From the NCBI GenBank assembly GCA_020846875.1, contig JADLDB010000009.1, forward strand, positions 124,001 through 188,000: 64,000 bases of DNA. Reading direction: 5' to 3'. The position numbers were made by a program, and so were the translations under genes. Under the pieces are notes generated by a model, which saw only the letters and a program-made list of their open reading frames with translations, was not told the DNA's origin and did no database searches. Shown here in pieces: positions 1-64,000 of the stretch (position 1 is the first letter of the stretch; every line of letters begins with the position of its first letter). The stretch is from Myxococcales bacterium (GTDB lineage Bacteria > Myxococcota > Myxococcia > Myxococcales > Myxococcaceae).

Positions 1-1
1 G

Positions 2-640
2 CCGATCGTGGTGGTGACCATCTCGCGGGTCAGCGACTACGGCGAGGCGTCCGTCGAGGCGCTGGCCACCCGCTGGTTCAACACCTGGAACATCGGCACC
101 TTGGGCCTGGAGCAGGGGGCCAACCAGGGCGTCCTCTTGCTGGTGGCGGTGGAGGATCGCCGCGCGCGCATCGAGCTGGGCGCCGACTGGGGCCACGACT
201 GGGACGGCTTCACCCAGCAGATCATGGATGGGACGATCGTCCCCCGCTTCAAGTCGGGGAATTACTCCGCCGGCATCGTCGGCGGTGTCGAGTCGCTGCT
301 GGAGATGGCGAAGCAGGGCCCGCACAGCCACCCGCCGGGCGACTTCCTCGAGCAGAAGGTCCGGCCGATGTGCAAGTACAGCCTGCTCGATCCGATGCCC
401 TTCCTGGCGATGATGGGGCTGGGCCTGGCGCTGATCCTCCTCGGCGCCTTCGGCAAGACGAGCCACAGCGGGCTGCTCATCGGCGTGGGCGTGGGGCTGA
501 TCGTCTTCGCGGCCTTCACCTACGTGGTGATCGTCCTCCTGCTGGCCATCTTCGGGCGGCGGGGACGCGGGGGCGGCGGGGGCGGCCGGGGGTTCTCGGG
601 TGGGTTTTCGGGAGGCGGCGGCGCCTCGGGGAGCTGGTGA
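2..640 (+). CDS. TPM-domain membrane protein, 5' truncated by window edge
   Basis: The reading frame is open to the window edge, so the true start and probably a signal peptide lie upstream. Visible residues 1-105 match the TPM (YgcG) fold: a strand-rich start, the block GVLLLVAVEDRRARIELG and an acidic/Trp segment (DWGHDWDG). Two hydrophobic segments follow (about residues 135-150 and 155-180). The protein ends in a Gly-rich tail finishing GGGASGSW, which is typical of this family. TPM proteins are periplasm-facing membrane proteins; some relatives act in photosystem repair or have phosphatase activity, but the bacterial role is unclear. A second TPM-like gene starts 3 bases after this stop, so the two are surely co-transcribed and may form a complex. 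Family call is firm, function unknown. Confidence 0.85.
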   Translation, partial: PIVVVTISRVSDYGEASVEALATRWFNTWNIGTLGLEQGANQGVLLLVAVEDRRARIELGADWGHDWDGFTQQIMDGTIVPRFKSGNYSAGIVGGVESLLEMAKQGPHSHPPGDFLEQKVRPMCKYSLLDPMPFLAMMGLGLALILLGAFGKTSHSGLLIGVGVGLIVFAAFTYVVIVLLLAIFGRRGRGGGGGGRGFSGGFSGGGGASGSW

Positions 641-643
641 GAG

Positions 644-1306
644 ATGAACGCCAACGACTTCCTCGCCGACAAGAAGCCGGTGGAGGACGCGATCGCGCGC
701 CTCGAGCAGAAGAGCACCGCCGAGGTGGTGTGCGTGGTGGCGACCGAGTCGGGCCGCTACGACCGGGCCGAGTCCTTCTTCGGCGTCGCGCTCGGGCTGG
801 TGGGCCTGGCGATCGCCGACGGCGCCTGGGCCTCGTGGGGACCACCCGGGAGCTGGACGGGCCCTGCACCGCTCGTCGCGCAGGCGGCCGGCGTGGTGGT
901 GGGCTTCCTGGCCGGCCTGCTGCTGGCCAGCTTCGTCCACCCCCTGCGCCGGCTGCTCGTGTCCGCCCGCGAGCAGGAGGAAGAGGTGCGCCGCGCCGCG
1001 TGGGCGGCCTTCAGCGGCTCGCGGGTGGGCTCGACCGCCGGGAGGACGGGTGTCCTGGTGTACGTGTCCCTCTTCGAGCACCGGGTGGTGGTGCTGCTCG
1101 ACAGCGGCGTGCGCGCCGTCGTCGAGGAAGGCTTCGCGCAGCAGTTGGTGGACAAGGCGGTCGCGGGCCTCAAGGCGGGCCGGCGCGCCGAGGTGCTGGC
1201 CGAGCTGGTGGACCAGGTGGGCGAGGCGCTGGCCGCGAAGCTGCCTCCGGCGGCGAAGACGGCCAACGAGCTGCCCAATCACGTGATCGCGCTCCACCCG
1301 CGGTGA
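644..1306 (+). CDS. TPM-domain membrane protein (second of a pair)
   Basis: This 220-residue protein starts ATG three bases after the preceding TPM gene; a GGTGAGAG stretch just upstream can serve as ribosome-binding site. Residues 1-40 (DAIARLEQKSTAEVVCVVA) match the start of the TPM domain. Two hydrophobic segments (about residues 46-65 and 78-102) interrupt it. The rest resumes the fold with VLVYVSLFEHRVVVLLDSGV and a helix pair ending near residue 200. No signal peptide is seen, so most of it probably faces the cytoplasm, unlike its partner. Such pairs, one extracytoplasmic and one with inserted membrane hairpins, are common in Proteobacteria and usually uncharacterised. No catalytic residues can be named. 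Confidence 0.8.
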   Translation: MNANDFLADKKPVEDAIARLEQKSTAEVVCVVATESGRYDRAESFFGVALGLVGLAIADGAWASWGPPGSWTGPAPLVAQAAGVVVGFLAGLLLASFVHPLRRLLVSAREQEEEVRRAAWAAFSGSRVGSTAGRTGVLVYVSLFEHRVVVLLDSGVRAVVEEGFAQQLVDKAVAGLKAGRRAEVLAELVDQVGEALAAKLPPAAKTANELPNHVIALHPR

Positions 1307-1309
1307 CGA

Positions 1310-1330
1310 CGGTCCGGAAAGCGCGGACCG
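1310..1330 (+). terminator. hairpin just after the TPM pair, possible terminator
   Basis: Perfect 7-bp arms, CGGTCCG and CGGACCG, flank a 7-base loop and begin four bases after the TPM stop codon. No T-tract follows, so intrinsic termination is uncertain. The remaining sequence to 1516, between convergent genes, shows no other feature I can support. Confidence 0.3.
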
Positions 1331-1516
1331 CGTCCGGAAGCTCTTCGGTCACGCCGCTCGCGCGCTGGGGTGGAGCGCTGACAAGCCCGGCAAAGCGGAG
1401 TGACCGGCTGACGAGGGGGCCCTCTTCGAGCGGCCGGCCGTCCCAGCGCCCGGGTGCTCCGCTCGCGCGGAAAGTCCGCCTCACGCCTCGTGCGAGCCCG
1501 GCTCCTCCGGCTGGAC

Positions 1517-2794
1517 TCACGCGGCGTGATCGATCGACGCGCCCGGGCTCAACGCGGGGTGTCGCGCGGCCCTCGCCAAGAGCTCGAGGATGCGCCCCGC
1601 CCGCTCCAGGCTCGCGTCGCGCACCGCCCAGGCCCGCAGCGCGTAGCCGTCCGCCAGCTCGGTCCACTGCCTCGCCGGTGAGAGGCCCACGCCCGCGCGC
1701 ACCAGCGCCGTCATCCGCTCCACCTCGGGCTCGAAGGCACCCAGCCGCTCTCGCGCCAGGTAGTCGAGGTACGGGGGCTCGGTGCCGGGGATGACGCGGA
1801 ACACCAGCAACGGCCCGGTGGCCGTCTCGAGCAACTCCTGCAGCGTGGAGTGGGCCAGGCTGCCCATCACCGGGACGTCGGTGAGGCCGTAGAGCGCCGC
1901 CAGGAGCGGGTGCGCGAGGAAGCCCAGCGCCGCGAAGCCAGGCCGATCCCCGTAGGCCGCGTTCAGCGAGGCGCGCAGCCTGTCATCCCGGCCGCACAGC
2001 ACCACCACGTTGAAGCGGCTCGAGTCCTCGCTGGAGAGGAGGCGGTCCACCACCGGCCGCGCCGAGCCCGAGAAGCCGGAGCCTCCGTAGAAGGCCACCG
2101 TCGGCTTCGTCACGTCCACGCGCGCCATCCCCGGCCAGTCCTCCTGCAGCCTCGCCCGCCATGCCGTCTTGAGCGCGACGGTGCGGCCGCCGGCCAAGGC
2201 GAGCTCCTCGCGCACGCGGCTGAAGTCCTCCGTCACCACCGTGCCCAAGAGCTGCACCTCACCAGGCGACGCCCGCCCCCACTCGGCGATCCACCGGTAC
2301 GTGTCTTCGCCGTTGACCCAGGTAGCGTCCGGACGGAAGACGGAGAAGCGCGGAAAGAAGGCGGGATCCGGCGGGCCGTAGTCGGGAATGACGCCCACCA
2401 CCCGCGTGGGCACGCCCACCCACCAGCGCGCGACGAGGAAGGCGCTGGTCAACACCAGGTGCGTCGACACCACCAGGTCCGGGGGCGCGCGCCGCAGCAG
2501 GGCCACCGCGTCGCGGATGAGCTTCGGGTTGGCGAAGACGGCCAGCCAGGCGGCGAAGGAGAGGAAGCGCGTGGGGAAGTACATCAACCCCTGCAGCCCA
2601 TGCCTCACGCACCAGCGGTAGAAGCCGTCGAAGCCGGCCTCGCTCGTCCAGCTCGCCGCCCGCACGCGCTCGCCGCGGGGATCCGCCGCTTGCGTGGCGC
2701 GCAGCAGCGCATCACGGACGGTGTGGTGGCCGCCACCGGCGGCGACGGACGCGAAGACAACCTGCACTGGGCGGGGGGACATCGCGGTCTTCAC
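1517..2794 (-). CDS. glycosyltransferase, MGDG synthase-like (GT28 type)
   Basis: About 425 residues. The N-terminus carries VVFASVAAGGGHHTV, the Gly-Gly-Gly-His acceptor-side signature of monogalactosyldiacylglycerol synthase/MurG-like enzymes. It is followed by a segment of the MGDG_synth type (VSTHLVLTSAFLVA, VVGVIPDYG). The C-terminal half has the nucleotide-sugar fold (VAFYGGSGFSGSA, GSLAHSTLQELLE). The likely reaction is transfer of a hexose from a UDP-sugar to a lipid at the inner membrane. The start is ambiguous: GTG at 2794 has GGGGA five bases upstream, and an in-frame ATG lies four codons inside (2782); more upstream codons are open but look like leader sequence. It is a single gene, convergent with the TPM pair and divergent from the channel operon. 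The exact acceptor is unknown. Confidence 0.75.
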   Translation of the reverse strand: MKTAMSPRPVQVVFASVAAGGGHHTVRDALLRATQAADPRGERVRAASWTSEAGFDGFYRWCVRHGLQGLMYFPTRFLSFAAWLAVFANPKLIRDAVALLRRAPPDLVVSTHLVLTSAFLVARWWVGVPTRVVGVIPDYGPPDPAFFPRFSVFRPDATWVNGEDTYRWIAEWGRASPGEVQLLGTVVTEDFSRVREELALAGGRTVALKTAWRARLQEDWPGMARVDVTKPTVAFYGGSGFSGSARPVVDRLLSSEDSSRFNVVVLCGRDDRLRASLNAAYGDRPGFAALGFLAHPLLAALYGLTDVPVMGSLAHSTLQELLETATGPLLVFRVIPGTEPPYLDYLARERLGAFEPEVERMTALVRAGVGLSPARQWTELADGYALRAWAVRDASLERAGRILELLARAARHPALSPGASIDHAA

Positions 2795-3095
2795 TAACGT
2801 CCCCGCGCGCTCCGAGTCGTGACGTGGGTCAATCACCCGTACCCGTTCGACCGGGTGCGGCGGCATCGCCCGCCCGGTCCGGGGCAGCTCTCGTTCCCGT
2901 GTCCGCGGGGGCGCTGGCGGGCGAGGGCGGCGCCCGTCCCGCACGGGCCGCCGCGGCGTTGACAGCGAAGGCGCCGCACGACCTCAGCTGTGCCTCGGCG
3001 TTCCCGGTTGCGACTCGCAGGGAGTCCGGCGATTCTCCGCACCCGAGCGACGACGAGAGCCGCTCAGGATCTCAACGAGGGGACGGCCCGGGCAC
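2795..3095. other. divergent intergenic region, no gene seen
   Basis: About 300 bases separate the glycosyltransferase from the MscS-like gene and must hold promoters for both. A TTGACA hexamer occurs at 2959-2964 on the plus strand, but at 16-19 bases spacing no acceptable -10 follows. A TTGACC occurs on the minus strand near 2827, also without a -10. Short G+C-rich inverted repeats (for example ACCCG/CGGGT near 2840-2856) are weak. Neither strand has a convincing short gene. Confidence 0.4.
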
Positions 3096-4757
3096 ATGTT
3101 CCGCGGAGCACTCTTGCTGGCGGTTTGCCTGGCGCTCTTGTCCCGGGCCGAGGACGGGTCCGTCCCGGCTCCGCTTCCCCCGGGCGCGGACGTCACGCCG
3201 GCGGGCGGTGAGGCCGTCGACTCTCCCGCCGGATCCCCCGAGGTTGTCCCCGCGCCGCCGAAGCCCGCGGATCCGCCCGCGGCGCCCAAGCCCCCTCCGC
3301 CCGTGGCCGTACAGCCGGCGGAGCCACCGGTGCAGGCGCCGCACGGCGACGACTCCGGCGCGGGCCAGGCGGTCGAGTCGTCTGCAGAGGTGCGCCTGGG
3401 CGACACGCTCGTCTTCACCATCCGCGCATCGCGAGGCACCGCCACCCCTGCGCTCCGGGCCCGCACCGCCGCGGACGTGCTGCACGACGCGCTCGCCACC
3501 GCCCGCCCCGAAGACGTCCGCGTCGAGCACGCCGGCACGGTGTCGATCGTCTACGTCGGCGCGGCCCCGGTAATACAGCTCACCCCCGAGGACGCGCGCC
3601 GCTCAGGCGACGCCAGCCTCACCGTCCACGCCGATCGCGTGGCCTCCGCCATCAAGCAGGCGCTCAAGGCAGAGCAGCAGCGCAGCGTGGTGGCCAGCAC
3701 CATCTTCAACGTCTCGCTGGCCGTCCTCTTCGCGGTGCTGGCCGTCTTCCTCCTGCGCCGCGCCTGGCAGTTGGGGGATCGGGCCGAGCACTGGCTGGAA
3801 GCCAACCCGGAGCGCGTGCCTTCCCTGCGCCTGCGCTCGGTGGAGGTCCTCAACCGGGGCGCGGTGCGCGGCAGCCTCGCTCTGGCCGTCGCCGCCGGAC
3901 GCTGGGTGGTGTTGGTGGGGCTCGTCTACGCCTGGCTCATCGCCACCTTCTCCCTCTTCGAGGCCACCCGTGGGCTGACCGAGAAGCTGTCCGGCGCCCT
4001 CCTGGGTCCCCTGGCGGCGCTCGCCTCCCGGGTTGCGGCCAGCGTGCCGCTCATCGTCGTGGTGTCCTTCGCGGCGCTCACCCTGGCCCTCGTGCTGCGC
4101 GCGGTGCGGCTCTTCTTCGCCGAAGTGGCGCACGGCACCACCACCGTCGGCTGGCTGCCGAAGGACCTCGCAGCCCCCACCGGCGTGCTGGCCCAGCTGG
4201 GTCTGGTGGTGCTGGCCCTGGTGCTGGTGGCGCCCGTCATCACCGGCGATCCAGACGGCGCCTTCACCCGCATGGGGCTGGTGCTGCTGGGATCCGCCGG
4301 CCTGGCCAGCCTCCCGGTGGTGGCGACGGGCCTGGTGGGCGTCGTCACCCTCTTCGGCCGGCAGCTCAAGGTGGGCGACTGGATCGAGTTGGGTCCCCGG
4401 GCCGGCCGCGTCATCGGGCTGGGCCTCCTGGAGACGACGCTGCGCGACCTGGGCGGCGTGGAGCTGAAGGTGCCGCACCTCCTGCGCCTGTGGCACCCCA
4501 CCCGCGTGCACGGGCCCACCCCGCGGGTCAGCGCCACCCTCACCGTCGACCGCGCCCTCGCCACGCCGGCGCTCTCCGCGCGCCTGGAGCGCGTCCTGGC
4601 AGGCCTGGGCACCAGCGCCACCGTGCGGCTCGTGGAGGTGCAGCCGGGCCACGTCACCCTCGAGCTGACCGTCTCCAGCGCCACGGCCGACGCCCAGGCC
4701 GCCATGCTGTGGCTGGCCCTCGCCGAGCTGGAGGCGGTGAAGCAGGAGAAGCAGTGA
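3096..4757 (+). CDS. MscS-like mechanosensitive channel family protein
   Basis: This 553-residue protein has a signal peptide (residues 1-18), a Pro/Ala-rich periplasmic linker (about 20-95) and a small folded periplasmic region (about 96-190). Hydrophobic segments lie near 200-220, 264-290, 308-338, 362-382 and 392-420. The last is followed by FGRQLKVGDWIEL and ETTLRDLGGVELKVPH, which match the pore-exit beta-domain signature of MscS proteins. The C-terminal 85 residues resemble the MscS alpha/beta domain (SATLTVD, VTLELTVSS). It is probably an inner-membrane channel gated by tension or osmotic change. Its stop overlaps the GTG start of an antiporter gene, and a second antiporter overlaps that one, so channel and antiporters are translationally coupled. 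Gating is not established by sequence. Confidence 0.75.
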   Translation: MFRGALLLAVCLALLSRAEDGSVPAPLPPGADVTPAGGEAVDSPAGSPEVVPAPPKPADPPAAPKPPPPVAVQPAEPPVQAPHGDDSGAGQAVESSAEVRLGDTLVFTIRASRGTATPALRARTAADVLHDALATARPEDVRVEHAGTVSIVYVGAAPVIQLTPEDARRSGDASLTVHADRVASAIKQALKAEQQRSVVASTIFNVSLAVLFAVLAVFLLRRAWQLGDRAEHWLEANPERVPSLRLRSVEVLNRGAVRGSLALAVAAGRWVVLVGLVYAWLIATFSLFEATRGLTEKLSGALLGPLAALASRVAASVPLIVVVSFAALTLALVLRAVRLFFAEVAHGTTTVGWLPKDLAAPTGVLAQLGLVVLALVLVAPVITGDPDGAFTRMGLVLLGSAGLASLPVVATGLVGVVTLFGRQLKVGDWIELGPRAGRVIGLGLLETTLRDLGGVELKVPHLLRLWHPTRVHGPTPRVSATLTVDRALATPALSARLERVLAGLGTSATVRLVEVQPGHVTLELTVSSATADAQAAMLWLALAELEAVKQEKQ

Positions 4758-5983
4758 ACGCGTACGCCATCCTCGTCGGGCTGCTGGTGCTGGCCTACGC
4801 GGGCGACGCGCTGCGCCCCGCGGGGAAGCGGGCGCTCGGGCTCTCCTCGGGGACGGAGTTCCTGCTGGTGGGCATCCTGCTGGGGCCGCTGGGGCTGGGC
4901 GCCGTCACCCGGGCGGCGCTGGACGCGCTGTCCCCGCTGACGCTGGTGGCGGCCTCCTGGCTGGCGCTGCTGGCCGGCAGCCACCTGGGCTTCGCCGACG
5001 AGCGCCGCGTTCCCCGGGGGCGCCTCACCATCGGCTTCGTGGTGGGCGTGGTGGCCTTCGGCGCCTGCATGCTGGTGGCCTTCTTCGCCGCGCCGGCGCT
5101 GCTGCCGCTGGAACCCGACGAGCGGCTCTACCTGGCGCTGGGGCTGGGGTGCGCCGGCAGCGAGACGGCGCGCGCCGCGATGGTGTGGGGCGCGAGCCGC
5201 GCGCAAGGCCGTGGGCCGCTGCACGAGGCCTTCGCGGATCTCGCCGAGGCCGACGACATCGTCCCGCTGCTGGGGCTGGCCGTCCTCTTCGCGGTGGGCC
5301 CGCAGCCCGAGGGCGCGGTGCTGCGCGGCCAGCCGCTCTGGGCCCTCGCGCTCACCGTGGGGCTGGGGGTGGTGCTGGGCGCCATCACCGCGGCGCTCAC
5401 CCGGGTCGAGGCGCGCAGCACGGAGCGCTGGGGCATCCTCCTGGGAGCGGGGCTGTTGGCGATTGGCCTGGCCATGCGCCTGGGCCTGGCCGCGCCGGCG
5501 ACCCTCTTCGTGATGGGCGCCGCCCTCAACCTCTTGGCGAGGGACGGCGAGGCGCTGCGCGGCATGCTGGGAGCGACCGTCCGGCCGGTGCTGCTGCCGG
5601 TGGTGGCCCTGGCGGGCGCGCACCTCGACCTGCGCGACGGCCGGGGCCTGGGGCTGGTGGTGGGCCTGGTGCTGCTGGCCCGGCTCGCGGTGAAGGCGTC
5701 CGCCGGCGCGCTGCTGCGCCGGCACCTGGGCATCTCCGTCACGCCGACGCGGTGGATGGGCCTGGGGCTGATGGCCAGCGGAGGGATCACCATCTGCGTG
5801 GGGCTGACGGCCGCGGCGCGCTTCCCCGGGCCGGTGGGGCGCGTCATCCTCGCCGCCTGCCTGGCCGCGGTGGCGCTGGGTGAGCTGCTCGGGACCCCGC
5901 TGCTGCGCCGCGAGCTTCGCCTCGCCGGTGAGGCGCAGGGCGTCGACACGCCGGCCGAGGCCAGGCCCGCGGAGGGCCCGTGA
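4754..5983 (+). CDS. cation:proton antiporter-like membrane protein
   Basis: The start is GTG at 4754, overlapping the upstream stop (GTGA), with AGGAGA a few bases before it. The 409 residues are almost entirely hydrophobic, with roughly 11-13 membrane segments. Segments such as GTEFLLVGILLGPLGLG, LGCAGSETARAAMVWG, EADDIVPLLGLAVLF and TLFVMGAALNLLARDGEAL follow the layout of Kef/NhaP-type exchangers, with an acidic pair in the EADD segment as candidate ion-binding residues. No RCK/TrkA-N domain follows the membrane part. It belongs to the CPA superfamily; the transported ion cannot be told. It differs clearly from the next antiporter, so the pair is not a recent duplication. Confidence 0.75.
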   Translation: MNAYAILVGLLVLAYAGDALRPAGKRALGLSSGTEFLLVGILLGPLGLGAVTRAALDALSPLTLVAASWLALLAGSHLGFADERRVPRGRLTIGFVVGVVAFGACMLVAFFAAPALLPLEPDERLYLALGLGCAGSETARAAMVWGASRAQGRGPLHEAFADLAEADDIVPLLGLAVLFAVGPQPEGAVLRGQPLWALALTVGLGVVLGAITAALTRVEARSTERWGILLGAGLLAIGLAMRLGLAAPATLFVMGAALNLLARDGEALRGMLGATVRPVLLPVVALAGAHLDLRDGRGLGLVVGLVLLARLAVKASAGALLRRHLGISVTPTRWMGLGLMASGGITICVGLTAAARFPGPVGRVILAACLAAVALGELLGTPLLRRELRLAGEAQGVDTPAEARPAEGP

Positions 5984-7320
5984 GCGCGGCCGCGCCGGCG
6001 AAGTCGTGGGGCGCCCGCGGCGTACAGGCGGCGGTGCTGTTGGCCACCGTGAGCCTCGTCCTCGGCTCGAAGCAGTCCATCCCGGTCGCGCCCGGCGTGC
6101 TGGCGGCGATCAGCGCGCTGGGCCTGTTGCTCCTGGCGGGCACGCTGGCCAGCGAGCTGGTGGAGGTGGTGGGGCTGCCGCACCTCTCCGGCTACCTGCT
6201 CGCCGGGATCCTGGTGGGGCCGCACGTCCTGAACCTGGTGGAGCACCAGACGGTGGAGGAGCTGGGCGCGCTCAACGCGCTGGCGCTGGCCCTCATCGCC
6301 CTGGCTGGCGGGGCCGAGCTGCGCCTCGATGCCCTGCGGAAGGCCGCGAGGAGCCTCGTCTGGGCGCACCTCCTCCAGACGTTCCTCGTGCTGCTGGCGG
6401 TGGCCGGGGCCTTCCTCGCCCTGGCCCGCTTCATCCCCTTCCTCGACGGAATGGCCCCCGTGGCCGCCGTGATGGTGGCGCTGCTGTGGGGCGTGTTGGC
6501 GACCAGCCGCAGCCCCGCGGCGGTGCTGGGGCTCCTCGCGCAGATCCGCCCCAAGGGGCCGCTCACCAACATGACGGTGGCCTTCGTCATGTCCTCGGAC
6601 GTGGTGGTGATCCTCCTGCTGGCGGTGACGCTGGCGGTGGCGCGGCTGGGGTTCGATCCGTCGGCCACCCTCGACCTGTCCGCCTTCTCGGCGGTCGGGC
6701 ACGAGCTGCTGGGCAGCGCGGCCCTGGGGACCACGCTGGGGCTCGTCCTCGCGGTGTACCTGCGGCTGAGCGGCCGCGGCCTCATGCTGGTGCTGCTGGC
6801 GCTGGGGCTGCCGATGAGCGCGCTGCTCAAGTACATCCACCTCGATCCGCTGCTCTCCTTCATGGTGGCCGGCTTCGTGGTGCAGAACTTCTCTTCGGGA
6901 GGAGAGCGGCTGCTCCACTCCATCGAGAAGACGGGGGCCATCGTCTTCGTCGTCTTCTTCGCCACCGCCGGCGCCCACCTCGATCTCCCGCTCCTCGGGC
7001 GCATCTGGCCGATCGCCCTGGGGCTGGCGGGCGTGCGCATGGTGGCAACGATGGTGGCGGCGCGGGCAGCGAGCCGCCTGGCGGGAGACGAGCCGGTGCT
7101 CAAGCGCTGGGGCTGGTCCGGGCTGGTGTCTCAGGCCGGCTTGGCGCTGGGGCTCGCCACGGTGATCGTCCGCGCCTTCCCCGAGTTCGGCGACGGCTTC
7201 CGCACCCTGTCCATCGCGGTGATCGGCGTGAACGAGATGATCGGCCCGGTCCTCTTCAAGCTGGGCCTGGATCGCGCGGGCGAGTCGAAGCGCGCGATCG
7301 ACGAGAGCGGCGCCGGCTGA
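5980..7320 (+). CDS. Kef/CPA2-type cation:proton antiporter
   Basis: The 446-residue protein starts GTG at 5980, overlapping the preceding stop by four bases. After about 40 residues comes HLSGYLLAGILVGPHVL, the conserved first re-entrant helix pair of Kef/CPA2 exchangers. About 12 further membrane segments follow, including LLWGVLATSRSPAAVLGLL and FVMSSDVVVILLLAVTLA, which sit where the transport Asp motif lies. LSFMVAGFVVQNFSSGG and SGLVSQAGLALGLATVIV are also typical. There is no C-terminal nucleotide-sensing domain, so any control must come from partner proteins, perhaps the co-encoded MscS-like protein. Expected role: proton-coupled K+ or Na+ exchange. It is the last gene of the operon. 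Confidence 0.82.
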   Translation: MSAAAPAKSWGARGVQAAVLLATVSLVLGSKQSIPVAPGVLAAISALGLLLLAGTLASELVEVVGLPHLSGYLLAGILVGPHVLNLVEHQTVEELGALNALALALIALAGGAELRLDALRKAARSLVWAHLLQTFLVLLAVAGAFLALARFIPFLDGMAPVAAVMVALLWGVLATSRSPAAVLGLLAQIRPKGPLTNMTVAFVMSSDVVVILLLAVTLAVARLGFDPSATLDLSAFSAVGHELLGSAALGTTLGLVLAVYLRLSGRGLMLVLLALGLPMSALLKYIHLDPLLSFMVAGFVVQNFSSGGERLLHSIEKTGAIVFVVFFATAGAHLDLPLLGRIWPIALGLAGVRMVATMVAARAASRLAGDEPVLKRWGWSGLVSQAGLALGLATVIVRAFPEFGDGFRTLSIAVIGVNEMIGPVLFKLGLDRAGESKRAIDESGAG

Positions 7321-7418
7321 GCGCACTGCGTCGCTGACGGCCCGGCGCGCTTCGCAGGAGCGGGGAAACCGGACTACGCAACCGCGCAGAGCGTTGTAGC
7401 CTCGACCGCAGCGCCGCC

Positions 7419-10400
7419 ATGCCCCACCTCGACGAGGACCGGCTCCTCCAACTCACCCTCGGCCAACTGGACGACGCGGCGGTGGCCGAGGCCGAGGCTC
7501 ACCTGAAGGACTGCGAGGACTGCGCGCGCCGCAAGGAGCGGCTGTCCTCCATCGTCTTCGCGCAGACGCAGGCCGGCACCACCAGCAAGGACGGCGCGCC
7601 CACCCGGCCCGACTCGCCCTCCGCCACGCCTCCGCTCCACCGCGGCACCACCCTGGGGCGCTACGTCATCCTCGAGCGGTTGGGCGTGGGCGGGATGGGC
7701 GAGGTCTTCGCCGCGTACGATCCCCACCTCGACCGCAAGGTGGCCCTGAAGCTGCTCCGCGGCGGCGCGCTCTCGGCGGAGGAAGGGCGGGCCCGGCTGC
7801 TCCGCGAGGCCCAGGCGATGGCCCGGCTGCAGCACCCCAACGTCGTCACCGTCCACGACGTGGGCGTGCTGGACGAGCGCGTCTTCATCGCCATGGAGTT
7901 CATCGAAGGCGAGACGCTCACCGACTGGCTGCGGGAGGACCGCCCGTGGCAGCAGGTGATCGACGTCTTCCGGCAGGCGGGCGGCGGGCTGGCGGCCGCG
8001 CACCGCGCCGGGCTGGTGCACCGCGACTTCAAGCCCGACAACATCCTCCTCGACAAGGACGGCCGGCCGAAGGTGCTGGACTTCGGGCTGGCCCGGCAGG
8101 CCACCAACACGCCTTCGCCTTCCCCGCCGGAGTTGACCGGCGAGATCCACGACACTCTGGTGGACGCCCCCAGCCTCGGCGCCCGGCTGACGCGCGACGG
8201 CGCGGTGATGGGCACCCCCGGCTACATGGCGCCCGAGCAGATCGCCGGCCTGCCCACCGACGCGCGCAGCGACCAGTTCAGCTTCTGCGTAGCCCTCTAC
8301 GAGTCGCTCTACGGCCAGCGGCCCTTCAGCGGCGCCACCTTGAAGCACCACGCGAAGGAGATCGCCGCCGGACGCCTCCAGCCGCCGCCGTCGAACACCC
8401 AGGTGCCGTCGTGGGTGCTGGACGTGCTCAAGCGGGGCGTGAGCCACCACCCCGAGGCGCGCTTCCCCACCATGGACGCGCTGCTCCTCGCGCTCCGCCC
8501 CCGCTCCGCGCGCACCGCTCGTCGCTCCGCGGGCGCCGCCGCCCTGGTGGTGGTGGCGGCCCTGGGCACCGGCTACGGCCTGTGGACGCAGCGGCGCCTC
8601 AAGGTGTGCGGAGGCCTGGAGAAGCACCTGGAGGGCACCTGGGATCAGGCCCGGCGCGAGCACCTCAAGACGGCCTTCGTCGCCACCGGGCTGCCCTACG
8701 CGCAGGACGCCTGGGCCTCGGTGGAGAAGACGCTGGACGCATGGGCGCTGGAGTGGGTGGCCACCTCCCGCGAGAGCTGCGAGGCGGCCCGGCTGCGCCG
8801 GACGGACAGCGAGGAGCTCTACGAGCTCAAGCGCAGCTGCCTGGACGATCGCCTGCTGCGCTTCCAGGCGCTGGTGACGCTCTTCGACGGGGCCGATCGC
8901 CAGGTGATCTCCAACGCCCCGGTGGCGGCCCGCGCGCTCGACTCGCCGAAGGTGTGCGCCGCCCGCCTCGACCTGGGCCAGCGCACCACCGACGAGAAGG
9001 AGCGGAAGGCCGAGGCGGCCCTGCGCGCGGTGATGGGAGAGGCCCGCGTGCTCTTCGACGCGGGGAAGTACGCCGACGGGCTGAAGAAGCTGCGGCCGGC
9101 GGTCAACAACGACGCGCCCCCCCGGGTCCGCGCCGAAGCCCACCTCCTCCTCGCCCGGCTGGAGACGCGCAACGGCGACGCGAAGCGCGCGCGCGCGGAG
9201 AACCTGCTGGCCGCGGAGCAGGCGCTCAAGGCCGCCGACGCCGCCTTCGAGGCTCGCGCCCTCTCGCACCTCTTCGCCAACGAAGGCTTCGACGACGAGG
9301 GGGAAGGAACCGACGCGGACGCCTGGGGACGCCTGGCCCACGCCGCCGCCGCCCGGGTGCCCGGCGACTGGGAGGTGCAGGTGGAGCTGGCCACCAACGA
9401 CGCGCTGGTGTCGATGAAGCGCAAGCGCCTGGCCTCCGCGCTGGCCGACTTCGAGCGCGCGCTGGAGCTGCAGCAGTCCCGCCTGGGCCCCGAGCACCCC
9501 GATGTGGCGATGACGCTCAACAACCTGGGCGTGGTGCTGGGCCGGCTGGGGCGGCAGGACGAGGCGATCGCCAACTACGAGAAGAGCCTGGCCATTCACC
9601 TCGCCATCGAAGGCCCGGGCCACCCCAACACCGCCACCGCGCAGCACAACCTGGGGGTGCTGCTTCGCGCCCGGGGCCGGTACGCGGAGGCGCGGGAGAA
9701 GCTCGAACAGGCGCTGGCGGTGCGGCGCTCGGCGCTGGGGCCGCGGCACCCGGACACGCTCAACACCCTGCAGGTGCTGGTGAAGGTGTACCTCACCCTC
9801 AAAGAGACGGCGCTGGCCCAGGGCGGCCTGGACGAGCTGCGCGAGTCCCGCCTCATCGTCAACGGCCCGGCGTCCAAGGAGATGCTGCAGGTCGCGGATC
9901 TGGAGTGCCAGCTGTTCCGCGACGGCGGCTTCTGGAAGGAGTCGCGGGCGGCGGCGGATCGAATGCAGGCGCTGGCGAAGACGCTGGGGCTGGACGGCGC
10001 GACGCAGGGAGGCAACGCGTGGCTCAACGTGGGGCTGGCGGCCACCGAGCTGGGACAGTGGGCGGACGCGCGCGCCGCGTTGATGCAGGCCAGCCGCGTC
10101 CGCCTGGCGCTGGGGGCCGACAAGGCCGACGTGGCCGAGGTGGAGGAGGCGCTGGCCGAGCTGGACGTGCGGCAGAAGCACTTCACCGAGGCCCTGGCCC
10201 ACTACGACGTGGCCCGGCAGCTCCGGGAGGCCGGCGCGGGCACCTCCCCGCAGCTGTTGGCGCGGGTGCTGGTGGGGATCGGGCGCTGCCTGCTCGAAGT
10301 GGGCCGCAGCGAAGAGGCGCTGCCGTCCCTCACCAAGGCCGAGCAGCTCTACACGGAGGTGGAGCGCCCCGAGGACGCCGCGCGGGCCCGGGCTCTGTAC

Positions 10401-10553
10401 GGCCAGGCGCTGTGGCTGGCGCGGCCGGATGAGCGCGGGCAGGCGGTGGAGCTGTTCCTCCAGGCGCTGGCCGCGCTGGGCCCGCAGGAGAAGGCGGAGC
10501 TGTCGGCCTGGCTCACCGCGCACGGGGGAGGCGCGCTGGACGCCGGGCGGTGA
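7419..10553 (+). CDS. Ser/Thr protein kinase with zinc-finger-like N-terminus and TPR C-terminus
   Basis: 1044 residues. Residues 4-40 look like an anti-sigma-type zinc finger (H28, C32, C35 in HLKDCEDC). The Hanks kinase domain spans about 81-360: glycine loop LGVGGMGEV, catalytic K111, E130, HRDFKPDN with D203, DFG with D221 and the segment GTPGYMAPEQ. A single membrane helix lies at about 370-389. The remaining 650 extracytoplasmic residues are rich in TPR units, including kinesin-light-chain-type repeats (DVAMTLNNLGVVLGRLGRQDEAI and the next unit, about 690-790). This layout is common in myxobacterial signalling kinases. It stands alone on the plus strand, convergent with another kinase. 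Substrates are unknown. Confidence 0.92.
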   Translation: MPHLDEDRLLQLTLGQLDDAAVAEAEAHLKDCEDCARRKERLSSIVFAQTQAGTTSKDGAPTRPDSPSATPPLHRGTTLGRYVILERLGVGGMGEVFAAYDPHLDRKVALKLLRGGALSAEEGRARLLREAQAMARLQHPNVVTVHDVGVLDERVFIAMEFIEGETLTDWLREDRPWQQVIDVFRQAGGGLAAAHRAGLVHRDFKPDNILLDKDGRPKVLDFGLARQATNTPSPSPPELTGEIHDTLVDAPSLGARLTRDGAVMGTPGYMAPEQIAGLPTDARSDQFSFCVALYESLYGQRPFSGATLKHHAKEIAAGRLQPPPSNTQVPSWVLDVLKRGVSHHPEARFPTMDALLLALRPRSARTARRSAGAAALVVVAALGTGYGLWTQRRLKVCGGLEKHLEGTWDQARREHLKTAFVATGLPYAQDAWASVEKTLDAWALEWVATSRESCEAARLRRTDSEELYELKRSCLDDRLLRFQALVTLFDGADRQVISNAPVAARALDSPKVCAARLDLGQRTTDEKERKAEAALRAVMGEARVLFDAGKYADGLKKLRPAVNNDAPPRVRAEAHLLLARLETRNGDAKRARAENLLAAEQALKAADAAFEARALSHLFANEGFDDEGEGTDADAWGRLAHAAAARVPGDWEVQVELATNDALVSMKRKRLASALADFERALELQQSRLGPEHPDVAMTLNNLGVVLGRLGRQDEAIANYEKSLAIHLAIEGPGHPNTATAQHNLGVLLRARGRYAEAREKLEQALAVRRSALGPRHPDTLNTLQVLVKVYLTLKETALAQGGLDELRESRLIVNGPASKEMLQVADLECQLFRDGGFWKESRAAADRMQALAKTLGLDGATQGGNAWLNVGLAATELGQWADARAALMQASRVRLALGADKADVAEVEEALAELDVRQKHFTEALAHYDVARQLREAGAGTSPQLLARVLVGIGRCLLEVGRSEEALPSLTKAEQLYTEVERPEDAARARALYGQALWLARPDERGQAVELFLQALAALGPQEKAELSAWLTAHGGGALDAGR

Positions 10554-10554
10554 C

Positions 10555-10653
10555 TCACTCCGAGGAGAGGATGTTCGCCACGCACATCTCTTCGGTGGAG
10601 CTCTCGCCCCAGTTGGTGTCCGTCGGCGCGACGCCCGGGGGCTTGTACCAGCC
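10555..10653 (-). pseudogene. remnant of a larger protein: C-terminal Cu-monooxygenase-like tail
   Basis: Between the convergent kinase genes, the minus strand encodes 32 residues then TGA, in the same frame as the 7-TM kinase and directly after its stop. The peptide contains YKPPG and then TNWGESSTEEMC, which resembles the end of copper type II ascorbate-dependent monooxygenase-like proteins (pattern WGE-x-(S/T)-x-(D/E)-EMC). The rest of such a protein is absent. The simplest reading is a gene remnant left by deletion, fused by chance to the kinase end. Readthrough of the kinase TGA would add this tail, but nothing seen supports that. Family assignment is from memory of the motif only. Confidence 0.45.
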
Positions 10654-12834
10654 TCACGCGCCCGCGCGCGAGGGTCGGCCCGCCAGGAGGGCTTCGAGGA
10701 GCTGCTCGGCGGTGGGGCGCGCGTCGGGGCGCTCGCTCAAGCTGCGCAGCACCAGCCCCGCCACCGCCTGGGGCACCTCGGGCGGCAGCGGCGCCACGGC
10801 AGAGAGCTTTCGGCCGGAGAGCGCGGCAAAGATGGGCGTCTCCGCGTGCGCCGGCCGGCCGGTGAACAGCTCGTAGGCCATCAGCCCCAGCGCGAAGAGA
10901 TCCGACGCCGGGCTGGCGCTGCGCGCGCCGTTCGCGAGCTCGGGCGCCATGTAGGCGGGCGTCCCCATCAGCACGCCCGTGGCCGTCAGTCCTGGCGCGC
11001 CCGCGCGCGGATCCGTCATGTGCGTCGCCGCGTGCCCCTGCACGTCGGGCAGGGCCGGCGAGTCCACGGGGCGTGCCATTCCCGCCGCGCCAGGCACCTC
11101 CCGGCCCGTCCCCTCGGAGGGCGCGCCCAGCCGCGAGATGCCGAAGTCGGAGATCTTCGCCAGCTCGCGGCCCTCAGCTCCGGCGCCGACCAGCACGTTG
11201 CCGGGCTTCAGGTCGCGGTGCACGACGCCCGCCGCGTGGAGCGCGCGCACGCCATCGGTGATCTGCCAGAGCAGCTCGAGCGCCCAGGGGACGTCGCCGA
11301 AGCGGCTGCGCAGGTCCTCCAACGGCCGGCCTTCCACGTACTCCATGACGAGGTAGAGGCGGCCCGAGCCCTGCCCGCCGACGTCTACGACGGTGACGAG
11401 GTGTTCGCTCGCCACGCTGGCGGCGATCTCAGCCTCGCGCGCGAAGCGGGCCCCGGCGTCCGAGTCGATGCGGCCGGACATGATCTTGAGGGCGAAGGTG
11501 CGAGCGTCGCTGAGCCGCTCGACCGCGTGCACCGCGCCCATCGCGCCCTGGCCGAGCAAGCGCAGGACCCGGTAGCGCCCGTCGATCAGCTCGCCGGCCT
11601 CCAGCGCCTGGCGCTCGCTCACCGTGGCGGAGCCCTGCTGCAGGGCGTCGGCCATCTGCCGGGAGCGCTCGGCGATCTGGTGCCGCAGCTCCTGGTTCAG
11701 GGCGTCGATCTCCCGGTTGCGCTCCTCGAGGACGGCCAGCTTCGCGGCGAGCTCCCGGGCGCTCGCCTGCGCGGTCTCGCGCGCCTGCCGGTGCTGGCGC
11801 TCCACCACTGCCACCATCGCCGCGCCGAAGGTGAGCGCGGCGTACGGCACCGTCTGGAAGGGGAGCACCTTGAAGCCCGCCCCGTCGAGGATGTCGGGCA
11901 GCGACACCACCAGCAGCGCCCCGATGCCGAAGAGGAACAGCCAGGCCGAGGGATCCGTCTTCCTCGCCTGGGCGGCCAGCACGACGGCCTGGAGCAAGAA
12001 GGCGACGATGAAGAGTGCGGTCGGCGCGCGCCCGGTGTTGAGGTGGAGGAGCCCGGTGAGGTGGAGCACCCAGGCCACAGCGGCGTAGAGCACGAACAGC
12101 CGCAGTCCCCGGCGCAGCACCCGCCACCGGCCGTCCCCGAAGGTGCCCAGCACGAAGTCCGCGAAGCCGATCGGGTAGAGGGTGGTGGCGAGCTCATGCG
12201 CCACGAAGAGGACGCTCCCCGACACGGGGAAGACGTGGCGCAACTGCCGGGCGTTGAGCGACGCGATGACGCCGATCCCCACCAGGAACAGGCCCAGGCC
12301 GCGGTAGGCCCGCTCGGCGCCGGGGCGGAGGCCCGCCAGCCCCAGCAGCAGGCCCGCGAGCGTCATCATCACGCCCACGGTGAACGGGGCGAGCTCGGTC
12401 TCGAGCACCCGCGTCCAGAGGCGCTGCTCCGAGCCGGCCACCGGTCTTCGGACGGCGGTGCGGGCATCCGCCGTGTTGCGGATCAACACCTGCGTGGGGG
12501 TGCACGGCAGGGGGAGGATCTGGGTATGCCCCCGCAGCTCCGTCTTCTGCCCACACACCCACGCAGCGTCCGCGAAGAGCGCGCTGAGCTGCACCGCCGG
12601 ATCCGGGCCCGGCAGCGCGGGGACCTGAACGCGGAACCAGAGGACCTCGCCGCCGCGCGGCCCCAGCTCGAGCCCCGGCGCCACCTGCCAGGCCGCCTCC
12701 ACCGGCTCTTCGGCCCACTGGTACTCCACCGGACCCAGCTCGATGAGGTCCGCCTGCGACGTGCACGCCGAGAGCGCCAGGAAGGCCAGCCAGAGGCCGC
12801 ACCTCACCACTCCTGGCTGCGCACCCCGCCCCAT
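10654..12834 (-). CDS. 7-TM receptor-like Ser/Thr protein kinase (lipoprotein-type N-terminus)
   Basis: 726 residues. The N-terminus reads as a lipoprotein signal with lipobox LSAC (Cys24). An extracytoplasmic beta-rich domain follows (about 30-148, with WFRVQVPALPG) and then about seven membrane helices (150-345), an arrangement like the 7TMR-DISM sensory module. A coiled coil (about 346-405) leads to a Hanks kinase (420-725): LGQGAMGAV, K450, HRDLKPGN with D541, SDFG with D563 and GTPAYMAPE. A Pro/Ala/Gly insert lies between the DFG and APE segments. The kinase would be cytoplasmic, giving a one-protein transmembrane receptor kinase. It is last in an operon after a rhomboid-TPR, a LolA-like and a beta-barrel gene. 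ATG at 12834 is the chosen start. Confidence 0.88.
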   Translation of the reverse strand: MGRGAQPGVVRCGLWLAFLALSACTSQADLIELGPVEYQWAEEPVEAAWQVAPGLELGPRGGEVLWFRVQVPALPGPDPAVQLSALFADAAWVCGQKTELRGHTQILPLPCTPTQVLIRNTADARTAVRRPVAGSEQRLWTRVLETELAPFTVGVMMTLAGLLLGLAGLRPGAERAYRGLGLFLVGIGVIASLNARQLRHVFPVSGSVLFVAHELATTLYPIGFADFVLGTFGDGRWRVLRRGLRLFVLYAAVAWVLHLTGLLHLNTGRAPTALFIVAFLLQAVVLAAQARKTDPSAWLFLFGIGALLVVSLPDILDGAGFKVLPFQTVPYAALTFGAAMVAVVERQHRQARETAQASARELAAKLAVLEERNREIDALNQELRHQIAERSRQMADALQQGSATVSERQALEAGELIDGRYRVLRLLGQGAMGAVHAVERLSDARTFALKIMSGRIDSDAGARFAREAEIAASVASEHLVTVVDVGGQGSGRLYLVMEYVEGRPLEDLRSRFGDVPWALELLWQITDGVRALHAAGVVHRDLKPGNVLVGAGAEGRELAKISDFGISRLGAPSEGTGREVPGAAGMARPVDSPALPDVQGHAATHMTDPRAGAPGLTATGVLMGTPAYMAPELANGARSASPASDLFALGLMAYELFTGRPAHAETPIFAALSGRKLSAVAPLPPEVPQAVAGLVLRSLSERPDARPTAEQLLEALLAGRPSRAGA

Positions 12835-12883
12835 CCCGCCGAGGGTACTTCAGCCTCGCGCCGCGCCAAAACGTCAGGGCGGC

Positions 12884-14461
12884 TCACCACAGGTCGTAGC
12901 GCACGCCGGCCAGCACCTTGTCGTTGCGCCCGAAGTAGCCGAACGGCGTCCACAGCTGGCCCACGAAGAACTCCGCGCCGGCGAACACCTTGAAGCCGGT
13001 GAAGGCCTCCCAGCTCACCCGCGGCCCCAGCGCCAGGCTCCACTGGATCGGATCCAGCCCCACGCGCAGCGTCACCTCCAGCTTCTTGTCGAAGAAGCCG
13101 TAGCCGACGGTGGCCAGGAGGAGGTGGAAGAAGGCGGTGCGCGCCGCTCCCACCGCCGTGGCCGGCTCGATCAGGAAGAGCTGCTCCTGCGCCTTCACGT
13201 CGAACACCGCCATGCCCAGGTAGCCCACCGTGTAGAGCAAGGGCGAGTCCGACGCCTGGCTGTAGCCCAGGACCCAGGTGAGCGCCGCCTTGTCCAGCGG
13301 CGTGAAGTCGAGGTCGAAGTAGGTCTGCCGCGGGGTGAAGGTGACGTCCACGTCCAGCTGCCCCGGCCCGAGCAGCGCCGAGCCTTCCAGCGAGAAGAGG
13401 TGCGTGCGCTTGTAGTTGCCGACGTAGAGGTCCTCGCCTGCCTGGAAGCGGTTCAGCACCGAGGCGGCCAGCGCCGGATCCGCCGGCTCGCCCCTCGCTT
13501 GCGCCGCCATCAACTGCTGCAGCTCCGGATCCACCACCACCCGCGGCAGCTTCTCGTTCATCCACACCCACGAGGCGCCCAGCTTCACCCGGCCGTGGCG
13601 CACCACCCGCAACGCCACGTCTCCCGCGAAGGGCGGCGGCCGCTGCGTCTCCAGCACCCGGTCCTGCAGGTAGTCCTCCACGCTGGGATCGACGCGCGTG
13701 TTGTCGAAGGCCGGCCCCAGCCCGGGCTGCAAGAGCGCCTCGTCCTGCCCGAAGACGAAGTAGCGGTGCGGGGTGAAGAACGGCGCGTACGCGGCGAGCC
13801 ACGTCACCTTGCCGAGGTCTCCCTGCGCGCGGATGGCGAAGACGGGCAGGAGCGTGTCCTCCACTTCGCCGGAGATGAGGCTCTCTCGCAGGTCCCGGGG
13901 GTTGAGCGCGTCGGCGGGCGCCAGCGCCGGGTTGGCCCCCAGGGGGATGCGCTGGTTGCCCACCCGCAGGTCCACCTTCGAGGTGTAGAGGTCCACGAAG
14001 GCGTCCCCCAGCATCGCCTCGTAGAAGCCCTTGGCGCGATCGAAGTCGCGCTGGGTGACGACGCGGACCTGCGCGCGGCCCTCCAGCACCAGGCGCAGGT
14101 GCGGGTTCAGCTTCACGTCCACGCCCAGCAAGGCCTTGAGGCGCCCTTCCGCCACGTTCTCCGCCATCGGCGCGCCGCGCTCGGAGTCGAAGGTGGTGTC
14201 CACCGCGCCATGGCCCCACGCCCAGCCGTAGACGCGCGCCGTGGGCGAGGTGTCCTTCGTGGAGAACGCTTCGACCACCGGGGCGGCCGGGCTCGTTCCC
14301 GCGTCCGGCGGGTCGGCGACCGGCTCGAAGGAGTCGATGGCCATCGCGCCCGACGCGGCGCCGGCGTCGGCGGCTTTCCCCGCATCCACCGGAGCAGAGA
14401 ACGGCTCGATGGCCATCTGCGCAAGCGCGGGGCCGGCGAGGCTCAGCCACGCCACCCACAC
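12884..14461 (-). CDS. outer-membrane beta-barrel protein, DUF1302-like
   Basis: 525 residues with a short signal peptide ending ALAQ. After it come two similar stretches (MAIEPFSAPVDAG and MAIDSFEPVADPPDAG), then an amphipathic beta-strand pattern to a C-terminal aromatic residue (GVRYDLW), typical of outer-membrane barrels. Blocks such as VDLRVGNQRIPLGANPALAPADALNPRDLRES resemble DUF1302-type proteins. The start is uncertain: GTG at 14461 fits the signal peptide but lacks a close ribosome-binding site, and a purine-rich AGGGGAAG sits about 30 bases upstream. It lies 73 bases after a LolA-like gene. DUF1302 and LolA-like proteins often accompany an RND-type lipid exporter, but none is in this window. 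Cargo unknown. Confidence 0.65.
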   Translation of the reverse strand: MWVAWLSLAGPALAQMAIEPFSAPVDAGKAADAGAASGAMAIDSFEPVADPPDAGTSPAAPVVEAFSTKDTSPTARVYGWAWGHGAVDTTFDSERGAPMAENVAEGRLKALLGVDVKLNPHLRLVLEGRAQVRVVTQRDFDRAKGFYEAMLGDAFVDLYTSKVDLRVGNQRIPLGANPALAPADALNPRDLRESLISGEVEDTLLPVFAIRAQGDLGKVTWLAAYAPFFTPHRYFVFGQDEALLQPGLGPAFDNTRVDPSVEDYLQDRVLETQRPPPFAGDVALRVVRHGRVKLGASWVWMNEKLPRVVVDPELQQLMAAQARGEPADPALAASVLNRFQAGEDLYVGNYKRTHLFSLEGSALLGPGQLDVDVTFTPRQTYFDLDFTPLDKAALTWVLGYSQASDSPLLYTVGYLGMAVFDVKAQEQLFLIEPATAVGAARTAFFHLLLATVGYGFFDKKLEVTLRVGLDPIQWSLALGPRVSWEAFTGFKVFAGAEFFVGQLWTPFGYFGRNDKVLAGVRYDLW

Positions 14462-14534
14462 GAGCCGATAGGAGCCGCAGAACAGAGTCTTCCCCTCTCC
14501 TGACCCTCCTGGGGGGCCAGGGCCTTCGCCGTCG

Positions 14535-15302
14535 TCAGCCGCGCTCCAGCGCCCGCTCGGTGAACGCGTCGTCGCCCAGCGTGGCGTCTTCCAGCTTGAG
14601 CACCGTCATCTGCGTCTTCGAGCCCGCCTGCAGGTTCTCCATCACCGACTCGGCCGCCAGCACCCGATCCTTGTGTGACTTGAGCTTCAGCGTCCGGTAC
14701 CGCTTGAGGGGCTTGCCCGCCTTGTCCTGGTACTCCACCTTCATCGGCACGTACGTCTGTTGATCGATGAACATCGTCACCTCGCCGTAGGGGGAGCTGT
14801 CGTCCCCCTTCCCCTTGAGGACGAAGCACGGCCGGCCCTCCACCTTGTCGTCGGGCAGGCGCTTCAAGTCCTCGTCGCGCGCGCCGCTGGAGGTGATGTC
14901 CGCGTAGGCGAAGTCGGTGTCCATGAAGGCCTTGCCGCGATCGCTCTTGGCCACCTTCCGCACCCGCTTCAGCTTCGGCAGGTACAAGGACACGTCGTCG
15001 CCCTCGCCCGGCGCGCCCTCGACGGTCAGCACCGCCACGCCCGACACGCCGGCCGGCGCGGTGAAGCGGGCCAGCGCGTGGCTCTTCCCGTTGATGGTGC
15101 GCGAGGTGGTGGACAGCACCTGCTCCTTCGTCTTGCCGTCCGCGCCCGTCGTCGCCAGCTTGAGCTCGGCGGCCAGGCCCACCAGGTTGAGCGCCCCGCG
15201 CTCGCGGGACTTCTTCGAGATCTCCTGCGCGCTCTCTTCCGCCCAGGCGTTCGCCGCGAGCAGCGCCGACAGGGCCCACAGCCAGCACGTCCGTCTCGTC
15301 AT
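14535..15302 (-). CDS. outer membrane lipoprotein-sorting (LolA-like) periplasmic protein
   Basis: 255 residues with a clean signal peptide ending AWAEES. The mature part has the half-barrel pattern of LolA/LolB-fold proteins of the COG2834 type: HALARFTAPAGVSGVAVLTV, then LYLPKLKRVRKVAKSDRGKAFMDTDFAYADI, CFVLKGKGDD and MFIDQQTYVPMKVEYQDKAG. The motif from SDRGKAFMDTDF onward is diagnostic of this subgroup, which probably shuttles a lipid or lipoprotein across the periplasm rather than being the housekeeping LolA. It begins 12 bases after the rhomboid gene stop and precedes the beta-barrel gene, so the three form an envelope operon with the receptor kinase. Confidence 0.8.
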   Translation of the reverse strand: MTRRTCWLWALSALLAANAWAEESAQEISKKSRERGALNLVGLAAELKLATTGADGKTKEQVLSTTSRTINGKSHALARFTAPAGVSGVAVLTVEGAPGEGDDVSLYLPKLKRVRKVAKSDRGKAFMDTDFAYADITSSGARDEDLKRLPDDKVEGRPCFVLKGKGDDSSPYGEVTMFIDQQTYVPMKVEYQDKAGKPLKRYRTLKLKSHKDRVLAAESVMENLQAGSKTQMTVLKLEDATLGDDAFTERALERG

Positions 15303-15314
15303 GGGGCCCTCGTC

Positions 15315-17078
15315 CTACTCAAGTTCCGGCAGCGTCGCGCGCAACTTCGACGCCGCCGCCTTGAGCCGCTCGTCCTGGGGGGCGCCGGCCATCGCCTTCT
15401 CCAGCCGCTCCAGCGCCCGACGGGGGTGCCCCAGGGCCAATTCACAGCGGGCCGAGGCCTCCAGGGCCGGCGGATCGTCCGGCCCGTAGGCCAGCGCCGC
15501 CGCCGTGGCCTCGCAGCCGCGCTCCACCTCGCCCGCCGCCAGCCAGGCCCGCGCCAGCAGCACCCGCGAGGCGAGGGAAGAAGGAGCGCCCCGCACGGCC
15601 GCCGTCAGCGCGTCCGCCGCCGGCAGCGCCTCGCCCTGCTCCAGGAGCGCCTGGCCCAGCCGCGCCAGGGCCTGCGGCGAGTTGGGGAAGAGCAGCGCCT
15701 CGGCCCGCACCACCCGCAGCGCCCGGGGCTCGACGAAGCGCACGCCGGCCATCATCTGCTCCACCACCTGCCCGTACTTCGGCAGGTCCGCCGGCCAGAG
15801 GAACACCAGCTGGTACACCCAGGTGCCTCGCGGGACGAACCAGGCCGCCACGCGGGTGTCGCCCCCCGTCTCTTCGATGGTGGCGCGCACCCGCACCGCG
15901 TCGCGATCGCCCACCGACACCGTGTCCACCTTCTCGTGGCTCACCTTCAGCACGTCCGGCCCCAGCGCCCGGGGAGACAGCCGCTCGTCCACGAAGCGCT
16001 GCGCCTGGGCCGACGCGTCGGCGCCCTCGGCCATCTCCACCGCCTCCGCCGCGAAGGACGCGCGCCCCAGCCCCGACAGGCCGTTGAACCACGCCACGGA
16101 TCCCAGCGGATCCGCCCCCCGCACCCAGCCCCGCGGCACCGGCACCGACAGGCCGAAGGCGTCGTCGCGCTCGGGCTTCAAGACCGGCAGGGCGCTGCCG
16201 AAGAAGAGCTGCTGCCCGAAGAAGATCACCGCCAGGATGCCCAGCGACGGCGCCGCGCGCAGCGCCGGCTCCCACCAGAAGCGCCGCGCGTCGGTCAGCA
16301 GCCTCGGCCGCATGAAGGCGCCCGTCACCAGGCCCGCCAGGAGCCCGCCGATGTGCGCCCAGTTGTCCACCCCCTGCGAGGTGAGGCCGATCAGCAAGAG
16401 CCCCAGCACCGTGGGGATCGCCGCGTCGCCCAGGATGGAGCGGTACCGCGACGGCAACAGGCTGCGGTACTTGAGCCCGAAGGCCACCAGGCCCCCCAGG
16501 CAGCCGAACACCATGCCCGACGCGCCGATGGTGACGGCGTCGTTGAGCCACAGCGACGCGCCCATGGTGGCGATGCCGGTGAAGACGAGCAGCCAGACGT
16601 AGTCCAGCGTCCGGTAGGTGTTCTCCAGCGCGCCGCCGACGTTGAAGAGCACGAACATGTTGAGGCCCAGGTGCAGCGCGTCCCGGTGCAGGAAGTTGGC
16701 GGTGAAGAGGCGCCACAGTTCGCCCAGGTCCCTCACCAGCGGGCCCACCTTCCCGCCGTAGCGCACCATGTCGTCCAGCTCGAGCTGCGAGCCCCGCGCG
16801 GTGGCCAGGAAGACGGCCACGTTCAAGAGGATGAGGCCCGACGTCATCCACGGGAAGCGCGTCAGCGAGAAGGCCCGCGAGAAGTGCGCCAGCTTCGGCC
16901 GGTGCAGCCGCTTGTAGATCTCCAGCTCGCACGCCGGCACGAAGACCTCGCCCGTCACCGCCGGCAGCCGCACCAGGCTCTGCGGGGACACCTCCCCCCG
17001 CCGCACCCGTGCCTCGAACTCCGGCAGATCCAGGTGCTCGTCGCCTTCGTCCGTCCTCAGTGTGACGTGCCCGGCCAT
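15315..17078 (-). CDS. rhomboid intramembrane serine protease fused to TPR region
   Basis: 587 residues from ATG at 17078; an in-frame TTG at 17111 would add 11 residues but is less likely. The first 60 residues (HLDLPEFEARVRRGEVSPQSLVRL) resemble a GYF_2-like adaptor. The rhomboid core spans about 70-260: LHRDALHLGLNMFVLFNVGG, the GASG motif with catalytic Ser187, and NWAHIGG with catalytic His242. Six membrane segments are visible. Residues about 290-420 form a soluble domain of unknown type. The last 150 residues contain TPR-like helices (NSPQALARLGQALLEQGEALPAADAL). Both catalytic residues are present, so it should be an active site-specific membrane protease. It is first in a four-gene operon ending in a receptor kinase. 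Confidence 0.88.
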   Translation of the reverse strand: MAGHVTLRTDEGDEHLDLPEFEARVRRGEVSPQSLVRLPAVTGEVFVPACELEIYKRLHRPKLAHFSRAFSLTRFPWMTSGLILLNVAVFLATARGSQLELDDMVRYGGKVGPLVRDLGELWRLFTANFLHRDALHLGLNMFVLFNVGGALENTYRTLDYVWLLVFTGIATMGASLWLNDAVTIGASGMVFGCLGGLVAFGLKYRSLLPSRYRSILGDAAIPTVLGLLLIGLTSQGVDNWAHIGGLLAGLVTGAFMRPRLLTDARRFWWEPALRAAPSLGILAVIFFGQQLFFGSALPVLKPERDDAFGLSVPVPRGWVRGADPLGSVAWFNGLSGLGRASFAAEAVEMAEGADASAQAQRFVDERLSPRALGPDVLKVSHEKVDTVSVGDRDAVRVRATIEETGGDTRVAAWFVPRGTWVYQLVFLWPADLPKYGQVVEQMMAGVRFVEPRALRVVRAEALLFPNSPQALARLGQALLEQGEALPAADALTAAVRGAPSSLASRVLLARAWLAAGEVERGCEATAAALAYGPDDPPALEASARCELALGHPRRALERLEKAMAGAPQDERLKAAASKLRATLPELE

Positions 17079-17193
17079 TCGCTCGATGCCAGCGTAGCTG
17101 CACTTGCTCAAGGTATTTCAAGGGGCTGTACCCGGCGCCTGCCCGTTGGGCCTTCGCCTCACCGTACAGTGGTGGTAGAAAGTCGATCGCGTG

Positions 17194-18960
17194 ATGAAGC
17201 TGATCATCGAAGACGACGAGGGGCGCAAGACGGTCGTCCCCTTCGCCCGGGAAGAGATCACCATCGGTCGGCAGGAGGGGAACACCATCCGCCTGACCGA
17301 GCGCAACGTGTCGCGCCGCCACGCGCGGCTGCTCCGGCAGAACGGACACGTGCTGATCGAGGATCTGGGCAGCTACAACGGCATCCGCGTCAACGGCGAT
17401 CGCATCTCCGGGCAGGTGCAGGTCAACGACGGCGATCTGATCCAGATCGGCGACTACGATCTGGCGCTGCAGAATGAGCAGGTGGCGCCCACCGTGCCGC
17501 TGGAGCAGGCGCCGCGCGGCTCTGGCCAGCACAAGCAGCTCGACGGCCCCAAGAAGGCCGACGCTTCCGCCACCGTGCCGCTGCTGCCCGCGGTGGACGC
17601 GCCCCTGGCGCAGGACGACGACGTACAGGAAGCCAGCTCCGACGACGTGTCCGACCTCGGCCCGTCGCCCGAGGTGCCGAAGAACCAGGCCACCGCGGTC
17701 ATCCGCCTCGACCAGGTGGAAGGCAACACCAAGAAGCGCCCGGTGGTGGACATCGAGCCCGCCGACGCGCCCCGCCTGGTGGTGATGAACACCGACTTCG
17801 CCGGGAAGGACTTCGCCTGCACCCGGTCCGAGATGCGCATCGGGCGCACCGACGACAACGACGTCGCGCTCGATCACCGCTCGCTCTCGCGCACCCACTG
17901 CAAGCTGGTCCGTGAGGACAACGGCGAGTGGCGGGTCATCGACATGCAGTCGGCGAACGGGCTGATGGTGAACGGCGAGCCCTACGCCCAGGTCACCTTG
18001 AGGCCCGGCGACGTGCTCGAGTTGGGGCACGTGAAGTTCAAGTTCGTCGGCCCCAACGACGACGCGGCCCTGCCTGCTCCCACCACCTCCAGCATCACCC
18101 AGGAGACCGGCGCGACCGGCTCGAAGGCCCCGTTGATCGCCGTGGTGGTGGCCGGCCTGGTGATCGTCCTCGGTGGCGGCGGCTACGTCTTCTGGAAGAG
18201 CCGGCAGACGGTGGCCCCACCCCCGCCCAGGGTGGTCGAGCGCCCCCCGAAGACGGACCCCACCAGGCCTCCTCCGAAGGAAGATCCGGCGACGGCGAAG
18301 GCGACCATCGAGAAGAAGCTGGCCGACGCGAAGGTGGCGATCGCCACCCTGGAGTGGAACAAGGCCGAGGTGCTGCTCAACGACTGCAAGCTGGACGGCC
18401 AGGTGCACCCCGAGGCGCGCACCCTGCTCTCGCAGATGGACGGAGAGAAGGGCGTGAAGCTGGCGCTCGAGGCGGCGGCGGTGGCGCTTGAGGCCGGCGA
18501 CCTGGAGAAGGCCAAGACGCAGCTGGACTCGGCGCGCGACACCAAGCTGCTGCGCGAGCGCTACGACGATCTCGAGGCGCGCCGGGCCGAGGCGGTGAAG
18601 CTGAAGCTGGCCCACAAGTCCCCGGACAAGCCTCCTGAGAAGACGCCGGTGAAGCCGCCCGAGCAGCCCAGGGCCGTGGCCGAGGCGCAGGCCCTGCTGG
18701 ACGAGGCCACCACCCTGTCCAGGAGCAAGAACTACGAGGCCGCCACCATCCGCCTGGAGCGCTGCATCAAGCTCGCGCCCACGTTCCACCCCTGCTACCG
18801 GGTGCTGGGCAGCACCTACGCCCGGCTGGCGGCGCGCGACTCCAGCGCCTCGGACATGGACAAGGCCCGGAAGTACTACGAGCGGTACCTGGAGGTCGCC
18901 CCACCCGACGACGAGTACGTCCCGAAGGTGCGACAGATTCTCGAGCAGGCGCCCAAGTAA
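17194..18960 (+). CDS. double FHA-domain, single-TM, TPR protein
   Basis: 588 residues from ATG 17194; a GTG sits immediately before. FHA domain 1 covers about residues 20-90 with the phosphothreonine-binding residues in ITIGRQEGNTIRL, NVSRRHA and YNGIRVNG. FHA domain 2 covers about 195-275 with MRIGRTDDNDV, SLSRTHCKL and SANGLMVNG. Thr/Val-Pro-Leu motifs in the linker are possible phosphosites. One membrane helix (about 310-335) is followed by a Pro-rich segment, a helical region and TPR-like repeats ending RKYYERYLEVAPPDDEYV. It would bind phosphothreonine proteins in the cytoplasm and present TPRs on the other side. The REC-XRE regulator follows 26 bases later. Ser/Thr kinases 7-10 kb away are natural but unproven partners. 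Confidence 0.88.
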   Translation: MKLIIEDDEGRKTVVPFAREEITIGRQEGNTIRLTERNVSRRHARLLRQNGHVLIEDLGSYNGIRVNGDRISGQVQVNDGDLIQIGDYDLALQNEQVAPTVPLEQAPRGSGQHKQLDGPKKADASATVPLLPAVDAPLAQDDDVQEASSDDVSDLGPSPEVPKNQATAVIRLDQVEGNTKKRPVVDIEPADAPRLVVMNTDFAGKDFACTRSEMRIGRTDDNDVALDHRSLSRTHCKLVREDNGEWRVIDMQSANGLMVNGEPYAQVTLRPGDVLELGHVKFKFVGPNDDAALPAPTTSSITQETGATGSKAPLIAVVVAGLVIVLGGGGYVFWKSRQTVAPPPPRVVERPPKTDPTRPPPKEDPATAKATIEKKLADAKVAIATLEWNKAEVLLNDCKLDGQVHPEARTLLSQMDGEKGVKLALEAAAVALEAGDLEKAKTQLDSARDTKLLRERYDDLEARRAEAVKLKLAHKSPDKPPEKTPVKPPEQPRAVAEAQALLDEATTLSRSKNYEAATIRLERCIKLAPTFHPCYRVLGSTYARLAARDSSASDMDKARKYYERYLEVAPPDDEYVPKVRQILEQAPK

Positions 18961-18986
18961 CGGCCGGTTCGTGGGGGAGGAACGAC

Positions 18987-19592
18987 GTGCGCGGCTCGCA
19001 GCAGATCCGCATCCTGGTGGTGGACGACGAGCCGGACAACGCCGACCTGTTCAAGGCGCTGCTGGGCCGTGAAGGCTTCGCCGTCACTTCGTTGAGCGAT
19101 CCCACGAAGGTGGTGGGCACGCTCAAGGAAGGCAACTTCCACCTGGTGATCCTGGACATGATGATGCCGCAGCGGAGCGGCACCGAGGTGCTGGAGCAGA
19201 TCCGCAGCCTCGACGACGACATCGCGGTCATCATCGCCACCGGCTTCCCCACGGTGGAGACGGCGGTGGCCAGCCTGAAGCTGGCGGCCAGCGACTACGT
19301 GAAGAAGCCGGTCGATCCGCCGGTGTTCATCGACACGGTGAAGCGCACCCTGGAGAAGAAGGGCATCACCCGCGATCCCGAGGCCGAGCTGCACCGCGCC
19401 ATCGGCCGGTACATCCGCGAGGGGCGCACCCGCCAGAGCCTCACCTTGAAGCAGCTCGCGCGACGCACCGGCCTGTCGGTGTCGCTGCTCTCTCAGATCG
19501 AGCGCGCCGAGTCGTCGGCGTCCATCTCCTCGCTCTACCGGATCGCCAGCGCCCTGCGCGTGCGGATGAGCGAGCTGTTCGCCGAGGTCTGA
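18987..19592 (+). CDS. response regulator, receiver plus XRE-type HTH
   Basis: 201 residues from GTG 18987 with GGGGGAGGAA as ribosome-binding site. The receiver domain (about 8-122) has the acidic pocket D13/D14, phospho-acceptor D57 in VILDMMMP, T85 and K107 in VKKP, all intact. The C-terminal part (about 138-195) is an XRE/Cro-type helix-turn-helix (LTLKQLARRTGLSVSLLSQIERAESSASISSL) of the kind seen in cupin-linked repressors. Receivers are normally joined to OmpR, NarL or Fis output domains, so REC-XRE is a less common combination. No histidine kinase gene is adjacent; the phospho-donor is unknown. Probably a DNA-binding regulator. Confidence 0.9.
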   Translation: MRGSQQIRILVVDDEPDNADLFKALLGREGFAVTSLSDPTKVVGTLKEGNFHLVILDMMMPQRSGTEVLEQIRSLDDDIAVIIATGFPTVETAVASLKLAASDYVKKPVDPPVFIDTVKRTLEKKGITRDPEAELHRAIGRYIREGRTRQSLTLKQLARRTGLSVSLLSQIERAESSASISSLYRIASALRVRMSELFAEV

Positions 19593-19605
19593 GTGAGGCG
19601 CGCGC

Positions 19606-20400
19606 TCACTCCCCGGTGAAGCGCGGGGCCCGCTTGGCCAGCACCGCGTCGCGTCCCTCCCTGGCATCACGAGAGTTGAAGGACTGGCGGCGCAAGGCCT
19701 CGTACTGGGCGCGCTCTGCGGCGGTGCCGCCGCCTTCTTCCAGCAGGACCAGCCCGCGCTTGAGCCCCCGGACGGCCAGGGGCGCGTTGGCGGCCAGCTC
19801 GCCGCACAGGGCCAGGGCCTGCGCTTCGGCCGCCGCGGCGTCGGGCGCGAGCAGATCGAGCAGGCCCACGCGCAGGGCGTCCCTGGCGTCGAGGCTGCGG
19901 CCGGTGAGGAACAGGTAGCGGGCGCGGCCTTCCCCCACCCGGGCGATGAAGCGCTGCAGCCCTTTGAGCGCGTAGACGACGCCGATCTTCGCCGGCGGCA
20001 TACAGAAGCGCGCGTGCTCGTCGCCGACGCGAAAGTCACAGGCAGCGGCCAGCTCGCACCCCGCGCCGACGGCGGGGCCGGTGACGAGCGCGACGGAGGG
20101 CGCGGGGTGGCGGGACAGGCGATCCAGCACCTCGCCCAGCCGCTCGTCGGGCAGCGGGGCGTCGGGCTGGTAGCTGGTGAGCGCCGTCAAGTCGTAGCCG
20201 GCGCTGAAGATGCCCTGGCCGGCGCCGCGGACCAGCCAGGCGCGCACCCCGTCGGACGAGGCCAGCGCGGCGTCGAGCGCCTCGAGGAGGCCGTCGTCAA
20301 GCGCGTTCTTCCGCGCCGGGTGCGAGACGGTGAGCTCCCGGACGCCGCCGGGGAGGTCCTTCACCAACAGGGTGGCCGCCACGGGGACGTCGCGTAGCAC
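19606..20400 (-). CDS. enoyl-CoA hydratase/isomerase family protein
   Basis: 264 residues from GTG 20400; the frame stays open upstream to 20607 but that stretch shows no family resemblance. Crotonase features: HPARKNALDDGLLEALDAAL, oxyanion-hole segment IFSAGYDLTALT, VTGPAVGAGCELAAACDFRV with the conserved Gly-Gly-equivalent turn, and FCMPPAKIGVVYALKGLQRF. The Glu pair used by true hydratases is not clear (VGAGCELAAA has one), so it may be an isomerase or another crotonase enzyme. Likely role: acyl-CoA beta-oxidation or related CoA chemistry in the cytoplasm. It converges with the REC-XRE gene, leaving only 13 bases between stops. Confidence 0.8.
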   Translation of the reverse strand: MLRDVPVAATLLVKDLPGGVRELTVSHPARKNALDDGLLEALDAALASSDGVRAWLVRGAGQGIFSAGYDLTALTSYQPDAPLPDERLGEVLDRLSRHPAPSVALVTGPAVGAGCELAAACDFRVGDEHARFCMPPAKIGVVYALKGLQRFIARVGEGRARYLFLTGRSLDARDALRVGLLDLLAPDAAAAEAQALALCGELAANAPLAVRGLKRGLVLLEEGGGTAAERAQYEALRRQSFNSRDAREGRDAVLAKRAPRFTGE

Positions 20401-20449
20401 GCCGGGGAGGAGGCGGCGCGTCTGGCGTCGGCCGTGCAGCGGGTGTGCT

Positions 20450-20911
20450 ATGCGAGGGGCGAGGAACGAGGTCCTCCCCAGGTCGATGTCCAGGCACCGC
20501 CCCCCACCATCCCGCACCAGCCGCCCTTCGGCGCCGAAGGCCAGCGGGCCCCGAGCGCTGCAGGTAGTCAGCCTGTCCGACGCGCGGCTGTCCCGCCGCC
20601 TCGCCAACTACCGCGCGCGCCTCGACGCGGTGCTGCGGGCCAACCAGCACGCCGTCACCCGGTTGTTCGCCACCGGCGCCCTCTTCACCCGGACGGGCAC
20701 CCGCGCGGGCCGCGACCTGCTGCTGGCCCACGAGCACCTCCTGCGCGCCTCCGCGCTGCTCGATCGCCTCGCGCACGCCGGAGACGTGCCCGCGCCCCGG
20801 CGGGCGGCGGAGGTCGACGCCATCTTCACCGAGCTGTCGCTGCTGCTCGAGCGCACCGACGAGCTGACTCGGCAGACGGGTGAGCTGCTCCACGAGCTCA
20901 CCCGCCGCTAA
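20450..20911 (+). CDS. small conserved-looking helical protein of unknown function
   Basis: 153 residues if started at ATG 20450 (a second candidate is ATG 20486). The N-terminal 45 residues are Arg/Pro-rich and look unstructured. From about residue 48 (SLSDARLSRRLANYRARLDAVLRANQHAVTRLF) to the end it is strongly helical and leucine/arginine-patterned, ending LLHELTRR, like a helical bundle or coiled coil. I recognise no family. It sits in a 49-base divergent gap with the crotonase gene and stops 19 bases from the FadL stop on the other strand. The codon pattern supports the C-terminal two thirds being real. Confidence 0.5.
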   Translation: MRGARNEVLPRSMSRHRPPPSRTSRPSAPKASGPRALQVVSLSDARLSRRLANYRARLDAVLRANQHAVTRLFATGALFTRTGTRAGRDLLLAHEHLLRASALLDRLAHAGDVPAPRRAAEVDAIFTELSLLLERTDELTRQTGELLHELTRR

Positions 20912-20930
20912 AATCGAGCCCGGCCTCGCC

Positions 20931-22136
20931 TCACATCTTGTAGCCGACGTTCAGCGCGATCACCTGCGCGCTGCCCGCGTACGTCCCCCCGAAGCCCGGC
21001 GCGGTGCTCTTGATCGGCACCAGGAAGACGAACTGGTAGGCGAGGTCGGCGAACAACCCGAAGCTGGACTTCCACCCGGCCCCCGCGGAGAAGCGGAACT
21101 TCGTGGCGTCCGGGAGATCCGGGGTGAGCGTGTTGGACGGCGTGCCGGTGGGATCGAAGCCGAAGCCCATGCGCGCGCGCCACTGCTCGTTGACGTCGTA
21201 CTCCCCGCCCACCGAGATCGCCGCGGTGCTGTCCCACTTCTTGGGCAGCGGGTTGGTGAGCGCCGGATCCTCGAACTCGATCTTCAGCTCCTTGAAGGTG
21301 GCCCACGTCACCGCCGTCACGTCGAGGCCCACCCGCAGCTGCTTCGACGCCTTGATGCCGATGCCCACGGTGGCCACGTCCGGCAGGGTGAGGTCGGCCG
21401 AGATGGGCTGATCCTTGAGCCGCGCCTGGAACTCCAGCGGCACGTCGGCGAAGTGGGCGCTGCCGGCGAAGGCCATGGGCGCCCCGCTGCGGTAGCTGCC
21501 GCCCAGGAAGAGCCGCTCCTCGTAGACCTCAAGCTGGAAGCCCGCGTTCCACCCGAAGCCGGTGGCGCTGCCGCCCAGCTGCACCTTGCCCATCGAGTCG
21601 ACGAAGTTCATCCCGCGCTCGATGTACACGCTGCCCAGGAAGACCTGGAAGCCCGCCGCGATGCGGAAGCGCGGGTGCACCTGCCACGCCAGCGTGGGGT
21701 TGATGTCGAACACCTGCACCGAGGACGTGAGCGCCCGCCCCGAGCCTTCCCAGTCCTCGGGCCAGGACGCGCTGGAGCCGAACGGCACGAAGAAGCCCAC
21801 CCCCAGGCTGAGCTGCTCGAGGATGCCGTACGACGCGTAGAGGTTGAACGGGGTGGACAGCTTGGTGTTGACCCAGGTGGTGGCCGCGGTGTTGTCGCTG
21901 GTGAAGGCCAGCGAGGGGATGATCAGGTTGATCCCCGCCTGCACCTCGAGGCCCTTGCGGCCCGCCAGCCCCGCCGGGTTGTAATAGATGGCGCTGGAGT
22001 CATCGATCAGCGCCGTCACCGCGGTGCTCATGCCCACCGCGCGCGCGCTCTGGCCCTCCAGCCTGAAACCGGAGGCGAGCGACGTGGTGGCGGCCAGGAC
22101 CGCGACGGCGACGGCCAGCTTCTTGGACGAGTTCAT
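20931..22136 (-). CDS. FadL-family outer-membrane fatty acid/hydrophobe transporter
   Basis: 401 residues: signal peptide (1-22, ending SLASG), then GFRLEGQSARAVGMSTAVTA and SSAIYYNPAGLA. The NPA motif and the N-terminal plug residues are characteristic of FadL/TodX (OmpP1) barrels. Alternating beta-strands run to the C-terminal VIALNVGYKM. FadL proteins carry long-chain fatty acids and other hydrophobes across the outer membrane. The gene starts 19 bases after the stop of the VolA-like lipase, so both are on one transcript. This order matches the Vibrio cholerae pairing in which VolA frees fatty acid from lysophospholipid and FadL imports it. Confidence 0.9.
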   Translation of the reverse strand: MNSSKKLAVAVAVLAATTSLASGFRLEGQSARAVGMSTAVTALIDDSSAIYYNPAGLAGRKGLEVQAGINLIIPSLAFTSDNTAATTWVNTKLSTPFNLYASYGILEQLSLGVGFFVPFGSSASWPEDWEGSGRALTSSVQVFDINPTLAWQVHPRFRIAAGFQVFLGSVYIERGMNFVDSMGKVQLGGSATGFGWNAGFQLEVYEERLFLGGSYRSGAPMAFAGSAHFADVPLEFQARLKDQPISADLTLPDVATVGIGIKASKQLRVGLDVTAVTWATFKELKIEFEDPALTNPLPKKWDSTAAISVGGEYDVNEQWRARMGFGFDPTGTPSNTLTPDLPDATKFRFSAGAGWKSSFGLFADLAYQFVFLVPIKSTAPGFGGTYAGSAQVIALNVGYKM

Positions 22137-22155
22137 GTTCGTTTCGGCCTTTCGA

Positions 22156-25100
22156 TTACGGCGCGGTACCGGTGACGAGGAAGGTGACCAGCTTCGACTG
22201 CGCGACCACCGTGGCGCAGGTGGCCGTCATCGGGTTGCACTCCGGGTTGGCCGCCGGGTTGAGCAGGAAGCCGTGGCGCGCCGCCGTGGGGAAGGCCGCG
22301 GGAATGAAGCCCGCCGCCGGAGTGCCCGTATGCGGCAGGAAGCGGAACACCTGGGCCTTCCGCGTGGAGTCCTGGTTGGCCGCGTTCACCAGCTTGTCGG
22401 TGGTGGCGTTGGGCAGCACCTCGTCGCCTTCGATGGACTGGTAGTACACGCGCCGGTTCAAGTTGGTCGAGTTCACCGCCGAGTAGCCCAGGTTCTGCGG
22501 GTCCGATGGATCCATGATGGTGCGGGCCAGCACGATGAACTGGTCGAAGCCCGGGGTGCCCGGCACCAGGCCCAGCTGCGCCAGGCTGGCGAGGAAGCCG
22601 GCGCGCTGCGCGAGGAAGGCCGGCGCGGTGAGCAGCACGTCCACCTGGCTGGAGCCCGGCACGTTGAGCGCCACCCGGTCGGGAATGCCGCTGGCGGCGG
22701 CGAAGACGTTGCCGTTGAAGGTGCCCAGCGACTGCCCCGCGTAGTGCAGCACGGTGCTGGACAGCCCCTGCGCGCCGCCCACCATGAGCTGCGCGTTCAG
22801 GCTGGCAGCCGCGGTGGAGCGGATGACCCGCGCCACCTGGGTGAAGTCCACCGAGCCGGTGTAGCGGAAGTTGTCGCGGGTGGCGAAGAGGTTCACCAGG
22901 TTCAGGTAGTTCCACGCCGAGATGACGGGGCGCCCCGAGGCGTTGCGCAGGAAGTCGCCTCCCTCGCACTGGCCGGCGTTGGCCCCGGTGGCGATGCACT
23001 GACCCCGGTTCGCGGCGAAGCAGGTGGCGTCACCGGTGCTCGCCGGGTCGCAGGCCATGGCGCCGGTGCGGTCGCGGGCGATGCAGCGGCCGCTGGCAGC
23101 GTCGCACGTCTGCGCGACGGGGTCGGCGCAGGCCGCGTCGTCCGACGCCTGGCCGGTGGCCGCGCGCGAGCCGACGCAGGTGGCGCGCTCGCCGTGGAAC
23201 ACCACGTCGATGGCGAACACCGCGAAGCCGCCCTGGGCCAGCGAGTTGGCGATGGCCAGCGTGTCTTCCTTGGTGCGCGTCAGCCCGTGGCCGAAGAGGA
23301 CCACCGGCCAGCCGCCCGCGGGCGCCGTGCCCGGCGGCTGGAGGAGGAGGAAGGGCGCCTTGAGGCCGGCCCACTGCGTGGGGTTGGGGTTGAGGGTGCC
23401 GCCCGTGCCATTCAACCCGAAGGGCAGCACCAGGTTGCCCTGGAAGATGGGGCCGATGGCCGAGGACGGCAGGCCCAGCGCCGTCATCTGCGCCTTCACC
23501 GGAGTGGTGACGTCCACCAGCATGGTGGGGAAGTCGGGCAGCGCCGAGGGCGGCTGGGCCGCCACCGCGCCCGAGATGAGGCGCAGCACCGAGACGGTGC
23601 TCTGGGTGGTGACGCAGAAGCCCAGGGCCATCTTCTTGCGCTCCACGCCCTGGGCCTCGAGATCGTCGAGGCAGGTGGAGAACTTCACCCGGTAGGGCTC
23701 GAGCGCGTTGGCCTGCGCGTCGCTGATCACCGGCAGCGTGCTGTGGCCCATCGCGTCCACCAGGGAGTTCTTCAGGCGCACGATGGCAAAGGTCTGCGCG
23801 GGGGCGACGGGCCGCCCGTCGGAGTCCTTCAGGTCACCGGTGACGTAGGCGCCGTAGCGCGACAGCGCCTCCAGCGGCAACTGCGGTACCCACTGCAGCT
23901 GCTCGGGCTGGGGCGTGGCGCCGGTGCTCGAGGTGCAGTTGAGGCAGGTGCTGACGGACGGCATCAGCGGGCCCGCGCCCTCCAGCTTCATGAAGCCGGT
24001 GCCCATGGGCAGGGTGGTGTCGTCGATGCTGCCTTCGTCCAGCGCGGCGCGGGTGGCCGAGTTCTCCGAGACGATCGGCGCGGTGGTGCTGAAGCCGTCC
24101 AGGGTGTTGAGGCCCTGGAAGAGCGCGTCGGTGGGGCCGCCGGTCAAGGGGAAGGTGAGGCGCCCCGCGCCGTCGATGTTGTCCGCCGTGCGGAGGAACT
24201 GGTTGGAGGGGAACGGGATGATCGGCACGGCCGCCGCGAGGTCGAACGTCACCTCCGGCTGGTCGACGGTGGAGAAGACCCACAGGCCCGACACGTCCTT
24301 TCGCGGGTAGCCCAGCTCCTCCAGCGCGTCGAGCACCGGCGCGTAGCCGCGGCGCAGGCCCTCGAGGCCGATGGCCTGGAGATCGGAGACGGTGACGGCC
24401 GTCACCACCGACTTGCAGCCGGGGCCCAGCGTCTGGCAGTCGACCAGCGGGGCCGCGCTGCGGGCCAGCGCCCACGCGTCGGAGGCAGCCACGCCCTGGC
24501 CGTTGGTGCCCTGCACACCGTCCGCGCCGCCGAGGACGGCTATGGCGATCGTCCTGCCGCGGCCCCAGCCGCCGGTGGGCGGCGCGACGTTGATGGTGCG
24601 CTTGGCCACGTCGTAGGTGATGCCCGCGGCGATGGGCGTGCCGGCGGCCGCGTCGAGCACCAGCACCGTCTCGTCCGTCACGGTGGCGCCGTCCACGTCG
24701 CTGCCCAGGATGGTGCCGGTGGCCGGCGACGAGACCGGGAAGCCGTTGAGCTGGTTCAGGTAGTCACCGACGAACTCCTTGTAGGCGTCCGTCCAGGTGG
24801 GATCGATGGGAATGTTCACCTTCCCGTTGGACAGGATGAGGTTGGTGGGCGTGGGCACCTTGGGGGGCGAGGCCGCGGGGTTGAACTCGAAGGTGGGGTT
24901 GGTGGCGATCTTGAAGGTCCACACCAGCGCGATGTCGCTGCGCGCCACGCCGCCGGCGATCAGGTGGTCGATGGCCGGCTTGTACTTGAGGCGCAGGCGC
25001 TCGAGCTGCAGGGCCGACTTCGTCTGGTCCGCGAGCCGCCTGGCCTGGTCGTCCTTGATGTTGGACGGGATGATCTCCGTCGTCGGGCGGCAGGTCGGGT

Positions 25101-25677
25101 CGCTCAGGTCGGTGCAGGTGACCAGCGAGTTCTCCAGGCGGATGAAGGCCCAGGTGGCGCTGCCCACCACGGCGCGGCCGTCGGCGGCCTTCACGCCGTT
25201 GGCGCCGCCGATGACGGCGACGGCGTAGGTGTGGCCGCTGATCCACCCTCCGGCGGGCGGGGACACGGAGATCTTCCCCGGCGCGACGTCGCTGGTGGTG
25301 TCAGCGTAGGTGACCGTGGTGGTGACGTCGGCGTTGCTGGCCGAGGTGTCGAAGATCTTCACCGTGGTGCCGGCCACCACCGAGGCGGCGGCGAGCTGGC
25401 CGTCGAAGGTGGTGGTGGCGGTCGCCGCGGCGGGGAAGCCGTTGAGCGTGTTGAGCCAGGCGTAGAAGGCCTTGTCTGCCCCGCTGGCCGTCGGCGGGAC
25501 GGGGACGGCGAGCAACCCGGTGGCCGGGTTGGTGGCGAGATCGTTGGGAGAGGGGACCACCGACGGCGTCCCGGAAGGATCGAAACGCGCGGTGACGACG
25601 GGCGTGGGATCGGTGTGCTCGATGTGCGGGGAGCAGGCGGTGACGGCAAGCACCGCTCCCAGGAGGATGCGCTTCAT
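22156..25677 (-). CDS. VolA/Pla-1-like outer-membrane lipoprotein lipase with tandem Ig-like domains
   Basis: 1173 residues. The signal peptide is short with lipobox VTAC (Cys15), so it is a lipoprotein. Three related Ig-like repeats follow (about 30-180, 262-410, 477-640). Each starts F-D/N-P..P-x-P-x-x-D/N-L and contains a L-N-x-L-N/D-G-F segment and P-P-x-GGW; they resemble the VolA/Pla-1 N-terminal domain. The alpha/beta hydrolase part (about 740-1173) has FGHGLTRTK (oxyanion region, His797) and GQSLG with nucleophile Ser983. Asp1085 (EGDEVLPN) and His1135 (AARHG) are plausible triad partners. A Cys-rich insert (834-905, about ten Cys) interrupts the hydrolase domain. Probably a surface-exposed phospholipase/lysophospholipase feeding FadL encoded next. 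Confidence 0.82.
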   Translation of the reverse strand: MKRILLGAVLAVTACSPHIEHTDPTPVVTARFDPSGTPSVVPSPNDLATNPATGLLAVPVPPTASGADKAFYAWLNTLNGFPAAATATTTFDGQLAAASVVAGTTVKIFDTSASNADVTTTVTYADTTSDVAPGKISVSPPAGGWISGHTYAVAVIGGANGVKAADGRAVVGSATWAFIRLENSLVTCTDLSDPTCRPTTEIIPSNIKDDQARRLADQTKSALQLERLRLKYKPAIDHLIAGGVARSDIALVWTFKIATNPTFEFNPAASPPKVPTPTNLILSNGKVNIPIDPTWTDAYKEFVGDYLNQLNGFPVSSPATGTILGSDVDGATVTDETVLVLDAAAGTPIAAGITYDVAKRTINVAPPTGGWGRGRTIAIAVLGGADGVQGTNGQGVAASDAWALARSAAPLVDCQTLGPGCKSVVTAVTVSDLQAIGLEGLRRGYAPVLDALEELGYPRKDVSGLWVFSTVDQPEVTFDLAAAVPIIPFPSNQFLRTADNIDGAGRLTFPLTGGPTDALFQGLNTLDGFSTTAPIVSENSATRAALDEGSIDDTTLPMGTGFMKLEGAGPLMPSVSTCLNCTSSTGATPQPEQLQWVPQLPLEALSRYGAYVTGDLKDSDGRPVAPAQTFAIVRLKNSLVDAMGHSTLPVISDAQANALEPYRVKFSTCLDDLEAQGVERKKMALGFCVTTQSTVSVLRLISGAVAAQPPSALPDFPTMLVDVTTPVKAQMTALGLPSSAIGPIFQGNLVLPFGLNGTGGTLNPNPTQWAGLKAPFLLLQPPGTAPAGGWPVVLFGHGLTRTKEDTLAIANSLAQGGFAVFAIDVVFHGERATCVGSRAATGQASDDAACADPVAQTCDAASGRCIARDRTGAMACDPASTGDATCFAANRGQCIATGANAGQCEGGDFLRNASGRPVISAWNYLNLVNLFATRDNFRYTGSVDFTQVARVIRSTAAASLNAQLMVGGAQGLSSTVLHYAGQSLGTFNGNVFAAASGIPDRVALNVPGSSQVDVLLTAPAFLAQRAGFLASLAQLGLVPGTPGFDQFIVLARTIMDPSDPQNLGYSAVNSTNLNRRVYYQSIEGDEVLPNATTDKLVNAANQDSTRKAQVFRFLPHTGTPAAGFIPAAFPTAARHGFLLNPAANPECNPMTATCATVVAQSKLVTFLVTGTAP

Positions 25678-25681
25678 GTGG

Positions 25682-25712
25682 AAAACCCCCGGCGGAAGTG
25701 AATAGCCGGGGG
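25682..25712 (-). terminator. intrinsic terminator-type hairpin abutting the VolA-like start codon
   Basis: Minus-strand order: arm CCCCCGGC, 11-base loop, arm GCCGGGGG, then TTTT. The stem is 8 perfect G+C pairs (25686-25693 with 25705-25712) and can extend by four A-U/G-U pairs into the T-tract. The T-tract ends four bases before the ATG at 25677. The M50 gene upstream stops at 25778, so this may end the rpoH-M50 transcript. It also contains the only G-rich stretch that could bind ribosomes for the lipase, so it could act as an attenuator or a ribosome-site lock. Confidence 0.7.
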
Positions 25713-25777
25713 CTTCTTAGTCCTCTGCGCGCCGGAAGCACGGACAAACCGCTTACGTGGCGCGTCAAGCCCACCCG

Positions 25778-26428
25778 TCACGCCGAGGCGATGTGCCGGA
25801 TGACCTCGAACAAGGCCCCGCTGACGATGCCGATGGGCCGCGAGAGGAAGAAGCCGCCCATGGCGATGACCGCGAAGAGGAAGAAGGGGGCGATGCGGGC
25901 GAACTGCTCCCAGGCGTGCCGGTGCTGGTAGCCCACGGCGCGCTCGAGGATCCGGCTCCCGTCGAGGGGGGGAATGGGCAGCAGGTTGAACAGGAAGAGC
26001 GCGACGTTGAGCTGAATGCCGTAGAGCAGCAGCGCCCAGATGCCCTGCTGCTGGGCGACCGTCTGCGGCGAGAGGCGCAGGAGCAGCCCCAGGGTGACCG
26101 CGCAGAAGACGGCCAGCAGCAGGTTGCTCAAGGGCCCGGCCGCCGCGGTGATCGCCATGCCGGTCTTCATCGTCCACCTACGGTTGAAGCGCACCGGGTT
26201 GACCGGCACCGGCTTGGCCCACCCGAACGGCACCCCCAGCAGTGGCAGCAAAAGCGTGCCGATGGGATCGATGTGCACGATGGGGTTCAAGGTGAGCCGC
26301 CCTTCCCGCAGGGCGGTGTCGTCACCCAGCTTCCAGGCGCTCCACGCGTGGGCCCACTCGTGCAGGGAGAGCGAGAGGATCATCGGCACCAGGTACATCA
26401 CGCGCTCGGCCAGGGAGAGCGAGTTCAT
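25778..26428 (-). CDS. site-2 protease-like M50 family zinc metalloprotease
   Basis: 216 residues, nearly all membrane-embedded. LSLHEWAHAWSAWKLGD carries the HExxH zinc motif (HEWAH), and FNLLPIPPLDGSRIL carries the third ligand Asp in the N-x-x-P-x-x-x-LDG motif. This is the compact YwhC-like class without a PDZ domain. Its ATG overlaps the stop of the sigma factor gene (ATGA), so it is translated together with an RpoH-type sigma factor. Such proteases cut membrane-bound regulators in some systems; here the target is unknown. Followed by the hairpin at 25682-25712. Confidence 0.88.
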   Translation of the reverse strand: MNSLSLAERVMYLVPMILSLSLHEWAHAWSAWKLGDDTALREGRLTLNPIVHIDPIGTLLLPLLGVPFGWAKPVPVNPVRFNRRWTMKTGMAITAAAGPLSNLLLAVFCAVTLGLLLRLSPQTVAQQQGIWALLLYGIQLNVALFLFNLLPIPPLDGSRILERAVGYQHRHAWEQFARIAPFFLFAVIAMGGFFLSRPIGIVSGALFEVIRHIASA

Positions 26429-27651
26429 CGCCCACGCTCGCTCTCTGCGACCAGCTCGAAGTCGGGGATTTCCTGCCGCATGTACTTCCTCATCCGCTCG
26501 ATCAGCGCGGCTTCGATCTGCCGGGCCCGCTCGCGCGACACCCCATAGTGCGCGCCGATGTCCTGCAGCGTCATCGGCTCGTCAGAGGTGAGCCGCTTCT
26601 CGAAGATGTAGCGCTCCTTCTCGTTCAGGTCCTTCGCGAAGTCCGCCAGCTTGTCGCGGAACATCGCCCGCAGCTCGGCGTTCCCCAGCGCCTCGTCGGC
26701 CCCGGGCGTTCCGGTAGGCAGCAGCCGATCGGCCCTCGTCTGCCGCTCGTCCTCCGAGCCCGGTACCGGCGCGTCCAGGGACAGCTCGTCGTGGCCCAGG
26801 CGCTGGTCCATCTCCACCACGTCCTGCTCGGTGACGTTGAGCCGCTCCGCCAGCAGCTTCGGCGTCACCTCCACGCCCTGGGCGGCCAGCCGGTCCTGCT
26901 CCTGGCGCAGCTTGAAGAAGAGCTTCCGCTGGGCCTCGGTGGTGCCCAGCTTCACCATCTTCCAGTTGTCCATGATGTACCGGAGGATGTACGCGCGGAT
27001 CCACCAGGCCGCGTAGCTGGCCAGCTTCACCCCGCGCTCCGGGTCGAACTTCTTCACCGCCTGCATCAGGCCGATGTTGCCTTCCTGGATCAGATCCAGC
27101 AGCGACATCGGGTTGCGGTGGTACTCGTGGGCCAGCTTCACCACCAGCCGCAGGTTGGACGCCACCAGCTTGTACGCGGCCTTCACGTCGCCCGTGTCGC
27201 GGTAGCGGCGCGCCAGCTCCGTCTCCGCCTCCCGGGTGAGCAGCGCGTGCCTGGTCACCTCGTACATGTAGGCGGCCAGCGGATCGGCCTTCGCCATCCG
27301 CGACTCTTTGGGCACCGGCGCCAGGGCGGCCGTCTCGACGTCCGGCTCCACCTCTTCCAGCTCTTCCGGCGCCGGCTCGGCGTCGAGGGGCCGCGGCTCA
27401 CCTTCCTCGTGGCCGGCGGTCTCCACCTCCTCGGCCTCGTCAGCGTCCTTCGCCTCCCTCGCGTCCTCGGACCCGCCTGATCGCTTCGCCCCCCTCGCCT
27501 TCCGGGGCGGCTCGGCCGTCGCCACCTTCACCTTGCGGGGCTTCTTCGGGACCGGCTCCTCGGCGGAGGGCGAGGCCTCGACGAACTCGGCGTCGACGAT
27601 CTCCTCGCTCCTGGCGGGCGGTGTCGGCGGCCGCTTCCTGCGCGAAGCCAT
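26425..27651 (-). CDS. RNA polymerase sigma factor, RpoH (sigma-32) type with long N-terminal extension
   Basis: 408 residues from ATG 27651. Residues 1-120 are a low-complexity Lys/Glu/Pro/Ala extension absent from usual RpoH proteins (about 280-300 residues). The sigma core follows: region 1.2 (DPLAAYMYEV), region 2 (NLRLVVKLAHEYHRNPMSLLDLIQEGNIGLMQAVKKFDPERGVKLASYAAWWIRAYI split across 2.1-2.4), the RpoH-box-like segment QRKLFFKLR, and region 4.2 (MTLQDIGAHYGVSRERARQIE). These mark it as a sigma-32 homologue. Myxobacteria carry several such paralogues (SigB and SigC of Myxococcus xanthus act in development), so heat-shock duty is not certain. The stop overlaps the M50 protease start. Confidence 0.9.
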   Translation of the reverse strand: MASRRKRPPTPPARSEEIVDAEFVEASPSAEEPVPKKPRKVKVATAEPPRKARGAKRSGGSEDAREAKDADEAEEVETAGHEEGEPRPLDAEPAPEELEEVEPDVETAALAPVPKESRMAKADPLAAYMYEVTRHALLTREAETELARRYRDTGDVKAAYKLVASNLRLVVKLAHEYHRNPMSLLDLIQEGNIGLMQAVKKFDPERGVKLASYAAWWIRAYILRYIMDNWKMVKLGTTEAQRKLFFKLRQEQDRLAAQGVEVTPKLLAERLNVTEQDVVEMDQRLGHDELSLDAPVPGSEDERQTRADRLLPTGTPGADEALGNAELRAMFRDKLADFAKDLNEKERYIFEKRLTSDEPMTLQDIGAHYGVSRERARQIEAALIERMRKYMRQEIPDFELVAESERGR

Positions 27652-27747
27652 GGCAGACCCATGCTTAGCGCACAACGCGGCCCGCGCCACCCGATCCGTC
27701 GGCGCTGGCGTGCGGTCGTCATTGCCCGCGAGGTGGCCAGGGGATAC

Positions 27748-29949
27748 ATGCCGTGGCCACCCATGAACCCGTCGTCCCAACCGACCGAGCTCCCCACTGG
27801 CAGCGCCGACAGGCCCCAGGAATACGTCGCCGACGCGAGCTTCGACGATCTGTCTCTCTCCCCCGAGCTGCGCAAGGCCATCGCCGAGCGCGGCTACGTC
27901 AGCCCCACCCCCGTGCAGGCCCGCGCCTACCGCCCCGCGAAGGACGGGAAGGACCTGATCGTCCGCTCCAAGACGGGCACCGGGAAGACGGCCGCCTTCG
28001 GCATGCCGATCATCGAGCGGATCCCCATGGGCACCCGCGAGGTGAAGGCCCTGGTGCTCTGCCCCACCCGCGAGCTCGCGCTGCAGGTGACGCAGGAGCT
28101 CGCCACCCTGGTGAAGTACCGGGACATCGCGGTGACGGCCATCTACGGCGGCGCGTCGATGAAGCAGCAGGAAGACGCCCTGCGCGCGGGCAGCGCGATC
28201 ATCGTGGGCACGCCGGGCCGGGTGTACGATCACATTCGCCGCGGCAACCTGAAGCTGGAGCGCTGCAGCCACGCGGTGCTGGACGAAGCCGACGAGATGC
28301 TCAACCAGGGCTTCTACGAGGAAGTCACCCGCATCCTCGACTGCCTCCCGAAGGACCGGCAGGTGCTGCTGTTCTCCGCCACCGTGCCCGAGGACATCCA
28401 GCGCCTCATCGCCCGCTACACCACCGACGCGCAGACGCTGTTGCTCTCGGGCGACGTGTACACCGTCGAGCACATCAAGCACGTCCGCTACGACGTGTCC
28501 GACGCCTACCCCAAGCCGCGGAACCTGCTCTACGTGCTGGAGATGCACGACCCGGACAACGCGATCATCTTCTGCAACACCCGCGACGACACCGAGCTGG
28601 TCACCGCGGTGCTCAACCGCAACGGCCTCGACGCGGAGGTGCTCAACGGCGACCTCCCGCAGAAGGAGCGCGAGCGGGTGATGGGCCGGGTGAAGCGGGG
28701 CGAATTGGCCTTCATGGTGGCCACCGATCTCGCCGCGCGGGGCATCGACATCTCCGACCTGGGCCACGTCATCAACTACTCGCTGCCGGAGGATCCCGCG
28801 GTGTACCTGCACCGCGTCGGCCGCACCGGGCGCATCGGCAAGTCCGGCACCGCGCTCAACCTGGTGTCCGGGCGCGAGCTGGGCACGCTGTCGGCGCTCG
28901 AGAAGAAGTACGGGGTGAAGTTCGAGCAGCGCCCCATGCCCACGCCCGAGGAGGCGGCCACGCTGTGGACGGAGCGGCACGTGCGGCAGCTCAAGGACGC
29001 GGCGCAGGGCTCCATCTACGAAGGCTTCCTTGGGCTGGCGCAGAGCCTCAAGGTGCGCCCCGACTCGGAAGATCTGATCGCCTTCATGCTCCGGTACTTC
29101 TTCACCCACCGCCGCATGGAGCGCGCCCAGCACCACCCCGAAGAGGCGCCGCGCGAGGCCCGCGAGCCGCGGGAAGGCCGCGAGGGCCGCCGGGGCGAGC
29201 GCAGCGGCCGCGGGGAGCGGGACCGGGGTGAGCGCGGAGGCCGCCGCGAGCGCGAGGGTCGCCGAGAGGGCCGAGAGCGCCGCGAGGGGCGTGAGGGCGA
29301 GGGGCGTGAGCGTCGCGAGGAGCGGCCGCGAGACACCCCGCGAGACACCGAGGCGACCGTCCCCACCGGGGCGCCCGCCGTCCCTCCTTCCGCCCGAGCG
29401 GCTCCCCGGGCGTCGAGCGACCGCGACCTCTTCCTCCAGCACCAGGCCAGCGAGGCCGTCACCGCGCTGACGGGTACGCCCCGCGCCGAGCGAGCGCCGG
29501 AGAAGAAGCCCCAGGCCGCAAAGCCCGAGGGCGGCAAGAAGCGCCTGTCCGACCGCGAGCTGTTCGAGCTGATGCAGGCCGGCAAGCCCCTTCCGCCCAT
29601 CGGCGATCCGACGGACACCACCGATGACTCGGCCGCCGACACCGAGCCCCGCCGGGAAGGCCGGGGCGATCGCCGCGAACGGCGCCGCCGCGACGAAGCG
29701 CCCGTGGACGTCGCTCCCGGCAACGTGCGCATGTGGGTCAACCTGGGCCGCGCCGACCGGCTGGACGAGGCGGGCGTGTCCTCTACGCTGGAGTCCTTGG
29801 GCGCCCCCTCGGGCAAGGTGGCAAGGACGGAGCTGCGCGGCACCTTCGCCTACGTCCACGTCGCCGAGGCCGACGCCCCCGCCTTCGAGGCGCTCGCCGG
29901 CAAGCAGCACGGCGAGAAGGCCGTGAAGATCGAGCGCGCCCGGCGTTGA
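27748..29949 (+). CDS. DEAD-box ATP-dependent RNA helicase with Arg/Gly/Glu-rich tail and DbpA-like C-domain
   Basis: 733 residues from ATG 27748, preceded by AGGGGA; another ATG at 27763 lacks such a site. All core motifs are present: Q motif (PTPVQ), SKTGTGKT, PTRELALQ, GTPGR, DEAD (VLDEADEM), SAT, ARGID and HRVGRTGR. The helicase core ends near residue 400. Residues about 455-530 are an Arg/Glu/Gly repeat-like tract (GREGRRGERSGRGERDR and similar). The last 75 residues (APGNVRMWVNLGRADRLDEA to the end) look like the DbpA/CsdA RNA-binding domain. Likely roles are ribosome assembly or RNA decay, often cold-induced. It is divergent from the sigma factor gene, with about 96 bases between. Confidence 0.93.
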   Translation: MPWPPMNPSSQPTELPTGSADRPQEYVADASFDDLSLSPELRKAIAERGYVSPTPVQARAYRPAKDGKDLIVRSKTGTGKTAAFGMPIIERIPMGTREVKALVLCPTRELALQVTQELATLVKYRDIAVTAIYGGASMKQQEDALRAGSAIIVGTPGRVYDHIRRGNLKLERCSHAVLDEADEMLNQGFYEEVTRILDCLPKDRQVLLFSATVPEDIQRLIARYTTDAQTLLLSGDVYTVEHIKHVRYDVSDAYPKPRNLLYVLEMHDPDNAIIFCNTRDDTELVTAVLNRNGLDAEVLNGDLPQKERERVMGRVKRGELAFMVATDLAARGIDISDLGHVINYSLPEDPAVYLHRVGRTGRIGKSGTALNLVSGRELGTLSALEKKYGVKFEQRPMPTPEEAATLWTERHVRQLKDAAQGSIYEGFLGLAQSLKVRPDSEDLIAFMLRYFFTHRRMERAQHHPEEAPREAREPREGREGRRGERSGRGERDRGERGGRREREGRREGRERREGREGEGRERREERPRDTPRDTEATVPTGAPAVPPSARAAPRASSDRDLFLQHQASEAVTALTGTPRAERAPEKKPQAAKPEGGKKRLSDRELFELMQAGKPLPPIGDPTDTTDDSAADTEPRREGRGDRRERRRRDEAPVDVAPGNVRMWVNLGRADRLDEAGVSSTLESLGAPSGKVARTELRGTFAYVHVAEADAPAFEALAGKQHGEKAVKIERARR

Positions 29950-30020
29950 GCGAAGGCCTTCAGAAGAGCAAGGCGCCCCTGGCCGGGGCCCCCGGCGTCA
30001 CCGCCTGGAAGTGAGGGGCG

Positions 30021-31523
30021 TCACGCGGTCGGCTGGGCGCTGGCGGACACCGCCGGGGCGCGGCGGGCCTTGCCGCGGAACTCCAGCAGGCTGGTGATGC
30101 CCACGTAGAGGAAGCCGAACTGGAAGAGGAGGAGGAAGGGCAGCGACGTCCAGATCTCCTTGTCCCACGCGTACCAGGCCGCGAGCGTGAAATAGAGGCC
30201 GAAGAGCAGCTCCACCGCCGGCACCCAGCTGCGCTTGCCCCGGTACGCCTTCTTCACCGCCTGCACGCTCTTGCCCTCGCTGCCCGTCTTGGGCGTGCGG
30301 GCGAACTCGGACTGCCGATCGAACAGAGCCTCCAGCACCGCCTTGGCCTGGTTGATGGCCATGCCGATGCCCAGGCTCATCACGAAGGGCAGCAGCTTGA
30401 CGCGGCCCCACCAGGACAGCCCCAACTCCCGCGCGGTGGCCACGTAGAAGAAGCTGACCGACGCCGTCGCCGACATGAACACCGGCAGATCGAGGAAGAG
30501 CGTCGAGTACAAGCCGTGGTTGAAGCGCAGCAGCATGCTGATCGGCATCATCAGCGACAGCACCACCATCAACAGGTAGGCGACGTTGTTGGACAGGTGG
30601 AAGAACGCCTCCTTCTTCACCTCGTACGGCAGCGCGCTCTTCAGAATCTTCGGCAAGAGCTTCTTCGCCGTCTGAATGGAGCCCTTGGCCCAGCGGTGCT
30701 GCTGGCTCTTGAAGGCGTTCATGTCCACCGGCACCTCGGCCGGAGAGATGATTTCGGGCAGGAAGATGAACTGCCAGCCCTTGAGCTGCGCGCGGTAGGA
30801 GAGATCGAGATCCTCGGTCAGCGTGTCGTGCTGCCAGCCGCCGGCGTCGGTGATGGTGCTGCGCCGCCAGATGCCCGCGGTGCCGTTGAAGTTGAAGAAG
30901 CAGCCCGAGCGGTTGCGGGCGGTGTGCTCGATGATGAAGTGGCCGTCGAGCAGCAGGCTCTGCGCCTGGGTGAGGATGGAGAACTCACGGTTCAGGTGCC
31001 CCCAGCGGACCTGCACCATGCCCACCTTCGCGTCCACGAAGAAGGGCACCGTGCGCTTCAAGAAGTCCGGGCTGGGCACGAAGTCCGCGTCGAACACCGC
31101 CACGAATTCGCCCTTGGCCAGGTGCAGCCCGTTCTCCAGCGCGCCCGCCTTGAAGCCGGTGCGATCCGTCCGGTGGATGTAGACGATGTCCACTCCCCGC
31201 TGCTTCCAGGACTCCACCCGGGCCCGGGCGATCCCCTGCGTCTCGTCGGTGCTGTCGTCCAGCACCTGCACCTCGAACAGCTCGCGCGGGTAGTCGATGT
31301 GGCACACCGAGTCGATCAACCGCTCCACCACGTACAGCTCGTTGAAGACGGGCAACTGCACCGTCACCCGCGGCAGCTTCGCCAGCTTCCCTGACGGCGT
31401 CGGCAGCTTGTACTTGTGCCGGTAGTACAGAAACGCCATGCGGTACCGGTGCGATCCGTACACGGACAGCACCAGCAGCACCGCGAAGTACACGGCCAGA
31501 AAGACGATCTCAGCGGGGCTCAT
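30021..31523 (-). CDS. processive GT2 glycosyltransferase, cellulose synthase-like
   Basis: 500 residues: an N-terminal membrane helix (5-24), a GT2 catalytic domain (50-290) and four or five C-terminal membrane helices (about 305-480). Catalytic motifs: VLDDSTDET, the DxD-type FDADF (D145, D147), TEDLD (D238) and QQHRW (Q274-W278), which together mark processive enzymes that make and extrude polysaccharide. It resembles transferases annotated as glucomannan 4-beta-mannosyltransferase/cellulose synthase catalytic subunit. Product unknown, perhaps an exopolysaccharide. No PilZ domain is seen. A good promoter lies 65-100 bases upstream. It converges with the helicase, 71 bases apart. Confidence 0.88.
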
Positions 31524-31593
31524 TGCGGGCGCCGGCCTCTCAACTACCCGGAAGACCTACTGAAATCCCCTCCCCGGGTCCGAAGGACGAGCC

Positions 31594-31622
31594 CTTCTAG
31601 GGGCATCGAAACCCAGTGTCAA
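31594..31622 (-). promoter_or_regulatory. sigma-70-type promoter for the GT2 glycosyltransferase
   Basis: On the minus strand TTGACA (31622-31617) is followed after exactly 17 bases by TAGAAG (31599-31594), a perfect -35 and a 4/6 -10. Transcription should begin near 31587, leaving about 64 bases of leader before the ATG at 31523. It is among the best-matching promoters I found in the window. Confidence 0.6.
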
Positions 31623-31663
31623 ACGCTTAGAGAGGTTCGGGAAGCGCCGCGTCAGCGCCGAAA

Positions 31664-31684
31664 GAAGCCGATTTTGCGGGCTTC
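31664..31684 (-). terminator. small hairpin after the BON-domain gene
   Basis: Arms GAAGCC and GGCTTC flank a 9-base A/T-richer loop, starting five bases after the stop codon on the minus strand, and are followed by TTTC. Six base pairs and a short T run make this a weak but well-placed terminator between the BON gene and the GT2 promoter. Confidence 0.35.
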
Positions 31685-31688
31685 ACCG

Positions 31689-32306
31689 TCAGCGCACGGT
31701 GGGGGCGTCGGTGACCTGCGCGTAGAGGGCGTTGGCGATGAGGAGCGCCCGCTTCAGCTCGCCGTCGTCGGACACGCTGCCTTCGAGGAAGACGGTCTGC
31801 CCCACGCACTCGGCGCGGGCCTGGGTGAGGCCGGCCTTGTGGAAGGCCTGGGTGATGCGCTGGGCGAGGACGGGCAGCACGCGGGGGTTGAGCCGCGCGA
31901 GGATCTTCACCGACGGATCGCCCCCCACCAGCGCGCTCAACCGCCCCCACTCCTCCACCGAGTCGAGGGTGCCGTCGATGACGGTGGTGCCGCCGAACTG
32001 CTCGACGCGTAGGGACGGGCTGACCATCGCCTTCACCTTCTCCCCCAGCGCGGTGGCCTTGCCGTCGTCCACCACCACCTGCCGCACCTCGATGCCGCGC
32101 GGCGTCCACAGGGTGATGTTCGTCTTCCCCAGGCGCTTCCCCAGCAGCAGAAGCTCGCCGCCGCGGGTGGGCGTCACGTCGGCCACCGTCGGATCTCCCA
32201 CCGCGATGCGGGTGACGCCGGGGGCCTTCAACACCTCCTGCTCTCCAGGAGAGACGCGGACGGGCTCTGCGGCGAGGACGGCGAGGGCGAGGAGCGTGGT
32301 GACCAT
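31689..32306 (-). CDS. secretin N-domain/pilus-assembly-type and BON-like periplasmic protein
   Basis: 205 residues from ATG 32306, with a hydrophobic signal sequence (1-13). Residues about 16-85 (VRVSPGEQEVLKAPGVTRIAVGDPTVADV, LLLLGKRLGKTNITLW) match the N-terminal domain of CpaC/RcpA-type pilus secretins. The remainder contains a BON-like alpha/beta repeat (VIDGTLDSVEEWGRL) and a second one ending VFLEGSVSDDGELKRALLIAN. The secretin pore domain itself is missing, so this is a free-standing periplasmic module. It could bind a secretin or envelope lipids, as BON proteins do. It follows ddl with 62 bases between. Its role is unknown. Confidence 0.65.
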   Translation of the reverse strand: MVTTLLALAVLAAEPVRVSPGEQEVLKAPGVTRIAVGDPTVADVTPTRGGELLLLGKRLGKTNITLWTPRGIEVRQVVVDDGKATALGEKVKAMVSPSLRVEQFGGTTVIDGTLDSVEEWGRLSALVGGDPSVKILARLNPRVLPVLAQRITQAFHKAGLTQARAECVGQTVFLEGSVSDDGELKRALLIANALYAQVTDAPTVR

Positions 32307-32368
32307 GCGCGCAAGCGTCCCGCGAGCGCCGCCCGCAGGCAATCCCACCCTGGCCTACCTGGAGGAGC

Positions 32369-33343
32369 TCAACTGGCGTGGCGCGTCTGGGCGGGCATGG
32401 GCGGGACGGGCGCCTCGGGCAGCACGTCGGCGCCGTCGCGGGCGGCGAGGGCGAGGATCCGCTCGCACACGTCCTCGAAGGACAGGCCGGCCTGCCTGGC
32501 GATCTTCGGGAAGAGGGAGGTGGGCGTCATGCCCGGCAGGGTGTTGACCTCCAGCAGCACCTCATTGCCCACGTCGGGGCAGAGGAAGTCGATGCGCGCG
32601 GGGCCCCGGCAGCCCAGGGCGCGGTACGCGGTGAGCGCCATCGCCTCCACGTTGCCCACCCGGGTGGGGCTGAGCCTCGGCGGCAGGTGGTAGCGCGCGC
32701 CGCCCAGGTACTTGGTCTCGAAGTCGAAGGTGCCGCCCGGGTAGCTCACCTCGCAGGCGCCCAGCACCTCGCCGCCCAGCACCGCCACCGTCACCTCGCG
32801 GCCCTTGACGTAGCGCTCCACCAGCGCCTCGCCCCCGTAGCGGCAGGCCTTCGCCACCGCGGGCCGCAGCTGCTCCAGGGTGTGCACCAGGGTGAGGCCC
32901 ACCGACGAGCCGCCCTGCGCCGGCTTCACCACGCAGGGGAAGCCCAGGTCGAGGTGCCGCTCCTCCACCTGCTCGAGCTCGGCCAGGCCCACCACGTAGC
33001 CCGCGGGCGTGGCGAGGTTGTGCTGGCGGAAGAGGCGCCGCGCGAAGCCCTTGTGCATGGCCAGCGCCGAGGCCAGCACCCCCGAGCCGGTGTACGGCAG
33101 GCCCAGCACCTCGAGCAGCCCCTGCACCTTGCCGTCCTCGCCCATGCGCCCGTGGAGGGCCAGGAAGGCCACGTCCACCTGCGCGTGGCGCACGCCCTGG
33201 TCCAACCCCGGCCCGGCGAGGATCCGCGTCACCGGGTGGCCGCGCGCCTCGAGCGCTGCGGCGATCGCCTCGCCCGTCTTCACCGAGATCTCCCGCTCCT
33301 CCCCCCAGCCGCCCAACAGCACGCCGACTCGTCGCTGCGTCAT
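32369..33343 (-). CDS. ddl: D-alanine--D-alanine ligase
   Basis: 324 residues, the usual length. It starts RVGVLLGGWGEEREISVKTG, the N-terminal signature. ATP-grasp features follow: FPCVVKPAQGGSSVGLTLV, ALVERYVKGREVTVAVLGG, RIDFLCPD and LLEVNTLPGMTPTSLFPK with the Mg-binding Glu and Asn. It joins two D-alanines for the peptidoglycan stem in the cytoplasm. The dimer-end residue after NTLPGMT is Pro-Thr-Ser, as in normal D-Ala-D-Ala enzymes. Neighbours include several wall hydrolase genes. A 170-base gap upstream probably holds its promoter; a weak TCGACA/TAGCGT pair is visible there. Confidence 0.95.
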   Translation of the reverse strand: MTQRRVGVLLGGWGEEREISVKTGEAIAAALEARGHPVTRILAGPGLDQGVRHAQVDVAFLALHGRMGEDGKVQGLLEVLGLPYTGSGVLASALAMHKGFARRLFRQHNLATPAGYVVGLAELEQVEERHLDLGFPCVVKPAQGGSSVGLTLVHTLEQLRPAVAKACRYGGEALVERYVKGREVTVAVLGGEVLGACEVSYPGGTFDFETKYLGGARYHLPPRLSPTRVGNVEAMALTAYRALGCRGPARIDFLCPDVGNEVLLEVNTLPGMTPTSLFPKIARQAGLSFEDVCERILALAARDGADVLPEAPVPPMPAQTRHAS

Positions 33344-33513
33344 GTGTCCGTGTGTCCTTTAGGCCGCGGGGCTGCGGCCACGAGGGCCTTCCCAAGCAGG
33401 CCCGGTGCCAACGCCTCCTGCCTTCGAGGAGCGCGGCACGGACGCTACAGGCCTGTGACGGGTTGTCGAGAAACCGGCCACGCGCCGCGGGCGGCGGGCC
33501 ACGAAGGCCTCTT

Positions 33514-35490
33514 TCAGAAGTTGCGCAGGTCTTCCTCTTCCGCCTGCTTGCGCTTCTTCTCCGCGGCCTCCTTCTTCTTGCGCTCTTCTTCTTCGGCGGC
33601 GGCCTTCTTCCGGGCCTCTTCTTCAGCGGCCTGCTGCTTCGCCGCGGCCTCCTCCGCCGCCTGCTTCTTCGCTTCTTCCTTGGCGCGCTTCTCCTCCTCC
33701 TTGCGCGCCCGCTCCTCTTCCTTGAGCTCCTTCTTGGTCTTCTTCTTCTTCTTGTCCTTCTTGTCCTTCTCGTCCTTCTCGTCCTCGTCGTCCTTCTTCT
33801 TCTTCTCCTCCTCGGCGGCCCTTGCCTTCTCTGCGTCCTCCGCCTCGGCCTTGTTCCGGGCCTCCTCCTCCTTCACCTTGGCGTCGTCCTCCGGGGCCTT
33901 CTCGGGCTTCTCGGTTTCCTCCCGCTTGCGCCGCTCGCGCTCCTCCTCTTCCTTGCGGCGCTCCTCGGCGCGGCGGGCGGCGTCGCGCTTCTCCTGCTCC
34001 AGCGCGCGGCGCCGCTGCTCCTCCACGGCCTTCGGATCGAGCCCCCTGCGGCCCTGGGGCGCGGCGGACAGCTCGTCGCCCGACTCGGCCTTGTCGGTGA
34101 GGATGAGCGCTCCGCCGGCGATGGCCGCCACGCCCGCCAATATGAAAGAGATGTCGGCCACCCAGGCGTAGGTCCGCCCGCTGGACGCGAGGTGCTGCGA
34201 CTTCGTCACCTGCGTCTGGGGCGTGTCCTTGAACTGACTCGACTGGTTGAGGGCCATCACCCCGAAGACGGCGCCGGTGGCAGCCGCCGCCACGCCCGCG
34301 CCCACCAGAGAGATGCCGATGGTCGTCTTCACCGAGCTGCCCGAGTCCTTGAAGTGGGTGCGCGGTGACTTGCCGTCGCGCTTGTCCTCGCGCTTGAGCA
34401 GGCCGTCGAAGAACTCCGTCATCGCCCCTTCGTCGCCCACCTTGAGCACGCCCTGGCGGAAGCCGGCGTTGTGGCCGTCGCGCGTCTCGAGGCGCAGGGC
34501 GATCACCTCCAGCAGCTCGCCGGCCGGGCTCTTCCGGGCCACCACCAGCAGCACCTGCTCCACCTTCATCGCCCGGCCCAGGTCCCTCACCGCCGCGTCG
34601 CGCCCGGGCCCCTCCGGATCCGCCGTCACCCGCGCGCTCGCCTGCTTGAGGGCCGGCGCCATCTCGGCCGGCTCCAGCTTCACCAGGTGCTCGCCGGGGG
34701 GCAGCTCCACCTGGGTGAGCGCGAAGCCCTGCGCGGTGGCCGCGACCAGGTGCCTGCCCGCGGACAGGCCGGCGACCAACACCGGGCTGGTGCCGCGGTA
34801 CTGCCCGTCCACCCACACCCGCGCGCCCGGGGGCTCGGTGCGCACGGTGATTTCCCCCTTGGCGTTCTCCGCCAGCTTCCGCTGGGCCTCGGCGAACTTG
34901 ATCAGGTCGGGCGAGAAGAAGGACGAGCTGAACTCCGCCTTGGGATCCAGCGGGACGATCGCCTCGATGTCCTTCTTGGCCGGCCCGTTCTCGCCGCCGG
35001 TGGCGTGGGCCGCGGCCTTGAGCAGCCAGGCGTCCAGGAGCGCGCCCATGTCACGGGTGGAGTCGGCGTCCTTGAGCAGGGCCACGGCCTCGGTGAAGAC
35101 CTCCACCGCCTTGAGCGCCTCGAGCTCATCGAGGTGCGCCTTGCCCTGCTTCACCTTCTCGGCGGCCTGCTCCAGCTTCTCGGCGCGCGCCCTGGCGAAG
35201 GTGGGGTTGGCGGCGTCCTGCGCGGGGACCAGCTCCAGGCGCTCCGTCTTCTCGGTGGCGCGCTCGGCGGCCTGCTCCAATTCGCTGGCGTGCTGCTTCG
35301 CCTTGGGATCGAGCGACACCACGAAGACGGCCACCCTCGGGCCGGTGGCGCCCAGCACCAGGTGGGGCAGCAGCTTGTCGCTCGCGGCCTGCGCCGCCGG
35401 AGGGCGCACCAGCAGGGCGACGAGGCCGGCCGCCATCACCTGCACCGCCAGCGGACGCGCGGCGCGGCGCTCCCTCGAAAGACGCACCAT
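33514..35490 (-). CDS. PEGA-domain protein with TPR-like N-terminus and long Lys/Glu-rich tail
   Basis: 658 residues from ATG 35490 (GGGGGC just before). Signal peptide (about 12-35, ending AAQAAS), then a helical region that binds or scaffolds (HLDELEALKAVEVFTEAV). The PEGA domain follows at about 213-280 (EITVRTEPPGARVWVDGQYRG). Two hydrophobic segments (near 390-415 and 440-460) follow. The last 180 residues are almost only Lys, Glu, Arg, Ala and Asp, predicted coiled coil or charged single helix, ending EEDLRNF. PEGA proteins in myxobacteria are envelope or motility-associated but poorly characterised. No motility gene is nearby. The tail has biased codons (AAG/GAG) that shadow many false ORFs. 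Confidence 0.75.
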   Translation of the reverse strand: MVRLSRERRAARPLAVQVMAAGLVALLVRPPAAQAASDKLLPHLVLGATGPRVAVFVVSLDPKAKQHASELEQAAERATEKTERLELVPAQDAANPTFARARAEKLEQAAEKVKQGKAHLDELEALKAVEVFTEAVALLKDADSTRDMGALLDAWLLKAAAHATGGENGPAKKDIEAIVPLDPKAEFSSSFFSPDLIKFAEAQRKLAENAKGEITVRTEPPGARVWVDGQYRGTSPVLVAGLSAGRHLVAATAQGFALTQVELPPGEHLVKLEPAEMAPALKQASARVTADPEGPGRDAAVRDLGRAMKVEQVLLVVARKSPAGELLEVIALRLETRDGHNAGFRQGVLKVGDEGAMTEFFDGLLKREDKRDGKSPRTHFKDSGSSVKTTIGISLVGAGVAAAATGAVFGVMALNQSSQFKDTPQTQVTKSQHLASSGRTYAWVADISFILAGVAAIAGGALILTDKAESGDELSAAPQGRRGLDPKAVEEQRRRALEQEKRDAARRAEERRKEEEERERRKREETEKPEKAPEDDAKVKEEEARNKAEAEDAEKARAAEEEKKKKDDEDEKDEKDKKDKKKKKTKKELKEEERARKEEEKRAKEEAKKQAAEEAAAKQQAAEEEARKKAAAEEEERKKKEAAEKKRKQAEEEDLRNF

Positions 35491-35538
35491 GCCCCCGATG
35501 GTCGTACAGGATGGCGTAGGGCGCAAAGAGTCTTTCAC

Positions 35539-36447
35539 TCACGCGTGCTCGTCGGGCTCGACGAAGCACCAGCGGATCTCCGGCCGGCGGGCCTTGAGCG
35601 CGCGCTCGAAGGTGTTGATGGCCGCCACCACCTCGGCGCAGGACAGGCCCGGTGAGAAGCGCACCTTCATCGCCACCAGCACCTCGCCGGGGCCCTGCTG
35701 CATGGTGATGAGGCGCAAGAGCGCCACCACCTTCGGCTGCTGCTGGGCCAGCACCTCCTGCACCGCCGCCTCGATGGCCGGGTCCGCGCGCTCGCCCAGG
35801 AGCAGGCTCTTCACCTCGAAGCCCAGGAAGACGGCCATGCCGATCAGCACCAGGCCGATGACCAGGCTCCCGGCGGCGTCCCAGCGGGGATCGCCCGTCA
35901 CGGACGCCAGGAGCAGCGCGACCAGGGCGAAGACCAGCCCCAGCACCGCCGCGGAGTTCTCCCCGAAGACGACCACCAGGCCGCTGTCCTTCGTCTCCCG
36001 CAGGTAGCGCAAGAGCGGCGTCTTGCCTCGCCGCGCCTTCATCTCCTTCAGGTTCCCCCAGGTCGCCCACCCCTCGAGCGCCAGCGAGAAGAAGAGGATG
36101 GCCAGGCCCAGGCCGACGCGCTCCACCGGCTCGGGGTGCACCAGCTTCTTCACCCCTTCGTAGATGGAGAACAGGCCGCCGCCCGAGAAGAGCAGCAGCG
36201 CCACGATGAAGCTGTAGAAGTAGAGCGCCCGGCCGTAGCCCAGCGGGTGCAGCTCGTCGGGGGCCTTCGCCGCGCGCCGCACCCCCAGCAGCAGCAGGAG
36301 CTGGTTGGTGCAGTCCGCCGCGGAGTGCAGCGTCTCGGCCAGCATGGCGCCCGAGCCGGTGAAGACGGCCGCCGCGCCCTTGGCGAGGGCGATGGTGACG
36401 TTCACCGCCAGCGACTGGAAGATGTGCTTCGTGTCGGAGGAGGCCAC
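35539..36447 (-). CDS. cation diffusion facilitator (CDF) family transporter
   Basis: 302 residues with six membrane helices and a short cytoplasmic C-terminal ferredoxin-like domain (about 225-300). The TM2 metal site H41-x3-D45 (HSAAD) is intact. The TM5 position reads GENSAAVLG, with Glu163 instead of the common His/Asp pair, which is the pattern of the SLC30A9 (ZnT9)-like branch. That branch's substrate is debated (zinc export or other divalent ions). It starts 15 bases after the Ctp protease gene stop and is followed 48 bases later by the PEGA gene. Confidence 0.88.
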   Translation of the reverse strand: MASSDTKHIFQSLAVNVTIALAKGAAAVFTGSGAMLAETLHSAADCTNQLLLLLGVRRAAKAPDELHPLGYGRALYFYSFIVALLLFSGGGLFSIYEGVKKLVHPEPVERVGLGLAILFFSLALEGWATWGNLKEMKARRGKTPLLRYLRETKDSGLVVVFGENSAAVLGLVFALVALLLASVTGDPRWDAAGSLVIGLVLIGMAVFLGFEVKSLLLGERADPAIEAAVQEVLAQQQPKVVALLRLITMQQGPGEVLVAMKVRFSPGLSCAEVVAAINTFERALKARRPEIRWCFVEPDEHA

Positions 36448-36462
36448 CGGGCCCCGCGTCTA

Positions 36463-37779
36463 TCACTTCGGGGCGCGCGCGGTATTCTTCCCTTCCAGCG
36501 GGGCGGGCACGTTGGCCAGGTAGTCCAGCGCCACCTTGAGCTGGTAGTCCGTCACCTTCTCGCTGGCCCGCGACGGCCTGGCGCTGGGCGGCAGCGACAC
36601 CTTGATGGCCGTGGCGTCGAGCGCTTCTCCTTCGCCGCGGAAGTGGTGCTTCAAGTCCTTCTCCCGGAGTTGATCGGGCTTCTGCACCACGCCGCCTTCG
36701 GTCTCGGGGACGATGTAGTCCGGCAGAATGCCCTTCTCCTGAATGCTGCGGCCCGACGGCGTGTAGTACCGGGCGATGGTCAGCTTGAGCCCCGAGCCGT
36801 CCTCCATCTCGATCACCGTCTGCACGCTGCCCTTGCCGAAGGTGGGCGTGCCGAGGATGACCGCGCGCTGGTTGTCCTGCAGGGCGCCGGCGACGATTTC
36901 CGAAGCGGACGCGCTGCCGGCGTTGACCAGCACCACCATCGGGTAGCCGCGCTCGACGTCGCGGTCCTTCGATCTCTCCTCCGTCACCTGGGTGCCGTTG
37001 CGCCCGCGCGTGGAGACGATGGTCAGCTCGCCCGGGAGGAACCGGTCGGACACCGCCACCGCCTGATCCAAGAGCCCGCCCGGGTTGTTGCGCAGGTCCA
37101 GCACCAGGCCCTTGAGCTCCTTGCCCCCGTTCTGCGCGCGCAGCTTCTGGAGTTCCTTGTTGAGCGACTGATCCGTGCGCTCCTGGAAGTTCTTCACCTT
37201 GACGTGGCCGATGCCCCCGTACAGGGCGCTCTCCACCGAGGCGATCCGGATGTGATCGCGGATGATCGCGAACTCGCGCGCGGCGGTGAAGCCTTCGCGC
37301 ATGATGGTGAGCAGCACCTTCTTCCCCGCCGGGCCCCGCATCTTCTGGATGGCGCGGGCCAGCTCCATGTTCCGGGTGGGCTCGTCGTCGATCTTCAGGA
37401 TCTGATCGCCGGGGCGAATGCCGGCCCGCTGGGCGGGCGTGTCGTCGATGGGCGAGACGACGACGATGTTGTCGTTGCGGCGGGCGATCTCGATCCCCAG
37501 GCCGCCGAACTCGCCCGAGGTGTCGATCTTCATCTCCTTGAAGACGTCGGGCGGCATGAACTGGGTGTGGGGGTCGAGCGTCTCCAGCATGCCCTTGATG
37601 GCGCCGTACATGAGCTGCTGCTCGTCCACCGGCTCCACGTAGTTGTTCTGCACGTAGGACAACACCCGGGCGAAGAGCTCCAACTGCCGGTAGGTGTTCT
37701 CCTCCTTGCTCGGGGGCGCGGCGGAGGCGCCCCAGGCGAACAGCAGGACGACGGCCACGCAGCTGCGAAGACTGCTCAT
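36463..37779 (-). CDS. C-terminal processing protease (S41 family)
   Basis: 438 residues with a signal peptide ending AWGASA. A PDZ domain spans about 85-165 (GGLGIEIARRNDNIVVVSPIDD, GIRPGDQILKIDD). The S41 core has LVLDLRNNPGGLLDQAV, GSASASEI with catalytic Ser291, and TFGKGSVQT with catalytic Lys316; both dyad residues are present. It ends with a Ctp-type tail. Ctp/Prc proteases cut C-termini of periplasmic substrates, and in Gram-negatives they control murein endopeptidases such as MepS. That fits the neighbouring MepA, EnvC and FtsEX genes. It lies 60 bases after the mepA-like gene on the same strand. Confidence 0.95.
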   Translation of the reverse strand: MSSLRSCVAVVLLFAWGASAAPPSKEENTYRQLELFARVLSYVQNNYVEPVDEQQLMYGAIKGMLETLDPHTQFMPPDVFKEMKIDTSGEFGGLGIEIARRNDNIVVVSPIDDTPAQRAGIRPGDQILKIDDEPTRNMELARAIQKMRGPAGKKVLLTIMREGFTAAREFAIIRDHIRIASVESALYGGIGHVKVKNFQERTDQSLNKELQKLRAQNGGKELKGLVLDLRNNPGGLLDQAVAVSDRFLPGELTIVSTRGRNGTQVTEERSKDRDVERGYPMVVLVNAGSASASEIVAGALQDNQRAVILGTPTFGKGSVQTVIEMEDGSGLKLTIARYYTPSGRSIQEKGILPDYIVPETEGGVVQKPDQLREKDLKHHFRGEGEALDATAIKVSLPPSARPSRASEKVTDYQLKVALDYLANVPAPLEGKNTARAPK

Positions 37780-37839
37780 GCCTTCATCCTATGAGGGAGC
37801 CGGCCTGCCACGCACGGCCCCGGCCAACCGACCGACGGA

Positions 37840-39078
37840 TCAGCCGGTGTGGGTGGAGAATATGCCCACACGCGCCTCCGGACTCCTGGGCGGCAGCCTG
37901 CGCAGGGGCAGCACCAGGGGGGGCGGCAGCGGGCAGTTGTTGCAGGGCCCCCGCAGCGGGACGTTCAGCGTGCGGCCGACGCGCAGCATGGTGCCGGACA
38001 GGCCGTTGGCCTTCTGGATGAGCCGCACCGTGCTGCCGTAGTGGACGGCGAGGTGGCCCAGCGTGTCGCCCTTCCTCACCCGGTGGATGATCAGGTTCTC
38101 CTCGGGGCGCCTGGCGAGGATGGGCTGCACGCGGCGGCCGAGCTCCTGGCTGCGGGGGGCGAAGAAGCGCACGTGGAAGTGATCGCGGTGGCCACGGGCG
38201 TGGTGGAGCAGCGAGTCCGCTCCGGCCTTGAAGAGCGAATCGAGCCACGCCCTGTCCTCGCCGATGGACAGCGCGTACTCGTAGAGGACCTTCTGCACCC
38301 GGCGATCGACGAGGACGAACTGCACGTCCACCTCGGTGGCCAGCGCGCGGATGAGCGCCCAGTTGGCGGGCAGGTCGATGGAGTGCTCGCGCCGCTTCTT
38401 GAGCGCCTGCAGGTCCACGCCGGGCTGGTAGTAGAAGCCCAGGTCCACGTCGCGGCCGGACTGGTGGCTGTGATGCGGACGCAGGTAGCCGCCGTCCTTC
38501 TTGCCGATGTGGTTGACCCGCAGCGGTGGGGCGGTGGGCACGGTGTCGCGCACCCGCTGCGCGACCAGCTTCAGCCCCTCGATGGTCTCCTGCGCGCCCC
38601 AGGCGCCCTCAGGGGTGATCAGCGTCCACGCCTCGCCCGGCTCGAGCTTCACGGCGTTGATGACGCGGCCCGCCTCGGCCAGGCCCACGGAGATGGAGCC
38701 CAGCGAGGCCGGCTCCTCCACGAAGCGCCGCGCGAGCTCTTCGTCGGAGAGGTCCGCGGAGTAGAGGACGCCGCCGTCGTCTTCTCCCGGGGCGCACGCT
38801 GCCTGGGCGCCTCCCAGACCTTCCGCCTCCGGGCCTTCGGCTTCCGACGCCTCGCCGTTGACGCCTTCGGGCGTGGCCTCGTCGTCTGTCTCGTCGTCTG
38901 CCTCGTCGTCTGCCTCGGCCGCGAGCGAGGCTCCGTCGCCGAGCGGAGGCAGCAGCGCTTCGGCGTCCTTGAGCTGCCAGCTCCCCAGGGCGCTCCGGTC
39001 CACGCCCGAGGCCGCAGGCAGCGCCTGCGCGAGGACAGACGAGGCGATCACCAGCGCCGGGAGGAGGACGAGCCGCAT
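37840..39078 (-). CDS. penicillin-insensitive murein endopeptidase (MepA-like) with LysM domain
   Basis: 412 residues: signal peptide (1-18), an acidic Asp/Glu/Ala-rich linker (about 50-95), then the M74/LAS-type catalytic domain (about 125-335). Zinc-ligand motifs are HHSHQSGRDVDLGFY and HARGHRDHFHVRF. A LysM domain (about 335-380, HRVRKGDTLGHLAVHYGSTV) should bind glycan. E. coli MepA has no LysM, so this one carries its own targeting. It cleaves D-Ala-mDAP cross-links in the periplasm. Neighbours are a Ctp protease downstream and an alpha/beta hydrolase, EnvC and FtsEX upstream. Confidence 0.9.
   Translation of the reverse strand: MRLVLLPALVIASSVLAQALPAASGVDRSALGSWQLKDAEALLPPLGDGASLAAEADDEADDETDDEATPEGVNGEASEAEGPEAEGLGGAQAACAPGEDDGGVLYSADLSDEELARRFVEEPASLGSISVGLAEAGRVINAVKLEPGEAWTLITPEGAWGAQETIEGLKLVAQRVRDTVPTAPPLRVNHIGKKDGGYLRPHHSHQSGRDVDLGFYYQPGVDLQALKKRREHSIDLPANWALIRALATEVDVQFVLVDRRVQKVLYEYALSIGEDRAWLDSLFKAGADSLLHHARGHRDHFHVRFFAPRSQELGRRVQPILARRPEENLIIHRVRKGDTLGHLAVHYGSTVRLIQKANGLSGTMLRVGRTLNVPLRGPCNNCPLPPPLVLPLRRLPPRSPEARVGIFSTHTG
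38876..38911 (-). repeat. three tandem 12-bp repeats in the MepA-like linker
   Basis: Three consecutive units of GCCTCGTCGTCT (the middle one has GT in place of GC at its start) encode Asp-Asp-Glu-Ala/Thr on the minus strand, in the acidic linker after the signal peptide. Copy number could vary without breaking the frame. Confidence 0.7.
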
Positions 39079-39096
39079 CGAGGGGAACGGCTTATC

Positions 39097-39957
39097 TCAT
39101 ACCAGCGCCCGGGCGTGGGCAAAGTCCGTCACTCGCCGGACGAACTCCCGGGGGTGCTCGAGCTGCGGCATGTGGCCGAAGCCCCGCACCTCGTGGACCT
39201 CCGCGTGTGGGGGCAGGTGCGCGCGGAAGTAGTCGATGGCCTCGTAGGGCAGCAGCTTCTCGCGCTGGCCCCAGATGAGCAGCGTGGGCATGGGCAGCGC
39301 GCGAAGGGCCTCGGGCGGGAGCGCGTCCTCCGGCGTCACCTGCGCGACTATGTTCTTCACCGTCGGCGTCGACACCATCTTCCTCAGCTCGTCGGCCAGC
39401 AGCAGCAGGGGCAGCGGCGGCCGCGCGAACAGCTTGCGCGCCAGCCCCCGCGCCTGCCTCGCGTCGTGGATGGCGAAGGACTGGAGGAGCTGCGCCATGC
39501 GCTCCTCTTTCAGCCGCGCGCCGGCCGGAGCGATGAGCGCCAGCGCCTTGAGCGGGCCCGGATCCAGCCCCGCGGCGGTGAGCGCCATGCCGCCCCCCAG
39601 CGAGTTGCCGAGGAGGAAGACCGGCTCACCGATGACGCGCCGCCGGAACTCGAGCAGCAGCTCCACCATCTGCTTGAGCGGCATCGGCCCCGACGACGGC
39701 ACCGGCGAGAAGCCGTTGCCGGGCAAGTCGAGCGCGAACACCTGGCTGAAGCGCCGGGCGAACGGCGTCACCGTGCGGAAGAAGGCGTTGGCCGAGCTGC
39801 CCAGCCCGTGGACCATGAGCAGCGGCGGCCCCTTCCCGCGCCCCTGCGCCCGGTAGAAGTGCACGTCGGCGCCCAGCAGCTCGACGTGCTCACTCTTCAC
39901 GCCCTGCGCCTTGAGGACCCGCCGGATGGCGCGGTTCGCGTGGTGCATCCATTCCAT
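39097..39957 (-). CDS. alpha/beta-fold hydrolase
   Basis: 286 residues, no signal peptide. LLMVHGLGSSANAFF is the oxyanion strand, LLGNSLGGGMAL carries nucleophile Ser119, and RGFGHMPQLEHP carries His262. The acid position after strand 6 (LIWGQREKLLP) holds Glu, where Asp is usual. It belongs to the MhpC/RsbQ-like alpha/beta hydrolases. Substrate unknown; the family includes esterases, C-C hydrolases and lipases. It lies between envC (48 bases upstream) and the mepA-like gene (18 bases downstream), inside a wall-remodelling set, so a role on a lipid or teichoic-like substituent is possible but unsupported. Confidence 0.85.
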   Translation of the reverse strand: MEWMHHANRAIRRVLKAQGVKSEHVELLGADVHFYRAQGRGKGPPLLMVHGLGSSANAFFRTVTPFARRFSQVFALDLPGNGFSPVPSSGPMPLKQMVELLLEFRRRVIGEPVFLLGNSLGGGMALTAAGLDPGPLKALALIAPAGARLKEERMAQLLQSFAIHDARQARGLARKLFARPPLPLLLLADELRKMVSTPTVKNIVAQVTPEDALPPEALRALPMPTLLIWGQREKLLPYEAIDYFRAHLPPHAEVHEVRGFGHMPQLEHPREFVRRVTDFAHARALV

Positions 39958-40005
39958 GAGCGGCCAGTGTCCCGGTTTCCGCGCCCGGGCGCCACCGTGC
40001 GCTGC

Positions 40006-41112
40006 TCACTCTTTCGGCTGGAGCCATGGCAGCGGATCGACCGCCTGCCCGCGCCGGCGGATCTCGAAGTACAGGTAGGCGCCCTTGAGGCTCCCCGTGT
40101 CCCCCACCTGGCCCACCGCCTCGCCCTCCTCCACCACGTTCCCCACCTCCACCTGGCTGTTGGCGAGGTGCGCGTACAGCGAGTGGTACTCCGCGCCGTG
40201 GTCGACGATCACCAGGTTTCCGTAGCCCTTGAGCCACCCGGAGAAGACCACCGTCCCCTCGGCCACGCTGCGCACCTGCGCGCCCTCCGCCGCCCGCAGG
40301 TCGATGCCCTTCTGCACCGTCACCGTGTTGAAGCGCGGGTTCACCACCTTGCCGAAGCCCACCTCCACCAGCCCGTCGGCGGGGAACGGCAGCTGCCCCC
40401 TGCGCGCGCTGAAGCCGGACACCGCCGACGTCGCGGACAGGTCCGTCACCATGCCTGCCAGCTCCTTCTCGCTCGCCTCCAGCTCGGCGATGACCCGGCT
40501 CATCCGGTTCTCCTCCGCAGTCACCGAGGCCAGCAGATCGCGAAACCGCAGGAGCCGCGCCTGCCCCACCGCCTGCTCCGCCCGCAGCGCCTTCACGTAG
40601 CGCCGCGCGGTGGCCTCGAGCCGCTCCAGCCTGCGCGTCTGCTGCTGGTGCCAGGTGGCCAGCTCGAGCAGCTCGTCCAGCTCCCGCGCGTCGGCGGCCA
40701 CCAGCGTCTTGAGGCTCCGCTGCCGCTTCACCAGCGACGCGAAGTCCCGCGCCGACAAGAGGAAGCCCAGCGCGTCCTGCTTGCGCAGCCGGTACAGGGT
40801 GAGCAGCCGGGGCTTGAGGCGCGCCTCCTGTTCGCGCAGCGCCACCTGCACCACGTCCGCGTCCGCTTGCGCCTGGGCGATCTGCTGGTTCACCCGCGCC
40901 GCGGTGCGCTCCAGGCGCGACGCGCGCTCGGCGGAGGCCCGGGCCAGCCGCTCCAGCGTGTCCAGCAGGGTGAGAATGCTCTTCTTCTCCCCGGCGATGG
41001 CGTCGAAGGCGGCGCGCTCGGCGTTGAGGCGCGCCTCCAGCTCGGCGTGCTCCTCCTGCACGTCGCCCGCGGCGGCCACCGTCAACGCCAGGGCGAGGGC
41101 GGAGGCGCTCAT
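40006..41112 (-). CDS. envC: EnvC-like murein hydrolase activator (degenerate LytM/M23)
   Basis: 368 residues: signal peptide (1-15), a long periplasmic coiled coil (about 17-220), then a LytM domain (about 255-368). In the LytM domain the first zinc His is replaced (VTVQKGIDLRA in place of HxGxD), while GNLVIVDHGAEYHSLYAHL keeps the fold. It is therefore probably an inactive activator like E. coli EnvC, which is recruited by FtsEX and switches on amidases. The ATG overlaps the ftsX stop (ATGA), and ftsX overlaps ftsE the same way, which strongly supports the assignment. Confidence 0.9.
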   Translation of the reverse strand: MSASALALALTVAAAGDVQEEHAELEARLNAERAAFDAIAGEKKSILTLLDTLERLARASAERASRLERTAARVNQQIAQAQADADVVQVALREQEARLKPRLLTLYRLRKQDALGFLLSARDFASLVKRQRSLKTLVAADARELDELLELATWHQQQTRRLERLEATARRYVKALRAEQAVGQARLLRFRDLLASVTAEENRMSRVIAELEASEKELAGMVTDLSATSAVSGFSARRGQLPFPADGLVEVGFGKVVNPRFNTVTVQKGIDLRAAEGAQVRSVAEGTVVFSGWLKGYGNLVIVDHGAEYHSLYAHLANSQVEVGNVVEEGEAVGQVGDTGSLKGAYLYFEIRRRGQAVDPLPWLQPKE

Positions 41113-42008
41113 ACCTTGAGGAACCTGCGCACCGCCACGAAGCTGCCCAACAGCCCCAGCCCGACGCCCAGCCCCAACTGCTCTGCCCCCAGCCGGGGCC
41201 AGTCCGCCGCCACCTGCCCGCCCAGCCGCAGGAAGGCCACCGCGTCGCCGTGCGAGGACTCGACGTAGCGGGCCAGCGCGAAGACCAGCCCGAAGGACAC
41301 CAGCGCCGCCACCGCCCCCTGCACCGCGCCTTCGATGAGGAAGGGCATGCGCACGAAGCGATCGGTCCCGCCCACCAGCTTCTGGATCTCGATCTCCTCC
41401 CGCCGCGAGAAGATGGCGAGCTGCAGGGTGGCGCTGACGATGATCACCGTGGTGAGGAAGACGAGCGCGAACGCCACCAGCCCCGCCAGCTTCAGCGCCC
41501 TGCTGATCATCGCCAGCCGCGCCAGCGCTTCCTGGCCGTAGTCCACGCCGGTGACGAAGGACAGGCCGCGCACCTTCTCCGCCAGCGCCTCGAGTTGCCC
41601 GCCCTCGCGCGCGGCGGCGGGCACGGCCACCTCCAGGCTCCAGGGCAGCGGGTTGTCGTTCATCCCTTCCAGCGCCTTTCCCTGGTCGCCCAGCTCCTCC
41701 ACCAGCCGGCCCAGCGCCTGGGCGGGAGAGACGCGGTGCACCGCGCCGCCGGTCCGCTGGGTGAGCGCCGCCTCCAGCTCCTTCACCTTGTCCTCGGGCG
41801 CGTCAGGCGCGAGGTAGACGGTGAACTCCACCTGGCCGCCCAGGGACGCCACCAGCGCGTCGAGCTGCCCCGACGCCAGCCGCGCCAGCCCGTAGCCCAC
41901 CAGCGCCAGGGCCAGCGAGGCGATGGCGATGACGTGCACGAAGGGCGAGCGCACCATGCTGCCCAGCGCGGTGCGCACGAAGTAGACGGACTTGGCGCGG
42001 GTGCTCAT
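41109..42008 (-). CDS. ftsX: cell division protein FtsX
   Basis: 299 residues from ATG 42008. A cytoplasmic N-terminus leads to TM1 (about 22-44, VHVIAIASLALALVGYGL). A periplasmic domain (about 50-165, with VEFTVYLAPDAPEDKVKELEAAL) follows; in other bacteria this domain binds EnvC. Three C-terminal membrane helices (about 180-290) follow, with the FtsX-type segment FSRREEIEIQKLVGGTDRFVRMPF between the second and third. With FtsE it forms an ABC-type machine that uses ATP to gate cell-wall hydrolysis at the septum. It overlaps ftsE and envC by four bases each. Confidence 0.95.
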   Translation of the reverse strand: MSTRAKSVYFVRTALGSMVRSPFVHVIAIASLALALVGYGLARLASGQLDALVASLGGQVEFTVYLAPDAPEDKVKELEAALTQRTGGAVHRVSPAQALGRLVEELGDQGKALEGMNDNPLPWSLEVAVPAAAREGGQLEALAEKVRGLSFVTGVDYGQEALARLAMISRALKLAGLVAFALVFLTTVIIVSATLQLAIFSRREEIEIQKLVGGTDRFVRMPFLIEGAVQGAVAALVSFGLVFALARYVESSHGDAVAFLRLGGQVAADWPRLGAEQLGLGVGLGLLGSFVAVRRFLKV

Positions 42009-42703
42009 GCCTCCAGCGCCATCAGCCGGGCGGCCTTGGCGCCCTTCTCGTCGGCCACCAGCGAGCCCTTCTCCAGCCGCAGGGTGCGCTTCTGGTACCG
42101 GGCGATGAGCGACGCGTCGTGGGTGGCCACCACCACCGTGGTGCCGCGGGCGTTCACGTCGCACAGCAGGTTCATGATCTCCACGGTGAGCGCCGGATCC
42201 AGGTTCCCGGTGGGCTCGTCGGCCAGGAGGATGGCGGGATCGTTCACCAGCGCGCGGGCCAGCGAGACGCGCTGCTGCTCGCCGCCGGACAGCTTGAGCG
42301 GCGACACGTCGGCCTTGTGCTCGAGCCCCACGCGCCGGAGCATCTTGAGGCTCTTGTCCCGCACGTCGTCGCGCGGCACCCCCAGCACGTCCAGGGTGAA
42401 GCCCACGTTCTCGGCCACGGTGCGGGTGGGCAGCAGCTTGAAGTCCTGGAACACCACGCCGATGTTCCTCCGCAGGTACGGCACCGACGACTCGCGCACC
42501 CGCGCGATGTTCCGGCCGGCGATGAGGATCTGCCCGCGCGTGGGCCGCTCGGCGAGGAACATCAGCTTGAGCAGCGTGGACTTCCCGGCGCCGGACGGCC
42601 CGGTGAGGAAGACGAACTCGGCCTTGTCGATGTCCAGGTTCAGATCCGTCAGCACCGGCGGGTCGCCGGGGTAGGACTTGGTGACGTGGAACATCTGGAT
42701 CAT
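42005..42703 (-). CDS. ftsE: cell division ATP-binding protein FtsE
   Basis: 232 residues from ATG 42703 (MIQMFHVTKSYPG); an upstream in-frame stretch is not family-like. ABC ATPase motifs: Walker A GPSGAGKST, Q-loop VFQDFKLLPTRTVAENV, signature LSGGEQQR, Walker B ILLADEPTGNLD and the switch His in VVVATHD. The stop overlaps the ftsX start. It pairs with FtsX to couple ATP hydrolysis to EnvC-mediated amidase activation at division. The 112 bases upstream must hold the operon promoter; I see no convincing hexamers there. Confidence 0.96.
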   Translation of the reverse strand: MIQMFHVTKSYPGDPPVLTDLNLDIDKAEFVFLTGPSGAGKSTLLKLMFLAERPTRGQILIAGRNIARVRESSVPYLRRNIGVVFQDFKLLPTRTVAENVGFTLDVLGVPRDDVRDKSLKMLRRVGLEHKADVSPLKLSGGEQQRVSLARALVNDPAILLADEPTGNLDPALTVEIMNLLCDVNARGTTVVVATHDASLIARYQKRTLRLEKGSLVADEKGAKAARLMALEA

Positions 42704-42815
42704 CGCGCGCCCGAGGATACCCGATGGGCGACGGCTTTCGATTTCGCGGCCGGGTAGCGTCGTTTCCCGTGACGGTGTCACCTCCGGGTTTGGGGAGTGT
42801 TCGCCGGAAGGACAG

Positions 42816-43838
42816 TCACGCGGCGGCGTAGCGGACGACGCCGGCCACGGCTTCCCTGCGCAGCCGGCCGCGCGCCTCCAGCACCTCGAGGTTGCCCAGC
42901 ACCTCGGAGAGCATCAGCACCAGCCGCGGCACGTCGCGCCGCGGGAAGAGGACGGCGAGCAGCTCGTAGACGGTGGCTGGCGACGCCTGGACGCGGGACA
43001 GCAGCTTGTCCTGCCGGCCCTGGTAGAAGCCGAACAGCCCGTCGAGCAGCGCGCGGTGGCCGTGGAAGGAAGGCCCGTGCCCCGGCAGCACCGCCGCCAG
43101 GTCCAGGGCGTGCACCGCCTTCGCGCTCTCCAGGTAGCGCGCCAGCGCGAGGAACTTGGTGCCGCCTTCGCCCTGGGACAGGTCGAGCAGCGGGTTGGGC
43201 GACACCTTCGCCAGCAGGTGGTCGTCCGCGAAGAAGAGCCGCTGCGCCGGCGCGTGCAGGCAGACCAGGCCCGGCGTGTGCCCCGGGTAGTGCTGCACCA
43301 CCGCGTCGAAGTGCCTGAAGCGCAGCCGCGTGCCCGGCTCGAGCAGCTCCACCCGCGCTCGCTCCACCGCCCGCGACACCGGCTTCGAGCGCCCCGCCAC
43401 GGCCGTCATCTCGTCGACGAGGGGCTCGGGCACGCCCAGCGCGGTGAGGAAGTAGCCGCGGTGCCGCGCCAGCAGGGCCGCGAAGCGCTCCTGCCCCAGC
43501 ACCTTGGAGAGATCCGCCGGGTGCACGTGCACCTTCGCGCCGCTCTCCTCGGCCAGCGTCTGCGCGTTGCCGTAATGGTCGACGTGCCCGTGCGAGACGA
43601 GGATGCGCGAGAGGTTGCGCAGGTCGACGCCCGCCTCGTTCGCGCCGCCCCGCAGCGCAGCGAGGCCGTCCGACGTCCCCACGCCCGTGTCGAAGAGCGT
43701 CCAGCGGCCGTCCTCGTCGAGGATCGCGTAGACGTTCACCGGCCCGCCCGCCTCGAGGAAGGGGACGGGGACGGGGATGCGGTGGACGCCCAGAGAAGAG
43801 AGGAAGCGCTCGTCGACCGCGGTGACGTCGCCGTGCAT
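42816..43838 (-). CDS. metallo-beta-lactamase-fold hydrolase
   Basis: 340 residues. The metal motif SHGHVDHYGN (HxHxDH) is intact. VQHYPGHTPGLVCLH and LFFADDHLLAK give further ligands (His and Asp), and VLPGHGPSF the last His. The C-terminal 100 residues are helical. It is the glyoxalase II/RNase Z-like MBL superfamily, in the LACTB2-like branch that hydrolyses thioesters or small esters. It is last in a run of acd, etfB, etfA, MBL genes (46 bases after etfA), which suggests a CoA- or thioester-related task, but this is inferred only from position. Confidence 0.85.
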   Translation of the reverse strand: MHGDVTAVDERFLSSLGVHRIPVPVPFLEAGGPVNVYAILDEDGRWTLFDTGVGTSDGLAALRGGANEAGVDLRNLSRILVSHGHVDHYGNAQTLAEESGAKVHVHPADLSKVLGQERFAALLARHRGYFLTALGVPEPLVDEMTAVAGRSKPVSRAVERARVELLEPGTRLRFRHFDAVVQHYPGHTPGLVCLHAPAQRLFFADDHLLAKVSPNPLLDLSQGEGGTKFLALARYLESAKAVHALDLAAVLPGHGPSFHGHRALLDGLFGFYQGRQDKLLSRVQASPATVYELLAVLFPRRDVPRLVLMLSEVLGNLEVLEARGRLRREAVAGVVRYAAA

Positions 43839-43883
43839 CGGAAGGGTCGTCTCCTCACCCCCGGAGGGAGAGGGGCCAGGTGA

Positions 43884-44849
43884 CTACTTCGCCGCCTTGA
43901 TGGCGGCCTGCAGCTCGGGCAGCGCCTTGAAGAGGTCCGCCACCAGGCCGTAGTCCGCCACCTGGAAGATGGGCGCGTCCGGGTCCTTGTTGACCGCGAC
44001 GATCGTCTTGGAGCCCTTCATGCCGGCCACGTGCTGGATGGCGCCGGAGATGCCCGCCGCGATGTAGAGCTGCGGGGCCACCACCTTGCCCGTCTGGCCC
44101 ACCTGCAGGTCGTTCGGCTGCCAGCCCGCGTCGCACACCGCGCGGGACGCGCCCACCGCCGCGTGGAGTTCGTCGGCCAGGCCTTCGATGGGCCCAAAGT
44201 CGCCCTTGGTGCCGCGGCCGCCGGACACCACGACGCGCGCCTCGGTGAGCGCCGGCCGCGCGCTCTTCACTTCCTTGAAGCCGACGAACTTCGTCAGCGG
44301 CTTCTCGGGGGCCGCGGGGGTGAAGGGCTGCACCTCGCCGCCGCCCGACGCCTCGGCCAGCGCGAACTCGGTGGCGCGCACGGTGAAGCACTTCACGGGC
44401 GAGGACAGCTTGACGGTGGCGATCGCCGCGCCGGCCCACATCGGCCGGGTGACGGCCACGTCGGCGCCGCTGCCGGTGACGGACATGATCTCGGACGCCA
44501 TCGCGGCCTTCAGCTTCGCCGCCACGCGCGGGAGCAGGTCGCGCCCGATGGAGGTCGCCGCCGCGCCCACCCACTCGGCCTTCAGCGTGGTGGCCAGGGC
44601 CGCCACCGCAGGCGCGAAGTCCTCGGCCACGTAGTGCTCGAAGTGGGGGCCGGAGCCCGCGTGCACCACCTTGACGCCGTGCGCCTTCACCGCGTTGGCC
44701 AGCGCCCCCGCGTCCTTCGCCAGCGCCACGGCGTGCACCTCGCCGCCGGTGGCCTTCGCCAGTTGCTGGCCGGCGGTGATGGCATTCAAGGTCGCCTTGC
44801 GCAGCGAGCCGTCGGGGTTGGCTTCCACGAAGATGAGAACGTTGCCCAT
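43884..44849 (-). CDS. etfA: electron transfer flavoprotein alpha subunit
   Basis: 321 residues from ATG 44849 with AAAGGA nine bases upstream. N-terminal [20 protein letters not shown] is typical. The FAD-binding C-terminal domain has [50 protein letters not shown] and [16 protein letters not shown]. It carries FAD and passes electrons from acyl-CoA dehydrogenases to ETF:quinone oxidoreductase. It follows etfB by 29 bases in the usual order, with the dehydrogenase gene just upstream. Confidence 0.97.
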
Positions 44850-44878
44850 GGTGTCGTGTCCTTTCTTTCTCGCGCGGC

Positions 44879-45682
44879 CTACAGGGCCTTCGCCTCGTTC
44901 TTCAGCTTGTCCACCAGCGTGGCCACGTCCGGCACCTTGATGCCCGCCTTGCGCGCGGGCGGCGGCGCCAGCTTCGTCACGGTCAGCTTCACGCCCACGT
45001 CCACGCCCAGGCCGGCCGGCGTCAGCTCCTCGATGGGCTTGGACTTGGCCTTCATGATGCCGGGCAGCGAGGCGTAGCGCGGCTGGTTGAGGCGCAGCTC
45101 GGTGGTGGCCACCGCCGGGAGCGGCGAGGACACGGTGAGCAGGCCGCCGTCGACCTCGCGGATGACGGTGATGCTCTTGCCGTCCGCCGCCAGTTGAATG
45201 GCCGGCGTCTTGGCCTTCTCGGCCTCGGACTCGAGCGACTCTTCCTTCGACGCGAACGTCGCCTGCGCCCAGCCCAGCCACTCCGCGAGGTACTGGCCCA
45301 CCTGGCCCTGGTCGTCGTCGATGGCCTGCTTGCCGAGGATGCAGAGGTCCGGCTTCTCCTTCTCCACCACCTTCTGCAGGCACCCGGCGATGCCCAGTTG
45401 ATCGATGGGCCCGTCGTGGTGCACCCAGACGGCCTTGTTCGCGCCCATCGCCAGGGCGTGGCGCAGTTGCTCGTGCACGTCCTTGGTGCCGACAGAGACG
45501 ACGACGACTTCACCGCCGTGCTTGGCGACCAGCCGCAGCGCCTCCTCCACGCCGATCTCATCGAAGGGGTTGATCTTGTACTTGAGCCCCTCCTTGACGA
45601 TGCCCGTGCCCGCGGCGTCCACCTTGATCTTCGACTCCGAATCTTCGACCCGCTTCGCGGTGACCAGGATCTTCAACGGCAT
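44879..45682 (-). CDS. etfB: electron transfer flavoprotein beta subunit
   Basis: 267 residues from ATG 45682, preceded by the strong site GAGGAGGA. It starts MPLKILVTAKRVEDSE and contains AHALGANKAVWV-type AMP-binding sequence (here LAMGANKAVWVHHDG) and CILGKQAIDDDQGQVGQYLAEWLGW, the family signature. It forms the ETF heterodimer with EtfA and binds AMP. It lies 92 bases after the acyl-CoA dehydrogenase gene; that gap holds an inverted repeat at 45728-45745. Confidence 0.97.
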   Translation of the reverse strand: MPLKILVTAKRVEDSESKIKVDAAGTGIVKEGLKYKINPFDEIGVEEALRLVAKHGGEVVVVSVGTKDVHEQLRHALAMGANKAVWVHHDGPIDQLGIAGCLQKVVEKEKPDLCILGKQAIDDDQGQVGQYLAEWLGWAQATFASKEESLESEAEKAKTPAIQLAADGKSITVIREVDGGLLTVSSPLPAVATTELRLNQPRYASLPGIMKAKSKPIEELTPAGLGVDVGVKLTVTKLAPPPARKAGIKVPDVATLVDKLKNEAKAL

Positions 45683-45727
45683 CGATGTCCTCCTCGCGTG
45701 CACGAATGACGCGCTGTGTTGAGCGGG

Positions 45728-45745
45728 GTTGATTTACGTATCAAC
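45728..45745. promoter_or_regulatory. inverted repeat between acyl-CoA dehydrogenase and etfB
   Basis: GTTGAT-TTACGT-ATCAAC: perfect 6-bp arms around a 6-base centre, 46 bases upstream of the etfB start. It is A/T-rich in a G+C-rich window, which makes chance less likely. The form suits a dimeric repressor operator, such as a TetR-family fatty-acid regulator, but no regulator gene is adjacent. Confidence 0.4.
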
Positions 45746-45774
45746 GGCGGGCGGCGCAACGTCTTTCGCAAGCG

Positions 45775-46914
45775 TCAGCCTCGGATCAGCTCGCGGGCGA
45801 TGACGAGGCGCTGGATCTGGCTGGTGCCCTCGTAGATCTGGATCAACTTGGCGTCGCGCATCAGCTTTTCGACCGGGTACTCCTTCGAGTAGCCGTAGCC
45901 GCCGAAGATCTGCACGGCGTCGGTGGTGGCCTTCATGGCCATGTCGGCGGCGAAGCGCTTGGCGTAGCTGGAGACGAGCGTGTTGCGCTGGCCTGAGTCG
46001 AGCAGCCAGGCCGACTTGTAGGTGAGCAGCCGGGCGGCCTCGACGTCGGCGGCCATGTCGGCGAGCATGAACTGAATGCCCTGGAAGTCGGCGATGGGCT
46101 TGCCGAACTGCTGGCGCTGCCTGGAGTAGTCGAGCGCGTGCTCCATGGCGGCGCGGGCGATGCCGATGGCGAACATCGCGGTCAGGGGGCGCGAGTTGTC
46201 CAGGGTGTTCATCGCGATGAGGAAGCCTTCGCCTTCCTTCCCGATGCGGTTGGCCACCGGCACGCGCACGTCCTCGAAGGTCAAGGTGACGGTGTTGGAG
46301 GCCCGCTGCCCCATCTTGTTCTCGTGCTTGCCGACGGTGAGGCCCTTCGGGCGGCCTTCCACCACCAGGCACATGATGCCCTTGTGCTTCTGCGCGGGAT
46401 CGAGCGTGCAGAAGAGCGAGAACTGATCCGCGTACTCGCCGTTGGTGATCCACTGCTTCTGGCCGTTGACGACGTAGAAGTCGCCGTCGCGGCGCGCGGT
46501 GCAGCGCATGCCGGCCACGTCGCTGCCGGCGCCCGGCTCGGTGAGCGCGAAGCTGGCCAGCTTGAAGCCCGTGGTGAAGGGCCGGAGGAACTTCTCTTTC
46601 TGCTCGCTCGTGGCGCCCAGGATGATGGGGAGCAGCGCCAGGTCGTTGGCGATCATCGAGGTGGCCATGCCGGCGCAGCCCCAGGCCAGCTCCTCGGCGA
46701 TCACCACCTGCGCCTGGTGGGACAGCTCCATGCCGCCGTGGGCCTGGGGGACGGTCATGTTCATCAGGCCCAGCTCGGCCGCCTGGCGGATGATGTCCTT
46801 GGGGAACTCGCTGGCCTCGTCGCAGTGCGCGGCTTTGGGGCGCATCACCTCGCGGGCGAACTTCCGGGCGGTCTCCTGCAGGGCCTTTTCGTCGTCGGAC
46901 AGGGCGAAGTTCAT
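45775..46914 (-). CDS. acyl-CoA dehydrogenase
   Basis: 379 residues, full length. Signatures: [32 protein letters not shown], and the C-terminal [19 protein letters not shown] with the catalytic-base segment IYEGTSQIQ (Glu362). This placement of Glu is that of short/medium/branched-chain enzymes. It removes two hydrogens from acyl-CoA and hands electrons to ETF, encoded immediately downstream. Chain-length preference cannot be read from sequence. Start ATG at 46914; the 148-base upstream region is shared with a divergent lipoprotein gene. Confidence 0.96.
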
Positions 46915-46981
46915 GTCGGGCCGAATAACACACGCGCGCGCGCCGGGCCGGAGAAGCTGGGCGGCCAGGCGTGCGTGAACG

Positions 46982-47010
46982 TTGACCGGGCGTGAAGGGA
47001 CACGAATACT
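46982..47010 (+). promoter_or_regulatory. sigma-70-type promoter for the Ig-like lipoprotein gene
   Basis: TTGACC at 46982-46987, a 17-base spacer and AATACT at 47005-47010. Five of six and four of six consensus matches with ideal spacing. The expected start near 47017 puts the inverted repeat 47030-47046 in the early leader. Confidence 0.5.
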
Positions 47011-47029
47011 CTCGCTCTGGCCGACTGGC

Positions 47030-47046
47030 TGACTTCGCTGAAGTCA
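47030..47046. promoter_or_regulatory. 17-bp perfect inverted repeat in the lipoprotein leader
   Basis: TGACTTC-GCT-GAAGTCA, 7-bp perfect arms with a 3-base centre. It lies between the promoter and the AGGGAGAG ribosome site. It may be a repressor operator or a small leader RNA hairpin. Confidence 0.45.
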
Positions 47047-47062
47047 CAAAGGGAGAGCTTCC

Positions 47063-49285
47063 ATGTCCTGGACGTTTCGTATTGCCGCCATCGCGGGCGC
47101 GACGGCTGTCGTCTTCTATGCGTGCGGGCCCGCGGGAGAGCCGCTGCTGTCGCTGACTGCGCGGCCGAGGACGATCGACAACGCCGGGCAGATCTCGAAG
47201 CTGACCATCACCGCGACGACGGCCGACATGAAGCCGGGCGCGGGGAAGGTGCGGCTGTCTGCCCCGGCGGGCAGCTTGAAGACGCCCGTCGAGGTGGACC
47301 TGCTGGCCGGTGAAGCGACGGCAGACTTCACCTGCGCGGTGGCGAGCGACACCGGCTGTGCGGGACAGGTCCGAATCACCGCCGAGTGGGTGGTGGACTC
47401 CAAGCTGGTGGAGGCGGTGACGAGCGTCACCGTCAGCGCCGGTGACTCGGGCGCGGGGGGGGGCGGGGGAAGCGATGACGCGGGGGCGGACAGCGGCACC
47501 GGAGGCGACGGCGGCACCGGAGGCGACGGCGGCACCGGAGGCGGCGGCGGCACCGGAGGCGGCGGCGGAATGGGCACTGACGGCGGCGGCCTCACGCTCA
47601 CGGCCGCGCGCACGACCGTCTTCAAGTCCTTCGGCGACTCGACCACCATTACGGCAGCCCTGGCGGTTCCTGCCGCGGGCACCAATCTGCTCATCAACAC
47701 GACGCTGGGGGAGCTGTCCCAGCTCGACGGCGGCTCTGCGGGCACGTCGCTCACCGCGACCACCGACAGCGCGGGTCAGGCGCAGGTCCGCTTCGCGGAG
47801 ACGGGCGTCGGCGGCCTGGCCACCATCACCGCCATGGCAGCCGGCGGGAGCGTGAGCGGCTCGACGACGGTGCGCGTGCTCGAAGTGGCGAACGTTCAGC
47901 ACACCACGACCCAATGCGGATCGACGACGAACTGCAGCGTCATGGGCATTCGCAACTCAGGCTTCAACGAAACGGCACTGGTGCGCTTCCGGGTGAGCGA
48001 CAACACAAATCAGCCCGTGGCTGACATTCAGGTTTCCTTCTCGCTGAACAACGCCCCAGCAGGAGTGACCGTGACGCCTTCCGCGACCACCAACGCCATG
48101 GGCATCGCGGAGGCCTCAGTTCAGTCAGGGCTCGTCGTCGGCAGCTTCACGGTCACGGCCTCGGTCGGCGGCGGCGCGCTGACAGCAAACAGCCCCACCA
48201 TCGGTGTCCGAGGAGCAAAGCCGTCCAACCAGGGCTTCACCATGCAGTGCGCCAAGACCAACCTGGCGACCTACGTCGCGCCTACTCCGCCGCTGGGGAT
48301 CACGGTGGCCTGCACCATCACGCTGGTCGACCGGTTCGGTAACCCCGTCGGCCGAGTCACTTCCGTCAACCTGAACTCCGAAGCCGGCGCGCTTCCCCCG
48401 ACGATCATGACGACCGGCTACAGCCCTACGGGAAGCAACATGAACGAGGGCAAGGGCATGCTGAACCTCAGCACGGTCGGCCCCTTCCCGGCATTGGACG
48501 TCACGCCACTGCCTGCGGACAGCGCCCAGTACCCATTTCCCCGTCTCGCCGAGCCCAGCACCATGGACGGAGCGCTCACCCGCAACCCGCGCGATGGGCT
48601 CGTCACCATCCTGGCGTACACGGACGGTGAAGAGCACTACTACGACGACAACTCCAACGGCATGCGAGACTCGAACGAGCGCTTCATCGACCAGGGAGAG
48701 CCGTTCACCGACGCCAACGACAACAACCAGTGGGATCCCGGTGAGTTCTACAACGACGTGGACGGCAGCGGGGGGTGGACGCCCGCCAACGGAACGTGGG
48801 ACGCGAACGCCAAGGTCTGGACCGTGGCACACGTGCTCTACACCGACGCGTCACGGGGATCGTTGGCGCAGTTCTCACCTTCGTCTTTCACCGTCGGGAA
48901 GGGCACCCAGCAGTTCGTCGACGTCTACATGCCAGACCTGAACCTGAACCACCTCGAGGCGGGCGCCGGCGCAGCAGCCGCGCGCGCCGCGAGCAAAGGA
49001 CAGATAGCTCTCGTCAACCTGAACCTGGCGCTCGACGGCTTCGGCTTTGCCTTCGAGGCCCGTCGCCTGGTCAATGCCGCCGGGACCGGACCGTGTGACC
49101 CGACCACCCCCATCTGCTCCTTCCGAACGCTCTTCGGAGATTGGGGCCGCGGATACATCGGCCAGCTTCGCCTGACGGGCGCAGCGACCACGGACATGAC
49201 GCCCGCCGCTCCAGACACCATCACCGTCACCACCACGGTGCGCGGCGTGGCGGGCGCGGCTGCCGTGTCCGGCACCTTCCAGTAG
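47063..49285 (+). CDS. large secreted Ig-like (Big) repeat protein, probable lipoprotein
   Basis: 740 residues from ATG 47063 with AGGGAGAG upstream. The signal sequence ends FYACG, so Cys21 could be lipidated although the lipobox is imperfect (Tyr at -2). Ig-like/Big_1-type modules occur at about 28-128 and 180-275, separated by an Asp/Gly/Thr-rich linker (130-175). Another Ig-like pair spans about 285-460 (VADIQVSFSLNNAPAGVTV; ITLVDRFGNPV). Near residues 525-575 come calcium-loop motifs (DDNSNGMRDSNE, DANDNNQWDPGE, DVDGSGGW). The rest is of unknown fold. Probably a surface or adhesion protein. Codon use is a little less G+C-biased than the neighbours. Expression may be set by the promoter and palindrome upstream. 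Confidence 0.72.
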   Translation: MSWTFRIAAIAGATAVVFYACGPAGEPLLSLTARPRTIDNAGQISKLTITATTADMKPGAGKVRLSAPAGSLKTPVEVDLLAGEATADFTCAVASDTGCAGQVRITAEWVVDSKLVEAVTSVTVSAGDSGAGGGGGSDDAGADSGTGGDGGTGGDGGTGGGGGTGGGGGMGTDGGGLTLTAARTTVFKSFGDSTTITAALAVPAAGTNLLINTTLGELSQLDGGSAGTSLTATTDSAGQAQVRFAETGVGGLATITAMAAGGSVSGSTTVRVLEVANVQHTTTQCGSTTNCSVMGIRNSGFNETALVRFRVSDNTNQPVADIQVSFSLNNAPAGVTVTPSATTNAMGIAEASVQSGLVVGSFTVTASVGGGALTANSPTIGVRGAKPSNQGFTMQCAKTNLATYVAPTPPLGITVACTITLVDRFGNPVGRVTSVNLNSEAGALPPTIMTTGYSPTGSNMNEGKGMLNLSTVGPFPALDVTPLPADSAQYPFPRLAEPSTMDGALTRNPRDGLVTILAYTDGEEHYYDDNSNGMRDSNERFIDQGEPFTDANDNNQWDPGEFYNDVDGSGGWTPANGTWDANAKVWTVAHVLYTDASRGSLAQFSPSSFTVGKGTQQFVDVYMPDLNLNHLEAGAGAAAARAASKGQIALVNLNLALDGFGFAFEARRLVNAAGTGPCDPTTPICSFRTLFGDWGRGYIGQLRLTGAATTDMTPAAPDTITVTTTVRGVAGAAAVSGTFQ
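47501..47569 (+). repeat. tandem 18-bp repeats encoding the Gly-rich linker
   Basis: Nearly four copies of GGAGGCGACGGCGGCACC (GAC becomes GGC in later copies) encode Gly-Gly-Asp/Gly-Gly-Gly-Thr between two Ig-like modules. In-frame expansion or loss would change linker length only. Confidence 0.75.
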
Positions 49286-49294
49286 CGGCGCTCG

Positions 49295-49945
49295 TCACTT
49301 CGGCTTCGGCACCTTCTCCCAGTCCGCCAGGAACTTCTTGATCCCGGCGTCGGTGAGCGGGTGCTGGGCCAACTGCTGGATGACGTTGAACGGCACGGTG
49401 GCGACGTCCGCGCCCAGCTTCGCGGCGTCGAGCACGTGCACCGGGTTGCGGATCGACGCCACCAGCACCTGCGTCTTGAAGCCGTAGTTCTTGTAGATGG
49501 TGACGATGTCCCGGATGAGCTCCATGCCCACCTCGGAGATGTCGTCCAGCCGCCCGACGAAGGGCGAGATGTAGGTCGCCCCCGCCTTCGCCGCGAGCAG
49601 GGCCTGGTTGGCCGAGAAGCACAGCGTGACGTTGGTCTTGATGCCTTCGGCGGTGAGCGTCTTCACCGCCTTCATCCCCTCGGCCGTCATGGGGATCTTC
49701 ACCACCACGTTCTTGTGGATCTTCGCCAACTGCCGGCCTTCGGCCACCAGCCCCGGCGCGTCGAGCGACACGGCCTCGGCAGAGATGGGGCCGTCGACGA
49801 TGCCGCAGATCTCGCGGATCGTCTCCTCCAGCGGCCGGCCCACCTTGGCCAGCAGCGACGGGTTGGTGGTCACCCCGTCCACGCAGCCCATCTCGTGGGC
49901 CGCGCGGATTTCCTTCACGTCCGCGGTGTCGATGAAGAACTTCAT
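49295..49945 (-). CDS. transaldolase, small TalC/fructose-6-phosphate aldolase type
   Basis: 216 residues from ATG 49945, with AAGGAG upstream. [32 protein letters not shown] is the family start; NVVVKIPMT carries the Schiff-base Lys83, and [16 protein letters not shown] follows. Length and motifs match the short subfamily (about 215 residues) that serves as transaldolase or fructose-6-phosphate aldolase; I cannot decide between them. It acts in the non-oxidative pentose phosphate route, cytoplasmic. It converges with the Ig-like gene, only nine bases between stops, and is divergent from kdsD by 84 bases. Confidence 0.93.
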
Positions 49946-50029
49946 GAGCGTTGCTCCTTCCTCAAGAGGGAGGCCGGCTGGTCCGCCCGGCTGGTGTGCG
50001 TCTCGTACCCGATGTAATGCGCAACCGCC

Positions 50030-51055
50030 ATGGCCCGCTCCAAACTCCGATCGGTCGATTCGGCGCCTGCGCGTGCGCGCGACTCCGGCACCGCCCAGTT
50101 GGCCTGGGCCCGCACGGTGCTGGAGACGGAGGCGCGGGCCATCGCGTCGCTGCCGGCCCGGCTGGGGCTTCAGTTCCTGGACGCGGTCGAGGCGATCCAC
50201 TGCGCCAGGGGCCGCGTGGTCATCACCGCCATCGGCAAGCCCGGCTTCATCGCGCAGAAGCTGTCCGCCACGCTGTCGTCGGTGGGCGTGCCGTCGCTGT
50301 ACCTGCACCCCGCGGAGGCCGCGCACGGAGACCTGGGCCGGGTGGCGAAGGGCGACGTGGTGATCGCGCTGTCCAACTCCGGCGCCACCGAGGAGCTGTT
50401 GCGGTTGGTGGGGCCGCTCAAGCGCCTGGGGGTCACCCTCATCGCCGTCACCGGGGACCCGCGCTCTCCTCTTGCTCGCGGGGCGGAGCTGGTGGTGGAC
50501 ATTGGCTCCATCGACGAGGCCTGCCCGATGGGCCTGGTTCCCACCGCGTCGTCGGCGGCGCTGCACGCGGTGTGCGACGCGCTGGCGATGACGGTGGCCT
50601 GGCGCCGCGAGGTCACCGCCGCCGAGTACGCGCGCTTCCACCCCGGCGGGAAGCTGGGCCGCAGCGTGATGACGGTGAAGGAGCTGATGCGCTCCGGCGA
50701 CGCCAACCCGCTGGTGCGCGACACCGCCACGCTGGCGGAGGTGGTGGTGGTGATGACCAACACGCCCGGCCGCCCCGGCGCCGCCAACGTGGTGGACGCG
50801 AAGGGACGCCTCAAGGGCATCTTCACCGACGGAGATTTGCGACGCCTCGCCGAGAAGCGCGCGCTGGACTTGAAGACAAAGGTGCGCGACGTGATGGCGC
50901 GGCGGCCGAAGTGCGTGGGGCCCGATGAGCTGGTGCTGACCGCCGCGGCGCTGATGCGCGAGGCGAAGATCGACCAGGTGCCGGTGGTGGATCGCGAAGG
51001 CTGCGCCGTCGGGTTGCTCGACGTGCAGGACCTGCTCGCCGCGCGCGTGGTGTAG
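50030..51055 (+). CDS. kdsD: arabinose-5-phosphate isomerase (KpsF/GutQ family)
   Basis: 341 residues from ATG 50030. A SIS domain (about 45-180) contains [19 protein letters not shown] and [15 protein letters not shown], with [19 protein letters not shown]. The [10 protein letters not shown] motif is characteristic of this family. Two CBS domains fill about 215-341. It interconverts ribulose-5-P and arabinose-5-P, the first committed supply of Kdo for lipopolysaccharide. The divergent transaldolase next door also draws on pentose phosphates, so the pairing is sensible. Confidence 0.93.
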
Positions 51056-51139
51056 GCCCGGGCTTCGTCGGTTCAGGCGGTTGCCTCGCCGTCGAGGGCC
51101 GAGTGACTCGAGAACAACCCCCGTTGGAGGGTGCCCCTC

Positions 51140-51256
51140 GTGAGTGATTCGATTCAACCAACGATAAGGGCGGGGAGCAGGTGCGAGGAGCACCGGGACG
51201 AGTTGAGGCGCCGGCTTGAGCGCGTCGCGTCGCACCTCGGGTTGAGCCAGACGTAG
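51140..51256 (+). CDS. possible 38-residue small protein
   Basis: A GTG start with GGAGG about nine bases upstream opens 38 codons ending TAG inside a 217-base gap. The predicted peptide has a charged helical core ([19 protein letters not shown]). There is no family match and no membrane segment. The ribosome site and helix pattern are the only support. The first 84 bases of the gap, after kdsD, show nothing recognisable. Confidence 0.2.
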
Positions 51257-51272
51257 GGCTACCCCTCGGCTG

Positions 51273-51686
51273 CTATTGGCCGCTGCCGCTCAGGTTGGCC
51301 GCCGGCCTGGGCGCGTCCGCGTCGTGCTCGAAGATGAGCCGCGTCGCCTGGCTCCCGCTGCGCACCGGGCCGAACGTCACCGTCGCGGTGGTGGACGCGT
51401 TGGGCAGCACGTCGCCCAGCTCCCCCCGCACGAAGAAGGCGCCCGTGTCCGAGCCCTCCAGCGTCAGCCGCGTCAAGGTCAGCGTGTCCTTGCCCACGTT
51501 GGTCGCCGTCACCACCAGCGAGCGCGTCTGCCCCAGCGGCACCGCCCCGAAGTCGTACGTCACCTCCTGCGTGGGCGTCCCGCCGTCCAAGGACAACTGC
51601 AGGTCGCCCCGGTTGGTGGGCTGCACCGACGGCCGGCCACAGGAGACGCCCAGCGTCAACCCGGCGAGGAGCAGCGCTTGCTTCAC
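51273..51686 (-). CDS. small lipoprotein with ASH/HYDIN-like (choice-of-anchor D) domain
   Basis: 137 residues from GTG 51686, overlapping the stop of the TPR gene (GTGA). Lipobox LGVSC gives a lipidated Cys17. The mature part has one Ig-like ASH/HYDIN-type module: [42 protein letters not shown], then a segment with [24 protein letters not shown]. Such modules occur often in myxobacterial lipoproteins and probably mediate binding. It is last in the operon that begins with the LptM-like/lysA genes. Function unknown. Confidence 0.75.
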
Positions 51687-52831
51687 AGCTTCCCTTCCAG
51701 GCGCGGCGCGTACGCCGGCACCGTGTCCTTGAGCCGCTGCCAGAGCGCCTTGGCCCCTTCCGCGTCGCCCTTCGCCTTGAGCCGCTCGCCCAGCGCCGCC
51801 ACCGCGTCCGGATCCTCTGTCGCCGTCCGCCACACGTTGTCCGCCATCGGCTGCCGGTTCAGCTTCACCATCGTCCACGCGATGCCGGCGCGCAGCCGCG
51901 GGTTGTCCGGCTGGAAGGGCATCACCTGCCGGTAGTTGCCCAGCGCCTCCTGGAAGCGGCCGCGCGCGAGGTGCTCCTCCGCCTCCTCCACCAGCCTGGC
52001 GAAGGACGCCTCCAGCTCCGGAGTGCGCGGCGCGTTCTGGAAGGCCTCCATCGTCTCCTTCGACAACACCGGCGGCATGCCCGGCTGACGCGGAGGCTCC
52101 GGCGGCGCCACCTGCGGCGCTACCTTCGACAAGCCCCCGGCGGCGATCGCCTTCTTCGTGAGCTCGAGCAGCCGCGTGGCCTGCGCGGCCTGCGGCGCGG
52201 TGGGCGCGTCAGCCAGGAAGCGCTCGAAGTCCGCCTTCGCCTGGTCCAGCGACTTGGCCTCGTCACCCTTCGTGTCGAGCAGCAGCGCGGCGCGGGCGTA
52301 GCGGGCCTCCACGTTTCCTTCGAAGGTGTCCAGCGCGCGCGTGTAGGTGGCCAGCGCGGCGCCTGCGTCGCCGAGGAGGAACTCGGTGTGGCCCAACACC
52401 GCCTCTGCCTCCACCAGGCCGGCCAGGCCCACCTTGAGACAGGCCACCGCCTCCGCGCGCTTGCCGGCCTTCAGGTGCGCCTGCGCCTTCTCCAGCAGCA
52501 GCGCCTGCGTCACCTGCGGCCCCGGCGCGCAGCCCGCCTCGGCCGGCGCCGGTACCGGCCGGTTCCCCAGCGCCTTCTTCTCCTTGAGGTAGAGCGCGCG
52601 CACCGGCTCGGCCGCCGCCACCGCCTGGCCGTAGTACGTCCTCGCCTCGGCGTAGCGGCCCTGCCCCAGGTAGAGGCGCCCCAGCGACGCGGCGATCTCG
52701 AACGGCTTGTCCCGGTCCTTGAGGCCCTGCGTCTCGTCCAGCTTCTTCACCAGCGCCTCGGGTGAGGGGGCCGGCGGAGGGCTGGGCGGCAGCGGCGCCT
52801 GGGCGAGGAGAAGAGCGAGGAGGTGCGTCAC
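51683..52831 (-). CDS. periplasmic/secreted TPR protein
   Basis: 382 residues. N-terminal hydrophobic MTHLLALLLAQA looks like a short signal peptide. A Pro-rich stretch follows, then TPR units spread over residues 45-240 (ASLGRLYLGQGRYAEARTYYGQA; KAQAHLKAGKRAEAVACLKVGL; ATYTRALDTFEGNVEARYARA) and again at about 290-375 (AEEHLARGRFQEALGNYRQVMPFQPDNP). It is a binding scaffold with no enzyme motif. It lies 10 bases after folK and overlaps the ASH lipoprotein gene, suggesting those two proteins work together in the envelope. Confidence 0.8.
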   Translation of the reverse strand: MTHLLALLLAQAPLPPSPPPAPSPEALVKKLDETQGLKDRDKPFEIAASLGRLYLGQGRYAEARTYYGQAVAAAEPVRALYLKEKKALGNRPVPAPAEAGCAPGPQVTQALLLEKAQAHLKAGKRAEAVACLKVGLAGLVEAEAVLGHTEFLLGDAGAALATYTRALDTFEGNVEARYARAALLLDTKGDEAKSLDQAKADFERFLADAPTAPQAAQATRLLELTKKAIAAGGLSKVAPQVAPPEPPRQPGMPPVLSKETMEAFQNAPRTPELEASFARLVEEAEEHLARGRFQEALGNYRQVMPFQPDNPRLRAGIAWTMVKLNRQPMADNVWRTATEDPDAVAALGERLKAKGDAEGAKALWQRLKDTVPAYAPRLEGKL

Positions 52832-52841
52832 GGGACGTTCC

Positions 52842-53372
52842 CTAACATGGGCCTTCGGGTTTTGGGTCTTCCCTCACCCCGCCCCTCTCCCCCGATGGCG
52901 GGAGAGGGAGGACGTTCAGCAATTCAGTCACCGTGCGACCGAAGATCGGGTGCCGCGCGTCCGGCGACAGCTCGGCCAAAGGCTCCAGCACGAAGCGGCG
53001 CTCATGCATCCGCGGGTGGGGGATGACCAGGTCGCCCTCCTTCACCACCACCTCGCCCCACAACACCACGTCCACGTCGATGACCCGCGGCGCCCAGCGC
53101 GTCGTGGTGACCCGCCCCATCGCCCGCTCGAGGTCCTTCACCGCGAGGAAGAGCGCGCGCGGTGAGAGCGCCGTCTCCACCAGCAGCACCGCATTCAAGT
53201 AGTCGGGCTGCGGCGTGAAGTCCTCCGGGGGCAGCAGCGCCGGCGTCTCGTGGATCGACGAGCGCCCCAGCGCCCGCGTGTCCGCGAGCGCGCCGAGGCG
53301 GCGCACGGCCTCGTCCAACGCGGCCTGCCGGTCGCCCAGGTTCGAGCCCAGCGCCAGGTGGACGCGCGCCAT
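52842..53372 (-). CDS. folK: 2-amino-4-hydroxy-6-hydroxymethyldihydropteridine diphosphokinase
   Basis: 176 residues. ALGSNLGDRQAALDEAV, the substrate-loop region ETPALLPPEDFTPQPDYLNAV, RWAPRVIDVDVVLWGE and LVIPHPRMHERRFVLEPLAELSP are the HPPK signatures, with the Mg-binding Asp pair in IDVDVV. It transfers pyrophosphate from ATP to the pterin in folate synthesis. Position: 9 bases after the FAH-family gene and upstream of a TPR gene, in the lysine operon rather than with other folate genes. Confidence 0.95.
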   Translation of the reverse strand: MARVHLALGSNLGDRQAALDEAVRRLGALADTRALGRSSIHETPALLPPEDFTPQPDYLNAVLLVETALSPRALFLAVKDLERAMGRVTTTRWAPRVIDVDVVLWGEVVVKEGDLVIPHPRMHERRFVLEPLAELSPDARHPIFGRTVTELLNVLPLPPSGERGGVREDPKPEGPC

Positions 53373-53381
53373 GCCCGTCCT

Positions 53382-54140
53382 CTAACGCGTCACCGGGTTC
53401 TTCAGCACGCCCACGCCCTCCACCTCCACCTCCACCACGTCGCCCGCCGCCATGGGGCCGACCCCCGCCGGCGTGCCGGTGATCACCACGTCGCCGGGCA
53501 GGAGCGTCATCACCTGCGAGATGAAGGACACCAGCTTCGGCGGTGCGTGCACCATGTCACTCGTCCGCCCGTCCTGCCGCGTCGCCCCGTTGAGCCGGCA
53601 CTGGATGCGCAGGTCCCGCCAGTCCAGCCCCGTCACCATCCACGGCCCCAGGCAGGCGAAGGTGTCGTAGCTCTTCGCCCGGGTGTGCTGCGTCTCGCGA
53701 CGCTGCACGTCGCGCGCGGTGACGTCGTTGAAGCAGGACAGCGCGAAGATGCCCCGGGCGGCCGTCGCCTCGTCCACCTTCGACAGGCGCTGGCCGATGA
53801 CCAGCGCCACTTCAGCCTCGTGCTGCACGTCCTGGCTGGCCGGCGGCAGGACAATGGGCGAGAGGTGGGCGTTGAGCGCCGTGGAGGGCTTCAGGAAGAG
53901 CAGCGGCTCCTCCGGCACCTTCTTCCCCATCTCCGCCGCGTGGGCGCGGTAGTTCTGGCCGATCGCCACCACCTTGGACGCGGGCGTGGGCACCAGCCAC
54001 GACGCCTCGGCGGCCGGCACCACCTGCCCGGTGCGGGACACGCCTTCCCACGGCGCGCGAGAGAGGACGTGCAGGCGCTCGCCTTCCACCTCCACGAAGA
54101 GCGCGTCTCCTTCCAGCGCGATGCGTCCGAAGCGCGCCAT
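53382..54140 (-). CDS. fumarylacetoacetate hydrolase (FAH) family protein
   Basis: 252 residues. The C-terminal FAH fold is clear: VVAIGQNYRAHAAEMG, EPLLFLKPSTAL, HEAEVALVIGQRL with the metal-binding Glu, CFNDVTARDVQR, KSYDTFACLGPWMVTG and GDVVITGTPAGVGPM. The family includes 2-hydroxyhepta-2,4-diene-1,7-dioate isomerase, acylpyruvase and oxaloacetate decarboxylase/tautomerase; substrate cannot be told. It starts five bases after the dapB stop, so it is co-expressed with lysine/DAP genes. Confidence 0.88.
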   Translation of the reverse strand: MARFGRIALEGDALFVEVEGERLHVLSRAPWEGVSRTGQVVPAAEASWLVPTPASKVVAIGQNYRAHAAEMGKKVPEEPLLFLKPSTALNAHLSPIVLPPASQDVQHEAEVALVIGQRLSKVDEATAARGIFALSCFNDVTARDVQRRETQHTRAKSYDTFACLGPWMVTGLDWRDLRIQCRLNGATRQDGRTSDMVHAPPKLVSFISQVMTLLPGDVVITGTPAGVGPMAAGDVVEVEVEGVGVLKNPVTR

Positions 54141-54145
54141 GCCCT

Positions 54146-54955
54146 TCAGGCCTTCAGCACGTGCGTCATGTCGTAGAGGCCGGCCGGCTGGCCCACCACC
54201 CAGCGCGCGGCCCGCAGCGCCCCGCGGCCGAACTGCTCGCGGCTCGTCGCCCGGTGCGTCAGCTCCACCCGCTCCCCGTCGCCGAAGAAGAAGACGGTGT
54301 GCTCGCCCACCACGTCCCCGCCGCGCAGCGCCTGCACGCCGATCTCCTTCCGAGGCCGCTCGCCCACCTGCCCCGCGCGCGCGGTGCGGATGACGTCGGT
54401 GCTGCGCCCCACGCCCGCGGCGACCTCCTCCGCCAGGCGCAGCGCGGTGCCCGACGGGGCGTCCTTCTTCATCCGGTGGTGCGCCTCCATCACCTCGATG
54501 TCGAAGCCGTCGCCCAGCCGCCGCGCCAGCTCGCGCGCCACCTCGATCACCAGGTTGACCCCCACCGACATGTTGGGGGACATCACCACCGGCACCTGCC
54601 TCGCCGCGGCCGCCATCTCCGCCTTCGCGTCGGCCGAGAAGCCGGTGCTGCCCACCACCAGCGGCACCTTCGCCGCCGCGCAGGCCCGGGCGTGCGTCAC
54701 CGAGGCCTCGGGCGTGGTGAAGTCGATGACGACGTCGGCGACCGCGAGCGCCTTGTCCAGCGCGTCCACCGTCTCCACCTCCAGGGCGCCCAAGTGCGCC
54801 GCCAGCCCCACGTCGAGGCCGATGGCCGCGCTGCCCGGCTTGTCGGTGCCCCCGGTGAGGGTGAGGTCGTCGGTGTCGCGCACCAGGCGCACCAACAGGC
54901 TGCCCATGCGCCCGGACACGCCCGTCACCACCACCCGCGTCGGCTTCTTCGTCAT
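54146..54955 (-). CDS. dapB: 4-hydroxy-tetrahydrodipicolinate reductase
   Basis: 269 residues from ATG 54955 (CCGGAG upstream); an upstream in-frame start at 54976 is less likely. [18 protein letters not shown] is the NAD(P)-binding fold, [16 protein letters not shown] and [13 protein letters not shown] follow, and [19 protein letters not shown] is the substrate signature with the catalytic His and Lys. It reduces the dihydrodipicolinate intermediate in DAP/lysine synthesis. It follows dapA by 13 bases. Confidence 0.96.
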
Positions 54956-54968
54956 CGCGTGCTCCGGG

Positions 54969-55850
54969 TCAGACAAGGCCCAGCTTCGACAGCTCGGCCT
55001 TCAGCTTCGCGGCGTTGCCTTCCGTCATCGGCACCAGCGGCGCCCGGAGCTGGGGGCCGAACCTGCCCATCAGGTGCAGCGCCCACTTCACCGGGATGGG
55101 GTTGGACTCCACGAAGAGCAGCCGGTGCAGCGGCTGCAGCTCCAGTTGGATGCGCCGCGCCGTCTCCACGTCGTTGGCCAGCGCCGCCGCGCAGAGGTCC
55201 GCCATCTTTCGCGGCGCCACGTTGGAGGACACCGACACCACGCCCTTGCCCCCCGAGAAGATGAAGGGCGCCACCACGAAGTCGTCGCCGGACAAGAGCG
55301 TGAGGCGCTCGCCCACCTGCTCGTAGACGTCCAGCGTCCGCAGCACGCTGCCGGTGGCCTCCTTGAGCGCCACCACCTCGGGGATCTCGCACAGCCGCTT
55401 CACCGTGTCGGGCAGCAGATCGACGCCGGTGCGGCCGGGCACGTTGTAGGCCATGAGCGGAAAGCCCGGGTGCGCCTTCGCCACCAGCCGGTAGTGCTCC
55501 ACCAGGCCGGGCTGGGTGGGCTTGTTGTAGTACGGCGTCACCACCAGCGCGCCGTCGGCCCCGCACTCGCGCGCCGCCTTCACTCCTTCGATGGTCTCTG
55601 CGGTACTGTTGCTGCCCGCCCCGGCGAACACCTTCACCCGGCCCTTGTTGGCCTTGACGCACACCTCGACGGCACGGCGGCGCTCGGCGGGCGTCATCGT
55701 CACCGCTTCCCCGGTGGTGCCCATGGGGATGAGGGCGGTGGTGCCGTTGGTCACCTGGTACTCGACGAGCCACTCGTAGGCGGCCTCGTCCAGCTTCCCG
55801 TCCTTGAACGGGGTGGCCAGCGCCGTCATCGAGCCGGACAGCTTCATCAT
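54969..55850 (-). CDS. dapA: 4-hydroxy-tetrahydrodipicolinate synthase
   Basis: 293 residues from ATG 55850, preceded by GGAGAG; the ATG overlaps the lysA stop (ATGA). The TIM-barrel features are [11 protein letters not shown] (Thr pair), [22 protein letters not shown] with Tyr135, and [10 protein letters not shown] with Schiff-base Lys163. It condenses pyruvate and aspartate semialdehyde, first in the DAP branch that feeds both lysine and peptidoglycan. Confidence 0.97.
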
Positions 55851-57088
55851 GGCGTCTCTCCTCTCCACAGGTCTTCCAGCGTCTCTCGCGCGCGCACCAC
55901 GCGGTAGCGCGAGCCGTCCACCAGCACCTCGGCGGGCCGGGGGCGGGAGTTGTAGGTGCTTGCCATCGACATGCCGTAGGCGCCAGCGGTCATCACCGCC
56001 AGGCAATCCCCCGGTGACAGCGGCGGGAAGGCGCGCTGGTGGCCCAGCACGTCGCTGGACTCGCACACCGGGCCCACCACGTCCCACTTCGAGCGCGCGC
56101 CCTTGCGGGGCCGCACCGGGCGCACTTCGTGGTGCGCTTCATAGAGGGCAGGCCGCAAGAGGTCGTTCATCCCCGCGTCCACGATGAGGAACCGGCGCGC
56201 AGGCGTCTTCTTCCGGTACAGCACGCGCGTCAGAAGGACGCCGGCGTTTCCCACCAGCACGCGGCCGGGCTCCAGCACCAGCGTGGCGTCGAGGCCGCGC
56301 AGTGGCTCGCGAACCGCGCGGGCGTACTCCTCGAGGCCGGGGGGCCGCTCCGTGGTGTAGGTGACGCCCAGCCCGCCGCCGACGTCGAGGTGGGTGAGGG
56401 GCAGCCCCAGCCGCTGCAGGCCGCGGTACAGGTCCGCCACCTTGCCGATCGCCTCGCGCACCGGCCGCGTGTCGGTGAGCTGCGAGCCGATGTGGCAGTC
56501 CAGCCCGCGGGCCAGCAGGCCCTTCAGCTGCCGGCTCTTCTTGTACAGCCCCACCGCCTCCTCGAAGGGCACGCCGAACTTCGACGTCCTCAAGGCCGTG
56601 GCGATGTAGCGGTGCGTCTTCGCGTCGACGCCGGGGTTGACGCGCAGGGCGAAGGGCGCGCGCATCTTGAGCCGCCTCGCCACCGCGTCGAGGCGGGTGA
56701 GCTCCTCCGCGGACTCCACGTTGAACTGGAGGATGCCCAGGCGCAGCGCGAGCTCCAATTCGTCGTCGCGCTTGCCCACGCCGGAGAAGACGACGCGCCG
56801 GGGCTCTCCCCCCGCCTCCACCACCCGCCCCAATTCACCCGCCGAGACGATGTCGAAGCCCGCGCCGCGATCGGCCAGCAGCTTGAGGATGGCCAGGTTG
56901 CTGGACGCCTTCACCGAGTAGCACAGCAGCGCGGGCGTCTGGGCGAAGGCCTGCTGCAGCACGGTGAGGTGCCGCACCAGGGTGGCGGTGGAGTAGACGT
57001 AGGTGGGCGTACCCACCTCGCGGGCGAGGCGCTCCAGCGGCACGTCCTCGCAGTGCAGCGCGCCCCGGCGCAGGTGAAAGTGATTCAC
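55847..57088 (-). CDS. lysA: diaminopimelate decarboxylase
   Basis: 413 residues from GTG 57088 with AGGAGG five bases before it; the frame opens further upstream but that sequence belongs to the overlapping LptM-like gene. The PLP Lys is Lys60 in LLCYSVKASSN. Other marks are HIGSQLTD, LTHLDVGGGLGV, LEPGRVLVGNAGVL and GPVCESSDVLG with the Cys-Glu substrate site. It converts meso-DAP to lysine. Coupled translation with lptM (GTGA) and dapA (ATGA). Confidence 0.96.
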   Translation of the reverse strand: MNHFHLRRGALHCEDVPLERLAREVGTPTYVYSTATLVRHLTVLQQAFAQTPALLCYSVKASSNLAILKLLADRGAGFDIVSAGELGRVVEAGGEPRRVVFSGVGKRDDELELALRLGILQFNVESAEELTRLDAVARRLKMRAPFALRVNPGVDAKTHRYIATALRTSKFGVPFEEAVGLYKKSRQLKGLLARGLDCHIGSQLTDTRPVREAIGKVADLYRGLQRLGLPLTHLDVGGGLGVTYTTERPPGLEEYARAVREPLRGLDATLVLEPGRVLVGNAGVLLTRVLYRKKTPARRFLIVDAGMNDLLRPALYEAHHEVRPVRPRKGARSKWDVVGPVCESSDVLGHQRAFPPLSPGDCLAVMTAGAYGMSMASTYNSRPRPAEVLVDGSRYRVVRARETLEDLWRGETP

Positions 57089-57225
57089 TTCGCCTCCTGG
57101 CAGCAACCGGCGTCGGGCGTGGCGACGACAGCCGAGGCCGGGCGAGCGTCATCCAGCGGCGGGCGCGGAGGGCCCTTGATGCCGCAGGCGGCGAACACCA
57201 GCAGGAGGACGCAGAGGCGGAACAT
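57085..57225 (-). CDS. LptM-like (YifL/LppL) small lipoprotein
   Basis: 46 residues from ATG 57225, with signal peptide and lipobox VFAAC. The mature start CGIKGPPRPPL matches the CG-x-K-G-P-L/P pattern of LptM, which in E. coli assists LptD/LptE maturation at the outer membrane. Small lipoproteins with this motif lie directly upstream of lysA in many Proteobacteria (LppL), exactly as here, and its stop overlaps the lysA GTG. The match is short, and only the motif and gene order support it. It ends DAGCCQEAK. Confidence 0.7.
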   Translation of the reverse strand: MFRLCVLLLVFAACGIKGPPRPPLDDARPASAVVATPDAGCCQEAK

Positions 57226-57318
57226 CAGTCGGCGCGCACCCTGCCCTCGCGGCGGGGCCGGCGCAAGCGCGAGGAGCCTGCCCCTCATCCCCCATGGGAG
57301 AGAGACGGACGGTTGGCT

Positions 57319-59256
57319 TCAGAAGCGGATGCCGAACAGCCCGCGCAGCGCCTGCGCGTTGTCCAGGGTGACGGCCTGGTTGAGGGCGTCGCGCTGCGCG
57401 AAGCCGCCCAGCGGGAAGAGGATGCCGTACTGCAGCTGGGCGAAGAAGCCGTCTTCCGTCTCGTAGCGGGCGCCGGCGTTGATCTCCACGCCCAGGTTGG
57501 CGTCCTGACCGGCGGCCCCGCCCGGGGTGGACCCCACGAAGATGGCGCGCGACCAGATCAGCGAGGCGAACACGTCGAAGCCCTGGGTGATGCGGTACTT
57601 CGCCTTCGGCTTCACGTACAGGCTGTCGGTGACGCTGCCCAGGATTTCCCGGTAGAGGATCATGTCCACCCGGTAGTCGCGGTTGAAGCGGTAGTTCTTG
57701 ATGGTGTCGTCGGTGCACCCGCCCAGGCTGCTGCAGCGGTACTGCGGCCCGTCGATGTCGCCCGGGCCGGTAGCGCCGTCCGCCCCCGAGCCGCGGCGCC
57801 GCGGGTAGTTGCCGAAGCCCGGCGCGTCGTCACCCGAGGCGAAGCCCACCTCGCCGCCGACCTCCAGGTCGCCGTTCAAGAAGCGGTACTCGCCCTGCAG
57901 CACGCCGCCGAACTGGTACACGTAGAGGGACTGGTTGAGACCCGGCGAGTTGGCCGTGCCGCCGGTGAGCGCGCGGTTCTGAATGCTGCCGAGGATGGCG
58001 GCGAACTCCGCCTCGATGCGGAAGTTCTTCCGTTCCACCTTGGCCCAGAGATCGGGGATGAAGAGGAGCGCGTTGCGCTGCACCCAGATCTGCGACGACT
58101 GCGCCACCCCCACCCCGTCGTTCCCCGGCCAGGGCTGCGAGTAATAGTCGATGGGATCGTTCCGCTGCACCCGGTAGGTGAAGTGCACGCCGTAGTTGAA
58201 GACGGTGTGGTTCGCGTCCAGCTTGGCGACCCGCTCGCTCTCGGTGTCGCGGCGGGCAATGGCGATGATGTAGCTGTGCACCTCGTCGGAGTTGGACGTG
58301 TCGTACGGCTGGCCGCCCTCAGGCAGGCGCACGGACGAGGGGCCTTCCACGTTCCAGTCCAGCATGGGGGTGATGTAGAAGCCGGCGATCGGCTCGGCGG
58401 TGAAGCTGACGCGATCGACGGTGTCGCCCCAGTCGTTGTCGAGGCCGTTGCCGTCGTTGTACTGCATGCCCAGGCCCCAGTGGCTGCCCATGCGGCCCAG
58501 CCGGAGGATGCCGATGGGCGTCGACACCTCGCCCCACACGCGCTTGACGGAGATGGAGTCCTGCAGCGAGTTGATGCCGCTGCGCTGCGGCGCCTCGCTG
58601 AAGCTGAAGAGGCTGAACTCGTTGCGGTCGTACCAGTAGCCGTTGCCCGCGTTGCGCGAGAAGGCGTAGTCGGGCGTGGAGCCCCACACCAGGTTGTCGA
58701 GCGCGTCGATCTGGGTGTGGATCCGCACCTCCTCCGAGATGTTCAACGTCGGCTCCACCCGCAGCCGCATGTTGACGCCCGCGTTGGTCCGCTCGGCGTT
58801 GGAGATGGGGGAGCGGCCCCAGAGCTGGTAGCCGGCGGGATCTGCCGCGCGCCCCAGGTCCAACCGGTAGAAGAGATCGGGCCGCACCCGCAGGTAGCCG
58901 TCGAGGGTGACGAGCTCCAGCTTGCGCTTCTCGTCCACCCAGTCCTCCTGCCAGCCCTGCGCGACGGACTGGGTGGCGGCCTGGGCGCGCATCTCCTCGC
59001 GCAGCTCCTTCATCTCGCGGCGGGCCGCTTCCAGCTTGGCGTCGAACTCGCGGCGCATCGCCTCGGGATCGTTCGAGGTGACACCGGCGGAAGGCTCGGC
59101 CTGTCCAGCGGTGCTGCCGGTGTCGGCGCCGACCTTCGAGGCCGGAGGAGGCGCGGCCTTCGGAGCGGGCGCGGCGGTGCCGCCGTCCGTCTGGGCGAGG
59201 GCCGGAGACGGGGTGGTGGCGAGCACCGTCGCAGCGACCAAGAGAGCGCGAGACAT
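57319..59256 (-). CDS. outer-membrane-like protein, TIGR04551 family
   Basis: 645 residues from ATG 59256 (a TTG two codons upstream with GGGGAGAA is possible). Signal peptide ending ALAQ. An Ala/Pro/Gly linker (25-60) precedes a coiled coil (about 65-95, REFDAKLEAARREMKELREEMR). A long beta-strand repeat region with many Trp/Tyr and N-terminal RVRPDLFYRLDLGR runs to a terminal Phe (LRGLFGIRF), as in barrels. The architecture and wording match the myxobacterial TIGR04551 family as I remember it. Function unknown. A TGCTATTTG extended -10-like element lies about 50 bases upstream. Followed by lptM-lysA on the same strand after 93 bases. Confidence 0.65.
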   Translation of the reverse strand: MSRALLVAATVLATTPSPALAQTDGGTAAPAPKAAPPPASKVGADTGSTAGQAEPSAGVTSNDPEAMRREFDAKLEAARREMKELREEMRAQAATQSVAQGWQEDWVDEKRKLELVTLDGYLRVRPDLFYRLDLGRAADPAGYQLWGRSPISNAERTNAGVNMRLRVEPTLNISEEVRIHTQIDALDNLVWGSTPDYAFSRNAGNGYWYDRNEFSLFSFSEAPQRSGINSLQDSISVKRVWGEVSTPIGILRLGRMGSHWGLGMQYNDGNGLDNDWGDTVDRVSFTAEPIAGFYITPMLDWNVEGPSSVRLPEGGQPYDTSNSDEVHSYIIAIARRDTESERVAKLDANHTVFNYGVHFTYRVQRNDPIDYYSQPWPGNDGVGVAQSSQIWVQRNALLFIPDLWAKVERKNFRIEAEFAAILGSIQNRALTGGTANSPGLNQSLYVYQFGGVLQGEYRFLNGDLEVGGEVGFASGDDAPGFGNYPRRRGSGADGATGPGDIDGPQYRCSSLGGCTDDTIKNYRFNRDYRVDMILYREILGSVTDSLYVKPKAKYRITQGFDVFASLIWSRAIFVGSTPGGAAGQDANLGVEINAGARYETEDGFFAQLQYGILFPLGGFAQRDALNQAVTLDNAQALRGLFGIRF

Positions 59257-59361
59257 GAGCAACGTTTCTCCCCTCGAAGAAGACTCCCGAAGACGAGCGC
59301 GGCAAATAGCAGGGTCCGCCGCGGGGAGGTGAGGAAAAACGGGAGCTTTCGCCGCTGTGTG

Positions 59362-59784
59362 TCAGCGAGGCTTCGGGCCCTGCCGCAGCTCGGTCAGCAC
59401 GCCGTGCGCCCCTCTGGGGTGGACGAAGGCCACCAGGGCTCCGCCCGCGCCTGGCCTCGGCGCCTGGTCGATGAGCTGCGCGCCCTTCGCCTTGAGCTCT
59501 TCGAGGGTGGCCTCGAGATCGGCCACCTCCACGCAGACGTGGTGCAGCCCTTCGCCGCGCTTGTCGAGGAACTTCGCCACGCCGCTGTCGGTGGTGGTGG
59601 GGCAGATGAGCTCGATGCGGCCCAGGCCGTGGCCGAAGATGGCCACCCTCACCTGCTGCTCGGGCACCTCTTCGAGCTCCGGCGGCGCGAAGCCCAGGAC
59701 GTCGACGTAGTACCCCACCGCCGCGTCGAGGTCCTTCACGGCGATCGCCACGTGGTCGAGGCCCTTCGCGCGTCCGTGCGTCAT
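59362..59784 (-). CDS. mce: methylmalonyl-CoA epimerase
   Basis: 140 residues from ATG 59784, which overlaps the mutM stop. Vicinal-oxygen-chelate fold: GLDHVAIAVKDLDAAVGYYVDVLGF with the first metal His, RIELICPTTTDSGVAKFLDKRGEGLHHVCVEV with the next, and a C-terminal LTEL Glu. This length and the GEGLHHV motif are those of methylmalonyl-CoA epimerase, which converts (S)- to (R)-methylmalonyl-CoA in propionate/odd-chain fatty acid use. A glyoxalase-like function is a less likely alternative. Confidence 0.88.
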   Translation of the reverse strand: MTHGRAKGLDHVAIAVKDLDAAVGYYVDVLGFAPPELEEVPEQQVRVAIFGHGLGRIELICPTTTDSGVAKFLDKRGEGLHHVCVEVADLEATLEELKAKGAQLIDQAPRPGAGGALVAFVHPRGAHGVLTELRQGPKPR

Positions 59785-60626
59785 GGCGTGCTCCTCTGCT
59801 TCGCGTGCTTCGGGTGCTTCGGCTGGCAGGAAGGGCAGTAGTGCGTGGTGCGGCCGCCCTGGGTGAAGGACTTGATGATCGCCTTGCAGCGCCGGCACGG
59901 CTCGCCCGCGTGGCCGTACACGAGGAAAGGGTTGGGGGCGCCCGGCTCCTCCACGTAGTCGAGCTCTCCGTCGTCGCCCTCCTCCTCGAGCGCGAAGGTG
60001 ATGCCGTCGTCGATCGCCTTCGCCAGCGCGCCCCACTCGGCCTTCGAGAGAGACGTGGGCTTGCGGCCCGGGTGGAGGTGCGCGCGGAACAAGGCCTCCG
60101 CCGCGTGAATGTTGCCCAGGCCCGCCAGCCGCGACTGGTCCATCAGCGCCACCTTGAGGTCCTGCTTCGAGCGGCCCAGGGCGTCTTCGAGCTGCTCGGG
60201 GGTCAACCCGTCCACCAGCGGATCGCGGCCCAGCGCGGCCACGGCCTCCACCTGGGACAGCTTCGACGCCGGCGCGGGCTCGATGCGGCCGAACAGGCGC
60301 GGATCGCGGAAGTGGATGACGTCGCCCGAGTCGAGGACGAAGCGGGCCCGGCTGTAGGGCACGTCCTCTCCCGGCCTGCGCTTCACGAACTTCCCCGTCA
60401 TGCCCAGGTGCGCCACCAGGCCGCGCCCGTCGGAGAAGGCCAGCAAGAGGTACTTGCCGCGCCGGGCGGCGGACTGGAGCGCGCCCTTCACTTTCAGGAA
60501 GTCGGCCACCTTCGCCCCGCGGAAGGTGCGGGCCTTCTTGTCCGCCTCGGTGCGTACGAGCCGGTGACCGTCGAACCAGCGGACCAGCGATCGGCGGGCG
60601 AACTCGACTTCGGGCAGCTCGGGCAT
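59781..60626 (-). CDS. mutM: formamidopyrimidine-DNA glycosylase
   Basis: 281 residues from ATG 60626, since MPELPEVE places the required Pro2 and Glu3 at the N-terminus. Other marks: RRGKYLLLAFSDGR, HLGMTGKF, FRDPRLFGRI, LGNIHAAEALFRAHLHPGRK and the C-terminal zinc finger C-x2-C-x16-C-x2-C (CRRC to CPSC). It removes 8-oxoguanine and cuts the strand. It overlaps mce by four bases. The last 15 residues after the finger are Lys/His/Pro-rich. Confidence 0.97.
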   Translation of the reverse strand: MPELPEVEFARRSLVRWFDGHRLVRTEADKKARTFRGAKVADFLKVKGALQSAARRGKYLLLAFSDGRGLVAHLGMTGKFVKRRPGEDVPYSRARFVLDSGDVIHFRDPRLFGRIEPAPASKLSQVEAVAALGRDPLVDGLTPEQLEDALGRSKQDLKVALMDQSRLAGLGNIHAAEALFRAHLHPGRKPTSLSKAEWGALAKAIDDGITFALEEEGDDGELDYVEEPGAPNPFLVYGHAGEPCRRCKAIIKSFTQGGRTTHYCPSCQPKHPKHAKQRSTP

Positions 60627-60763
60627 GGACGCGCGGCATGTAACGCGGCCGGCGAGCGAAGGGAACCGGCGGACTCGGGGCGCGTTCCGCGTGTAGCCAG
60701 ACAACGCGTCCTTCCGCCCGCTCCATGGCTCCTGGGGCGTGCCGTGAGGTAGAGAAGACGCCC

Positions 60764-61831
60764 ATGCGTTACGCCCTCTTCTCCCTGCTGGTCGCCGGCT
60801 GCGGCCTTTCGACCATCGTGGGAGAGCGCCCTGACGCGGGAAACCCCACCGACGGTGGCCTCGATGGTGGCCCGCAGGACGGCGGCCCGTCGGACGCGGG
60901 GCTCGCCGACGCGGGCCTCACCGACGCAGGCCTCACCGACGCGGGCCTCGCTGACGCGGGCTGCCCGATGCCCCCGACGAACGGGAACGGCTGGGCGCCG
61001 CAGCTCTCACCCGACGGCTGCCACCTGGCGAGTGGGCTGGGCACCATCTGGCTCGACGGAAGGCCGCTGGGCACCGGCTGGCACCCGGTGTGGGTGACGC
61101 CGACGCGGCTGGTCTTCGACGGCACGCGCGGCGACGGCACCGAGGGCCTCATGCAGGCAGAGGCGCCCTTCACCAGCATCACCGAGGTCACCGCGCCGGC
61201 GGTCTTCAACACGCTGGGCGGCATCACCGAGGTCGACGCGGCCAACGGCGTCTTCGCCGTCTACCACGCGGCCGACGACTACCCGGTCGTGACGTCCACC
61301 GGGGCCCGCTTCCCCGGACGGATCGCGCCCGCCGTCTCGGAGGCCGACGGCGCCATCGCGATGAACTCGCGCGACGACAAGACGGTGTACCTGGTGGTCA
61401 ACGGCGTCGAGTCGGTGATCCACGTCGAGCCGATGGCGGCGAGCGACGTCGACATCCAGGGAGACTGGGTGGTGTGGTCCGCCTTCGTTCCGGGCGGCCG
61501 CAAGACGCACGCGCTGCGCCGCTCGACGGGCGACAAGCCCGACGTGACAGCGTCGACCCGCGCGAACGAGTTCTTCCCCATCCTCGTCCCAGTCGGCGGC
61601 GACATGTGGCTCTTGAACTACGACGGCGGAGGCGCGCTGCCCGACCGGCTGTACCTTCGCCCCATCGGCTCCACCGAGGTGTTCCTCCTCGCACAGGGCG
61701 ACGTTCGCCTCCCGACGGCGCGCTACCACCCGCCGTCGAACCGGATTCGCGTGGCGTGGGCCGACGCGATGGGCGCGACCCACCTCGCGGAGGTCGACCC
61801 CTCCGGCACGCGCGCGCCGCTGCCGCCCTGA
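60764..61831 (+). CDS. lipoprotein with DAGL repeats and beta-propeller-like domain
   Basis: 355 residues from ATG 60764. Lipobox LVAGC (Cys14). Residues 23-70 are a repetitive Asp/Gly/Ala/Pro linker (DAGLADAGLTDAGL). The rest (about 80-355) is beta-rich with repeated WAPQLSPDGCHLASG-type, VWVTPTRLVFDGTRGD and MWLLNYDGGGALPDRLYLR segments, like PD40/WD-type beta-propeller blades. Probably an outer-membrane or surface lipoprotein. No enzyme motif. It is divergent from mutM. Confidence 0.65.
   Translation: MRYALFSLLVAGCGLSTIVGERPDAGNPTDGGLDGGPQDGGPSDAGLADAGLTDAGLTDAGLADAGCPMPPTNGNGWAPQLSPDGCHLASGLGTIWLDGRPLGTGWHPVWVTPTRLVFDGTRGDGTEGLMQAEAPFTSITEVTAPAVFNTLGGITEVDAANGVFAVYHAADDYPVVTSTGARFPGRIAPAVSEADGAIAMNSRDDKTVYLVVNGVESVIHVEPMAASDVDIQGDWVVWSAFVPGGRKTHALRRSTGDKPDVTASTRANEFFPILVPVGGDMWLLNYDGGGALPDRLYLRPIGSTEVFLLAQGDVRLPTARYHPPSNRIRVAWADAMGATHLAEVDPSGTRAPLPP
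60893..60967 (+). repeat. tandem 15-bp repeats in the DAGL lipoprotein
   Basis: Four full and one partial copy of GACGCGGGCCTCACC (single changes between copies) encode Asp-Ala-Gly-Leu-Ala/Thr in the linker after the lipobox. In-frame copy-number change is possible. Confidence 0.75.
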
Positions 61832-61901
61832 CGGTGGCGGCCAGCCGAGGACGAGCGCCCGGTGGCTCCCGCGCGGCTTCGTTCAGTAGGCTTGGCCGCG
61901 C

Positions 61902-62930
61902 ATGGCGGGGAACGGCGACCTCATCCGCTCGATGCGCACCGGGGGCCGGGGCGCCCTGGCCGCGGCCCAGGAGCTGCTCCGCCGCGCGCAGGCCGGCGCC
62001 GTGTCCCAGGCCGAGCTCACCGAGGTCCAGAAGGTCGTCACGTCCCCGGAGCTCAAAGACGCCTTCGCGGCGGTGGCGTCCGAGCTGCAGAACCTGCTGT
62101 CGGGAGGCGGCGACGCGGTCTTCCGCGACGTGGACACGCTGCTGCCGGACACGGAGCGGCTCACCGACGCCCGCGCCCTGCCGGAGCGCTTCCTGGCGGA
62201 TCTCACGCTGGTGAGGGGCGAGCTGCTCGAGCACCCGGGCATGACGAAGGGTGAGAAGGCCGAGCGGCTGATGGCCTTCTTCGCCGCCTACGCCGAGCGC
62301 TTCGCGAAGCTGGCGAAGGGTACCGCCCAGGCGAAGCAGGCGCAGGCGGGTGCACCCCAGGCGCAGGGGCTCTACGGGGCGCTGGAGGTGCCCGCCGCCC
62401 TCGCCGCGCCGCTGTCTGCTGCCGAGCTGCAGAAGGCCCTGGGCCGCTTCGACAAGGCGCTCACCCGCGCCGGCTTCCAGGAGCTTCGCGCTGACGACGG
62501 CCGCACCGGGCTCGAGGTGGCGAGGCAGTTGCTGGAGGCCTCCACGCCGGAGGCGCTGCGCGAGGTCCGGGCGGTGCGCCTCGACGCGCCGGGCTGGAAG
62601 GACAACGGCGCTCCCGACAAGTCGCTGGCGGTAGACGTGGCCCGGGCCCGGGCGCAGGCCGTCGACGTGAAGCCGGTCATCCTCCCGCACGTCAAGGGCC
62701 AGGGCGGCGTCAGCGGGCCGGGGAAGAAGGACGAGGCCGAGCCCCCGGGTCGCTCCCGGCGGACGGACAAGGTGCTGGGCGGCCGCATGCTGTGGAACGC
62801 GCTCCACCTGCTGCGCGGCGACGACTTGGACGACGTGCAGAAGAAGGACGCGATGACGCAGTTGGCGATCGCCGCCGGCCTCCTGCTGGGCCTCGTCACC
62901 ATCCTGGTGGGCCTGCTGGTGTGGATGTAG
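61902..62930 (+). CDS. hypothetical helical protein with C-terminal membrane anchor
   Basis: 342 residues from ATG 61902. It is predicted almost all helical; residues 1-140 are Ala/Leu/Glu-rich (ELLRRAQAGAVSQAELTEVQ). An Ala/Gln spacer (150-165) and a second helical region follow (about 175-240), then a Pro/Lys/Asp-rich stretch (250-300). The last 25 residues form a single membrane helix (LAIAAGLLLGLVTILVGLLVWM), so it is tail-anchored with the bulk in the cytoplasm. I recognise no family. It ends only three bases from the convergent YiiX-like stop. Confidence 0.6.
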   Translation: MAGNGDLIRSMRTGGRGALAAAQELLRRAQAGAVSQAELTEVQKVVTSPELKDAFAAVASELQNLLSGGGDAVFRDVDTLLPDTERLTDARALPERFLADLTLVRGELLEHPGMTKGEKAERLMAFFAAYAERFAKLAKGTAQAKQAQAGAPQAQGLYGALEVPAALAAPLSAAELQKALGRFDKALTRAGFQELRADDGRTGLEVARQLLEASTPEALREVRAVRLDAPGWKDNGAPDKSLAVDVARARAQAVDVKPVILPHVKGQGGVSGPGKKDEAEPPGRSRRTDKVLGGRMLWNALHLLRGDDLDDVQKKDAMTQLAIAAGLLLGLVTILVGLLVWM

Positions 62931-62933
62931 CCG

Positions 62934-63542
62934 TCACTTTACCCGCGTCACCTGCTCGGCGAGCAGCTCCAGGTGCTCGTCGCCCACCAGGCTGGCGGGC
63001 GTCACCAGCGTCTGTTCCGGATCGATGCCCAGCTTCGGGCCCAGGGCCAGCTCGGCCTTCGAGAGGTGGAGCGACTTCACCACCTCCTGCTTCCCCACCG
63101 TCACCCCCGCGCCTTGCTCGAAGGCCTTCACCACCAGCTCGCTGCAGTACAGGTACCCGTCGTCCCACCGGTAGCGCGCGTCGTACGGCTTGCCCAGGTG
63201 CGCCTTCGCCACCGTCACCACCTTCTCCAGCGTGGCCGCGCTCAGCCCCTTCGGGCGCAGCACCGTCACCGCCCCACCCTCACCGCGCTTGACCCACGTC
63301 GCGAGTGGCGTGCGCGACACCGGCTGCACCGCCTCCAGCACGAAGACGCCCTGCTTCGTCCGCTCCACCAGCCCCACGTGCGAGTAGGGAGAGGCGCTGG
63401 CCTTGCGGATCAACGCCGAGCGCGAGGACTTCGACGTCTGCAGCACGACGTCTCCCGTTTGCAGCGTGACTTCGGGCAGTTGCGGCTGCCTGGCCGCGGA
63501 CATGAGGACCGCGAGACACAGCGGACGGAACAAAAGGGCCAT
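62934..63542 (-). CDS. YiiX/YebB-like permuted NlpC/P60 (papain-fold) protein
   Basis: 202 residues from ATG 63542. Signal-like N-terminus (1-17). LQTGDVVLQTSKSSRSALI starts the fold; SPYSHVGLVE gives His55, and DDGYLYCSELVVKAF gives Cys133. The His-before-Cys order is the permuted papain arrangement of the YiiX/YebB (C92) group. The group includes amidases or acyltransferases acting on lipid or peptide substrates; the substrate here is unknown. The 48-base divergent gap to the next gene is very short for two promoters. Confidence 0.8.
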   Translation of the reverse strand: MALLFRPLCLAVLMSAARQPQLPEVTLQTGDVVLQTSKSSRSALIRKASASPYSHVGLVERTKQGVFVLEAVQPVSRTPLATWVKRGEGGAVTVLRPKGLSAATLEKVVTVAKAHLGKPYDARYRWDDGYLYCSELVVKAFEQGAGVTVGKQEVVKSLHLSKAELALGPKLGIDPEQTLVTPASLVGDEHLELLAEQVTRVK

Positions 63543-63590
63543 GTCGTCCGTCGTGAGCAACGGCCGTTCCACAAGTGTAGGCTTCCGCCC

Positions 63591-64000
63591 GTGACGCGCA
63601 CCGCCCTCACCACCCTGCTTGCCCTGGCCGTCCTCGCGCCCCAGGCCGCCCTGGCCGGCGAGTGCGAGGACGACTTCGCCGAGTGCAAGGACGACTGCCT
63701 CATCCAGTACGGCGGCTCCATCCGCGTGGAGATGAAGAAGAAGTACGACAAGTGCCTCAAGAAGTGCAGCAAGACGGGCAAGCGGTGCACCGAGCGGCAA
63801 CTGGAGACGAAGTCCAACAACCTGGACGAAGGCGCGCTGGACAACGCGCCCACCAGCGACCAGGTGGACTCGGAAGGCCTGCCCACCCGCGAGGCGAAGG
63901 CCTCAAAGACGTCCGACAAGGCTGGCAAGAAGGCCGCGAAAGAAGCGCCCGCCGCCTACGAGGACTCGCCCGCCGAGGAAGCGCCGCCCGCGCCGAAGAG
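63591..64000 (+). CDS. secreted Cys-rich protein, cut by window end
   Basis: The frame opens at GTG 63591 and has no stop before 64000, so the gene is incomplete here (136 codons seen). Signal peptide of about 22 residues ending AALA. The mature part holds six Cys within about 45 residues, spaced as C-x6-C-x3-C, then C-x3-C-x6-C (ECEDDFAECKDDC, then DKCLKKCSKTGKRC), suggesting disulfides. After that the sequence is Lys/Ala/Glu/Pro-rich and disordered. No family is recognised. Confidence 0.6.
   Translation, partial: MTRTALTTLLALAVLAPQAALAGECEDDFAECKDDCLIQYGGSIRVEMKKKYDKCLKKCSKTGKRCTERQLETKSNNLDEGALDNAPTSDQVDSEGLPTREAKASKTSDKAGKKAAKEAPAAYEDSPAEEAPPAPK

Follow-up and report, generated by a model that had tools for sequence, protein, structure and literature searches.

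A predicted seven-helix receptor-type Ser/Thr kinase from a Myxococcales bacterium and its 7TMR-DISM-like relatives

The membrane kinases PknA, PknB and StkP work through trans-phosphorylation within dimers, and what most bacterial Ser/Thr kinases respond to is, to our knowledge, not known. Receptors of the 7TMR-DISM type are built of an extracytoplasmic domain, a seven-helix membrane domain of the PF07695 type and a cytoplasmic output, as presented in the accessible part of PMC6107284. In the S-helix paper, S/T/Y kinases are named in the legend of a domain graph (PMC1592074, in the portion available).

The gene considered here lies on the minus strand of a 64,000-nucleotide stretch of Myxococcales DNA, hereafter the window, and a sequence-only reading had described its product as a 7TM receptor-type Ser/Thr kinase. 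This description is borne out by profiles showing a sensor of the 7TMR-DISM type joined to a Ser/Thr kinase. The protein is of a known kind, a 7TMR-DISM-like receptor, in a variant form with a Ser/Thr-kinase output. A literature search over titles and abstract beginnings returned nothing on a 7TMR-DISM Ser/Thr kinase, an earlier mention being possible; at that depth, it also brought up no characterised identical architecture, the finding that had been named as telling against the reading.

Gene and domain organisation

The GC content by codon position (0.76/0.51/0.95) is as expected for a genuine gene, and the codon-bias rule prefers the 726-aa minus frame over an opposing plus-strand ORF of 854 aa. 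According to ORF coordinates and Pfam domains, the kinase gene starts 49 bases beyond a DUF1302-type gene (12884-14461, minus strand), upstream of which a LolA-like gene (14535-15302) and a rhomboid-TPR gene (15315-17111) follow on the same strand with intergenic gaps of 73 and 12 bases; the kinase gene may be the last member of an operon. A promoter scan gave no promoter-like sites, and two terminator-like sites were observed against 1.5 in shuffles. The LolA-like and DUF1302-type genes, a possible outer-membrane lipid export pair that could share an operon with the kinase, have no counterpart in the ten relative loci compared. Elsewhere in the window, another Ser/Thr kinase, this one bearing TPR repeats (7419-10553, plus strand), is convergent with the 7TM kinase and falls outside its clade. 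In a 1161-aa ORF at 26425-29910 (minus strand), the sigma-70 regions are confined to the last quarter (residues 876-1142) and codon bias prefers the plus strand in the upstream part, so that the actual sigma gene is likely to be far shorter than the ORF.

Table 1. Features of the receptor-kinase gene and its predicted product
Feature	Residues	Position in window	Strand	Basis
Gene of 726-aa 7TM receptor Ser/Thr kinase, from ATG at 12834 to stop at 10654, stop codon included		10654..12834	-	ORF, Pfam, codon statistics
Signal peptide	1-23	12766..12834	-	hydropathy, sequence
Cys of lipobox LSAC, putative lipidation site	24	12763..12765	-	sequence; Cys position in clade N-termini
Extracytoplasmic domain, no Pfam family	25-150	12385..12762	-	Pfam, profile matches, alignment
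Seven-helix membrane domain, 7TMR-DISM_7TM-like	151-344	11803..12384	-	Pfam, hydropathy, profile
Helical linker / coiled coil	345-405	11620..11802	-	four-protein alignment
Hanks-type Ser/Thr kinase domain	419-715	10690..11580	-	PF00069; nearest structures
Activation-segment insertion of about 44 residues compared with PknA	569-612	10999..11130	-	alignment with PknA
Activation-loop Thr-Ala-Thr, aligned with the PknA VTQTG stretch	617-619	10978..10986	-	alignment

The sequence-only reading had placed an extracytoplasmic beta domain behind the signal peptide. A domain of about 125 residues does stand there, but it could not be assigned to any Pfam family, and the domain search proposed for 7TMR-DISMED2 (PF07696) found no match either. 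This outer domain loosely shares a W-x-x-RWGD-type motif with the N-termini of other 7TM receptors, and profile matches running through it, together with a loose alignment, suggest a loose kinship with them.

Regarding the membrane region, the expected seven helices or so were recovered in two steps. Hydropathy calls six of them in the protein itself, and the uncalled one (around residues 207-232) is supplied by calls at the aligned position in the homologues L083, L084 and L085. The count of seven is a sum over this four-protein alignment, in which the own protein and the three homologues show six, six, six and five called helices, respectively, and no single protein shows all seven. A single-sequence AlphaFold2 model has seven helices within residues 136-399, at a mean pLDDT of 42.3 that is too low to count as evidence. 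The proposed search for a 7TM module returned 7TMR-DISM_7TM (PF07695) with scores straddling the cut-off of 29 bits: 26.2 bits by hmmscan (residues 153-342, E 9e-6) and 29.2 bits, above it, in a six-frame search. By hmmscan, L083 passes the cut-off (29.3 bits) and L084 and L085 stay under it (20.3 and 25.9 bits), L085 reaching 29.6 bits, over the cut-off, in another PF07695 genome search. In Pfam, no non-sensory family takes the N-terminal half, an assignment that had been named as contrary to a receptor.

The coiled coil announced between membrane region and kinase corresponds to a conserved linker, nine residues of which (E375, L379, N380, E382, L383, R384, Q386, R390 and S391) are identical in all four aligned proteins. 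The cytoplasmic signalling output expected of a 7TMR-DISM receptor after its membrane domain is present as a Pkinase match (PF00069, 133.8 bits by hmmscan). It was rightly described as a complete Hanks kinase, with its G-loop, VAIK-type Lys (K450), HRDLKPGN, DFG and APE motifs all found, and it is, as judged from these motifs, catalytically complete. The PASTA kinase model NF033483 scores 167.9 bits, below its cut-off of 450, and over the kinase part only. The spacing from DFG to GTPxYxxPE is 61 residues here and ranges from 23 to 120 among the 14 of 18 7TM kinases (own included) in which it is measurable by pattern. Over these 18, motif patterns find HRD and DFG in all, the G-loop in 17, a VAIK-type Lys in 15 and TxT/S in 13, the misses being pattern counts rather than case-by-case judgements (G107:C123, for instance, reads LTAAG).

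Relatives, distribution and neighbourhood

The survey of this domain combination, which had been recommended earlier, retrieved at least 18 loci in 12 genomes where a seven-helix or 7TM-DISM region precedes a visible Ser/Thr kinase. The output held to be less common is therefore uncommon yet recurrent. The number is a lower bound that covers the PF07695 matches read; the others, mostly from genera g23 and g26, with part of those of G187 and the matches past the end of the listing, may include further 7TM-kinases. Eight loci make up the own sensor clade (the own locus, G035:C29, G005:C205, G001:C94, G107:C123, G107:C79, G107:C725 and G018:C274), two form group B (G132:C13 and G130:C13), and group C consists of G185:C95, the sole carrier of DISMED2 (55 bits) among the Pfam-scanned 7TM-kinases. 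The remaining seven belong to Polyangium sp. 15x6 (one) and to two Myxococcales MAGs (three each). Within the own clade, G018:C274 is absent from the PF07695 list and was placed by profile (54 bits) and hydropathy, and in G107:C123 the reading frame is broken close to the start, the PF07695 score being 18.7 bits. At a further locus, G005:C851, the sensor is present and the contig ends before the kinase. In L200 (Polyangium sp. 15x6) and L222, a GAF domain lies between 7TM and kinase, L200 also having HAMP.

These loci were reached by several searches. The sensor half alone, used as query, matched in four of 60 genomes, namely the own one and three relatives, each match continuing into a kinase; homologues of the same layout are 37-40% identical. 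A profile of four sensors found matches in 47 of the 195 phylum-set genomes, many of them through receptors with other outputs or through the linker alone, and PF07695 found matches in 83 of the 195. Among the 78 rows read (one a repeat), six carry a kinase motif; one of these, G159:C65, has a kinase and no PF07695 and was excluded from the count, and G107:C79 and G018:C274 are two further 7TM-kinase loci beyond the six. PF07695 ORFs of 700-800 aa in genera g23 and g26 were likewise rejected as instances of the same architecture, since the one scanned with Pfam (L124) is an MCPsignal receptor and 12 rows show an MCP-like motif. In the full-length search of named genomes, no match among the 80 listed loci starts before query residue 343; that search therefore reached kinases and not the sensor. 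The 44 genomes chosen from these loci, at least one of which duplicates a phylum-set genome (G210 = G076, the coordinates being identical), contain 29 PF07695 matches in nine genomes. Six of these have a kinase motif, all six being over both Pfam cut-offs, and G206:C36 is the seventh. In a 149-genome sample of the phylum of G207, which we take to be a Bryobacterales MAG of the phylum Acidobacteriota, 30 genomes have a match, and none of the 30 matches examined by motif, out of the 46 listed, shows a kinase. This probable receptor is a member of a small, patchily distributed family in myxobacteria-like bacteria. Its own genome holds 222 kinase matches, possibly several per gene, which together with the relatives in named Myxococcota (Polyangium) suggests a myxobacterium.

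Comparison of the 21 window ORFs with ten relative loci (3 to 20 kb) revealed no conserved neighbourhood, the sole matches being kinases and one FHA protein; eight further loci were scanned by motif alone, a scan that missed a sigma54 activator found by Pfam in L189. An FHA-sigma54 activator lies immediately downstream of the kinase in G005, on the same strand, with its FHA match about 120 bases past the kinase stop, and another lies beyond the L219 kinase in G222, on the other strand; G107:C123 is adjoined by a sigma54 activator of the response-regulator type. The FHA-sigma54 neighbours are suggestive as output partners, yet this adjacency at two loci may be due to chance because both genomes are rich in the two domains, with 107 and 59 FHA matches and 89 and 52 activator matches. 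In the window itself, the gene at 17191-18960 (plus strand), beyond the rhomboid gene, encodes a protein matching FHA (PF00498) in two stretches and is followed by an ORF at 18987-19592 (plus strand) whose start resembles, by eye, a response-regulator receiver.

Kinase and sensor lineages

Seventeen of the 18 kinases, one of which belongs to Polyangium sp. 15x6, form one clade, with support of 100/99 against 30 controls and 100/100 against 42. The set of 42 comprises 14 loci from the full-length search, 27 other kinase matches and the TPR kinase of the window. Among them are the top-scoring non-7TM kinases from the same genomes, with all 12 listed non-7TM matches of at least 113.9 bits, whose non-7TM status derives from the absence of a PF07695 match for seven of G222 and from hydropathy for five, and the addition of the high-scoring G222 matches left the clade intact. 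The kinase of G185:C95 stands outside the clade in both trees. In a smaller earlier tree of 16 kinases, a single clade of all was not rejected (p 0.79), so that the separate origin of G185:C95 rests mainly on its sensor. Against the own kinase, clade members score 123.7 to 646.9 bits and non-members up to 143.2 bits. Five genera of the same family supplied 11 more genomes, in each of which up to 150 candidates were scored; the top match there reaches 114.6 bits, less than any clade member. Given this limit on candidates and the non-member scores of up to 143.2 bits, the clade is likely, rather than proven, to be absent from these genomes. Among the kinases examined, this lineage occurs only in 7TM receptors.

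The sensors behave differently. In the best 7TM tree, the own sensor clade, counted with nine members, is one group with a support of 95 (90 and 75 in earlier trees, as eight rows), but the 18 kinase-clade sensors (the 17 and G005:C851) fall in four groups and are interspersed with 7TM receptors having histidine-kinase or chemotaxis outputs. A single group for these 18 was rejected (AU p = 0.0035) on a tree with a weak backbone. In an earlier tree, the pairwise unions were all rejected as well (own clade A with B, p = 0.008; A with C, p = 1.3e-5; B with C, p = 0.008), and in another one starred branches required at least three changes over 17 labelled rows, group C included. In the last 7TM tree, the starred branches by themselves force just one origin. 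These results are to be read with the composition of the trees in mind. The AU-tested set was defined by the kinase tree, after the 7TM trees had already been inspected. Matches of fewer than 120 residues, loci shorter than 3200 bases lacking coordinates, three long-branch rows and two near-identical MCP rows were left out, and the output labels HK, GGDEF, MCP and 'unk' are motif patterns except where Pfam was scanned. Since the sensors of the kinase clade are not one group and lie amid other outputs, these trees suggest that one kinase lineage was joined to several 7TM sensors. The exchange of outputs was tested and is hinted at, without being settled.

Alternative readings and proposed mechanism

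We consider it likely that the protein is a transmembrane Ser/Thr receptor kinase of the 7TMR-DISM type, working as proposed below, and that its kinase lineage has been joined to 7TM sensors of at least two lineages. A quite improbable alternative is that the seven helices are a passive anchor or transporter-like domain that merely localises a constitutive kinase. The weak Pfam 7TM score, the outer domain in which Pfam identifies no ligand domain, and the divergence of the N-terminal half, which is 27-32% identical to the first three homologues, would agree with this. Yet the same 7TM type carries HisKA/HATPase, MCPsignal, Guanylate_cyc and GGDEF-motif outputs elsewhere, which is the pattern of a sensor, and the linker residues beyond TM7 are invariant in four of four proteins. 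Somewhat less doubtful, while still on the unlikely side, is a single fusion of the kinase lineage to a 7TM sensor, the apparent scatter of the sensors then arising in the tree as an artefact, through rapid change of the membrane helices. The single kinase clade, the weak 7TM backbone and the one origin forced by starred branches fit such a history. It is opposed by the AU rejection and by the grouping of the B sensors with five receptors of G185 (HK by motif in four cases), supported at 99 and 97, albeit at only 90 in the last tree.

A further alternative concerns Cys24, which would be incidental, the signal peptide being cut by signal peptidase I or left uncut and no lipid attached. The lipobox claimed by the sequence-only reading is directly legible as a signal peptide ending in LSAC. 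A Cys closes the hydrophobic stretch in all eight readable N-termini of the own sensor clade despite divergent flanks, though only three of the eight fit the strict lipobox pattern. Over the whole set, 14 of the 18 readable N-termini have such a Cys at the end of the signal peptide, many of them departing from the canonical form: 8/8 in the own clade, 2/2 in B, 4/7 in Polyangium sp. 15x6 and the two Myxococcales MAGs, and 0/1 in C, the four without it being L200, L211, L219 and G185:C95. This count includes G005:C851, whose kinase is not visible, excludes G107:C725, whose start is off the contig, takes the start of G107:C123 from another frame, and relies on judgement by eye for G018:C274 and G206:C36. 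AxA-type ends are seen instead in those chemotaxis-type relatives whose signal peptide is readable; in three of them a script had flagged a Cys, which was judged by eye to sit mid-helix and discounted. The loose motif and the four exceptions favour an incidental Cys, but its constancy in the own clade and the AxA ends of the relatives make this unlikely. The lipobox before a polytopic protein, pointed out earlier as odd, is thus present and is not unique, as a Cys also ends the signal peptide in several G185 receptors of the histidine-kinase type, in one of G012 and in the cyclase receptor L215. Among these receptors, L148, L149, L152, L153 and L154 of G185 have lipobox-like N-termini, L154 by eye, and four carry a histidine-kinase motif; L215, whose N-terminus is also lipobox-like, combines 7TM-DISM with a cyclase output of the adenylate/guanylate type.

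For the preferred reading, that of a receptor kinase, the following course can be proposed. After export, the N-terminus would be trimmed and lipidated at Cys24, and lipid and membrane domain would together hold the small outer domain against the inner membrane at both ends. A ligand bound by the outer domain or within the bundle of seven helices would, in a dimer, displace TM7 together with the uninterrupted coiled coil, whereupon the two C-terminal kinase domains would trans-phosphorylate each other's TxT activation loops and then phosphorylate threonines of cytoplasmic targets, for which FHA-domain proteins are the probable readers. A more tentative extension is a lipid-tethered family of 7TM Ser/Thr kinases, in which a portable kinase output may have been swapped among 7TM sensors, taking the place of outputs of the histidine-kinase or chemotaxis type, while an N-terminal lipid and TM1 would clamp the sensor domain to the membrane from either end. 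A 7TM receptor fused to a Ser/Thr kinase would offer a direct and testable route from ligand to Ser/Thr phosphorylation, and a seven-helix protein with a lipobox would, if lipidated, represent an unusual use of lipoprotein processing.

Compared with the 7TMR-DISM receptors RetS, LadS, NicD and RgsP, as far as these are covered by the accessible part of PMC6107284, the layout is alike, whereas the output is a Hanks-type Ser/Thr kinase here and a histidine kinase or GGDEF/EAL there; the own protein has, besides, no DISMED2 match and an N-terminal lipobox. The close non-kinase kin of the sensor half, the 7TM chemotaxis-type receptors of related genomes (G157:C11 and relatives), have the 7TM region and the loose N-terminal motif in common with it, but end in an MCPsignal output (by Pfam in the one scanned, by motif in 12 rows) and start with AxA-type signal peptides. 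As in the S-helix signalling linkers, in the portion of PMC1592074 available, a coiled coil joins receptor to output. Finally, the kinase domain has its nearest solved structures by sequence in the PASTA-type kinases PknA, StkP and PknB, but the order is reversed, with sensor and membrane domain preceding the kinase and seven helices instead of one. Among 15 non-7TM kinases of related genomes, read from stretches of a few kb, hydropathy places a helix only after the kinase in 11, on both sides in one and nowhere in three.
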